A stretch of 32,928 nt of DNA from a virus, in the IMG/VR virus record IMGVR_UViG_3300028895_000206, positions 1 to 32,928 of that record; one strand, written 5' to 3'. The notes beneath the pieces are model-generated. The model did not search any database. It saw only the letters and a list, made by a program, of their open reading frames with translations, and was not told the origin of the DNA. This document shows, in pieces, positions 1 through 32,928 of this stretch. The translations under genes were made by a program, and so were the position numbers. Position 1 is the first letter of the stretch. Each line of letters begins with the position of its first letter.

Positions 1-16
1 TGTACTCCCTACTAAA

Positions 17-445
17 ATGAAACCGTCACTCACAGCAATCATAATGACTATCAACACCTTGATTGTGGCGTATGTCATTTTCCTCGTGTTTGCTCCTGTG
101 CAGACCCCGATATACCACAACGCACCGTTTCCTACTGACAAGCAGGTAGTAGAGCGCGGTGAGGAAATCAGCTACTTTGTAGAAATGACCAAGCGTGCAG
201 AGTACGAAGCGACACTGAACCGCAACATCATTTGCAACGACGGCAACCTCGTCACAATGGCTCCTGGCTCTAGTGCCCTACCAATAGGCGACCACGCAGT
301 ATGGGTGACGGTAACCGTACCTGAAAAGACCAGCATAGGAACGTGTCACCTTGAAATGTACAACGTGTTTACGGTCAACCCACTACGCACCGAGACTATG
401 GAAGTGCGCACACAAGACTTTAAGGTAGTAGATAAGAGCAACTAG
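17..445 (+). CDS. Membrane-anchored hypothetical protein near the fibre/lysis genes
   Basis: This 142-residue protein has a hydrophobic N-terminal segment (about residues 5-28) that reads as a signal anchor. The remainder is polar and beta-rich, with two cysteines (about residues 73 and 113) that could form a disulphide outside the membrane. I recognise no enzyme motif. The next gene begins two bases downstream, so it is cotranscribed with the virion gene that follows. If the map is circular, the ATG overlaps the stop of the tail-fibre gene as ATGA (17-20). There is no SD. It may be a cell-envelope or lysis accessory protein, but that is only inferred from position. Confidence 0.7.
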   Translation: MKPSLTAIIMTINTLIVAYVIFLVFAPVQTPIYHNAPFPTDKQVVERGEEISYFVEMTKRAEYEATLNRNIICNDGNLVTMAPGSSALPIGDHAVWVTVTVPEKTSIGTCHLEMYNVFTVNPLRTETMEVRTQDFKVVDKSN

Positions 446-446
446 C

Positions 447-2201
447 ATGAAATACCGCAAGCACAAGAAGATCATCGTCCTCGGCAATGGCAAGGAGGCT
501 CGTATCAACAAGTCAGATGTACCAAACGGCGACTACACGATCAAGAACGGCGATAGCGAACTAGATGTTGTACGTGAAACCAGCAAGCATATATTTGTAG
601 ACACACTTGGCGAAACTGTAGATACATTGTCACTACACTTCGACCAGCTACCAGAAGAAGAACCAGAACCGTTTGACTACACCCCCATTCAAGAGGCAGT
701 CAAGCATGTTGAGGACGCGATATACGCAACAGAGGCAGACGTAGACGTAAAGCCGATTGTAGATGCCCTAGAACGCGTCAGAATGGCCATAGACGCGCAG
801 ATACTACCAGAAACGATAGACTACACCCCCACGCTACAACGCCTCGTACAAGCGACCACAGAGCGTTTTGACGCAAGTGAGATAACAGCACTACTCAACG
901 AGATTGTCAACAAAGAAACGCCGAAGTTTGAAATACCAGCCAACCTGATCAACGATAACAGGGTCAAGGTTGAGGTTGACCGAATTGGCATGGGTGGTGG
1001 TGCGTCAACAGGACGGCTCGAAAACATCCTGCAAACAGGAACCGCAGTCAAAGCAGCAGACTCTCCGAGCGTCGATGCGTTTGGCAGGTGGAGGGTATCA
1101 AACACCGAAACTATTTTCGACAGCAAGCAACTATACGACAGCCAACCGCTGTTCTGGGATGACCAAGAGGTGTCAGGTAGTGGCACGGGAAGCACACACT
1201 CAACCGCTAAAGCGGCCACTACACTGTCCGTTTCAGACGCAACCGCAGGACTTCGTGTACGCCAGACGTTCATGCGGTTCAACTATCAACCTGGAAAGAG
1301 TCAACGTGTACTTCTTACCTGCGCGAACATTGCAGCGTCAACAGGCATCACCAAGGGCTTTGGGTACGGTGACGACAATAACGGACTCTTCCTGGTGAAC
1401 GATGAGGGGACAATGAAGTTCATTCGCCGTACCTCAACCAGTGGCTCAGCGGTAGATAACGAGACAGAAGTGAGCATGACCCTACCTGATGGCTCTGCTC
1501 TTGACCTCACCAAGACCTTCATCCTCGATATTGACTTCGAGTGGCTGGGTGTTGGCCGTGTCAGAGCTGGGCTTGTGCAGGGCGTACAGATTGAATACTT
1601 TTACGAGTTCACGGGCGTGAACAACCTCAACGTGGTGTACATGAGCAACCCGAACCTACCGCTGCGCTACTGGATAGAAAATAACGGGAACGGTGGTGCT
1701 GACACATTCGACCATATCTGCGGCTCAGTCATGTCTGAAGGTGGTGTACAGAAGCTTGGCGTACTCCAACACGAAGATAGTGCTAAGGTAACCTATACGA
1801 CTGCTGGCACTCGCTACATTGCTATGGCTGGCAGACTAAAGAGCACACACCTTTCACTCTCTATAGATATTGAAAACGTATCAGCAAGCATTTTTTCGAA
1901 CGACTACGGGCATTGGGAGTTTGTAGCTGGTGGTACACCGTCAGAAACCCTTACCTTCACGGGAAAGACGAATAGCGGTATGGAGATATTCAAGGGTGAC
2001 GGCGACCAGACACTTACGGGAGGACAAGAGATAGACGGACGGTGGCTTTCCACAGCTTCCAGTGTTTCTTTCGACACGCCTAACGCTATACGCCCTGGGT
2101 CTGCTATAGACGGTACACCGCAGGTTTGGTACTTAGTCTTTATCCCAGACACTAACAACGTAGCATTTGCTTCTTCGGTAACGTGGAGGGAACTTTTGTA
2201 G
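447..2201 (+). CDS. Phage virion structural protein (tail/receptor-region type)
   Basis: The product has 584 residues. An N-terminal region (1-170) is acidic and partly helical, followed by a Gly-rich linker (MGGGAST, about 177-183). A long beta-rich region follows, with GRLEN, FGRWRVSN, FDSKQLYDSQPLFWDD and NYQPGKSQ signatures. I associate that combination with a recurrent phage virion-protein family often annotated as a structural or tail protein. It sits between a membrane-anchored protein and an HExxH protein and close to the holin-like gene, as in many distal-tail/lysis regions. It could be a fibre, decoration or receptor-binding protein, and the sequence does not discriminate. A structural role is likely; the exact location in the virion is not known. 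Confidence 0.65.
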   Translation: MKYRKHKKIIVLGNGKEARINKSDVPNGDYTIKNGDSELDVVRETSKHIFVDTLGETVDTLSLHFDQLPEEEPEPFDYTPIQEAVKHVEDAIYATEADVDVKPIVDALERVRMAIDAQILPETIDYTPTLQRLVQATTERFDASEITALLNEIVNKETPKFEIPANLINDNRVKVEVDRIGMGGGASTGRLENILQTGTAVKAADSPSVDAFGRWRVSNTETIFDSKQLYDSQPLFWDDQEVSGSGTGSTHSTAKAATTLSVSDATAGLRVRQTFMRFNYQPGKSQRVLLTCANIAASTGITKGFGYGDDNNGLFLVNDEGTMKFIRRTSTSGSAVDNETEVSMTLPDGSALDLTKTFILDIDFEWLGVGRVRAGLVQGVQIEYFYEFTGVNNLNVVYMSNPNLPLRYWIENNGNGGADTFDHICGSVMSEGGVQKLGVLQHEDSAKVTYTTAGTRYIAMAGRLKSTHLSLSIDIENVSASIFSNDYGHWEFVAGGTPSETLTFTGKTNSGMEIFKGDGDQTLTGGQEIDGRWLSTASSVSFDTPNAIRPGSAIDGTPQVWYLVFIPDTNNVAFASSVTWRELL

Positions 2202-2202
2202 T

Positions 2203-2934
2203 ATGCAGCACGTAATTCTTTTGGATCGCAAGATCACACTCAAGGAGTTTGAAAACTGGAAGCGCGAGGACGCAGCTTTTTGGAAAGACAACACGGGTAT
2301 CACGCCATCATATGCAATGCTGCGATACGACTATACAGACTATCCAACAGAAATAGACAGTGACGGTGACATACGCGCACACAGCAAGTGGTTGCAATCG
2401 TTGACCGACGGCGTTGTGAGTATATATGGGGACTTCGGTGTGGACTTCATCATGGTAGTTATCCACGAGGACAACTGGAAGTCAGACCCGCCAGGCCCAG
2501 GCAACGGCATATGGGGCACCAACTATTCATACAGGTTCGGCAAGCAGCACCTACAATACTGCCGATGGGATAGAGACAACCCTGCAAACAGCTTTGGTAC
2601 GCTCTACCATGAGCGACATCACGCGCTAGACGCACTTGTGAGGCAAGAGGTGGGTTTGAACGTAGAACCTCTCCTGAGCGTTCCTGTGGGCAAATACGAC
2701 CGTTGTGTCACCCATGCCAAGTGTGGAGGGGAATGGAAATACATACGCTATCAGCAGAACGCACGCTCGCTGTTCCTTATGCGACACCTACTGCGTAAGG
2801 CGTTCGAGAAGCGACGACTACGACACAAGGAACTGGACGGCAACGAGGCCAGTGTCATTCGACGAGCACTCAACCTGTTGTACTACATCATCAAGATGCA
2901 GTTCAACAAAAAGGACGGAGTGAAAAAAGATTAG
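2203..2934 (+). CDS. HExxH-motif protein, candidate zinc metallopeptidase
   Basis: The 243-residue protein has the pentapeptide HERHH at residues 136-140 (2608-2622), which fits the gluzincin/metzincin HExxH zinc motif inside a plausible helix. I do not see an unambiguous third ligand, although Glu149 and Glu155 follow. There is no signal peptide or membrane segment. The C-terminal 60 residues are very basic. The gene lies one base after the virion-protein gene and 15 bases before the holin-like gene. This context would suit a virion- or lysis-associated peptidase acting on the cell wall or on virion proteins. The motif is seen directly; peptidase activity is inferred and no named family was recognised. 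Confidence 0.55.
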   Translation: MQHVILLDRKITLKEFENWKREDAAFWKDNTGITPSYAMLRYDYTDYPTEIDSDGDIRAHSKWLQSLTDGVVSIYGDFGVDFIMVVIHEDNWKSDPPGPGNGIWGTNYSYRFGKQHLQYCRWDRDNPANSFGTLYHERHHALDALVRQEVGLNVEPLLSVPVGKYDRCVTHAKCGGEWKYIRYQQNARSLFLMRHLLRKAFEKRRLRHKELDGNEASVIRRALNLLYYIIKMQFNKKDGVKKD

Positions 2935-2949
2935 CAATAACAAGTTTAT

Positions 2950-3216
2950 ATGGACGTAGTAACACTCATGGTGGCAGCAGTCACCCCAGCAATCGTCACA
3001 GCAGTCACGGGCTACATCAAAAAGTTGGGTACGCTGCCTATTGCAGACAACCGTGTGCTGTGGATCCGCGCTATCGTTGCGGTCTTGGCCCTCATCGGTG
3101 CTGGACTCACACAGGTGGTTGGTGGCGAGGCATTGGACGGTGGTTTGGTAGAGGCAGCGATCCTCGCACTGTTCAACGCAGCAGCAGCTACATGGCTTTA
3201 CACACGCAGCGTTTAG
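2950..3216 (+). CDS. Small membrane protein, holin-like
   Basis: The 88-residue protein has three hydrophobic stretches (about residues 3-21, 36-55 and 64-84), with a short basic turn after the first. This is the size and topology of a class I-like phage holin, which would permeabilise the cytoplasmic membrane at the end of infection. It is the last gene before a strong intrinsic terminator (3257-3280). That matches a late transcription unit ending with lysis functions. No SD precedes the ATG. Topology supports a holin, but holins are not recognisable by sequence alone. Confidence 0.6.
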   Translation: MDVVTLMVAAVTPAIVTAVTGYIKKLGTLPIADNRVLWIRAIVAVLALIGAGLTQVVGGEALDGGLVEAAILALFNAAAATWLYTRSV

Positions 3217-3256
3217 TGCCACACTATTCTACAAGGTAGTGGTTCACCTAACACAC

Positions 3257-3280
3257 AACCCCCCATAAAACGGGGGTTTT
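3257..3280 (+). terminator. Intrinsic terminator ending the late operon
   Basis: AACCCCC (3257-3263) pairs with GGGGGTT (3272-3278), followed by a short T run to 3280. It lies 40 bases after the holin-like gene. A TATACT hexamer begins only seven bases after the T run, so termination and re-initiation are packed together. Confidence 0.85.
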
Positions 3281-3281
3281 G

Positions 3282-3299
3282 TGGTGTATACTGCAATCC
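3282..3299 (+). promoter_or_regulatory. Promoter with TATACT -10 immediately after terminator
   Basis: TATACT lies at 3287-3292 with TG directly upstream (3285-3286). No good -35 is visible at 17-18 bases, which fits the other extended -10 sites in this window. The expected start is near 3299. Confidence 0.5.
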
Positions 3300-3348
3300 T
3301 GGTCGTGAGGCCCTGACTTTTCCACAGCCCCGTACTACACGGGGTTTT
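3299..3348 (+). ncRNA. Candidate ~50-nt ORF-less transcript
   Basis: The interval runs from the expected start of the 3287 promoter to the terminator at 3328-3348. It contains no plausible ORF. It could be a genuine small RNA or simply the spacer of a stacked promoter-terminator control element. Transcription is inferred from signals only. Confidence 0.35.
3328..3348 (+). terminator. Intrinsic terminator
   Basis: CCCCG (3328-3332) pairs with CGGGG (3340-3344) around a 7-base loop, followed by TTTT (3345-3348). Another TATACT begins ten bases later. Confidence 0.75.
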
Positions 3349-3354
3349 GGATTG

Positions 3355-3363
3355 TGATATACT
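3355..3363 (+). promoter_or_regulatory. Extended -10 promoter TGATATACT
   Basis: TATACT lies at 3358-3363 and is preceded by TGA (3355-3357), a TGn extended -10. A DnaA-box-like TTTTCCACA is at 3318-3326, 31 bases upstream of the -10. The expected start is near 3370. Confidence 0.55.
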
Positions 3364-3369
3364 TCCTGG

Positions 3370-3438
3370 TGATGCACATAGTTCGCACACAAGCGAATAC
3401 AGACAGTTGCGTACTATACGAGAGTATGGTACTTTTTT
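3370..3438 (+). ncRNA. Candidate ~69-nt small RNA
   Basis: This is the interval between the 3358 promoter and the strong terminator at 3411-3438. It contains a small hairpin TTCGC (3382-3386)/GCGAA (3393-3397). The 5' arm GTTCGC (3381-3386) can alternatively pair with GCGAAC (3443-3448) if transcription reads through to the next terminator at 3494. No ORF starts here with translation signals. Its target or role is unknown. Confidence 0.4.
3411..3438 (+). terminator. Strong intrinsic terminator with GAGA loop
   Basis: GTACTATAC (3411-3419) pairs with GTATGGTAC (3424-3432), nine pairs with one G-U, across a GAGA tetraloop. Six T residues follow (3433-3438). Confidence 0.85.
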
Positions 3439-3461
3439 GTCAGCGAACTATATGTATCAGC

Positions 3462-3494
3462 AAAACCCCCTGCGCCTCGTGCGTGAGGGGTTTT
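3462..3494 (+). terminator. Intrinsic terminator
   Basis: AAAACCCC (3462-3469) pairs with GGGGTTTT (3487-3494) around an internally paired loop. The A-rich 5' arm is nearly symmetrical, so it could also act on the minus strand, though no minus-strand gene is seen. This is the third terminator within 240 bases. Confidence 0.75.
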
Positions 3495-3502
3495 GTGTTA
3501 CT

Positions 3503-3796
3503 GACAGAGTTGGTAGGCGAACCCACAAGCCACCTGTCGGACGCCAATTAAATTGTGGGGGGAGCGGATACCTAAGCGATATACGAATGCTCTCTCGCTT
3601 GTAACGGATGCAGGTAATCATTCACACGTTACAAGGAGTACCGAGTTCAAGGACAACCGAAGATGAGTATGGCCGAAAGGTTGACGCTCTAGGTTGCGGA
3701 GAACCGAGAAGTGAATTAGCGAGCCGTCCCCATAGTTTGACGCACCTCGTTCCTGATAACTAGCCTTATAAGACAGGCTAGGATGCGTTTCCTAGC
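3503..3796 (+). ncRNA. Candidate large structured RNA upstream of the early genes
   Basis: Nearly 300 bases without a credible gene contain many helices. AGTTGG 3508-3513/CCAATT 3544-3549 opens the region. A closing stem TGGGG 3556-3560/CCCCA 3728-3732 encloses hairpins AAGCGA 3574-3579/TCGCTT 3595-3600, GTAACG 3601-3606/CGTTAC 3627-3632, and CAACC 3654-3658/GGTTG 3692-3696. The last holds a GAAA-capped GGCC/GGTT stem (3671-3682). Downstream, GACGCA 3739-3744/TGCGTT 3784-3789 encloses CTAGCCT 3760-3766/AGGCTAG 3775-3781. That hairpin competes with GCTAGG 3777-3782/CCTAGC 3791-3796. It precedes the gene at 3820, so it may be a cis-acting leader or a trans RNA. I could not match it to a known class (tRNA, tmRNA, RNase P and group I cores were considered). 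Confidence 0.45.
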
Positions 3797-3819
3797 TCAA
3801 CCGAATAGTCATATCAAGT

Positions 3820-4101
3820 ATGAAGCACATTGGAGAATTGAACCTTAGAAAGTGGAACGTATCGGACGCGCCGAAAAGTCGTTGGGCAGAGGTGGTCGAG
3901 CGACTTATGAAAGCCACCGATATGAATTGGAGCTTTGGGCGTTGGTGCGGTCACTTGAAACGACACGGCTTCGACAAAACGAACGTCGAACACCTTGATA
4001 GCATTATCAGCAGAGCACGGGACGCGGAGAACCCACCGCGCAATATCCTGTTTAACATCAAACAACATGGACAAAGCAATACACATGGACAACGAGGTTG
4101 A
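3820..4101 (+). CDS. Hypothetical protein, first gene after the structured RNA region
   Basis: The protein has 93 residues and is basic, with several Trp and His. No family was recognised. It contains a helical stretch RWAEVVERLMKATDMNW and ends in a low-complexity His/Gln/Gly tail where it overlaps the next gene. The ATG has no SD. It begins 24 bases after the pair of mutually exclusive hairpins at 3760-3796, which could influence its expression. A DNA- or RNA-binding role would fit the charge but is not demonstrated. Confidence 0.55.
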   Translation: MKHIGELNLRKWNVSDAPKSRWAEVVERLMKATDMNWSFGRWCGHLKRHGFDKTNVEHLDSIISRARDAENPPRNILFNIKQHGQSNTHGQRG

Positions 4102-4330
4102 GCACTACCACAAGTGGATGAAAGAGCGCACAGAACTAGACGCTATCAGCCGACAGAACGCATGGCTGGAACTCAAAGGCGGCATGAAGAACGGCAACGT
4201 TATACCAGACCGCTACATGGGACTCATGCAGGTGATTAAGGAGCACGGCAAAAAGCATAAGCTCAGTCAAGAAGACCGCGCAAAGAAAGCCCGCGAACTA
4301 GCGCAGCATTTCAGACGGCGTTTCGTATAG
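4067..4330 (+). CDS. Small basic hypothetical protein
   Basis: The protein has 87 residues if started at the ATG at 4067, a start that overlaps the preceding gene by 35 bases; a second in-frame ATG is at 4085. The upstream extension of the frame to 3995 lies wholly inside the previous gene and looks unlike protein sequence, so it was dropped. The protein is helical and Lys/Arg-rich, especially at the C terminus (KARELAQHFRRRFV). No motif was recognised. Confidence 0.55.
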   Translation: MDKAIHMDNEVEHYHKWMKERTELDAISRQNAWLELKGGMKNGNVIPDRYMGLMQVIKEHGKKHKLSQEDRAKKARELAQHFRRRFV

Positions 4331-4331
4331 G

Positions 4332-4371
4332 TGTGGATAACTTGCTATGCTAGAGCATTATATGGTATACT
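4332..4371 (+). promoter_or_regulatory. Promoter with perfect DnaA-box sequence upstream
   Basis: TATACT (4366-4371) is preceded by TGG (extended -10). TTGCTA (4342-4347) lies 18 bases upstream as a -35. TGTGGATAA (4332-4340), the reverse complement of the consensus DnaA box TTATCCACA, directly abuts the -35. The expected start near 4378 leaves a leader of about 32 bases to the ATG at 4410. Confidence 0.65.
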
Positions 4372-4409
4372 ACCAGCAGGTCGAACACTTATTAGCAACA
4401 ACCACTACC

Positions 4410-4580
4410 ATGTCACATAAAAGCACAACCAAAGTTCTTGAGTCGAAGCACGAAGCCGAGCTTGAGAAAAACTACACGTCGGATACAGACACAACCGACG
4501 AACTTCGTGATCGTGAAGAAGAAGACCGTGACCGACAGGAGGATTACTACGAGCAACATGCTCACCAACCACTATCATGA
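4410..4580 (+). CDS. Small highly charged hypothetical protein
   Basis: Started at ATG 4410, downstream of the promoter at 4366, the protein has 56 residues. An earlier in-frame ATG at 4347 lies upstream of the -10 and would not be on the message. The sequence is dominated by Asp, Glu, Arg and Thr with no hydrophobic core. It is probably disordered. The stop overlaps the next start as ATGA (4577-4580), showing translational coupling to a membrane protein. Confidence 0.5.
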   Translation: MSHKSTTKVLESKHEAELEKNYTSDTDTTDELRDREEEDRDRQEDYYEQHAHQPLS

Positions 4581-4708
4581 AAGACGCATTACTCAAAGGA
4601 ATTGCCGTACTACTCCTTGCGCTGCCATACATACTGATTATCACACTACTTGTGATTGCGCCGCCGCTAGGTATACTCGCAATTCTATTTATTCTTTTCA
4701 GTCGCTAG
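4577..4708 (+). CDS. 43-residue single-pass or hairpin membrane protein
   Basis: After MKDALLKG the product is almost entirely hydrophobic (residues 9-41), broken only by a Pro-Pro near the middle. It could therefore cross the membrane once or form a hairpin, and it ends in SR. It overlaps the previous gene by four bases (ATGA), and the next gene starts one base after its stop. The tight coupling on both sides supports a real gene. Function is unknown. Confidence 0.55.
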   Translation: MKDALLKGIAVLLLALPYILIITLLVIAPPLGILAILFILFSR

Positions 4709-4709
4709 T

Positions 4710-4898
4710 ATGAAACAGTTGAACGGGATGATATTGCCCGAAGTACAAGACATCATCATATACAACCTCATTCAAGCAAAGTCTGAGGCAACGTACATGA
4801 GCAACGCACAGATTGCAGATGCAATACTGCTTGCACTTCCTGAACTAGACGCAGAGGATGTTGCAAATCGCATATTAGAAGCAATAAATGAAAGGTAA
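4710..4898 (+). CDS. Small helical hypothetical protein
   Basis: The 62-residue acidic protein is predominantly helical, with a repeated Ala/Leu/Asp pattern (SNAQIADAILLALPELDAED). It has no recognisable motif. It starts one base after the preceding stop and ends one base before the ATG of the next gene (TAAcATG spacing). This spacing recurs in the window and replaces an SD. Confidence 0.55.
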   Translation: MKQLNGMILPEVQDIIIYNLIQAKSEATYMSNAQIADAILLALPELDAEDVANRILEAINER

Positions 4899-4899
4899 C

Positions 4900-5412
4900 A
4901 TGGCAACAGTAACGAGTATCGAGGACAAAACAACCTCGACCAACAAACCTTACAAGCTATGCTCACTCGCTGATGGCCGAAAAGTATCAGTGTGGAGCGA
5001 CCACCCATTATTCAGCGAGGTGGCACCGAACTTTGAGATACCAGACAGTCTGTTCTACCAAAAGGGTCAGTATTGGAACCTCACCAACCCTGCTCGCAAG
5101 GGTGCACCACGATCAGGTGGCTACCAGAACAAGCGTACTGCTGACATCAAAGAGGCACAGGACAACAAGGAGCGCAGCATCACATTCTTCAACAGCACGA
5201 ATGCTGCAATGCAAGCCGTCAGTACATTCAACAAGGCCGACTTCGGCGACAAGAGCACCACTGACATACGCAAAGAAATCCGCGAATGGCGCGACTGGTT
5301 CATAAAGGAGCACGACAACTACAAGAACCACAAAGACCGCTACCCTGAAGAAGACCCGTTGCAAAACGACGCACCAGAACTAGACGAGTCGATGACACCG
5401 AAAGACTGGTAG
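4900..5412 (+). CDS. Hypothetical protein, possible OB-fold/ssDNA-binding protein
   Basis: The product has 170 residues from ATG 4900, which sits one base after the upstream TAA; an alternative ATG is at 4888. The N-terminal half has an alternating beta pattern with aromatic and Lys residues (KLCSLADGRKVSVWSD, FYQKGQYWNL) reminiscent of an OB fold. The C-terminal half is charged and helical and ends in an acidic tail closing with PKDW. Acidic tails with an aromatic end are typical of phage ssDNA-binding proteins. Location beside recombination genes fits an SSB role. This is a pattern-based guess and not a family match. Confidence 0.4.
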   Translation: MATVTSIEDKTTSTNKPYKLCSLADGRKVSVWSDHPLFSEVAPNFEIPDSLFYQKGQYWNLTNPARKGAPRSGGYQNKRTADIKEAQDNKERSITFFNSTNAAMQAVSTFNKADFGDKSTTDIRKEIREWRDWFIKEHDNYKNHKDRYPEEDPLQNDAPELDESMTPKDW

Positions 5413-5416
5413 GCAT

Positions 5417-5644
5417 ATGAGGGAGATCAAATACAAGAAAGGTGGCATACAGGGCGTGGTGCTGAACAAACGCTTTGTCACTGAGTTCAACGAGTTTGAC
5501 CACGACCTCGCACACCGACTACAGGGCATGGGAGTCACAAAGATTGAAATGCCCGATGGAACCATTAGCCTTGTTGACGCTATAGCGCACGGCGTTATCC
5601 AGGACAATAAGTGGAAAGTACCATGTTCAACAACAAACGAATAA
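5417..5644 (+). CDS. Small hypothetical protein
   Basis: The 75-residue protein has a compact alpha/beta look and no recognisable motif. It begins four bases after the previous stop and overlaps the following basic gene by 22 bases. The codon pattern resembles its neighbours, and both flanks are tightly packed. It is therefore likely real, with function unknown. Confidence 0.5.
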   Translation: MREIKYKKGGIQGVVLNKRFVTEFNEFDHDLAHRLQGMGVTKIEMPDGTISLVDAIAHGVIQDNKWKVPCSTTNE

Positions 5645-5820
5645 AAAAATTAGAAGCTGACATGGAGTACGCCAACGCCATACTAGACCATGTACTGGAC
5701 GTACTAATGCAGCTTGCGCCCCCAAAAAAGCGTGGTCGGCAAACCAATGCCACACGGTACGGACTCAAAAAAGATAGTACGCCGAAAAAGAAGCCAGGAC
5801 GTAAGAAGATAAAAAAATAA
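5623..5820 (+). CDS. Small Lys-rich protein with basic tail
   Basis: The 65-residue product starts at ATG 5623; a GTG at 5611 is an alternative. A short helical segment (residues 5-32) is followed by an intensely basic tail with PKKRGR and KKKPGRKK clusters, the latter resembling AT-hook or histone-tail sequences. Nucleic-acid binding is likely from composition. No family was recognised. Confidence 0.5.
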   Translation: MFNNKRIKKLEADMEYANAILDHVLDVLMQLAPPKKRGRQTNATRYGLKKDSTPKKKPGRKKIKK

Positions 5821-5821
5821 T

Positions 5822-6115
5822 ATGGCTTACGAACAAACAATGCTGCAACAGCTTAAACAGTTATTGCTGGATGAACCAAAGGCACGGGAGCGCAAGAACA
5901 AGAACCGCGCCATAAAGCACATTCTCGCAAAGAAATACCCGTCGCTACGCAGCATAGATCCAGGTGTGCTACAGGAAGCCGTCAAGAAGTCACAAAGCCT
6001 TGATCGTAGCTGGCGCAAGCTCTTAGAGGAAAACCCCAAGCTACGCGGCAAGGATTACGACAACAAGCAGGAACAAGAGCGCGTCAGTAAGCACAGACTG
6101 GGCTACAACGTATGA
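5822..6115 (+). CDS. Basic helical hypothetical protein
   Basis: The 97-residue protein is rich in Lys, Arg and Gln and mostly helical. It has a stretch (LQEAVKKSQSLDRSWRKLLEENPKL) that looks like a helix-turn-helix or protein-interaction segment. Its stop overlaps the ATG of the NinB-like gene (ATGA, 6112-6115), so it is translationally coupled to the recombination block. A role in DNA metabolism is inferred from context only. Confidence 0.5.
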   Translation: MAYEQTMLQQLKQLLLDEPKARERKNKNRAIKHILAKKYPSLRSIDPGVLQEAVKKSQSLDRSWRKLLEENPKLRGKDYDNKQEQERVSKHRLGYNV

Positions 6116-6621
6116 AAAAGTGGTTGCTCAAGGTAGTAGACGGGAGGCCAACCACCACGAGCGCACACCAAAAGGCTGACTTCAAGGCGTGGCTAGGTGA
6201 AAATGAGGGTAAAATACTCGAAGTAGTCCCCCGTGAGCGCATATCAAAGGGGAAACGGGGCTACTTTGAGGGTGCTATCGTGCCAACGTATTGTGATTGG
6301 CACGATGCGCTTGATCCCAGGAACCCTGAACACCGCGCATTGGTGCGTGAAGAACTAAAAACAGAGTTCAACGGGGTCACACTCAAAGGTATTAGCGGAA
6401 AGCCACACAAGGTCGCACAGAGCACCACAGGGCTATCAAACGACCAGTTCGGACAGTTCCTAGAGCGTATCACGCGCTACTTCGAGGAAAACCAGATACC
6501 TATACCTGACCCTGAACTGTACAAACGATGGCAAGACATGTTCATGTTCGACTATCCTGACTACTGGGAGTGGCTACAGGCAACAAATCAACATGCAGAC
6601 GGGTCGCCAATTCAAGTATAG
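6112..6621 (+). CDS. NinB-like recombination protein
   Basis: The 169-residue protein has the layout of phage NinB-type recombination proteins. A short Lys-rich N terminus precedes a segment (KGKRGYFEGAIVPTYCDWH, about 46-64) in the place of the family's QNRxYxG region. Next comes FNGVTLKGISG, then the characteristic STTGLSNDQFGQFLERITRYFEENQIPIPDP (about 104-134). NinB of lambda promotes recombination-mediated replication and repair, acting on ssDNA/SSB complexes. Downstream neighbours are an HNH nuclease and RusA, paralleling the lambda nin region. The assignment rests on motif resemblance read by eye. Confidence 0.5.
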   Translation: MKKWLLKVVDGRPTTTSAHQKADFKAWLGENEGKILEVVPRERISKGKRGYFEGAIVPTYCDWHDALDPRNPEHRALVREELKTEFNGVTLKGISGKPHKVAQSTTGLSNDQFGQFLERITRYFEENQIPIPDPELYKRWQDMFMFDYPDYWEWLQATNQHADGSPIQV

Positions 6622-6793
6622 CTACAAGTACAACTGCTACCGTTGTGATGCTGAGATCGAACGTAGTATCAAGTTCAACAAGTCGATACACCTCAAATGC
6701 CACAACTGTCGCTTGCTTGAAATGAAAGAGAACGCCACGTTGTCAAACAAAGAACGAAATGAAGCTCGCAAATCCATTCACAAGCGCAACTAG
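6593..6793 (+). CDS. Small zinc-ribbon protein
   Basis: The 66-residue basic protein has two CxxC pairs (YRC within CYRC, and CHNC, about residues 15-18 and 36-39) that would bind one zinc. A Lys/Glu-rich helix follows. It overlaps the preceding gene by 29 bases and the following HNH gene by 35 bases. Such zinc ribbons in phage operons usually bind DNA or protein partners. No specific family was recognised. Confidence 0.6.
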   Translation: MQTGRQFKYSYKYNCYRCDAEIERSIKFNKSIHLKCHNCRLLEMKENATLSNKERNEARKSIHKRN

Positions 6794-7097
6794 AGAGCTA
6801 TGGCGTGATTGGTGGGAGTGCCTACAGTGTGGTGGCAATGGTCAGGGTGTTGGTGGGCTAGAGCTGCACCACATCACAGGGCGAGATAGCAACAGCCCAC
6901 TGAACGGAGCCGTGGTGTGCAAGGAGTGCCACAGCCACATGGGGCATAGCAAAGACGAGGAACGCCAACTGTTCGCTGCGACGATGCAATACCTACTGAA
7001 CCAGAAATACAGCTTGACGAAAGACGACGAACAATACATGCTCGACCATCCGTATCTTATCCACAACAACGAGCACCTAGAAAACGTGCTACAATAG
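6759..7097 (+). CDS. HNH-family nuclease
   Basis: The 112-residue protein has the zinc-finger HNH layout. C21 and C24 (ECLQCG) precede the catalytic H37-H38 (LELHHITGR), then N49 (LNG), then C54, C57 and H58 (VVCKECH) with H60 and H63 following. HNH enzymes cleave or nick DNA with one metal ion. Its location between a NinB-like gene and RusA recalls lambda NinG, another zinc-finger DNA-junction protein, although the sequence is closer to a generic HNH. The only in-frame start is ATG 6759, inside the previous gene. The leaderless promoter of rusA lies in its last codons. Confidence 0.75.
   Translation: MKLANPFTSATRELWRDWWECLQCGGNGQGVGGLELHHITGRDSNSPLNGAVVCKECHSHMGHSKDEERQLFAATMQYLLNQKYSLTKDDEQYMLDHPYLIHNNEHLENVLQ
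7058..7066 (+). promoter_or_regulatory. Perfect DnaA-box sequence within the HNH gene
   Basis: TTATCCACA occurs here, 23 bases upstream of the -10 of the rusA promoter. It lies in coding sequence (PYLIHNNE), so conservation pressure could be for protein or DNA. Confidence 0.45.
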
Positions 7098-7101
7098 ACA
7101 A
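7087..7101 (+). promoter_or_regulatory. Leaderless promoter TGCTACAAT-N6-ATG for rusA
   Basis: TGC (7087-7089) and TACAAT (7090-7095) form an extended -10. Exactly six bases (AGACAA) separate it from the ATG at 7102, so transcription should begin at or next to the start codon. Confidence 0.65.
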
Positions 7102-7491
7102 ATGAGCTACGAGCTATTCCTCACGCTGCCGCAAAAGCTGTCGCTCAACCAGTACCACACATTGCACTACTACAAGCTGAACAATGTCAAGCGCGAGTTC
7201 TACAAAGAAGTGCAGTTTGCAGAACGACGTGGCATGTTGGAACAACCGCCGTACCACGTTCACTACCATTTTTATCTATGGGGAGCACAAATGGACGTAT
7301 CGAACCTCATGGGGATGATTAAGCCGATAGAAGATGGCATGGTGAAGTGTGGGCTTCTCGAAGACGACAACCATACCATTATCAAAAAAATTACTATCAC
7401 ACAGGAGCGAGCACCTAGTAAAAAAAAGGTTAGCTACTGCAAAGTAACACTAGAGCACTATGGCGAACAAACCACAGAAACACATAGTTGA
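7102..7491 (+). CDS. rusA: RusA-family Holliday junction resolvase
   Basis: The 129-residue protein has the RusA core. It has an N-terminal beta region (ELFLTLPQKLSLNQY), then MDVSNLMGMIKPIEDGM (64-80) with Asp65, Asn68, Lys74 and Asp78, and then GLLEDDN (84-90) supplying acidic residues. RusA homodimers cut four-way junctions symmetrically using Mg2+. The classical DxDN is DVSN here, so one acidic position is Ser, a variation to note. Phage RusA proteins resolve recombination or replication intermediates before packaging. The gene appears to have its own leaderless promoter. The next gene overlaps by 32 bases. Confidence 0.8.
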   Translation: MSYELFLTLPQKLSLNQYHTLHYYKLNNVKREFYKEVQFAERRGMLEQPPYHVHYHFYLWGAQMDVSNLMGMIKPIEDGMVKCGLLEDDNHTIIKKITITQERAPSKKKVSYCKVTLEHYGEQTTETHS

Positions 7492-7696
7492 GATCGACAA
7501 AGACACGGCAAACGAGCTGGCTGACGCACTGGCAACACATGGCGAGTGCTACGTGTCACATATTGGAAAGTTCACGGTCAAAGAGAACGCAGCGCGACCA
7601 CGGTACAACTTCGCCACAAAGGACACCGAGCACTTCCCAAAATCAAAACGTGTGGTGTTCTCTATAAACGCAGCCCTGAAACGCGCAATATCCTGA
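7460..7696 (+). CDS. HU/IHF-family DNA-binding protein with short N terminus
   Basis: The C-terminal two thirds match the HU beta-arm and saddle pattern: YVSHIGKFTVKENAARPRYN (31-50), an arm segment FATKDTEHFPKSKRVVFSI, and a final helix AALKRAIS. HU bends and compacts DNA and aids recombination, replication initiation and packaging. At 78 residues it is about 12 shorter than typical HU (about 90), and the missing part is the first helix, which normally contributes to the dimer interface. A consensus DnaA box begins two bases after the stop codon. Confidence 0.8.
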   Translation: MANKPQKHIVEIDKDTANELADALATHGECYVSHIGKFTVKENAARPRYNFATKDTEHFPKSKRVVFSINAALKRAIS

Positions 7697-7697
7697 G

Positions 7698-7706
7698 TTA
7701 TCCACA
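7698..7706 (+). promoter_or_regulatory. Perfect DnaA box in intergenic DNA
   Basis: TTATCCACA matches the bacterial DnaA-box consensus exactly and opens a 100-base intergenic stretch (7697-7796) with AT-rich sequence (TTATATATA, 7742-7750). It could belong to a replication origin or be an operator like the similar sites upstream of promoters elsewhere in the window. Confidence 0.5.
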
Positions 7707-7796
7707 GGGTGTAGTTGTAAGAATAATGGTCTATGGTAGTCTTATATATAGGGAAAGTCGAACCCCTACTTATAAGCAACCGTAATTACTCAAACC

Positions 7797-7940
7797 ATGT
7801 GGAATTACCCATATGACCCCGAAGTGCAAGAGGGGAATAATGAGTCGGATCGCTGGTGGTGGTTTGCGCTTGGCATACTAGCCCTTGCCGTGGCAATCCA
7901 CTTTGGAGGACATTTCCTCTACTTTATTCTTAGCAAGTAA
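7797..7940 (+). CDS. 47-residue single-pass membrane protein
   Basis: An acidic N terminus (residues 1-18) and a WWW motif precede one long hydrophobic segment (about 21-45). No known family was recognised. It is separated by one base from the membrane-anchored coiled-coil gene and lies just upstream of the transglycosylase, so a lysis role (for example holin, antiholin or lysis regulator) is plausible. Confidence 0.55.
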   Translation: MWNYPYDPEVQEGNNESDRWWWFALGILALAVAIHFGGHFLYFILSK

Positions 7941-7941
7941 C

Positions 7942-8283
7942 ATGAATAAACCCAAGCTACGCAAGTATCTACGTTGGTTTGGCTACCTGTGCCTGTATAC
8001 CGTTATCGTCAAGATCGCTGTACTGGTTGCATGGGAAGTCGGTATACGTGACGTGTACGTGAAGCTCACCGAGGGCGACACAATCACCTACGTCGCACCG
8101 CGCATTGAGCCTGAACCAACCGAATACGAACGCTGGCTCGCCAGTACAAGCACACAGAAGATGCTTGAACTAGAGTATGAGCAGCATGAGATTAGCGAGG
8201 AACAGGCTGCGCTTGATGAGCAGCAAGCAGAACTAGAGGCACGTAAAGAACAGTTGCGCGAAAAAGAACTGTCTTTACTGTAA
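7942..8283 (+). CDS. Membrane-anchored coiled-coil protein; likely N-terminal half of a transglycosylase
   Basis: The protein has 113 residues from ATG 7942; the longer frame from 7885 overlaps the previous gene and is rejected. Residues about 12-33 form a signal anchor. Residues 72-113 form a Glu/Gln-rich coiled coil ending REKELSLL. This topology resembles an i-spanin. However, the frame one base back stays open from 8247 and runs directly into the lytic transglycosylase at 8316. A -1 shift at the run GAAAAAG (8260-8266) would join the two into one protein of about 228 residues. It may thus be a spanin-like protein, a frameshift-regulated enzyme or a gene split by a sequence error. Confidence 0.65.
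   Translation: MNKPKLRKYLRWFGYLCLYTVIVKIAVLVAWEVGIRDVYVKLTEGDTITYVAPRIEPEPTEYERWLASTSTQKMLELEYEQHEISEEQAALDEQQAELEARKEQLREKELSLL
8260..8266 (+). other. Possible -1 frameshift or indel site
   Basis: The zero-frame codons are GAA AAA G. Lys-tRNA on AAA (8263-8265) can re-pair at AAA (8262-8264). It lies inside the 8247-8283 window where both frames are open. It is not a canonical X XXY YYZ heptamer, so natural slippage would be modest. The same homopolymer is also a likely place for an assembly or sequencing indel. Confidence 0.4.
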
Positions 8284-8315
8284 CCCAACGCGCTACAGCC
8301 ATTGCACGAGCCATT

Positions 8316-8627
8316 ATGAAAGTTGAGTCAGGAGGCTATTGCAAGGCGCGTGGGGGGTCAGGGGAAGTCGGATGCCTACAGTTTCTCCCCTCGACTTGGC
8401 GCAAATGGTCAACCGATGTACTGGGGTACGTTCCCCCAATGACCAAAACGAACGAACTGTACGTTGCAGTACACAAAATCCAAGGATGGCTTGACCAGGG
8501 CTATTCAAACGAGGAAATTGCCGTCATATGGAACTCAGGTGGCCCTGTGCATAAAGTCGGTGTGAACAAGCACGGTATCGCCTACAACACGTATAAGTAT
8601 GCACGCGCAGTATTGGCACACCTATAA
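8316..8627 (+). CDS. Lytic transglycosylase (SLT-like) domain, endolysin candidate
   Basis: The catalytic domain shows the family's three landmarks. KVESGG has the catalytic Glu4, GEVGCLQFLPSTW has Gln22, and IWNSGG (72-76) is in the place of AYNxG. The enzyme cleaves peptidoglycan glycan strands to 1,6-anhydro products. From the only canonical start (ATG 8316) it would lack nearly all of the first helix. The missing piece, TQRATAIARAI, is encoded immediately upstream in the same frame with no start codon. This suggests that the functional protein is made by fusion to the membrane-anchored coiled coil of the previous gene. Two cysteines (9 and 20) may form a disulphide. Confidence 0.8.
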   Translation: MKVESGGYCKARGGSGEVGCLQFLPSTWRKWSTDVLGYVPPMTKTNELYVAVHKIQGWLDQGYSNEEIAVIWNSGGPVHKVGVNKHGIAYNTYKYARAVLAHL

Positions 8628-8692
8628 TAGGTGTTTCGAGAACGGTATTGCATTCAAGGTTTTGGCGTGGATGGTCGCCTGAAAGGGCGTTG

Positions 8693-8740
8693 TGTGGAAA
8701 ACTGTACAGGAAAGCTCGCAGATAGATGTATAATGTATCT
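8693..8740 (+). promoter_or_regulatory. Leaderless promoter TATAAT-N6-ATG with upstream box
   Basis: TATAAT (8729-8734) is preceded directly by TG and is six bases from the ATG at 8741. TGTGGAAAA (8693-8701), the reverse complement of TTTTCCACA, lies 27 bases upstream of the -10. The 113-base gap 8628-8740 holds no gene. Confidence 0.6.
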
Positions 8741-8941
8741 ATGAGCCGACCAAGCACAAACCTACTCAAAGAGTTCCTAGCAACACGAGTTGGAACACGC
8801 ATCACACTTATTGACCGTATTGGTAAGGAGTCACACGTCATGCTTCTCGCTGTCGGCGATACGCACTTCACTATCAGAAGGCCGTGGGGATCGCGCGACA
8901 ACATAGATTACACAGACGAAGAATACGACATAAAAGACTAA
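8741..8941 (+). CDS. Small hypothetical protein
   Basis: The 66-residue product starts at the ATG immediately downstream of a TATAAT box; an upstream in-frame ATG at 8726 lies before the -10 and is excluded. The sequence alternates beta-type segments (RVGTRITLIDR, SHVMLLAVGDTHFTIRRP) and ends in an acidic tail. This could be a small SH3- or Sm-like barrel. No family was recognised. Confidence 0.55.
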   Translation: MSRPSTNLLKEFLATRVGTRITLIDRIGKESHVMLLAVGDTHFTIRRPWGSRDNIDYTDEEYDIKD

Positions 8942-8946
8942 ACAAC

Positions 8947-9078
8947 ATGAACCACTTCCTTTGTTGGATATTCAACCACACGTATTCACTCCCACACTTG
9001 GACAATGGTGTGGTCGAGTGGCGTTGTCGCCGTTGCGACGTTATTACTAAAGTGACGCACTATGACACCACAAAGTAG
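8947..9078 (+). CDS. 43-residue zinc-binding-type protein
   Basis: Started at ATG 8947, five bases after the previous stop, this small protein has one CxxC (CRRC) plus Cys6 and several His residues, so it could hold a zinc ion. It overlaps the next gene by 17 bases. No further assignment is possible. Confidence 0.5.
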   Translation: MNHFLCWIFNHTYSLPHLDNGVVEWRCRRCDVITKVTHYDTTK

Positions 9079-9262
9079 GAAAGAACTAGCAGCACAATAC
9101 TGCGACAAGATGGAAACACTTATTGCTGAGTGTTGGGAAGCTGAAAAAGATGTACGCAAACAAAAAGGCGACCTCAAGAAGCAGTATTACCACAACGACA
9201 CCCGTATCCGTCGGGTTCTTCAAAACTACCGAGAGCGCCTACTAACCTTACCTGTAGTATGA
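9062..9262 (+). CDS. Small coiled-coil hypothetical protein
   Basis: The 66 residues are almost entirely helical and charged, with heptad-like spacing (AAQYCDKMETLIAECWEAEKD). The stop overlaps the next start as ATGA (9259-9262). No family was recognised. Confidence 0.5.
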   Translation: MTPQSRKELAAQYCDKMETLIAECWEAEKDVRKQKGDLKKQYYHNDTRIRRVLQNYRERLLTLPVV

Positions 9263-9411
9263 CCTGCCCTACCTGTGGACTAGAAGAGGAGGAGATAGAC
9301 GAGGGCATTGAGATGCACTGGGGGTACGGTCTAGCGGGCGCACTCTTCATCGCACTCATTATCATTGGAGTATGGGAGATACTCAAAGCAGTATTATCAT
9401 GGTTGTTCTAG
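9259..9411 (+). CDS. 50-residue zinc-knuckle membrane protein
   Basis: The N terminus carries CPTCG, half of a zinc knuckle, followed by a Glu/Asp-rich stretch. One hydrophobic segment (about residues 24-49) ends in WLF. The cysteine pair could dimerise or bind metal on the cytoplasmic side. It is translationally coupled to the preceding gene. Its role is unknown. Confidence 0.5.
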   Translation: MTCPTCGLEEEEIDEGIEMHWGYGLAGALFIALIIIGVWEILKAVLSWLF

Positions 9412-9481
9412 TTTCAGCAAAGGTCGTCTGTAACATCTACAACTGTGTGATGTTCCCGACATTAGCACTAATACAAACAAT

Positions 9482-10147
9482 ATGAGTATCACTAATTCAA
9501 GTGGGGTAAATAAGGGCAATTCTGAAGGCATCAAAGCGTCTCACGGCATCAACGGGTCTGACGGCATCAACTGGTCTGACGGCATCAACAGGTCTCACGG
9601 CATCAACTGGTCTTACGGCATCAACTGGTCTTACGGCACCAACGGGTCTGACGGCATCAACTGGTCTGACGGCATCAACGCGTCTAACGGCATCAGCGGG
9701 TCTTACGGTGTATTGAACAGTTGCGGTGTAGACAAAGCACTGTTCCTAGCAGACAAGGAACGTACATGGAGTATCTTTGGTGTTGATGTAGATAAGGAAC
9801 GTTTTGACGAAGTGTGGGAAGAACTACACAACAAACTCAATGGCTGGTATCCGAAGTTTAACAATGCGTTTGAGTTGTACGTACAAGCGGGCAACGAATG
9901 GGAGAAGGTGAAAGCATCTGAGATAACTAACACACTAGACGACTGGGAAGAACCATACCAAGCATGGAAAGATATGCCCCAGGAAGCAGTGGACTATGTC
10001 CGCTCTCTACCAGAGTACGACGCAAAGATGTTTGAACGCATTACAGGACTCAAGGAAGGTGACGACGAGTTAGACGTAACTGTAGAAGGCAAGACCACAC
10101 GTATCAGTAGAAAGAGTGCTGTGGCACTGGGTTTATTGAAGGACTAA
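9482..10147 (+). CDS. Hexapeptide-repeat protein with conserved C-terminal domain
   Basis: Residues about 16-75 consist of ten tandem six-residue units of the form GIN-x-S-x, which would give a regular beta-type ladder or extended Ser/Asn/Gly surface. Residues 85-221 are a non-repetitive, Trp-rich domain ([38 protein letters not shown]) ending in a small basic helix. No catalytic motif was recognised. The gene-free stretch before it (9412-9481) has a TAATAC near the ATG but no clear promoter. It may be a surface, binding or regulatory protein; the repeat makes length variation likely. Confidence 0.65.
9527..9706 (+). repeat. Ten tandem 18-bp repeats inside a coding region
   Basis: Units begin GGCATCAAC and run 18 bases each (9527, 9545, 9563 and so on to 9689). 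Substitutions are concentrated at codons 4 and 6 of each unit, while GGC ATC AAC and TCT are nearly invariant. The period is a multiple of three, so gain or loss of units keeps the frame. Confidence 0.95.
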
Positions 10148-10159
10148 CCACCTAACACC

Positions 10160-10549
10160 ATGACCAACTACCACCAGAAGATAGAGGAGAATAAAGAAAA
10201 GCTGGCAGACATAGAACACGAACGCTGGTCAGATTGGCAACGATATTGCCACAGCAAGTTGTCGTATGTTGAATATGAGCACGACGGCAAGACAAACGCA
10301 GGTTATTTAATGGACGCTGGTGATTACACTCGTTGGGAACGGCAAATAGACACACCATATTCAGACTTATCTGAACAAGAAAAGCAATCAGACCGTGACC
10401 AAGTAGACCGCTACTGGCATTTAATTAAAGACCTCCTAGACGAAGCGGTGAGGAAGGAGAGGAGGAGGATTGAAGAAGCGTATGATGACTACAACGCTGG
10501 CAATATAGATTTAGCAGATTTTGAAGAAACCCTAACAGAGAATAAATAG
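10160..10549 (+). CDS. Charged helical hypothetical phage protein
   Basis: The 129-residue protein is rich in Glu, Asp, Arg and Trp. It has HERWSDWQRYC near the start and YTRWERQIDTPYSDLSEQEKQSDRDQV in the middle, a combination that recurs in phage hypothetical proteins of unknown function. A C-terminal coiled coil (RKERRRIEEAYDDY) follows. Its upstream sequence (AACCACCTAAC before the ATG) is repeated before the gene at 10646. Confidence 0.6.
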   Translation: MTNYHQKIEENKEKLADIEHERWSDWQRYCHSKLSYVEYEHDGKTNAGYLMDAGDYTRWERQIDTPYSDLSEQEKQSDRDQVDRYWHLIKDLLDEAVRKERRRIEEAYDDYNAGNIDLADFEETLTENK

Positions 10550-10552
10550 CGA

Positions 10553-10642
10553 ATGAACTACCACCAGAAGGAGGAGAATAAGACCAGTGGCTTGTGCTCG
10601 AACTATCTGAAAAAACCAGATAGTTCAAAATTAACCACCTAA
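10553..10642 (+). pseudogene. 29-codon partial copy of the start of the preceding gene
   Basis: The first codons read MNYHQKEENK, almost repeating MTNYHQKIEENKEK of the gene at 10160, then diverge. The ORF contains a perfect 10-bp hairpin, GAACTATCTG 10600-10609/CAGATAGTTC 10617-10626, with an A-rich loop. It is best read as a duplicated and decayed gene start, although a translated micro-ORF is possible. The hairpin lacks a T run on the + strand, so it is not an obvious terminator. Confidence 0.5.
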
Positions 10643-10645
10643 CGT

Positions 10646-10801
10646 ATGACCAAAGACACAGAAGAACTAGAACTCAGCCGTAAGCTCGCCCTCTACGTCG
10701 CACGGGCTGTGTACGAGCAGTACCGTGACGCAATAGAAAACGATGTGAAGCTCGACTTCCCCGACTGGCTCGACGAGCAGATAGAACATGCCACCAAGTA
10801 G
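10646..10801 (+). CDS. 51-residue acidic helical protein
   Basis: This small gene is preceded by AACCACCTAAC, the same leader as the gene at 10160. It encodes a helical acidic protein (LSRKLALYVARAVYEQYRDAI) with a Trp-containing second helix. It overlaps the next ORF by 14 bases. Function is unknown. Confidence 0.5.
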   Translation: MTKDTEELELSRKLALYVARAVYEQYRDAIENDVKLDFPDWLDEQIEHATK

Positions 10802-11000
10802 GTACGGCGACCATAACGGCAACATGGACTTACTGCACGGTGCTCCATACCCCAGTTGCCACAATGAGTTCCTTGAGTACCACCAAGAGCTGATACGCAA
10901 GCACAAGGATGCCCGTCGCAAGAGAGAACAGAATGGTTATCAACACCCAGAAGTCCCACCAGTCTTTCATCCTGATATACTAACAAAGGACGTTCATTGA
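10788..11000 (+). CDS. Small hypothetical protein
   Basis: The protein has 70 residues, is rich in His and Pro, and has a basic helix in the middle (ELIRKHKDARRKREQNG). The start at 10788 lies inside the previous gene; ATG 10824 is an alternative. It ends four bases before a strongly structured RNA element. No family was recognised. Confidence 0.4.
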   Translation: MPPSRYGDHNGNMDLLHGAPYPSCHNEFLEYHQELIRKHKDARRKREQNGYQHPEVPPVFHPDILTKDVH

Positions 11001-11004
11001 AAAA

Positions 11005-11138
11005 GTGATGTGGTGATGGGGGAGACAATGTGCAAGCTATGCGCACAGCACATGCAGGTTTGAACTCCTTGCAACTAACGAATGGCTTGATAAATAGCTA
11101 TAGAGCCAACGGCATGTGCCTCCCCACCACCACATCAC
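11005..11138 (+). promoter_or_regulatory. Multi-stem structured leader abutting a ribosome binding site
   Basis: A long closing helix pairs 11005-11022 (GTGATGTGGTGATGGGGG) with 11121-11138. Eleven pairs are perfect, followed by one A-C mismatch, five more pairs and a G-U. Inside are GTGC 11030-11033/GCAC 11042-11045, GCACA 11048-11052/TGTGC 11115-11119, TGCAGG 11053-11058 with CC/TGCA 11067-11073, and a GGCT/AGCC hairpin. The 3' strand of the closing helix ends one base before the SD AAAGGAG region (11139-11145) of the TTG-started gene at 11153. A multi-branch fold with a regulated SD is riboswitch-like. A trans-acting RNA or RNA-protein operator is also possible. No known class was recognised. 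Confidence 0.6.
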
Positions 11139-11152
11139 AAAGGAGAATTGTA

Positions 11153-11320
11153 TTGAAAGCAAAATCAGTAAAGCCACAACCCGTACCAAACGTACGTGTA
11201 CTAACGTGCATCATGTGCTCAGCTAAGACAGCACTGCCGTATGGGGCACTTCGTAATGGAATGTGCACCTGTAGCAAGGCGTGCTACGACAAAGCCAACG
11301 AGAAAAAGGAGAGATACTAA
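11153..11320 (+). CDS. Small Cys-rich zinc-binding protein, TTG start
   Basis: The 55-residue product starts at TTG 11153, placed seven bases after AAAGGAG (11139-11145); the longer frame from 11030 would run through the structured leader and is rejected. A basic N terminus leads into CIMC, then CTCSKAC, giving a four- to five-Cys zinc site resembling small phage zinc-finger proteins. Its SD touches the structured element at 11005-11138, so its expression is the one most likely controlled by it. The stop overlaps the next start. Confidence 0.6.
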   Translation: MKAKSVKPQPVPNVRVLTCIMCSAKTALPYGALRNGMCTCSKACYDKANEKKERY

Positions 11321-11502
11321 TGAAATCATACGGAACCTGCCACTACTGCGGGCAGCAAATATGGACAATGCAGTGTAAGGTCAAGACGACCAAAAGCGGT
11401 GCCGTGCAACGGTATCATTTCAACCCCATCACCAAGCTCGACTGTCTCAGTGATGAGAACCGAGCGTACAACATCATGCGTAAAATGGAGGACGACCAGT
11501 GA
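11320..11502 (+). CDS. Small zinc-ribbon-type protein
   Basis: The 60-residue product starts at ATG 11320 (TAATG overlap), with SD AAGGAG (11306-11311) eight bases upstream. CHYCG and two later cysteines (CKV, DC) could coordinate zinc. The rest is basic and then acidic (NIMRKMEDDQ). No family was recognised. It is part of a run of six SD-preceded or overlapping micro-genes. Confidence 0.6.
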   Translation: MKSYGTCHYCGQQIWTMQCKVKTTKSGAVQRYHFNPITKLDCLSDENRAYNIMRKMEDDQ

Positions 11503-11579
11503 AAAACTGCTATGCCATGATGCTACTCACCCTGGGCTTTGTCGTAGGGATTGTAACTTACGAGTTACTAGCATGGTAG
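11499..11579 (+). CDS. 26-residue membrane peptide, GTG start
   Basis: GTG 11499 follows GGAGG (11487-11491) by seven bases and overlaps the previous stop as GTGA. The peptide MKNCYAMM... is hydrophobic from residue 5 to the end, a single membrane span closing with ELLAW. The good SD and the overlap make translation credible despite its size. Confidence 0.5.
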   Translation: MKNCYAMMLLTLGFVVGIVTYELLAW

Positions 11580-11755
11580 GTAGCTACAAAATCTGTTATT
11601 GCAGTTGGTGTTCAAAGCTACTGTGCCGTTACGATGCCGTGAGAAAGGATGGTAACGACTGGATACACGTATCATGCCAACGGGAACGGGAATACCTGGA
11701 AGGCATGAAGAAACTGCGGGAGGAAAAACCACCCGATATAGGAGGTATGCCGTGA
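11573..11755 (+). CDS. Small Cys-rich zinc-binding-type protein
   Basis: The 60-residue product starts at ATG 11573, overlapping the end of the membrane peptide. It has CYCSWC and LLC clusters followed by a later Cys in HVSC, a plausible zinc finger. A helical tail EREREYLEGMKKLREEKPPD follows. The third small Cys-cluster protein in the run suggests a set of zinc-binding regulators or inhibitors. Function is unknown. Confidence 0.55.
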   Translation: MVGSYKICYCSWCSKLLCRYDAVRKDGNDWIHVSCQREREYLEGMKKLREEKPPDIGGMP

Positions 11756-11934
11756 AAAAGCGAAAGACGAAGCGAGCCAAGCGACTCGGTAAGGCCATCC
11801 AAACGGTCTATGAGTCTCTTGACTCGCACATACCCTACTGCTACGGAAAGGACAAAGAAGACGTAGCGTTCCACCAGAAGTGCGTACTGGACTACGCAAA
11901 GCTTATGGTCGTACTGGCGAGGTGTTACAAATGA
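11752..11934 (+). CDS. Small basic helical protein, GTG start
   Basis: GTG 11752 lies six bases after GGAGG (11741-11745) and overlaps the previous stop (GTGA). The 60-residue product begins with a KKRKTKRAKRLGK cluster, so nucleic-acid binding is likely. The rest is helical with three cysteines. The frame upstream to 11674 is a shadow of the previous gene. Confidence 0.55.
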   Translation: MKKRKTKRAKRLGKAIQTVYESLDSHIPYCYGKDKEDVAFHQKCVLDYAKLMVVLARCYK

Positions 11935-12038
11935 CGTTTATATGTGACCCGTTCGCTTTGGACATATGGTATTGCCACGACACCATGCACTTTTTCTGGT
12001 ATTCAATGCCAGCTTTTACCAACTACTTTTTGTGTTAG
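11931..12038 (+). CDS. 35-residue hypothetical peptide
   Basis: The start overlaps the previous stop as ATGA and a weak GAGG lies upstream. The peptide is aromatic- and Cys-rich (DIWYCHDTMHFFWYSM) without a clear membrane span. The continuous packing supports it, but its size makes it uncertain. Confidence 0.4.
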   Translation: MTFICDPFALDIWYCHDTMHFFWYSMPAFTNYFLC

Positions 12039-12047
12039 GAGGCTACA

Positions 12048-12284
12048 GTGAAGACTAGAGAGGAAATGGCTGACACGATACTGGTGGACGTGATACCAGA
12101 GGACGAGATACGTGGCGTGGTGTGCTACCAAGGCGACTTCATTATGAAGCTGCCGAGCAAACACGTAGGAGTCTCGATTGCGCTCATGGAAGTGCTGGCA
12201 AAGGTATTCACCGACGACGTGAGCAAAAAGACCGTCAACGAAATGATAACGAAATTGCAGGTAGGCAATGCTTCTATTCAATGA
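12048..12284 (+). CDS. Small acidic hypothetical protein, GTG start
   Basis: GTG 12048 follows AGGAGG (12037-12042) by five bases. The 78-residue protein has an alpha/beta pattern (TILVDVIPEDEIRGVVCYQGDFIMKLP) and a C-terminal helix. No motif was recognised. It is the last gene of the SD-rich run and is followed within 22 bases by a terminator-promoter element. Confidence 0.6.
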   Translation: MKTREEMADTILVDVIPEDEIRGVVCYQGDFIMKLPSKHVGVSIALMEVLAKVFTDDVSKKTVNEMITKLQVGNASIQ

Positions 12285-12305
12285 CCCATGCGCCACAAGC
12301 GCTTG

Positions 12306-12329
12306 AGCCCCTTGACCACAGGGGGCTTT
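12306..12329 (+). terminator. Intrinsic terminator with promoter -35 in its loop
   Basis: AGCCCC (12306-12311) pairs with GGGGCT (12322-12327), followed by TT. The loop contains TTGACC (12312-12317), a good sigma-70 -35. Confidence 0.75.
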
Positions 12330-12339
12330 CTGTTATACT
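12312..12339 (+). promoter_or_regulatory. Promoter TTGACC-16-TATACT superimposed on a terminator
   Basis: The -35 TTGACC (12312-12317) is in the terminator loop. The -10 TATACT (12334-12339) is preceded by TGT, an extended -10. The start is expected near 12346. This is the best -35 in the window. Confidence 0.7.
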
Positions 12340-12345
12340 GTAGTA

Positions 12346-12441
12346 GTCGTTTTTACACGCCCTCACGTGAGGATATGTCGGACAAATGTCTGACATTCGC
12401 AGCAGACGTGCTGAACACAGAGCCCCGACGGGGGCTTTGTT
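12346..12441 (+). ncRNA. Candidate ~95-nt structured small RNA
   Basis: The interval lies between the promoter at 12334 and the terminator at 12421-12441. It contains a palindromic CCTCACGTGAGG (12361-12372), an inverted repeat TGTCGGACA/TGTCTGACA (12376-12394) and a hairpin CAGCA/TGCTG (about 12400-12413). An ATG at 12375 opens a frame that reads into the terminator and lacks an SD. No known RNA class was recognised. Confidence 0.45.
12421..12441 (+). terminator. Intrinsic terminator
   Basis: AGCCCC (12421-12426) pairs with GGGGCT (12431-12436), followed by a T-rich tail TTGTTGTTT. The T-rich tail doubles as the -35 region of the next promoter. Confidence 0.75.
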
Positions 12442-12466
12442 GTTTACCGCTCAGATATGGTATACT
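12437..12466 (+). promoter_or_regulatory. Promoter TTGTTG-18-TATACT overlapping terminator tail
   Basis: The -35 TTGTTG (12437-12442) is the terminator's T tract. The -10 TATACT (12461-12466) carries an upstream TGG. The expected start is near 12473. Confidence 0.65.
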
Positions 12467-12472
12467 ATTGGT

Positions 12473-12543
12473 GTAGCTACCCGCTACCACCCTCCACATT
12501 GCCACCTGGCAATTTCACCCTCGCTTCGGCGAGGGCTTTTTTT
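12473..12543 (+). ncRNA. Candidate ~70-nt small RNA
   Basis: The transcript would run from the 12461 promoter to the UUCG-capped terminator. It contains a pyrimidine/purine-skewed single-stranded part (ACCACCCTCC) and a TTGCCA/TGGCAA hairpin (12499-12512). No ORF is present. Its function and targets are unknown. Confidence 0.45.
12518..12543 (+). terminator. Strong intrinsic terminator, UUCG loop
   Basis: CCCTCGC (12518-12524), TTCG loop, GCGAGGG (12529-12535), then C and seven T residues (12537-12543). It is the best terminator in the window. Confidence 0.95.
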
Positions 12544-12566
12544 GATAGCACACCACGATACATGTC

Positions 12567-12575
12567 TGGTACTAT
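12567..12575 (+). promoter_or_regulatory. Extended -10 promoter for the phosphoesterase gene
   Basis: TGG (12567-12569) precedes TACTAT (12570-12575), and no -35 is evident. The expected start is near 12582, leaving about 20 bases of leader before ATG 12602. Confidence 0.45.
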
Positions 12576-12601
12576 GTAAAGATATAAGCTAACAGCCCCA
12601 T

Positions 12602-13816
12602 ATGACTCGACGCCAACGGGAACAGGCAGAGAGGAAAGAACTCGAACGCCTGTACGCCAGTACGCCGAACCATAAGCTTGCCCTAAAGTTCAACACAACA
12701 GTTCAGGCAATAAAAAACAGAGCACAACGCTACGGTCTGAAGAAAGACCCACGTGTTACACTAGGTACGGACAACACAGGAGAACCAGAAATGGCCAAAC
12801 GTACTTTGAAAAAAGCCCGTGAAGCGCACAAACAGCGTGAATTAGGGCGATACAATGAGCGCAATTACAGGGAAGCACTTGCGTACATCGAAGAACTTGA
12901 GATGCAAGTCAAGGCAATAGAGACGTTGCAGAACAACAGCAGAACCCACACCATCAAGCCCGTGAAGAAGCGGGGCAAAGACGAAGCAATCGTGGTCGCC
13001 TGTCTCACAGACGTACACATTGGTGAGGAAGTCTTACCAGAGCAGGTTCAGGGATTGAACGAATACAATATGGATATAGCTCGTCGCCGTGTGGACGAGT
13101 TTTTTTCTAAGATTGTCCGACTCACGGAGAAGGAGCGGCAGGATGTACACATATCTGAACTGATACTGTTTATGGGCGGTGATATTATCGACGGTGCCTT
13201 GCACCTGGACACCATTATGTCCAACGAAGTCACGGAACCAATGAAGCAAGCCGTATCTGCACAGAGCTGGATAGAGAGCGGCTTACTCCACCTTGAGCCA
13301 CACTTCGACAAGATAACCATTGTCTGCAAAGATGGAAACCATGGCCGAGTGACCCACAGGCTGCACGCCAGTTCTCGTCAAGGGAACAGTCTGGAGTGGT
13401 ACATGTTCCACAACCTGGCTGCAAGGCTGCCACAGTTCAACTGGGTGAACGACCTCGCCCTCCACACGTACATCACCCTGTACAAAGGGCACCCAGGCGA
13501 ACGCACCCTGCGCTTCCATCACGGTGACACCATCAGCTTTGGTGGCGTCAACGGCCCCTACACCTACCTCAATAGAAGAGCAATGCAATGGAACAAAGCC
13601 AACGTTGCCAAGGGCAGCCCCGTCATAGATGTCATCGGGCACCTGCACATGTATCGTGTGAACCCCGCTGGTTGGGTACTGAACGGCTCCGTGGTCGGGT
13701 ACAACAGCTTCGCCACCAAGATAGGTGCAGAGTTCGAGCGACCATGCCAAGCCTTGTTCCTTATCGACAAGGATCGCGGCATGACGGTCAACATACCCAT
13801 TATCTTTTCCTGCTAA
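12602..13816 (+). CDS. HTH-metallophosphoesterase fusion
   Basis: The 404-residue protein has an N-terminal helix-turn-helix-like segment (about 10-48, LALKFNTTVQAIKNRAQRYGLKK) and a coiled linker. The C-terminal calcineurin-like phosphoesterase domain (130-404) holds all metal motifs: LTDVHIG (Asp137, His139), GGDIIDG (Asp194, Asp197), DGNHGR (Asn246, His247), HHGD (306-309) and GHLHMYR (346-351). Such enzymes hydrolyse phosphodiesters with two metals and include SbcD/Mre11-type nucleases. Phages often carry one near the terminase. DNA is the likely substrate given the HTH, but this is inferred. The gene is monocistronic, bounded by a promoter at 12570 and a terminator at 13824. Confidence 0.85.
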   Translation: MTRRQREQAERKELERLYASTPNHKLALKFNTTVQAIKNRAQRYGLKKDPRVTLGTDNTGEPEMAKRTLKKAREAHKQRELGRYNERNYREALAYIEELEMQVKAIETLQNNSRTHTIKPVKKRGKDEAIVVACLTDVHIGEEVLPEQVQGLNEYNMDIARRRVDEFFSKIVRLTEKERQDVHISELILFMGGDIIDGALHLDTIMSNEVTEPMKQAVSAQSWIESGLLHLEPHFDKITIVCKDGNHGRVTHRLHASSRQGNSLEWYMFHNLAARLPQFNWVNDLALHTYITLYKGHPGERTLRFHHGDTISFGGVNGPYTYLNRRAMQWNKANVAKGSPVIDVIGHLHMYRVNPAGWVLNGSVVGYNSFATKIGAEFERPCQALFLIDKDRGMTVNIPIIFSC

Positions 13817-13823
13817 TCAAAGT

Positions 13824-13842
13824 CCCCCTCGCAATGAGGGGG
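13824..13842 (+). terminator. Hairpin terminator after the phosphoesterase
   Basis: CCCCCTC (13824-13830) pairs with GAGGGGG (13836-13842) around GCAAT. A TTTT run (13848-13851) follows after five bases. The offset T run makes it a weaker intrinsic terminator. Confidence 0.65.
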
Positions 13843-13847
13843 CATAG

Positions 13848-13889
13848 TTTTCCACACCCAAACGGTGCTATATATGCTACAATAGAGAA
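13848..13889 (+). promoter_or_regulatory. Leaderless promoter of the glycan cassette
   Basis: TGC (13875-13877) and TACAAT (13878-13883) are followed by exactly six bases (AGAGAA) and ATG 13890. The DnaA-box-like TTTTCCACA (13848-13856) lies 21 bases upstream of the -10, covering the usual -35 position. The arrangement matches the rusA promoter almost base for base around the -10. Confidence 0.7.
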
Positions 13890-14870
13890 ATGAAACGTGT
13901 CGCTATCACTGGTGGTCTAGGGTTTGTAGGCCATCATTTTGTCGAGCATTTTATCAAGAACACAGACTGGCACATCGTCATCATTGACCGTCTATCATAC
14001 GCTGGCTCGCTCGACCGCTTGCGTGACATCAACGTATACAACGATGAGCGCATTACCGTGCTCACAGCAGACTTCACGCTGCCAGTAGAAGAAAACCTTG
14101 CTGCCGAGATAGGCGAGGTTGACTACATTTTCCACTTAGGAGCCGAGAGTCACGTAGATAACAGCATCACCGATCCAGTACGCTTTGCACAGAGCAACGT
14201 GGTCGGGACGGTGCATATGCTCAACTTTGCACGCACGCTCAAGAACCTCAAATGCTTTTACTACTTCTCAACTGACGAGGTATTCGGCTCGATAGACGTT
14301 GGCTGGTCAAATGTAGGTGACGTACACCGCCCAAGTAACCCATACAGTGCAAGCAAGAGTGCCGCCGAGATGTTCTGTATAGCGTACGCTAACACGTACA
14401 ACTTACCGATTGCGATCACACGGTCTATGAATATCTTTGGAGAACGCCAGGACTCGGAGAAGTTTATACCGATTGTCATACGCAAGGTCATGGAGGGTGA
14501 AACCGTCACGATCCACGCCAATGCAGATAAGACCAAAGCAGGTTCACGATTCTACATACATGCGAGGAACGTAGCAGACGGTTACATGCACCTCATCAAC
14601 AATGAAGTGTACGACGGTGAATACCACATCACAGGTGAACAAGAGGTGGATAACCTACAACTAGCGCAAAAGATAGCAGCAATCATCGGCAAGCCACTCA
14701 AGTATGAGATGGTTGACTTCCACAGTAGCCGACCAGGGCACGATCTACGTTACGCGCTCAGCCCCGTTTCTATGCAAGAGATAGGATGGGAGGTGCCGCG
14801 AACATTCGATGAGTCGCTTGAAAAGACAGTCAAGTGGACGCTAGATAACCCACGATGGTATGCAAACTAA
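13890..14870 (+). CDS. NAD-dependent sugar-nucleotide epimerase/dehydratase (RmlB-like)
   Basis: This 326-residue extended SDR protein has the Rossmann GGLGFVG (8-14), HLGAESHVDNS (91-101), STDEVFG (127-133) and the catalytic YSASK (Tyr152, Lys156). The Thr128-Asp129-Glu130 triad and the downstream PSNPYSASKSAAE are as in dTDP-glucose 4,6-dehydratases, which make 4-keto-6-deoxy sugars from NDP-glucose. Length and motifs are complete, so an active enzyme is expected. It is the first gene of a five-gene overlapping cassette with methyl-, acyl- and glycosyl-transfer-type functions. The substrate (dTDP-, GDP- or UDP-sugar) cannot be told from the sequence. Confidence 0.9.
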   Translation: MKRVAITGGLGFVGHHFVEHFIKNTDWHIVIIDRLSYAGSLDRLRDINVYNDERITVLTADFTLPVEENLAAEIGEVDYIFHLGAESHVDNSITDPVRFAQSNVVGTVHMLNFARTLKNLKCFYYFSTDEVFGSIDVGWSNVGDVHRPSNPYSASKSAAEMFCIAYANTYNLPIAITRSMNIFGERQDSEKFIPIVIRKVMEGETVTIHANADKTKAGSRFYIHARNVADGYMHLINNEVYDGEYHITGEQEVDNLQLAQKIAAIIGKPLKYEMVDFHSSRPGHDLRYALSPVSMQEIGWEVPRTFDESLEKTVKWTLDNPRWYAN

Positions 14871-15342
14871 GGGCGAGCTAGAACAGTGGTATTGTCAGCG
14901 TGATCCGTGGGGCTACGAGACAAACCCTGACGACCAGAAGCGCAAAGACATCATCTTGGAGGTTTTACCCGAACACTACAAACGCGCACTAGACATCGGC
15001 GCAGGTGAAGGCTGGCTCACAACAGACCTGCCAGCAGATGAGATACACGGCATCGAAATCAGTGATGTAGCAGCCGAGCGTTTTCCCGACAACGTGACAC
15101 GTGTTGAGTTTCCCGAAGGTCGGTATGACCTTGTTGTAGTAACGGGTATGCTATACGAACAGTATGACTACAAAGCAATCGTCCGCATGGCGAAGCACGC
15201 TAGTAGCCACCACGTTCTTTTGTGTAACATAGAGTCATGGGAGAAAGGTTTGGACAAGTTCATAGGATGGAAATTGTTGCACGAGCAGCACTTCCCATAC
15301 AGGGATTACGTCGAGCACTTATGTCTATACCAGAAACCGTAA
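14860..15342 (+). CDS. SAM-dependent methyltransferase
   Basis: The 160-residue class I methyltransferase has RDPWGYETNP near the N terminus (14-23), the SAM-binding DIGAGEG (45-51), the acidic strand end GIEISD (64-69) and a motif IV-like region YDLVVVTGML. The DPWGY...RK arrangement resembles NodS-type sugar N-methyltransferases, which methylate an amine freed by a NodB deacetylase. The next gene is in fact NodB-like. It overlaps the SDR by 11 bases. Methylation of a sugar or glycan is inferred from context. Confidence 0.8.
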   Translation: MQTKGELEQWYCQRDPWGYETNPDDQKRKDIILEVLPEHYKRALDIGAGEGWLTTDLPADEIHGIEISDVAAERFPDNVTRVEFPEGRYDLVVVTGMLYEQYDYKAIVRMAKHASSHHVLLCNIESWEKGLDKFIGWKLLHEQHFPYRDYVEHLCLYQKP

Positions 15343-15845
15343 TGCTGATGCACAACATCGGTGAGTCACCGAGCAAGCAGCCGCACATAGCCGCTAACTA
15401 TAACACCCGTGACGAGGTAGCAAACGCAACAGGCACACTGACGTTCGACGGCGTGTACAAGAACGTCTATGAGAACCGCGATCTACTAGAGGGCCGCGAC
15501 GTGATCTTGTTTGTCATGGGTGACTACATCGGCAAAGACAACAGCTTCGACAAGGGTATGCCACGAGAGGAATACTGCACGCTCAAAGAGATAGTCGAAC
15601 TAGAGAAGATGGGATGTAAAGTGGGCTGGCACACATGGAGTCACCGCGACCTAACAACACTATCAGATGAGGAAATACAGCGAGAAATAACGCCGTTTGA
15701 GGGCTTCCCCACTGATTACTTCGCCTATCCATATGGTCGGTACAATGATCGTGTGCTGCGCTTAGTAGAACAGAAATACGGGAGTGCATTTAGTGTTGAC
15801 GCAACAGACGGAACAATCTTATCCATACCACGGGCATATGTATAA
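15321..15845 (+). CDS. NodB-type polysaccharide deacetylase
   Basis: The product has 174 residues from ATG 15321; the longer frame from 15237 is a shadow of the methyltransferase. The NodB fold motifs are TLTFDGVYKNVYE (39-51), GWHTWSHRDL (102-111, metal ligands His104 and His108) and FAYPYGRYND (134-143). Motif 1 is TFDG where most members have TFDDG, so one of the two aspartates is absent. This may alter metal binding or catalysis. Family members remove N- or O-acetyl groups from chitin, peptidoglycan or other glycans. The protein has no signal peptide, so it likely works on a cytoplasmic precursor. Confidence 0.8.
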   Translation: MSIPETVMLMHNIGESPSKQPHIAANYNTRDEVANATGTLTFDGVYKNVYENRDLLEGRDVILFVMGDYIGKDNSFDKGMPREEYCTLKEIVELEKMGCKVGWHTWSHRDLTTLSDEEIQREITPFEGFPTDYFAYPYGRYNDRVLRLVEQKYGSAFSVDATDGTILSIPRAYV

Positions 15846-16572
15846 CAAACAAATCACAGAACTACAGGAGAAGGGCATCACCTCAATCTCTGGCGTGTTT
15901 ACTGACGAGGAGATGGCCCGCCTCAAGACAGAGGCAAAGACCATCACCGCCGAAGAAGTATCAAAGGCTGGTTACCCGCATGTTCCCATTGAATACAAGT
16001 ATGGTCACAAGGCACTTGTGTTCTTTCCAGCCATAGTCAATAGCTACCTGAACGATATACGCAAAGACCCTCGCATGGTGAAGATAGTGCGAGCGTTCTT
16101 GGGCGACAACGTAAAGCAGGTAAACAATCAGGTCTATTTCCGTGAAGCCCACACCGAGGATCAGTTCAACTGGCACAGGGACGTTATCTTTCGCACACCA
16201 GCCGACAGGTTCCCCAACATTCGCGAGCACTACCTACAGACCATCATTGCAGTAGACGACCTCACAGTGGAGAACGGCACAGTGGAGTTCATTGAGGGCT
16301 CACACCAGGAGCCAGACGACGAGTTTACAGGGTCACTGGGCAACTTACGCACGTTTGACCGCAGGGGCCGTTACGGGACGAAATACGAAGCCAAGAAGGG
16401 TAGTGTGCTGCTCTGGTACGTCACAACCGTACACGGTTCGGAGCAGAACCACAGCGATCAAGACCGTTGCACCTACATGAATGGGCTTGCCCGAGCCGAA
16501 GGCTGCCTGGACTATCCGTGGTATCTGAAAGACGGAGAGCCACAAGACATAGACCCAACACTCATACCATGA
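15838..16572 (+). CDS. PhyH-family 2-oxoglutarate/Fe(II) dioxygenase
   Basis: The product has 244 residues from ATG 15838, overlapping the deacetylase by eight bases. The iron-binding facial triad is visible as NWHRD (His113, Asp115) and TTVHGS (His199). Arg210 (DQDRC) is placed to bind 2-oxoglutarate. PhyH-like enzymes hydroxylate lipids, amino acids and secondary metabolites. Within a sugar cassette, the likely target is a sugar, an acyl group on it or an attached amino acid. The frame upstream to 15784 belongs to the previous gene. Confidence 0.85.
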   Translation: MYNKQITELQEKGITSISGVFTDEEMARLKTEAKTITAEEVSKAGYPHVPIEYKYGHKALVFFPAIVNSYLNDIRKDPRMVKIVRAFLGDNVKQVNNQVYFREAHTEDQFNWHRDVIFRTPADRFPNIREHYLQTIIAVDDLTVENGTVEFIEGSHQEPDDEFTGSLGNLRTFDRRGRYGTKYEAKKGSVLLWYVTTVHGSEQNHSDQDRCTYMNGLARAEGCLDYPWYLKDGEPQDIDPTLIP

Positions 16573-17183
16573 CCTACGGCTGCGTTATAGCATCATACAA
16601 ATACGGCCACCTAGCGGCACATGCGATAGAAACGGTGCTAGAACAGACCAAGCAGTTCGACAAGGTATGGTTTGTTGACGACGGCGTGGGAGATTGCACA
16701 CACCTACCAGAGTTGTATCCCGAAGTGAACTACGTGCTGCGCACAAAGAACATGGGAACCGTGGCAAACTTCCAAGACATGCTAATGAACGAGGTGGACA
16801 CGGACTACGTGATGTTCTTGGGTGCCGACAACTGGCTACGCGCTGACGCACTGGAACAGTTGAGCGAGTGGACGACAGACATCGTAATGTACGACATCAT
16901 GGTAGTAGGTGATAGGCGCAATGAGATAGAAGGCAGACACCCAGGCGAGACACAACGCGACCCAGAAGGGCTGTATTGGCACAGGGACGGTGGACACCAC
17001 GGCTCAATGCTCTACAAGACAGGTATGGCAAAACGGGCAGGTGGCTACCAGTCACCCCCAGGACGCTCATTAGAGGACATGCACCTGTACAACGCTCTGA
17101 TGAACAAGGGAGCAACGATCAAGCACCTACAAAAGCCACTACTGTACTACCGCAGACACCGCGAAAACTATAATCCATGCTAA
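16569..17183 (+). CDS. GT2-type (GT-A fold) glycosyltransferase
   Basis: The 204-residue protein starts at ATG 16569 (ATGA-type overlap with the dioxygenase). It shows CVIASYKYGHLAAHAIETVLEQT at the N terminus, FVDDG (35-39), the DxD-like LGADNW (84-89), LEDMHLY (168-174, catalytic Asp/Glu region) and a C-terminal YYRRHREN. Family members transfer a sugar from a nucleotide donor to a glycan, lipid or protein. It is short for GT2 (usually above 230) but contains all main motifs. As the last gene of the cassette it probably transfers the modified sugar. Its final codons hold the terS promoter. Confidence 0.85.
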   Translation: MTYGCVIASYKYGHLAAHAIETVLEQTKQFDKVWFVDDGVGDCTHLPELYPEVNYVLRTKNMGTVANFQDMLMNEVDTDYVMFLGADNWLRADALEQLSEWTTDIVMYDIMVVGDRRNEIEGRHPGETQRDPEGLYWHRDGGHHGSMLYKTGMAKRAGGYQSPPGRSLEDMHLYNALMNKGATIKHLQKPLLYYRRHRENYNPC

Positions 17184-17192
17184 AATATATCT
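17178..17192 (+). promoter_or_regulatory. Leaderless promoter TGCTAAAAT-N6-ATG for terS
   Basis: TGC (17178-17180) and TAAAAT (17181-17186) are followed by six bases (ATATCT) and ATG 17193. The third instance of TGC plus TAnAAT with the same spacing. Confidence 0.65.
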
Positions 17193-17591
17193 ATGCCAGG
17201 AGGAAGACCATCAAAATACGACCCAAAGTTCAACGACATAGTTTGGGACTACTTAGAGGAGCGACAAGACACCTTTGACGAGGAGACCAAGCGTCAGACA
17301 GTCAACCTACCAACCGTAGAGGGATTTGCTGCTCATATAGGGGTAAATAAGACCACACTTTATGAATGGGAGCAAGCTCACCCAGAGTTTTCCAACTCTT
17401 TGACACAGATACGAGAGGAACAGCGCAAACGGCTGTTAGATAAAGGGCTTTCTGGGGACTATAACCCAACCATTGCAAAGCTCGTGCTTAGCAGTAACCA
17501 CGGCATGAGAGAGAAGTCAGACGTAACGACGGACGGCAAAGAACTGCCTACACCAATTATCCCACTAACAAGGGAAGATGACGTACAATAA
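17193..17591 (+). CDS. terS: Terminase small subunit
   Basis: The 132-residue protein begins PGGRPSKY and contains a helix-turn-helix (TVEGFAAHIGVNKTTLYEWEQ, about 47-67), followed by the helical oligomerisation region (HPEFSNSLTQIREEQRKRLLDKGLSGDYNPTIAKLVLSSNHGMREKSD). This is the classic layout of TerS, which recognises the packaging site and stimulates TerL. Position two genes before terL confirms it. It overlaps the endonuclease VII-like gene by 14 bases. Confidence 0.9.
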   Translation: MPGGRPSKYDPKFNDIVWDYLEERQDTFDEETKRQTVNLPTVEGFAAHIGVNKTTLYEWEQAHPEFSNSLTQIREEQRKRLLDKGLSGDYNPTIAKLVLSSNHGMREKSDVTTDGKELPTPIIPLTREDDVQ

Positions 17592-17988
17592 GGAGTACCA
17601 CCGTGCCTATTATCTCAAAAACAGGGACAAGAAGCGGGCGTACACAAAGGCGTACAAAGAAAGGCACAAGGAGAGACTAGCTGCTGAACGAGAGGCCAAC
17701 AAAGACAAAGAGACTGATAAGCGACTTCGCAAGGTCTTCGGCATCTCGATACGGGACTATGAAAAGATGTTGAAACGACAGGGAGGCGTGTGCGCAATTT
17801 GTAGGCGTGAGGAAAAGAACAAGAGGTTGGCGGTAGACCATTGTCACACCACGGGTGTCGTGCGGGGGCTACTCTGCCAGAAGTGCAACTGGGCGATTGG
17901 TATGTTTGAGGACGACATACAGCGAATGGAGGCAGCCATAAACTATATCGAGTCATGTTTCAAGAAACGACAGCAACCAGGCGAATAA
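17578..17988 (+). CDS. Endonuclease VII-like HNH nuclease
   Basis: The 136-residue protein has a basic N-terminal helix and then the recombination endonuclease VII signature: FGISIRDYEKML (54-65), CAIC (72-75), VDHCHTTGVVRGLLCQKCNWAIG (86-108). Zinc ligands are Cys72, Cys75, Cys100 and Cys103, and Asp87, His88 and Asn104 are catalytic-type residues. T4 endonuclease VII resolves branched DNA during packaging. It is wedged between terS and terL, overlapping both, so it is transcribed with the packaging motor. It may trim junctions, cut at packaging sites as HNH partners of terminases do, or be a settled homing gene. Confidence 0.9.
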   Translation: MTYNKEYHRAYYLKNRDKKRAYTKAYKERHKERLAAEREANKDKETDKRLRKVFGISIRDYEKMLKRQGGVCAICRREEKNKRLAVDHCHTTGVVRGLLCQKCNWAIGMFEDDIQRMEAAINYIESCFKKRQQPGE

Positions 17989-19076
17989 GGGAGTTGACCA
18001 AGCGAATACGTGTGGTACAGGGCGGCACATCCGCCAGTAAAACCATCAGTATCTTACTGTATCTCATTGCAATGGCTCAGACAGACAAACGTCCGACACT
18101 CACTAGCGTTGTTTCTGAGTCGTACCCCCATCTGAAACGAGGTGCAATGCGTGACTTTCTTATGATAATGCAAGAGCATGGATATTACGAGGACAGGAGG
18201 TGGAGCAAAGGAGAAAAAACATACACATTTGAGACTGGTTCACGTATAGAGTTCTTCTCGGCAGATATGCCAGGCAAGGTTAGAGGGCCGCGACGAGACA
18301 GGTTGTTTGTGAATGAGGCAAACTTATTGCCATACGAGTCGTTTGACCAGCTTGAGGTGCGAACGAAAGAGTTTATTTTCATAGATTACAACCCAACCAA
18401 TGAGTTTTGGGTATACGATCAGGTTATAGGACACCGTGACGACGTAAACCACATCACCCTTACCTACAGAGACAATGAAGCCCTTGATCCCGCGATTGTT
18501 GAGTCAATAGAAAAAAGAAGGGGGCTTACTGGATGGTGGAAGGTCTACGGTGAAGGCCAGCTAGGTGAAGTTGAGGGCAAGATATACAAGAACTGGCGAC
18601 AGATAGATGAGATACCACACGAGGCACGGCTGGAACGATACGGGTTGGACTTCGGCTACACCAACGACCCGACAGCTATCGTTGCTATCTACTCATACAA
18701 CGGTGGCTACATCATCGACGAGATTGCCTACGCCACGGGGATGAGCAACAAGCAGATAGCTGACGTGCTACAGAATACAGAGCGTGCGTTAGTAATGGCT
18801 GACAGTGCCGAACCAAAGTCAATAGATGAGATACGTTCATATGGAATCAACATTATGGGAACCAAAAAGGGTAGAGATAGTGTGAACCAGGGCATACAGT
18901 ACGTCCAACACCAGAAGATCAGTGTCACCAAGCGCAGCTTCAACGTTTGGAAGTGCTACATGAACTATATGTTTGAAATAGACAAGGAGGGGCGCATAAC
19001 CAATGCACCAAACCACGACTATAGTGACGCTATGGATGCTGTGCGTTATGGTTTAGAGAGCCAACTTAGCAAATAA
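17955..19076 (+). CDS. terL: Terminase large subunit
   Basis: The 373-residue protein has a Walker A-type QGGTSASKT (22-30), Walker B RLFVNEAN (116-123) with its glutamate, the coupling motif IDYNPT (143-148) and an RNase H-like nuclease domain. Nuclease aspartates are LDFGYTNDPT (Asp232), MADSAEP (Asp283) and HDYSDAMDAVRYG (Asp358/Asp361). TerL is the ATP-driven motor that packages and cuts genome concatemers. It is somewhat short (typical 400-550) but all motifs are present. It overlaps the endonuclease gene by 34 bases. Confidence 0.95.
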   Translation: MFQETTATRRIRELTKRIRVVQGGTSASKTISILLYLIAMAQTDKRPTLTSVVSESYPHLKRGAMRDFLMIMQEHGYYEDRRWSKGEKTYTFETGSRIEFFSADMPGKVRGPRRDRLFVNEANLLPYESFDQLEVRTKEFIFIDYNPTNEFWVYDQVIGHRDDVNHITLTYRDNEALDPAIVESIEKRRGLTGWWKVYGEGQLGEVEGKIYKNWRQIDEIPHEARLERYGLDFGYTNDPTAIVAIYSYNGGYIIDEIAYATGMSNKQIADVLQNTERALVMADSAEPKSIDEIRSYGINIMGTKKGRDSVNQGIQYVQHQKISVTKRSFNVWKCYMNYMFEIDKEGRITNAPNHDYSDAMDAVRYGLESQLSK

Positions 19077-19107
19077 CGCAAGGTAGTCGCGCCTGTCCTA
19101 GCAACAT

Positions 19108-20928
19108 ATGAATATATACGATCAGGCAAAGTATTTCGAGGGACGCTACCGTGACGGTAGTGTGCAACTCTACGAGGGACTTGAATACAAACAGCGCGAA
19201 CTAATCAAAACGGCTGACTTCTACGCACTCAGTCGCTACGCCAGTGGTCAAAAAGACGACCTGGGACGTGACAAGCCGTTCTTCAACGTAGTGAACTTCC
19301 GCGTTACGCTCGCAAAGACTGCCACAGAGTTCGACATCAAGGACTTCCGTGCAACAAGCGATAACAGCAAGGCATGGGCGCAGACGATGTTGCTGAACCG
19401 TGAGATGTACAAGTGGATGAAGCAAACAAAGTTCAGCACATTCCTGAACAAGTACGCATACGTGCGTCCAAAGTACGGTGGCGTGCTGTACAAAAAAGTG
19501 CTCAAAGACGGCGAGCTGTACCTAGAAGTGTGCGATTGGCGCAACACACTGACTGACCAAGTGGACATCATTGGCTCACCGATTATCGAGGAACACTACC
19601 TGTCACCACTGGACTTCATCAACAAGCGCGGTACGTGGAACGATGAGGCAATTGACCGTGCGCTTGAGTTGTTTGAGGAAAAGCGCGAGCAGCAAGGCGA
19701 CGACGAGGCACCGATGCGACTCAAGGTGCATGAGATAACGGGTGTGTTCGACCATGACACATACCTAGAGGCACAGGGCAAAGAACCACAGGACGCAACT
19801 GACCGCTACTACCTGCAAAAGCACTTCCTATTGGTAGACGAAGACGACGAGGACTGCGAATACGTGCTGTACAGCCAGAAGCCAAAGGAACTAGACTATC
19901 GCTACCTTGCATGGGAAGAAGTGACAGGCCGTGGTTTGGGCCGTGGTGTTATCGAGGAAAGCGAGGAGGGCCAGGTATGGGTAAACGACCTGGTGATCAA
20001 GCAGAAGAACACTATGGACTTGGCTGGAAAGGTCACAGTAGTCACCGATGCAGACAACGTGGCTGGGAATATGTTGGAGGTAGACGACGGCAAGGTATGG
20101 AAAGTCGAAGAAGGCCGTCGTATGGAAAAGCTAGAGCTTGCACCAGCAGCACTTGGCAACTTCCAAAACATTGTCGAACAGTGGGAGAACCAACTCGACA
20201 AGGCCAACAGCACATTCGACGCAAACACAGGCGAACAACCACCATCGGGCACCCCATACAGCCAGACAGCACTGTTGAACCAGGTGGCACAGCGACCATT
20301 CGCCTTTCGACAGGAGGAAGCTGGCATTGACCTAGAGGAGGCGTTCAATGAGTGGGTTATTCCACACCTTATCAACAAGTTGAAAGGTGAGCACGTACTG
20401 GCAGAGGAATACGACGAAGAAGAATTGGAGGCTATCGACGAGGCATACGGTAATAAGATGGCACGCAAGGCCGCAAAGGATATGTTGCTCAAAATGCAGA
20501 CGTTCACACAAGAGGACATCGACACAATCAAGGCCGAGAACATCGAAATGGCACGCAAGGGAGGCGCAAAACGACACGTCAAGATACCTGAGAAGTTCTT
20601 TGACGGTTGGGAGGGCAAGGTAACGCTCAACATCACCAACGAACAGGAGAACAAGGCAGCCGTACTGACATCACTCAGTCAAATCATGTCAACGGTGTCA
20701 CAAAGCTACAACCCACAGACGGGCACGTTCGCAATCCTAGAGAACCCAACACTGGCAAAACTGTTCGGCACCATTGTAGACAAGGCAGCAGTCGGTATAT
20801 CACCTATAGAACTAGGCATAGGCGGCCCTCAGAAGCCACAGGCTGCCCCACAAGGCCCTGCAACACCGTCACCCGTACAATCCGTCACACCAGGACAAAC
20901 ACAGCCCACAGAAGCTCCTGTAGCGTAA
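19108..20928 (+). CDS. Portal protein
   Basis: The 606-residue protein immediately follows terL. It has the portal pattern: an N-terminal region with KTAxxF-type segments, a beta/alpha core with LSPLDFINKRGTWND, a long helical stem region (about 260-400) including SGTPYSQTALLNQVAQRPFAFRQEE, and an acidic helical crown-type region. A Pro/Gln-rich disordered tail (from about 575) ends it. Portals form the 12-fold ring at the capsid vertex through which DNA passes. Assignment rests on position, size and these segments. A 31-base gap separates it from terL. Confidence 0.85.
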   Translation: MNIYDQAKYFEGRYRDGSVQLYEGLEYKQRELIKTADFYALSRYASGQKDDLGRDKPFFNVVNFRVTLAKTATEFDIKDFRATSDNSKAWAQTMLLNREMYKWMKQTKFSTFLNKYAYVRPKYGGVLYKKVLKDGELYLEVCDWRNTLTDQVDIIGSPIIEEHYLSPLDFINKRGTWNDEAIDRALELFEEKREQQGDDEAPMRLKVHEITGVFDHDTYLEAQGKEPQDATDRYYLQKHFLLVDEDDEDCEYVLYSQKPKELDYRYLAWEEVTGRGLGRGVIEESEEGQVWVNDLVIKQKNTMDLAGKVTVVTDADNVAGNMLEVDDGKVWKVEEGRRMEKLELAPAALGNFQNIVEQWENQLDKANSTFDANTGEQPPSGTPYSQTALLNQVAQRPFAFRQEEAGIDLEEAFNEWVIPHLINKLKGEHVLAEEYDEEELEAIDEAYGNKMARKAAKDMLLKMQTFTQEDIDTIKAENIEMARKGGAKRHVKIPEKFFDGWEGKVTLNITNEQENKAAVLTSLSQIMSTVSQSYNPQTGTFAILENPTLAKLFGTIVDKAAVGISPIELGIGGPQKPQAAPQGPATPSPVQSVTPGQTQPTEAPVA

Positions 20929-20929
20929 T

Positions 20930-21163
20930 ATGGAAAAGGACGCACTCAAGCAATTCTACGAGCAAGAAGTCATACGTGAAACGGTGCGTGTGTATATGCA
21001 CGAACTGTTGGACAAACTCGCGCTCAAGGCCGTTTACTCAGATGATGAAGTGACAACGTGGGGTTTCCCCGAAGCACGCAAAACCATTGACAAGCTGTTC
21101 TCAACATTAGAAGAACAGTACGGCGAGAAAAACAAGCCTAATACAACTAATCAAGCAAAATAA
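20930..21163 (+). CDS. Small hypothetical protein in head module
   Basis: The 77-residue protein is acidic and helical (LKQFYEQEVIRETVRVYMHELLDKLALKA), beginning one base after the portal stop. It may be a head assembly or scaffold partner given position. No family was recognised. Confidence 0.6.
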   Translation: MEKDALKQFYEQEVIRETVRVYMHELLDKLALKAVYSDDEVTTWGFPEARKTIDKLFSTLEEQYGEKNKPNTTNQAK

Positions 21164-21164
21164 C

Positions 21165-21350
21165 ATGCCAGCAAAAAAGAAAACCGCAAAAAAGACTGTC
21201 AAGAAGACCGTCAAGCAAGTAGCTACAAAAGCTGTAAAAAAGGTACGCAAGGCAGCGAAAGGATGGGGTGATGTAGTCGATACAGAAGTCGAGATAAAGC
21301 CTCGTTACGGTTGGGAGGGTGAACGTATTTATAAAAATAGGTTACAATAG
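21165..21350 (+). CDS. Lys/Ala-rich histone-like small protein
   Basis: The first 36 residues are built of KKTAKKTVKKTVKQ-type repeats like histone H1 tails or bacterial Hc1-type proteins. The C-terminal 25 residues are mixed (GWGDVVDTEVEIKPRYGWEG). It probably binds DNA, perhaps inside the capsid or during packaging. Start is one base after the previous stop (TAAcATG). A TACAAT at its 3' end may be the promoter for the scaffold gene. Confidence 0.65.
   Translation: MPAKKKTAKKTVKKTVKQVATKAVKKVRKAAKGWGDVVDTEVEIKPRYGWEGERIYKNRLQ
21343..21348 (+). promoter_or_regulatory. Possible -10 (TACAAT) for scaffold-capsid genes
   Basis: TACAAT overlaps the stop codon of the histone-like gene and is followed by AGAGTC and ATT, echoing the AGAGAA spacing of the leaderless promoters but without an ATG. 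If used, it gives a 70-base leader before ATG 21425. Confidence 0.4.
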
Positions 21351-21370
21351 AGTCATTAGCCACGGCAGAA

Positions 21371-21417
21371 AAGGCATGAACTGTCATAATAGCCCGTCAG
21401 ATAAGGCATGAGCTGAC
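21371..21417 (+). repeat. Direct repeat and hairpin in the scaffold leader
   Basis: AAGGCATGAACTG (21371-21383) and AAGGCATGAGCTG (21403-21415) differ at one base. GTCAG (21396-21400) can pair with CTGAC (21413-21417). The element lies just before the scaffold start and could bind a protein or ribosome. Its meaning is unknown. Confidence 0.5.
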
Positions 21418-21424
21418 AACCAAT

Positions 21425-21964
21425 ATGCCCAAAGAGGACATACAGCCAGAGGGACAAGGCACGAACCCTACGGATGAGGAAGTCACCACAGACGACTCAA
21501 CTGAGAACGAGGAAGAAGTGGCAGGGGAAACAGAGGCCCCTGAACAGCCCGACCTAGCTTTAGAGCTAGAGCGAGAACGTAAGAAAAACTACGAGCTTGC
21601 ACAACGGCTGAAAAAAGAGAAGTCGAAGTCTGAAAAGACTCGCACTGATCTTGAAACTCCTGACGTTCCCACTTCGGAGAACGCAATTCAAGAGCAAGTT
21701 CTCAAAGCACAAGGAATGGAAACGGAACTCATAGCAGTTCTCAAGACCATTTCAGAAGACCAGGGAGTTGACCTGATCACCGCGCAAAAAGACGACTACT
21801 TCCTATTTAGGAAAGAGAAGTTTGAGCAGGAGAAAAAGGACAAGGAAGCTGGCCTCGGTGCGTCAAAGGGGAGTGGTCAAGGGAAGCCCAAAAAGGACTT
21901 CTCGACACCAGGACTTTCACAAGACGAACACAAGAAGCTTTGGAAACGAGCAATGAAAAGCTAG
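21425..21964 (+). CDS. Capsid scaffolding protein
   Basis: The 179-residue protein has an acidic disordered N terminus (residues 1-45, rich in Glu/Asp/Thr), a coiled coil (ALELERERKKNYELAQRLKKEKSKSEKTRTD, about 45-75) and a basic C terminus (HKKLWKRAMKS). This is the standard layout of phage scaffolds, whose basic C-terminal helix binds the coat protein. It lies directly before the major capsid gene with 48 bases between them. Sequence is not conserved among scaffolds, so assignment is by composition and position. Confidence 0.8.
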   Translation: MPKEDIQPEGQGTNPTDEEVTTDDSTENEEEVAGETEAPEQPDLALELERERKKNYELAQRLKKEKSKSEKTRTDLETPDVPTSENAIQEQVLKAQGMETELIAVLKTISEDQGVDLITAQKDDYFLFRKEKFEQEKKDKEAGLGASKGSGQGKPKKDFSTPGLSQDEHKKLWKRAMKS

Positions 21965-22012
21965 ATACGAAGTAGGGAGCCATTACACAGTCACACTAGC
22001 AACTAATTTAGT

Positions 22013-22927
22013 ATGGCATTTCCTACAACTTCAGTTGGCGCATACAGCAATGGTTCAACCGACCTCGATGCAATGATGCCCTCACTGTGGGGAGAAAAAG
22101 TAAACGACTTCTACCGTGCAAACCTCGTGTGTGCCCCGTTCTTCACGGATCGCTCAGACGAAGTAGCAGATGGTGGTCGTATTATTTACACCCCATCCGT
22201 AACTGAGATGGCTGCAACGGCTAAGTCCAACGCAACCGCAGTTACACTCGTCGCTCCCGATGAAACGAACGTCACCCTCACCATCGACCAGTGGTACGAG
22301 GTATCGTTCGCCATTGAGGATCGCGAAATGGCTCAGGTCAAGCACAGCTACACCGTACAAGAGTCCTACGCTCGCAGCGCAGGATACGGCGTAGCAAAGA
22401 AGCTCGACACAGCTATCACTTCTCTGTTCTCTGGCTTCAGCCAGTCAGTTGGTGCTTCAACCACCAACCTCGCAGACAGCGAAATCCGCGCTGCTATCGC
22501 TTACCTCGACAGCGCAAACGTACCACAGGAAGACCGTGCATTCTTCATGCACCCTGATGTCTTCTGGAACGATGTACAGTCACTCGACAAGTTCTCACTG
22601 GCTATCAACAGCCCAGTTCAAGACCCTGTCGCCAAGAAGCCTATGGCATACCTGTACGGTATCCCTGTGTACATCACCACCCAGATACAGTACGTTTCTG
22701 GCACGACAGGCCGTTACAACGCTCTCGCTCACAAGGATGCTATCCACTGGGCTACCTCACCTCTTGGTTCTGGTGGTTCAAAGGGCAGCATGGTTGGCAG
22801 CGCAGGTGTTCGCGTCCAGTCAAACTACATCCCAGAATACCTCTCAACTCTCACAACCGCAGACATTCTCTACGGTGTAATCGAGAACCGAGATACTTCT
22901 GGTGTGAAGATGCTCACGGCTGCGTAG
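22013..22927 (+). CDS. Major capsid protein
   Basis: The 304-residue protein follows the scaffold and has the features of an HK97-fold coat protein of the P22/T7-like non-crosslinking type. They are an N-terminal arm (PSLWGEKVNDFYRANLVCAPFFTDRS), a beta-strand region with TIDQWYEVSFAIEDRE, a spine-type helix (RSAGYGVAKKLDTAITSLFSGF), DSANVPQEDRAFFMHPDVF, and LYGIPVYITTQI near the A-domain. Codon use is noticeably optimised (CTC, ACC and GCA frequent), as expected for the most abundant protein. It is followed by a terminator that allows separate control of downstream genes. Confidence 0.9.
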   Translation: MAFPTTSVGAYSNGSTDLDAMMPSLWGEKVNDFYRANLVCAPFFTDRSDEVADGGRIIYTPSVTEMAATAKSNATAVTLVAPDETNVTLTIDQWYEVSFAIEDREMAQVKHSYTVQESYARSAGYGVAKKLDTAITSLFSGFSQSVGASTTNLADSEIRAAIAYLDSANVPQEDRAFFMHPDVFWNDVQSLDKFSLAINSPVQDPVAKKPMAYLYGIPVYITTQIQYVSGTTGRYNALAHKDAIHWATSPLGSGGSKGSMVGSAGVRVQSNYIPEYLSTLTTADILYGVIENRDTSGVKMLTAA

Positions 22928-22941
22928 GTTCACCTACACAG

Positions 22942-22980
22942 TTGTCCACAAGCGCCCTACGGGGTGCTTTGTGGTATACT
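22942..22980 (+). promoter_or_regulatory. Extended -10 promoter TGGTATACT after the capsid terminator
   Basis: TATACT (22975-22980) with TGG upstream starts only five bases after the terminator T run. TTGTCCACA (22942-22950) lies 24 bases upstream of the -10. The expected start near 22987 leaves a 22-base leader to the ATG at 23009. Confidence 0.6.
22951..22970 (+). terminator. Intrinsic terminator after the major capsid gene
   Basis: AGCGCCC (22951-22957) pairs with GGGTGCT (22962-22968), with a TACG loop and a short T run. An adjacent inverted repeat, GTAGGT/ACCTAC (22924-22937), spans the capsid stop codon. The T run is weak, so partial readthrough is likely. Confidence 0.7.
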
Positions 22981-23008
22981 TTATGCACTACCATAAACCA
23001 TTGTCGCT

Positions 23009-23173
23009 ATGGAACGAAAATCTATCATGGCTGACCACCAAAAGGCAGCTACGCAAAAAAAGAAAGGCGGTACGGTCATTGCACCGACCAGCCAAATGAC
23101 GCGCACCAGGCAAATCATAGACAAGGCTGGCAACGTCATTGAGGAAAAGGTAATCAAACCAAAACAACAATGA
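23009..23173 (+). CDS. 54-residue basic protein upstream of a glycosyltransferase
   Basis: This small gene is the first after the 22975 promoter. The product is Lys/Gln-rich and polar with no hydrophobic core (QKKKGGTVIAPTSQMTRTRQI). It overlaps the glycosyltransferase start as ATGA (23170-23173). It may be a minor virion or regulatory protein. No family was recognised. Confidence 0.55.
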   Translation: MERKSIMADHQKAATQKKKGGTVIAPTSQMTRTRQIIDKAGNVIEEKVIKPKQQ

Positions 23174-24261
23174 GAGCCTACTTTGTAAGTTCAGGTCTAC
23201 AGGGCTGCTATTTCTACCGTTGTTTTCTACCGTTGACTGAGAACGGGTGGGATGGCGATCAAACGACGATGATACTAGATAACGTCAACAAGACACCAGA
23301 AGACAAAGCCTATGCAGCACAACAAGCAGATGTCGTGGTCTTTCATCGACCAGACGACCCCAACAAGCTCAAACTGGCACGAATGCTCAAACAGCAAGGC
23401 AAGAAAATCGTCTTTGACAACGATGACACCTACAAGGACGACGGGGGGTTCAAGCTCAACGAGTATATGGACAAGGAACGATTGGAGACAGGCCTTGCCA
23501 AAATCAACGAAACTATTGACGACTTCATCAAAGAAGCTGACTTGGTTACGACCACGACTGACTACCTCGCAGACGAGTATCGCAAACTCAATCCAAACGT
23601 CGTCGTGTTGCCAAACTGCATAGACCCGTTCTACTTTGACGAACCGAAACGCAACGAGAGCGACAAGGTGCGCATCGGCATCACTGGCTCAATAGGTGTC
23701 ACGTCAGACTTTGACATCGCCTACGACCTCATCACACGCACCATAGACGACGAGCATATTGAATGGGTGCTGTTCTCAATGCCTCGCAACCGAGGCGACA
23801 AGGTTATGAAGGAACTGTACAAAGACGAGTACGAAAAACTAGACAAGATACAAGACCGCATCGACTGGCATGGGTTTGTAGATATGGAGCTGTACTACGA
23901 CTACTTGAACGAGCTACGGCTTGATATAATGGCAATTCCACGGGCTGACAACTATTTCAACCGATGCAAGAGCAACCTCAAGTTCCTCGAAGCCTCGTTG
24001 TTTGAAATACCCGTCATTGCACAAGGGTTCCCAGATGGGAAATCACCGTATCAAGTGGACAAGCATGACGCTGAACACATGATTATAGCCAATGACACAG
24101 ATGAGTTCGTTGCTGCCATACGGGAACTATCCACAGACCTCGACAAACGCCGTGCTATGGGGAGAGCTGCCCGTGAGTATGTAGAAGACAAATACAACAT
24201 TACTAATAACGCCGAACTATGGGAAAAAGCGTATCAAAGCCTGTTCCAACAGGAAAAGTAA
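23170..24261 (+). CDS. GT-B-type glycosyltransferase (GT4-like) in the head module
   Basis: The 363-residue protein has two Rossmann-like halves. The N-terminal half includes YRCFLPLTENGWDG, VVVFHRP and KKIVFDNDDTY (75-100). The C-terminal half has RIGITGSIGVTSDFD, a WHGFVDMELYYDYLNEL segment and the donor-site RCKSNLKFLEASLFEIPVIAQGFPDG (about 277-302) in the place of the GT4 EX7E motif. Such enzymes transfer a sugar from an NDP-sugar. It lies between capsid and adaptor genes, so it is made with virion proteins and could glycosylate the virion. No membrane segment is seen. Confidence 0.8.
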   Translation: MRAYFVSSGLQGCYFYRCFLPLTENGWDGDQTTMILDNVNKTPEDKAYAAQQADVVVFHRPDDPNKLKLARMLKQQGKKIVFDNDDTYKDDGGFKLNEYMDKERLETGLAKINETIDDFIKEADLVTTTTDYLADEYRKLNPNVVVLPNCIDPFYFDEPKRNESDKVRIGITGSIGVTSDFDIAYDLITRTIDDEHIEWVLFSMPRNRGDKVMKELYKDEYEKLDKIQDRIDWHGFVDMELYYDYLNELRLDIMAIPRADNYFNRCKSNLKFLEASLFEIPVIAQGFPDGKSPYQVDKHDAEHMIIANDTDEFVAAIRELSTDLDKRRAMGRAAREYVEDKYNITNNAELWEKAYQSLFQQEK

Positions 24262-24794
24262 TCATTGAGGACAAGACCCTTATCAAATGGCTCGCACAAA
24301 AGGACGAGCTCGTGAAAGACGGGCGCAAGATTAGCAAGGAAATCGCTGACATCGAGAAGCGTATCGAAGAACTATCCAAGCAAGAAATGGAGTTGACGGG
24401 CAAAGTTGAACCAAAGGAACTCATCAAGGAGGGTAACGAGCTACGCGAAAAGATAAACAAGGACGTAAAGAAGCTGGAAAAAATCAGCAAGGCAATCTAC
24501 GCAGAAAAGATGAAAGCTATACCTGACGACATGCGAAAGGAACACCTTGCACTATCAGACAAAAAGGAAAAGGCCGAAAAGGAACGAAACAAGATGGCCC
24601 TCAAAGTGCAAAAGATAAAAGACCGTGCCATTCCCAAGATACAGAAGTACGTTACAAAGGAGAACTTCCTGGATGAATACGAAGACTTGCTGACCGCAGA
24701 CCTGAAAGGTGGCAAGGTTGTCGTGGAGAAGTTTAGTCACCTAGACGACTGGAAGCGACAGTGGGCGGCAAAGCATAGTACAATAGAAAAGTAA
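24219..24794 (+). CDS. Lys/Glu-rich coiled-coil protein in the head module
   Basis: The 191-residue protein is almost wholly helical and charged from residue 30 to 145, with heptad patterns (ISKEIADIEKRIEELSKQEMEL). It then has a mixed C-terminal region ending WKRQWAAKHSTIEK. It starts inside the glycosyltransferase gene (43-base overlap). It might be a minor virion or scaffold-like protein. No family was recognised. A 112-base intergenic stretch follows. Confidence 0.6.
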   Translation: MGKSVSKPVPTGKVIIEDKTLIKWLAQKDELVKDGRKISKEIADIEKRIEELSKQEMELTGKVEPKELIKEGNELREKINKDVKKLEKISKAIYAEKMKAIPDDMRKEHLALSDKKEKAEKERNKMALKVQKIKDRAIPKIQKYVTKENFLDEYEDLLTADLKGGKVVVEKFSHLDDWKRQWAAKHSTIEK

Positions 24795-24804
24795 AGGGTT
24801 GGAT

Positions 24805-24850
24805 CGGGGGGTGCAAGGGCTTTCCAGCCCTCAGCGACTTGCACCCTCCG
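24805..24850 (+). ncRNA. Strong stable hairpin between head genes
   Basis: CGGGGGGTGCAAG (24805-24817) pairs with CTTGCACCCTCCG (24838-24850), thirteen pairs with one G-U. A competing or inner stem GGGCT 24817-24821/AGCCC 24826-24830 shares one base. No T run follows, so this is not a standard terminator. It could be an RNA-processing site, a protein-binding site or a leader element for the adaptor gene at 24907. Confidence 0.6.
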
Positions 24851-24906
24851 TTCGTGCCATTTACAATTAGGGAAAGCGTTGTCGTTGGCGCATAATTTAA
24901 GCAATC

Positions 24907-25647
24907 ATGCTCTCTTACAACGACACCAGCACATACAACGGCATAATCCAGGCCGAAGAACGTTTGGTCTATTCTAGCGACTATGGCCGTATCAGTGGAA
25001 ACACAAAAGAACTAGCGCAATGGACAGTACGCAACAACCAGGCACTCAGCAGGGCCATGGTTCTTATGAGTGAGTTCGCGAACCGATGGCGCATTGGTGA
25101 CTGGAACCACGGCAGCTACGACACGGCAACCGAAGACATTACCAGTGGCACACGCGAGATAGCACTGACTAATCCACAGGATATCCTGTTTATTTTCAAG
25201 GTACTGATACTACAATCAGCTACTGCAACCGACTACACACAAATCTACCCGTTTGACCTACGAGAACGTGGCACGCAAGCATACGCAGAGGACGACGCAT
25301 CATACACGGGCGTACCATTCCGCTATGAAAAGGTCGGTGGCTACATTAGCCTGGCACCTAAACCGAACTACAGCGCAACAGACGGCTTGAAATACTACTA
25401 CCAACGCGCACCACACCAGTTCACTACAGCCGACACAACCGCAACGGCTGGTATTCCGTCGGTGTTTGACCAGTTGATACCGCTTTATGCAGTTGACCAG
25501 TACGCTACCGAGAACACCAACCCGAACCTCAAGGCACTGGTGAACAATGATATTGCCCGTATGGAGGCCGACATCAAAAACTTCTTTCGACAACGAGAGG
25601 AAGACCGCGTACCGCAGATGATGGCCGTAAAGCGTAGCTCACGATAA
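24907..25647 (+). CDS. Head-tail adaptor (tail tubular protein A/gp4-like)
   Basis: The 246-residue protein shows a helical N-terminal half (ELAQWTVRNNQALSRAMVLMSEFANRW), a beta-hairpin insertion (FRYEKVGGYISLAPKPNYSATDGLKYYYQRAPHQFTTAD) and a C-terminal helix (QLIPLYAVDQYATE). This arrangement is typical of adaptors that sit under the portal ring of short-tailed phages. It precedes the large nozzle-type gene, as in T7 and P22-like maps. The family assignment is by pattern and context. Confidence 0.7.
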   Translation: MLSYNDTSTYNGIIQAEERLVYSSDYGRISGNTKELAQWTVRNNQALSRAMVLMSEFANRWRIGDWNHGSYDTATEDITSGTREIALTNPQDILFIFKVLILQSATATDYTQIYPFDLRERGTQAYAEDDASYTGVPFRYEKVGGYISLAPKPNYSATDGLKYYYQRAPHQFTTADTTATAGIPSVFDQLIPLYAVDQYATENTNPNLKALVNNDIARMEADIKNFFRQREEDRVPQMMAVKRSSR

Positions 25648-25841
25648 TGGAAGACCAGAGCAAACAAATCAACGAGATCTTGCAGAACCTACAGCAGTTG
25701 CGAGGCCAGGTGAAACAGCTTGAGGACACGATGCAACGCATGGACAAACAGCAGATCAAGATAGTAGGTAACTTTGATGGTACGAACGCTCCAGTCACCG
25801 TCAACGGCATTAGACGTAAAATAGCAACCACAGCACCATGA
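25647..25841 (+). CDS. Short coiled-coil protein
   Basis: The 64-residue product has a heptad coiled coil (INEILQNLQQLRGQVKQLEDTMQRMDKQ) and then a beta-type tail (IKIVGNFDGTNAPVTVNGIRRK). Its start overlaps the adaptor stop (TAATG) and its stop overlaps the nozzle start. It may be a small trimeric tail component. Function is unknown. Confidence 0.6.
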   Translation: MEDQSKQINEILQNLQQLRGQVKQLEDTMQRMDKQQIKIVGNFDGTNAPVTVNGIRRKIATTAP

Positions 25842-27955
25842 TAAAGCTACCAGCAAGAGAAGATGGCAGGTGGACAGTTCAGTATGCAAACGAGAAGCTA
25901 CCTGACATTGTGACAACTCGGAACTTGAACTTCGACAAGGAGGGCTATCTACGTTTGTCTCACCCGACAGCGAGTTTCTATAGTGACCAAGACGACGCTG
26001 ACTTCGGTGTACCACTGCATTATGGTGTTGTTCAAAGTGGTGGTAGCTATCGCGTGTGGACAAACAACACGGCGTTTCACTTCTCGATGACGTGGGACTC
26101 TATCACTGGCGCGGGTACGTCCTCCAACAAATACGGTGGTCGCCTGACGGTCACGCAAGATACAACAACCAATGTACCAAGCTCAACAAGGCAAACGGAC
26201 GAAGACGGCATCACCGCTTTCGGCGAGCTGCATGTAACCGACGCAGACAGTATTGTGTCTGTATCTACAACTTCGTGGTCAGAAACTTGGACTGATAGGG
26301 TGACTGGACTTGGTGCAGATATGCACCCACTATGCTATGACCTCAAAAATAACGAAATTGTTGTTGGAGATGGGAACGAGGCAAAATCTTACGACTCAAG
26401 CTACGCCCTACAACGAACACTGACGCTACCATCAGACATGGACATCAAAAGTTTGGCATACAACAACGGCTACATAGCAGTTGGCTGTCACGACGATGAG
26501 AACTCAGGAAATGGTGTCTTGTATATATGGGACAATCAAACGGCTGCTGCAAACTACGCTTATCCAATCGGGTCATCAACAATCCACACCATTGCGCCGT
26601 ACCGTGGCAGCTTTCTTGCGTTCACCACTCTTGGGGAGGTGTTGTACTGGACACCAGTCGAGTTGGTGCGCGTTGGTTCGTTGCCATCATTTTATGACAC
26701 AACGGCAGTTCTCTCCATTGGTGCTTTCGGTACAGCTCGCAGCTGTTCATCGTGGTTGCAGTCTGGCGTTGCGTATTTCAATGTTGGCTCCAATAACGGC
26801 TCAGCACTTGCAAAAGACGGGCAAAAATACCTAGCAAATCAAAATGCTGGCATATATGCGTATGATGAGTCGGTTGGTTTGTACCATCGACATGCAACTA
26901 CAGCAACAAAGACTGTGGTTGACGTTGTTGCAACAACAGATGTTGACACCGCTACCAATGAAATCACCGTCACCGCAGCAGAAGACACTGGGACACCAGT
27001 GCGATACTACAGCGCTGATAGTGCTACAGCGATAGCTGGCCTCGATGATGATGCCCTGTACTACACCATCAAAGTAGACGCGACAACCATACAGCTTGCA
27101 GCAAGCTATCAGGATGCAATAGATGGTACGGAAATCGACCTGACAGGCACGGGCAACAACAACCAGGTACTACAGTTCTACCCAAAAAGTGACTTCGGCC
27201 AGTCATACACACCAACGTCTTTGCAGGGGTGCGTACAAATTGACGAGCGGCCAATAACTGTGGACGGCGGCGTTTACCATGACGGTCTACTATACGGGGC
27301 TGTTGTACAGCACAAGGACACAACTACGAACTATGAATGTGGTGGCTACGTGCTGCCAGACACGGAGAACCGAGGCTACTTTGTCACATCAAAAATGATG
27401 AGCGCAGGGCTGCAAGAAGATTGGCAAAAGCTATTCATCAAACACAGCAAACTTGAAACGGCCCTGGATAAAATCGTGGTCAAATACCGCACGCTTGTCG
27501 AAGACCCTATAGTTAAAGTCAAGTATATCGACGCAAACCGTACACTCGGAGGTGCAATCACATGGTCAGACAGCGACACCTTCACCACAACCGATACACA
27601 GTTCGCTAACGTACAGGCTGGTGACGAAGTAGAGGTGGTACAGGGTGCTGGATCAGGATACCTACTACACATCGACAGTATCAGTGAGGCTGGTGGAACA
27701 TATACCGTAAACCTGAGAGAGGCAGTCAAAAACATTAGTGCCAGTGACACCGCACGAGCCGTCGTATCACGCTGGAATTATCAAACCACCCTTGACAGTG
27801 ATACAATTACGAATGAAGACGGGTACTCGGAAGTCGCACTGGGTAACAATGGAGTGAAGAGCAAGGCCATTCAGTTCAAGATAGAACTGCGAGGCGAGGA
27901 CGTGGAAATCGAAGAACTATTAGTAGCCCACGTACTTCATAAACCAGTAGCGTAA
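25838..27955 (+). CDS. Tail nozzle-like beta-propeller protein
   Basis: The 705-residue protein is beta-rich. It has repeated blade-like segments (IKSLAYNNGYIAVGCHD, VLYIWDN, IHTIAPYRGSFLAFTTLGEVLYW), an inserted beta domain (about 350-450) and a C-terminal part with VKYRTLVEDPIVKVKYID. This matches the beta-propeller nozzle proteins of short-tailed phages (T7 gp12, P22 gp10), which close the tail tip and bind fibres. Its place after the adaptor and before ejection-type proteins fits. No enzymatic motif was recognised. Confidence 0.7.
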   Translation: MIKLPAREDGRWTVQYANEKLPDIVTTRNLNFDKEGYLRLSHPTASFYSDQDDADFGVPLHYGVVQSGGSYRVWTNNTAFHFSMTWDSITGAGTSSNKYGGRLTVTQDTTTNVPSSTRQTDEDGITAFGELHVTDADSIVSVSTTSWSETWTDRVTGLGADMHPLCYDLKNNEIVVGDGNEAKSYDSSYALQRTLTLPSDMDIKSLAYNNGYIAVGCHDDENSGNGVLYIWDNQTAAANYAYPIGSSTIHTIAPYRGSFLAFTTLGEVLYWTPVELVRVGSLPSFYDTTAVLSIGAFGTARSCSSWLQSGVAYFNVGSNNGSALAKDGQKYLANQNAGIYAYDESVGLYHRHATTATKTVVDVVATTDVDTATNEITVTAAEDTGTPVRYYSADSATAIAGLDDDALYYTIKVDATTIQLAASYQDAIDGTEIDLTGTGNNNQVLQFYPKSDFGQSYTPTSLQGCVQIDERPITVDGGVYHDGLLYGAVVQHKDTTTNYECGGYVLPDTENRGYFVTSKMMSAGLQEDWQKLFIKHSKLETALDKIVVKYRTLVEDPIVKVKYIDANRTLGGAITWSDSDTFTTTDTQFANVQAGDEVEVVQGAGSGYLLHIDSISEAGGTYTVNLREAVKNISASDTARAVVSRWNYQTTLDSDTITNEDGYSEVALGNNGVKSKAIQFKIELRGEDVEIEELLVAHVLHKPVA

Positions 27956-27956
27956 T

Positions 27957-29522
27957 ATGGCAACCTATAACCTAGATCCAACAATGTCGGCACTCGCCTC
28001 CAAAGGGAGCGCAGTACAAGAGGCGACGAACGCTGCTGTAGCAGCAAAGGGTGGGCGACCACAACCAGCAACACAACCAACAACACAACCAGCAAACACT
28101 GGTTTCACATACAACAGCGACCAACTAGCAGCTATCTATAAACACAACCCAGCACGAGCACAGCAGCTTGGCTATGTCGCACCACCAGCAGACGTTGAAA
28201 TCGGTGCAGGGGAACTAGGCACGGCTGGCATGGGGGTAGCAACAGAACCAGCAGCAGCTTCACCACTCGACAGTCAGCTTTCAGCAGCCATTGGTGGCGA
28301 GCAGGCAGTCGCCGAGCCACAGGAATTGTCGGCACGCGACATGGCGGTACAAAACCTCATGGGCGTTTACCAAGAGGGCCAGGACTTCGATGCAGACGCT
28401 ATACGACGGCAAGAGGGGGTGTTTGCACGACAAGAAGAAGCAAACCGACTACAGCAGGGCTACGATCAGGCAGTAGCTGACCAGCGACGTACCATTCAGG
28501 AGATGCGAACCAACCCTGAGGGTAAACTACGTGGTGCACTAGAGGCTGACATACAGAACTACAAGTACGAAAGCGACCAGAACCTTGCTGACAAGGCTAT
28601 GGCTTTGCACTACGCACGACAGGACTACCAGATGGCATACGAAACAGCACAGAGCGCAATAGACGCAGAAAACCAACGGTACGAACGACAAATGGGCTTC
28701 TGGCGCACCATGTACGACGTGTTGGGCGACGACATGACCGACAGCGAACAGGCTACGTTCAACAGCCAGCTACGGTTACAGGAGCAGTTTGTGTCTGATA
28801 TGAGAGAAACCAAAATGGAGGCCGTGCGCGTTGCAAGTGTCAACGGTGCCCCTGTCGATGTTGTGCAAAACATAAAGAACGCAAGCACGCCAGAGGAAGC
28901 ATGGGTGGCAGCAGGGCAGTACGGAATTGACCCCAACCTCTCGTGGCAAAAGTCACGCTTTGCAGCAGAACAGCAGCTTGCCTGGGCCAAATACAACCTC
29001 GACGCAGCAGCAAAGGCTGGTGATATTTCAGCAGAAACGGCACAACGCGAAGTGGCAAAGAAGCAGAATGACGCTGTGTACGCAAATATGCAAGAAAATA
29101 TCGTGGAGGCGTACAACAACGAGCTTGGACTGAGCGTTACAACAGGAAAAATCAAAGGTGCGTTTGTAAGTGCATTCCAGCCATCCAACCGTGGCTACTT
29201 TGCAAACAAACTTGCACAAGAAAACCTCGCGTCCAACATGGACTACATCACGTCAGTCAGCACACTCAACGCATTGGCAGATGCAAAGGCACGCGGTATT
29301 ACGTTTGGTGCACTTAATGAAAAAGAAATGGATGTAGTTGCAGACTCAGCCAACAAGCTTGCAACAATGTGGGATAGGGAAAAGCAAGAGTTCATCGGAA
29401 GCCCTGAAAAGGTAGAAAAGGCACTCAAAGATCTGTACGAAACCGTGTCTGAGAGTCGCGTAGACAACGCAGTTGGTATTGCTACTAGTAACCAAATGGA
29501 TGAAGTATGGAACCAGATTTAA
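27957..29522 (+). CDS. Large helical virion protein, ejection-type
   Basis: The 521-residue protein has an Ala/Gln/Pro-rich N-terminal region with QPATQPTTQPA repeats, then long Gln/Glu/Ala-rich helices (130-250 and 300-420). There is no signal peptide or membrane span. Such helical proteins between the nozzle and fibre genes are usually internal or ejection proteins that leave the capsid before DNA. It overlaps the next gene by 16 bases. The assignment is by composition and position. Confidence 0.6.
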   Translation: MATYNLDPTMSALASKGSAVQEATNAAVAAKGGRPQPATQPTTQPANTGFTYNSDQLAAIYKHNPARAQQLGYVAPPADVEIGAGELGTAGMGVATEPAAASPLDSQLSAAIGGEQAVAEPQELSARDMAVQNLMGVYQEGQDFDADAIRRQEGVFARQEEANRLQQGYDQAVADQRRTIQEMRTNPEGKLRGALEADIQNYKYESDQNLADKAMALHYARQDYQMAYETAQSAIDAENQRYERQMGFWRTMYDVLGDDMTDSEQATFNSQLRLQEQFVSDMRETKMEAVRVASVNGAPVDVVQNIKNASTPEEAWVAAGQYGIDPNLSWQKSRFAAEQQLAWAKYNLDAAAKAGDISAETAQREVAKKQNDAVYANMQENIVEAYNNELGLSVTTGKIKGAFVSAFQPSNRGYFANKLAQENLASNMDYITSVSTLNALADAKARGITFGALNEKEMDVVADSANKLATMWDREKQEFIGSPEKVEKALKDLYETVSESRVDNAVGIATSNQMDEVWNQI

Positions 29523-31705
29523 CCCCAGGAGAAATAGAGATAATGCGAAACGTCAAGAAGAACGGCGGTAGTCTTCTCGATGCAAAAATGGCTGTCGCAG
29601 CTAGTCGTGAGGGCCGCCAAAGTCCTTTGCTCACAGATGCCATATTTACTCGTGATGAAGATGAGGGTTTTTCAATAGAAGAAACGATTGGTGATATAGG
29701 CCAGGCAGTCGTTGGTGCTGGAAAACAGTTTGGTCAGGGTGTGCAGCGAGCTTCCGAAAGTCAAACTGCGTGGATGCAAGACGACACCAAAACACTCGGT
29801 GAAGCATTTACCACAGGAAAAAACATTGTTGGCGAGGTTGCTGGTGGAATTGCACGAGGCGCAGGTGAGTTGTTTCTAGGAGTTGGTAAAGCTGCCGTAA
29901 CACAGGAAAGAGAAGACAAGATTGCCAAGTCGTTTATGGAGAACGTCGCCATGCCTATTGCAAACACAGAAACAGTACAGGGCCTTAGGGCAGACTACGA
30001 ATGGTTGCGCGAAAACGACCCTGTTGAGTTTAGAAAAGTGCGTGCAGACATGGCCTTGCTTGAGGCAGCAGTCGAACTGGTTGGCATGAAAGGCGTTGGT
30101 TCAGGTGTAAAGCGTGCCGCAACAGAGGGTATAGACGCTGTCGTTCGCGCTGGACGTTCACTACGGCCTACTACCGTTGTTGGCGAGGTTGTTGAGGACG
30201 TTGCGGAGGGCGTTGGTAGGACGGCCATTGGAACAGGAACCGTAGTAGGCGACACCGCAAACATTGTGACAGACAATACTAGACGGGCTATCACACACCT
30301 GCAAGACCGCATGAAACAAGCACGGGCCAAGCAACAGGCTATCCGCGAAGCTCCAACCCCTGAAATACGTGCTGCCGTAAAAGCAGACGTGCCAGAACGA
30401 CAAGTGCGACTCATAACTACCGCAGACGACGCAACACGCAACAGCATGAGCGATATGTACTTCCATGCTGCGGGCGATAATAGAGAAGCCATCGGTAAAA
30501 TCATTGCTGACACAGGTGCAGCTCAGTACCGAGCGGTAGATGCGCGTCGAGCACAGATAGGCCAAGAAATAGAAACTGCCATCAACAACCTACCAGACGG
30601 TGTGACTGTTGACATGCGTCCAGCGTACGCACAGTTTGACGACCTGTTGCGCGATAACAAGGTCGTTGTTGGGCCTGGTGGCAGACTTGACTTTGGGCCG
30701 TCAAACTTTAGCAAAGCGGAAAGCAAGGTCGTTCGTGAAATATACGACAAGGTACACTCGCGCGGTGACACCCTAGACCCGATCGATCTACAAGAGCTAG
30801 ACTCGCTACTTTCCCGAATACAACGCGAAGCATACCAATCAACAGAAAGCTCTGTCCCATATGTAAACGTAAACGGAGAAAGAGTGAACTTCACAACACT
30901 TGCACGCGATATTTACCGCAGCCCACTTGACAACATGCCAGGACAGCCAGGAGTCGAGTTGCGTGCGCTCAACAATCAGTATAGGCAATACCGCAATTTC
31001 GTTGACGACCTCGATGAAACACTGTTCAAAACTAGCCGAAACTTGAATATATCAGTGCCAGAGGGTGCTACCGTTGAAACACGGCTACGCAGGGTGTTTA
31101 GCAACGCGCAGTCGCGTGCAGAGTACGAAGCGATAGTGGACGAGCTAGATCGCCTAGCTCGAATGAACGGCTACAATGGTGCAGACCTCAAATCGCTTGG
31201 CGAGTTTGAGCTGTATCTTCAAAAGATATTCGCCGATCAAACAACGCAGCCAGCCTCATTCTCAGGAGGTATACGACAGGCGTTTGGCGACATCATGCGT
31301 ATAGGCCAACCAGATGCAACTGACCAACAAAAGGCTATACAAGCACTACTAGAAGCACCAACAGGAACCCAAGTACCAACGCCACCGACAACAACACGTC
31401 AACCCGTATCATCCACCAATACTAGCACGTCGGATGCAACAAATCCTACACTGGCGCAACGCGCAAAAGAGTTTTTCAACCCTGACTTACCAAACAAAGA
31501 AGGTGGCATGTTGGATATAGGCGAAATACTGAAAGACCTCGAACAACTAACTCCTGGTGCCCGTAGAACACAGTTGCAAGAACTCGCCCAGCAGCAGCAA
31601 CTTTTGTATGAACGAGCACTGAACCCAAGTATCAGCCAAAGTGCAAAGAACCGTTACATAAAGGAAGCAGCGCGAATTGGCAAGGCAATAGACAGAGCAG
31701 CATAG
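29507..31705 (+). CDS. Large internal virion/ejection protein
   Basis: The 732-residue protein has a Gly/Ala-rich amphipathic or membrane-active stretch (about 100-130, NIVGEVAGGIARGAGELFLGVGKAAV), an adjacent VGMKGVGSG region and a long helical middle part (270-560). A Thr/Pro/Ser-rich linker (about 620-650) and a C-terminal coiled coil complete it. Glycine-zipper segments of this kind occur in phage ejection proteins that form a channel across the envelope. No lytic motif was recognised. The last of the head/tail operon before the fibre promoter. Confidence 0.6.
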   Translation: MEPDLTPGEIEIMRNVKKNGGSLLDAKMAVAASREGRQSPLLTDAIFTRDEDEGFSIEETIGDIGQAVVGAGKQFGQGVQRASESQTAWMQDDTKTLGEAFTTGKNIVGEVAGGIARGAGELFLGVGKAAVTQEREDKIAKSFMENVAMPIANTETVQGLRADYEWLRENDPVEFRKVRADMALLEAAVELVGMKGVGSGVKRAATEGIDAVVRAGRSLRPTTVVGEVVEDVAEGVGRTAIGTGTVVGDTANIVTDNTRRAITHLQDRMKQARAKQQAIREAPTPEIRAAVKADVPERQVRLITTADDATRNSMSDMYFHAAGDNREAIGKIIADTGAAQYRAVDARRAQIGQEIETAINNLPDGVTVDMRPAYAQFDDLLRDNKVVVGPGGRLDFGPSNFSKAESKVVREIYDKVHSRGDTLDPIDLQELDSLLSRIQREAYQSTESSVPYVNVNGERVNFTTLARDIYRSPLDNMPGQPGVELRALNNQYRQYRNFVDDLDETLFKTSRNLNISVPEGATVETRLRRVFSNAQSRAEYEAIVDELDRLARMNGYNGADLKSLGEFELYLQKIFADQTTQPASFSGGIRQAFGDIMRIGQPDATDQQKAIQALLEAPTGTQVPTPPTTTRQPVSSTNTSTSDATNPTLAQRAKEFFNPDLPNKEGGMLDIGEILKDLEQLTPGARRTQLQELAQQQQLLYERALNPSISQSAKNRYIKEAARIGKAIDRAA

Positions 31706-31707
31706 GT

Positions 31708-31713
31708 TATAAT
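31708..31713 (+). promoter_or_regulatory. Consensus TATAAT before the tail-fibre gene
   Basis: TATAAT starts three bases after the preceding stop. The expected start near 31720 leaves a leader of about eight bases to ATG 31728. No -35 or upstream box is evident. Confidence 0.55.
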
Positions 31714-31727
31714 AAAAAACACACATC

Positions 31728-32928
31728 ATGGCCAACAAAATTACTAAAAAAGACTTCGAGCGAATGATGGGAAGACTCCAAGAAGAGGACTACATCACCT
31801 CTGACGAGTTCTACTCGATGTTCAACAAAGTCATAGAGGCGGTCAAGCAAGCACGGATCAACAGCCAAAAGGCCATCATTGACATCGACAGCGCAGCGCA
31901 GAAACGGCAAAAAGAACTCGACAAGCACTTCGTCAAATTGTTGCAGGGTGTGGACAAGCGGATGAAGCAAGTGCGCGACGGTGCACCAGGAAAGGACGGT
32001 ACGACTCCGATTGCAGGTGTGGACTACCCAGACTACAAAGAGGTGCGCGACTTCATCACCAAACAGGTTGAGGCACTACCAAAGCCAGAATTGGCGACTG
32101 ACGTGATCACCGTTGACTACATCAAGGCAGAACTGGAAGCCCTAGAGGGACACGACAGACTCAAGTTCACCGCTATTGACGGCCTACAGGATGAAATTGA
32201 AACACAGTTTAGGAAGCTCGACGCTGCAACCAGCCGTGGGCCAAAGTTCGTGCATGGTGGCGTGAATGTATCAGGTGGCACGACAACAGGTGGTCTGTCC
32301 TCACCACTCACCACGAAGGGCGATTTGTGGGGCTACAGCACTACCAATGCTCGTGTACCAATTGGCGCAGATAACACTGTGCTCACCGCAGACAGTTCAG
32401 AAGCACTCGGCGTCAAGTGGGCTGTACCAGCAGGAGGTGGTGACGTAGCAAAGGTGGGAACACCAGCAGATGGACAGGTAGGTGTATGGACAGGTGACGG
32501 CACGATAGAGGGCGACGCAGCACTCACGTTTGATACCACAACAGACACGCTGGCTATTGGTGCAAGCGGCAAGCTCGCCTTTGGCGCAGTAGACGTCCTC
32601 TCAGACGCAGCAGGAACAACCACGCTCTCAAACATTGACGCTATTGACGCTACAACCGAAGCAACCCTAGAAGCAGCACTCGACTTCCTCACCTCAGTCG
32701 CAGCAGCAGACATAACAGACGCAACAGCAGACGGTATCGCACTCATCACATCAGCAGATGCAAACCCATTCACTGATGCAGACGAAACCAAGCTCGACGG
32801 CATAGAGAGTGGTGCAGACGTGACTGATACCGCTAACGTGACCGCAGCAGGGGCACTCATGGATAGTGAGGTGACAAACCTCGCACAAGTAAAGGCGTTC
32901 GACTCTAGTGACTACGCAACCGCAGCAC
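31728..32928 (+). CDS. Tail fibre protein (open at the window end)
   Basis: At least 400 codons are open. The N-terminal 100 residues form a coiled coil (FERMMGRLQEEDYI..., KRQKELDKHFVKLLQG). A collagen-like GAPGKDG lies near residues 85-91. Next comes the fibre-type segment TTKGDLWGYSTTNARVPIGA (about 202-221) with VLTADSSEALGVKW. The rest is a series of acidic Thr/Ala-rich repeats including LDGIESGADVTD. These are common in trimeric fibres that bind the host surface. If the genome is circular, the frame continues across base 1 and ends at TGA 18-20, adding only six codons. Confidence 0.85.
   Translation, partial: MANKITKKDFERMMGRLQEEDYITSDEFYSMFNKVIEAVKQARINSQKAIIDIDSAAQKRQKELDKHFVKLLQGVDKRMKQVRDGAPGKDGTTPIAGVDYPDYKEVRDFITKQVEALPKPELATDVITVDYIKAELEALEGHDRLKFTAIDGLQDEIETQFRKLDAATSRGPKFVHGGVNVSGGTTTGGLSSPLTTKGDLWGYSTTNARVPIGADNTVLTADSSEALGVKWAVPAGGGDVAKVGTPADGQVGVWTGDGTIEGDAALTFDTTTDTLAIGASGKLAFGAVDVLSDAAGTTTLSNIDAIDATTEATLEAALDFLTSVAAADITDATADGIALITSADANPFTDADETKLDGIESGADVTDTANVTAAGALMDSEVTNLAQVKAFDSSDYATAA

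Follow-up and report, generated by a model that had tools for sequence, protein, structure and literature searches.

Stable helices near the 5′ end of an mRNA serve in phages and bacteria as 5′ stabilisers or as processing sites for double-strand RNases. A further system suited to comparison with the locus described here is the STnc100-like RNA of enterobacterial phages, which is present in 4604 of 5426 E. coli genomes and precedes dicB, kil/kilR and tciA/terB-like genes (D6, P7). STnc100 and PasD have been classed among the prophage sRNAs (PMC13192938). In our comparisons, STnc100-like RNAs occurred both as terminated units and as leaders. The parts of the literature consulted contain no description of the STnc100-like RNA as a leader of host-inhibition genes.

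Among 12 diverse versions of this RNA, 20 of the 41 consensus pairs appeared changed on both sides, none of 500 shuffles reaching any of five measures, and within the closing helix of the family such changes affected 12 of 18 pairs. An enterobacterial prophage element between dicF and dicB occupies the same place relative to its gene as the element analysed in this work, and matches Rfam STnc100 (RF02076) with a score under the gathering threshold. In most of the loci L097-L100, L104 and L107-L109, the 3′ arm of the STnc100-like RNA ends shortly before the Shine-Dalgarno sequence (SD) of the gene, and a locus of Citrobacter braakii (L127, G001:C21:115729-117468) carries four diverged STnc100-like copies within 1.8 kb. 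The published RNase III site generates the 5′ end of the 190-nt DicF RNA (PMC10448788), so that RNase III cutting of the dicB leader provides no evidence for cuts inside the STnc100-like element.

The window studied here, that is, the whole stretch of 32,928 nucleotides that was analysed, is a 32.9-kb IMG/VR virus record (IMGVR_UViG_3300028895_000206) from an uncultivated tailed phage in which terminase, portal and capsid genes are present. Our analyses suggest that an element at 11005-11138 of this window forms a structured leader at the 5′ end of a small phage mRNA, a reading to which we assign a probability of roughly one half.

Genomic context and predicted fold

Likely genes of this phage all lie on the + strand, with a median gene-to-gene gap of 1 base. 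The gap that holds the element (11001-11152) comprises 152 bases between a 70-aa ORF and the TTG-started 55-aa Cys-rich ORF, and is spanned almost exactly by the closing helix P1 (Table 1). Further upstream, the region 9482-10147 encodes a repeat protein with many near-identical units in its N-terminal part, whose matches to PHROG tail proteins were weak.

The core of P1 consists of 11 pairs, 11005-11015 (GTGATGTGGTG) being perfectly complementary to 11128-11138 (CACCACATCAC). Inward of this core follow an A.C mismatch (11016/11127), the segment TGGGG/CCCCA, a one-base bulge and AG/CT, giving a total of 18 pairs and the strongest helix of its kind in the 33-kb window. The stretch 11027-11046 (AATGTGCAAGCTATGCGCAC), which forms hairpin H1, contains the GCTATGCGCAC motif known from STnc100-like leaders, and the predicted minimum free energy of the element is −57.8 kcal/mol. 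The loop of H1 (AGCUAU) is complementary to AUAGCU at 11094-11099, for which a simple count gives a chance of ~1%, and judging from this complementarity the two could engage in a loop-loop contact. The preliminary description had reported a long helix closing a branched interior, with one arm adjoining an SD, and this picture is accurate. ARAGORN gave no tRNA or tmRNA match to the element. Also inside the element, at 11028-11063, an 11-codon ORF (MCKLCAQHMQV) follows GGGGGAG at a short spacing and might encode a leader peptide.

Table 1. Positions of the features of the element, of the adjoining genes and of the promoter-like motif in the window
Feature	Position	Strand	Remarks
5′ arm of closing helix P1	11005-11024	+	18 pairs with 11120-11138
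3′ arm of closing helix P1	11120-11138	+	from sequence and predicted fold
Hairpin H1	11029-11045	+	within the ~95-base interior
Stem P2	11048-11055/11112-11119	+	8 Watson-Crick pairs; encloses stems 11056-11069 and 11079-11111
CUCCUU, exact complement of SD AAGGAG	11065-11070	+	inner loop of the predicted fold
Shine-Dalgarno AAGGAG	11140-11145	+	7 bases before TTG 11153; one base after the 3′ arm end at 11138
Cys-rich ORF, 55 aa, TTG start, CxxC ... CxCxxxC	11153-11319	+	from the ORF list
Second small Cys-rich ORF	ATG 11320	+	ATG overlaps the stop of the 11153 ORF
Extended −10 motif TGATATACT	10973-10981	+	predicted start ~10988; no good −35
Copies of extended −10 motif TGNTATACT	3355, 4363, 10973, 12331, 12458, 22972	+	from the motif count

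It is conceivable that the region is coding, the Cys-rich gene starting at GTG 11030 (SD GGGGGAG, spacing 5) or at ATG 11039 and the helix being in part a by-product. The frame is indeed open from 11030 and has the best codon score of the three in the element (−0.25 versus −0.50 and −0.51). However, −0.14 was obtained for the extension, where coding sequence has 0.21 (sd 0.10) and out-of-frame stretches have −0.43 (sd 0.22). A coding interior, which we consider improbable, also leaves unexplained both the 18-pair helix and the SD right after it. As to the 11153 ORF, its codon score of −0.06 is the best of the three frames (−0.42 and −0.37 for the other two) and lies below that of typical genes; no protein family was found for it.

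Comparison with shuffled sequences

Taken alone, P1 is unremarkable in a sequence of 33 kb: dinucleotide-shuffled windows contained on average 0.77 helices of at least 17 pairs with at most two defects, and a duplex at least as stable as P1, with arms 70-200 bases apart, appeared in 84 of 100 shuffled windows. The complete gap 11001-11152, in turn, folds at −59.3 kcal/mol against a shuffle mean of −38.5 (z −5.5), a value equalled by none of 2000 shuffles, and the 134-base element alone gives a z of −5.8. Among the eight gaps of at least 100 bases, only the promoter/terminator array at 12285-12601 surpasses that of the element. The earlier argument that so long a helix implies selection thus fails for the helix alone, comparable ones being found in shuffles, whereas the fold of the gap and the position of the element indicate that it is hardly noise; for the element as a whole, noise is an unlikely explanation. 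A z-score alone is no proof of function, since a few coding stretches in a sliding scan also reached values of −5 to −6.6. Three stretches with unusually stable folds lay mostly within coding genes (6211-6360 and 22261-22410 on the + strand, 22831-22980 on the − strand; z −5 to −6.6), and a 112-base gap at 24795-24906 (z −4.3) appeared structured on both strands.

The same data bear on the notion of a chance inverted repeat in a spacer, or of the remnant of an inserted element bounded by terminal inverted repeats. Shuffled windows often contain helices as strong as P1, and the element occurs in a single copy, both in keeping with such an origin; nevertheless, neither a second copy nor a target duplication was seen, and the gap fold as well as a partial match to a covarying RNA family (see below) make it very unlikely.

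Promoter motif and probable strand of transcription

The extended −10 motif TGNTATACT occurs six times in the window, always on the + strand, where 0.83 copies are expected and none of 100 shuffles reached six. Five of these copies lie at or near the starts of small structured transcripts or genes, and four of the five are located closely 3′ of terminator-like hairpins. As the copy at 10973 predicts a transcription start 17 bases upstream of the closing helix, the element was read as the 5′ leader of the small Cys-rich gene group.

The opposite strand offers a small RNA of its own, with a weak TACAAT at 11152-11147, a start near 11140, the long closing helix and five U at 11004-11000 directly after it. 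Its fold (−61.2 kcal/mol, z −6.0) is as good as that of the + strand, and in its helix 17 pairs run without interruption, as a G.U pair replaces the A.C mismatch. On the other hand, neither a −35 nor an extended −10 was detected on the − strand of the element and all six TGNTATACT copies lie on the + strand. The preference for the + strand is also backed independently by R2, a covariance model of the STnc100-like family, which scores 17.2 bits on the + and 9 bits on the − strand of the element. We consequently prefer the leader on the + strand, and a − strand small RNA seems to us rather remote.

Other structured RNAs appeared in this phage. The regions 3287-3500 and 12331-12540 hold cassettes composed of a −10 motif, a short structured RNA and a terminator, which resemble small phage RNAs and matched no Rfam family. 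The segment 3368-3500 has its own long closing helix and terminator (z −6.2), and z values of −4.9 and −5.0 were obtained for the cassette RNAs 12346-12445 and 12472-12545. Elsewhere, in contig L010 (118-260, − strand), a strong promoter-like site precedes an RNA that is closed by a helix of 18-20 pairs and has two inner stems and a U-run (z −5.6); this RNA gave no Rfam match and is a candidate for another phage small RNA. In contig L053 (7178-7320), a long hairpin RNA with U7 at its end (z −5.1) comes after TGCTATAAT.

The presence of promoter-RNA-terminator cassettes in this phage, among them the one at 3368-3460, which is likewise closed by a long helix, would suit an element that is chiefly a trans-acting sRNA, whether released from the leader or from read-through transcripts or transcribed separately. 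Such an sRNA would pair with host RNAs as prophage sRNAs of the Pas/STnc100 type do, and the adjoining SD would be incidental. The classification of STnc100 and PasD as prophage sRNAs (PMC13192938) points in the same direction, as do the terminated STnc100-like units and the Citrobacter braakii cluster of four. Since no terminator was found on the + strand 3′ of the element, and an SD and an ORF follow immediately, we regard a primary role in trans as unlikely.

Ribosome-binding site and mode of action

The proposal of a structured leader touching an SD gains support from the fold, from the promoter-like motif just upstream and from the SD and gene group directly downstream. When the modelled RNA started at 11005, the SD was unpaired with a probability of ~0.97-1.0; with a start at 10988, its bases were unpaired at 0.3-0.99, depending on base and length. 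Pairing of the entire SD, computed with folding penalties for the RNA started at 10988, costs 3.7-4.6 kcal/mol and occurs through a weak 5-pair extension of the helix with the 5′ tail.

The preliminary description had also called the element riboswitch-like. A ligand-binding riboswitch controlling translation of the Cys-rich gene would be in line with a multi-branched leader adjoining an SD and with the inner-loop CUCCUU, which complements the SD. The data do not favour this idea. A Rfam scan of the element, riboswitch aptamers included, matched no family, and no homologues with a conserved pocket were found. The pair probability of 11005-11015 was 0.99-1.0 in three transcript lengths and in every context folded, so that P1 never opens in the ensemble and no competing fold acts as an expression platform. 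In the predicted structure, moreover, an anti-SD role of CUCCUU would be sterically hard and is doubtful, because the SD lies at the open end of a ~20-pair helix and CUCCUU past its far end. With P1 constant, no terminator and this contact doubtful, a constitutive leader or processing module, perhaps with a partner, is favoured over a switch, and we judge a riboswitch highly improbable.

Homologue searches and possible relation to STnc100-like RNAs

Searches for relatives of the element in the collections at hand yielded no diverged second copy, be it by blastn, patterns, neighbouring proteins or R1, a covariance model built from the element's single sequence. Blastn gave nothing against phages and three short chance-level matches against plasmids, while exact patterns retrieved from viral and genome contigs only the identical contig L054 (same phage) or chance hits. 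For the loci from one of these pattern searches, assignment to chance was checked with the covariance models. R1 found no match in 77 viral loci, nor in 299 genomes in what was a weak search, run with strict filters and without a positive control. The proteins encoded at 11153, 12602 and 6112 had no relatives outside the same phage, and the element region was not common to the relatives of the terminase. Other Rfam families with E<10 were at chance level. Among them DapZ (RF02551), whose G/U-rich 5′ part resembles GUGAUGUGGU on the − strand of the element (15.3 bits, E 2.7), was rejected for its opposite strand and a chance-level score far below the gathering value of 56.

The STnc100-like family came to light in a scan for the closing core that allowed an interior of any sequence and of 98-120 bases, which returned L054 (same phage) and seven contigs of one enterobacterial prophage element. 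This hit alone is weak evidence, since we estimate, by reasoning and not with a tool, that about 0.1-0.3 chance matches of both 11-base arms are to be expected in the viral collection. Several likenesses go with it. Some family members carry the same 11-pair core (GTGATGTGGTG/CACCACATCAC); the arms of the family end in GYRGUG/CACYRC and covary, and GUGAUGUGGUG/CACCACAUCAC of the window fits this ending. Both RNAs have a branched interior of similar length with the H1 loop motif GCUAUGCGCAC on the same strand, and each is followed directly by the start of a small phage gene. For the 5′ hairpin of the family, AAUGYG-GCUNNGCGCAC directly after the 5′ arm, the window offers a possible counterpart in AAUGUG-CAA-GCUAUGCGCAC, which lies further inward and carries an insertion of 3 bases; the outer pairs of the family form only partly in H1 of the window.

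R2 found a single hit in the window, at 11002-11140 on the + strand and spanning the full model (17.2 bits, E 0.0015). The region had in part been selected by its arms, and part of this score comes from the arms through which the family had been found. In 765 kb of comparable phage DNA the model did not exceed 10.6 bits. The motif AATGYG..GCTNNGCGCAC, present at 11027-11046, occurs nowhere on either strand of 1.67 Mb of related phage DNA. The score of H1 of the window, whose sequence was not used in finding the family, with the family profile of this hairpin was reached by 3 of 3000 shuffles, and that with a profile of the whole interior by 16 of 3000.

The element differs from the family in lacking the hairpin CCSGGAGGCACCSGG beside the 3′ arm, the 3′ profile giving no match, as well as the GUUAAYUGUUAACUGG hairpin, and in its location, before a Cys-rich gene of an unrelated phage. 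The Rfam model RF02076 did not match the element at E up to 10. As the GGAGGCAC hairpin, invariant in A4 and largely retained in diverged STnc100-like copies, is missing here, we do not claim membership of the family. Among 274 genomes from the class to which Citrobacter braakii belongs, R2 yielded a single 28-bit match apart from the query genome, and hence no intermediate was found. Kinship of the element with STnc100-like RNAs is accordingly put forward as a tentative proposal, somewhat less probable than its absence.

Proposed function and implications

Taken together, the element is most likely a cis-acting leader or processing module, and probably a real leader RNA that stands as an orphan. 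With the extended −10 motif at 10973 as its promoter, transcription would begin near 10988, and the RNA would fold into a branched core locked by the 18-pair helix, whose 3′ arm ends one base before the ribosome-binding site. This closing helix may be permanent rather than switched, shielding the 5′ end of the message, separating it from read-through of the upstream gene, possibly with cutting by a double-strand RNase, and presenting the SD of the small Cys-rich genes. In having a stable helix near the 5′ end, directly before the SD, the element resembles the 5′ stabilisers of phage and bacterial mRNAs and the sites processed by double-strand RNases; its branched interior of ~95 bases sets it apart from them. 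A protein or another RNA would likely bind the core as well, to judge from the GCUAUGCGCAC motif of the loop and from the loop-loop contact that may form; such binding would be expected of an element working like the STnc100-like leaders of dicB, kil and tciA. Against the leader reading stand a promoter with no clear −35, an equally good fold of the − strand, the weak codon support downstream and an SD that in some contexts pairs in part with the 5′ tail.

With some reserve, we further propose that an old phage RNA module, consisting of a long covarying closing helix and the GCUAUGCGCA loop, moves between unrelated phages, precedes host-takeover genes and exists also as a free sRNA, the STnc100-like leaders being one outlying branch of it and the element of this window its first member outside enterobacterial phages; we hold this possible, with odds short of even. 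If the kinship is false, the element is still likely a structured leader, in a phage apparently endowed with several promoter-RNA-terminator cassettes. If it is true, a catalogued prophage sRNA of Salmonella and E. coli would turn out to be a leader module of phages in general, placed ahead of genes that inhibit the host, and the small Cys-rich genes would be candidates for this same class of early host-takeover genes.
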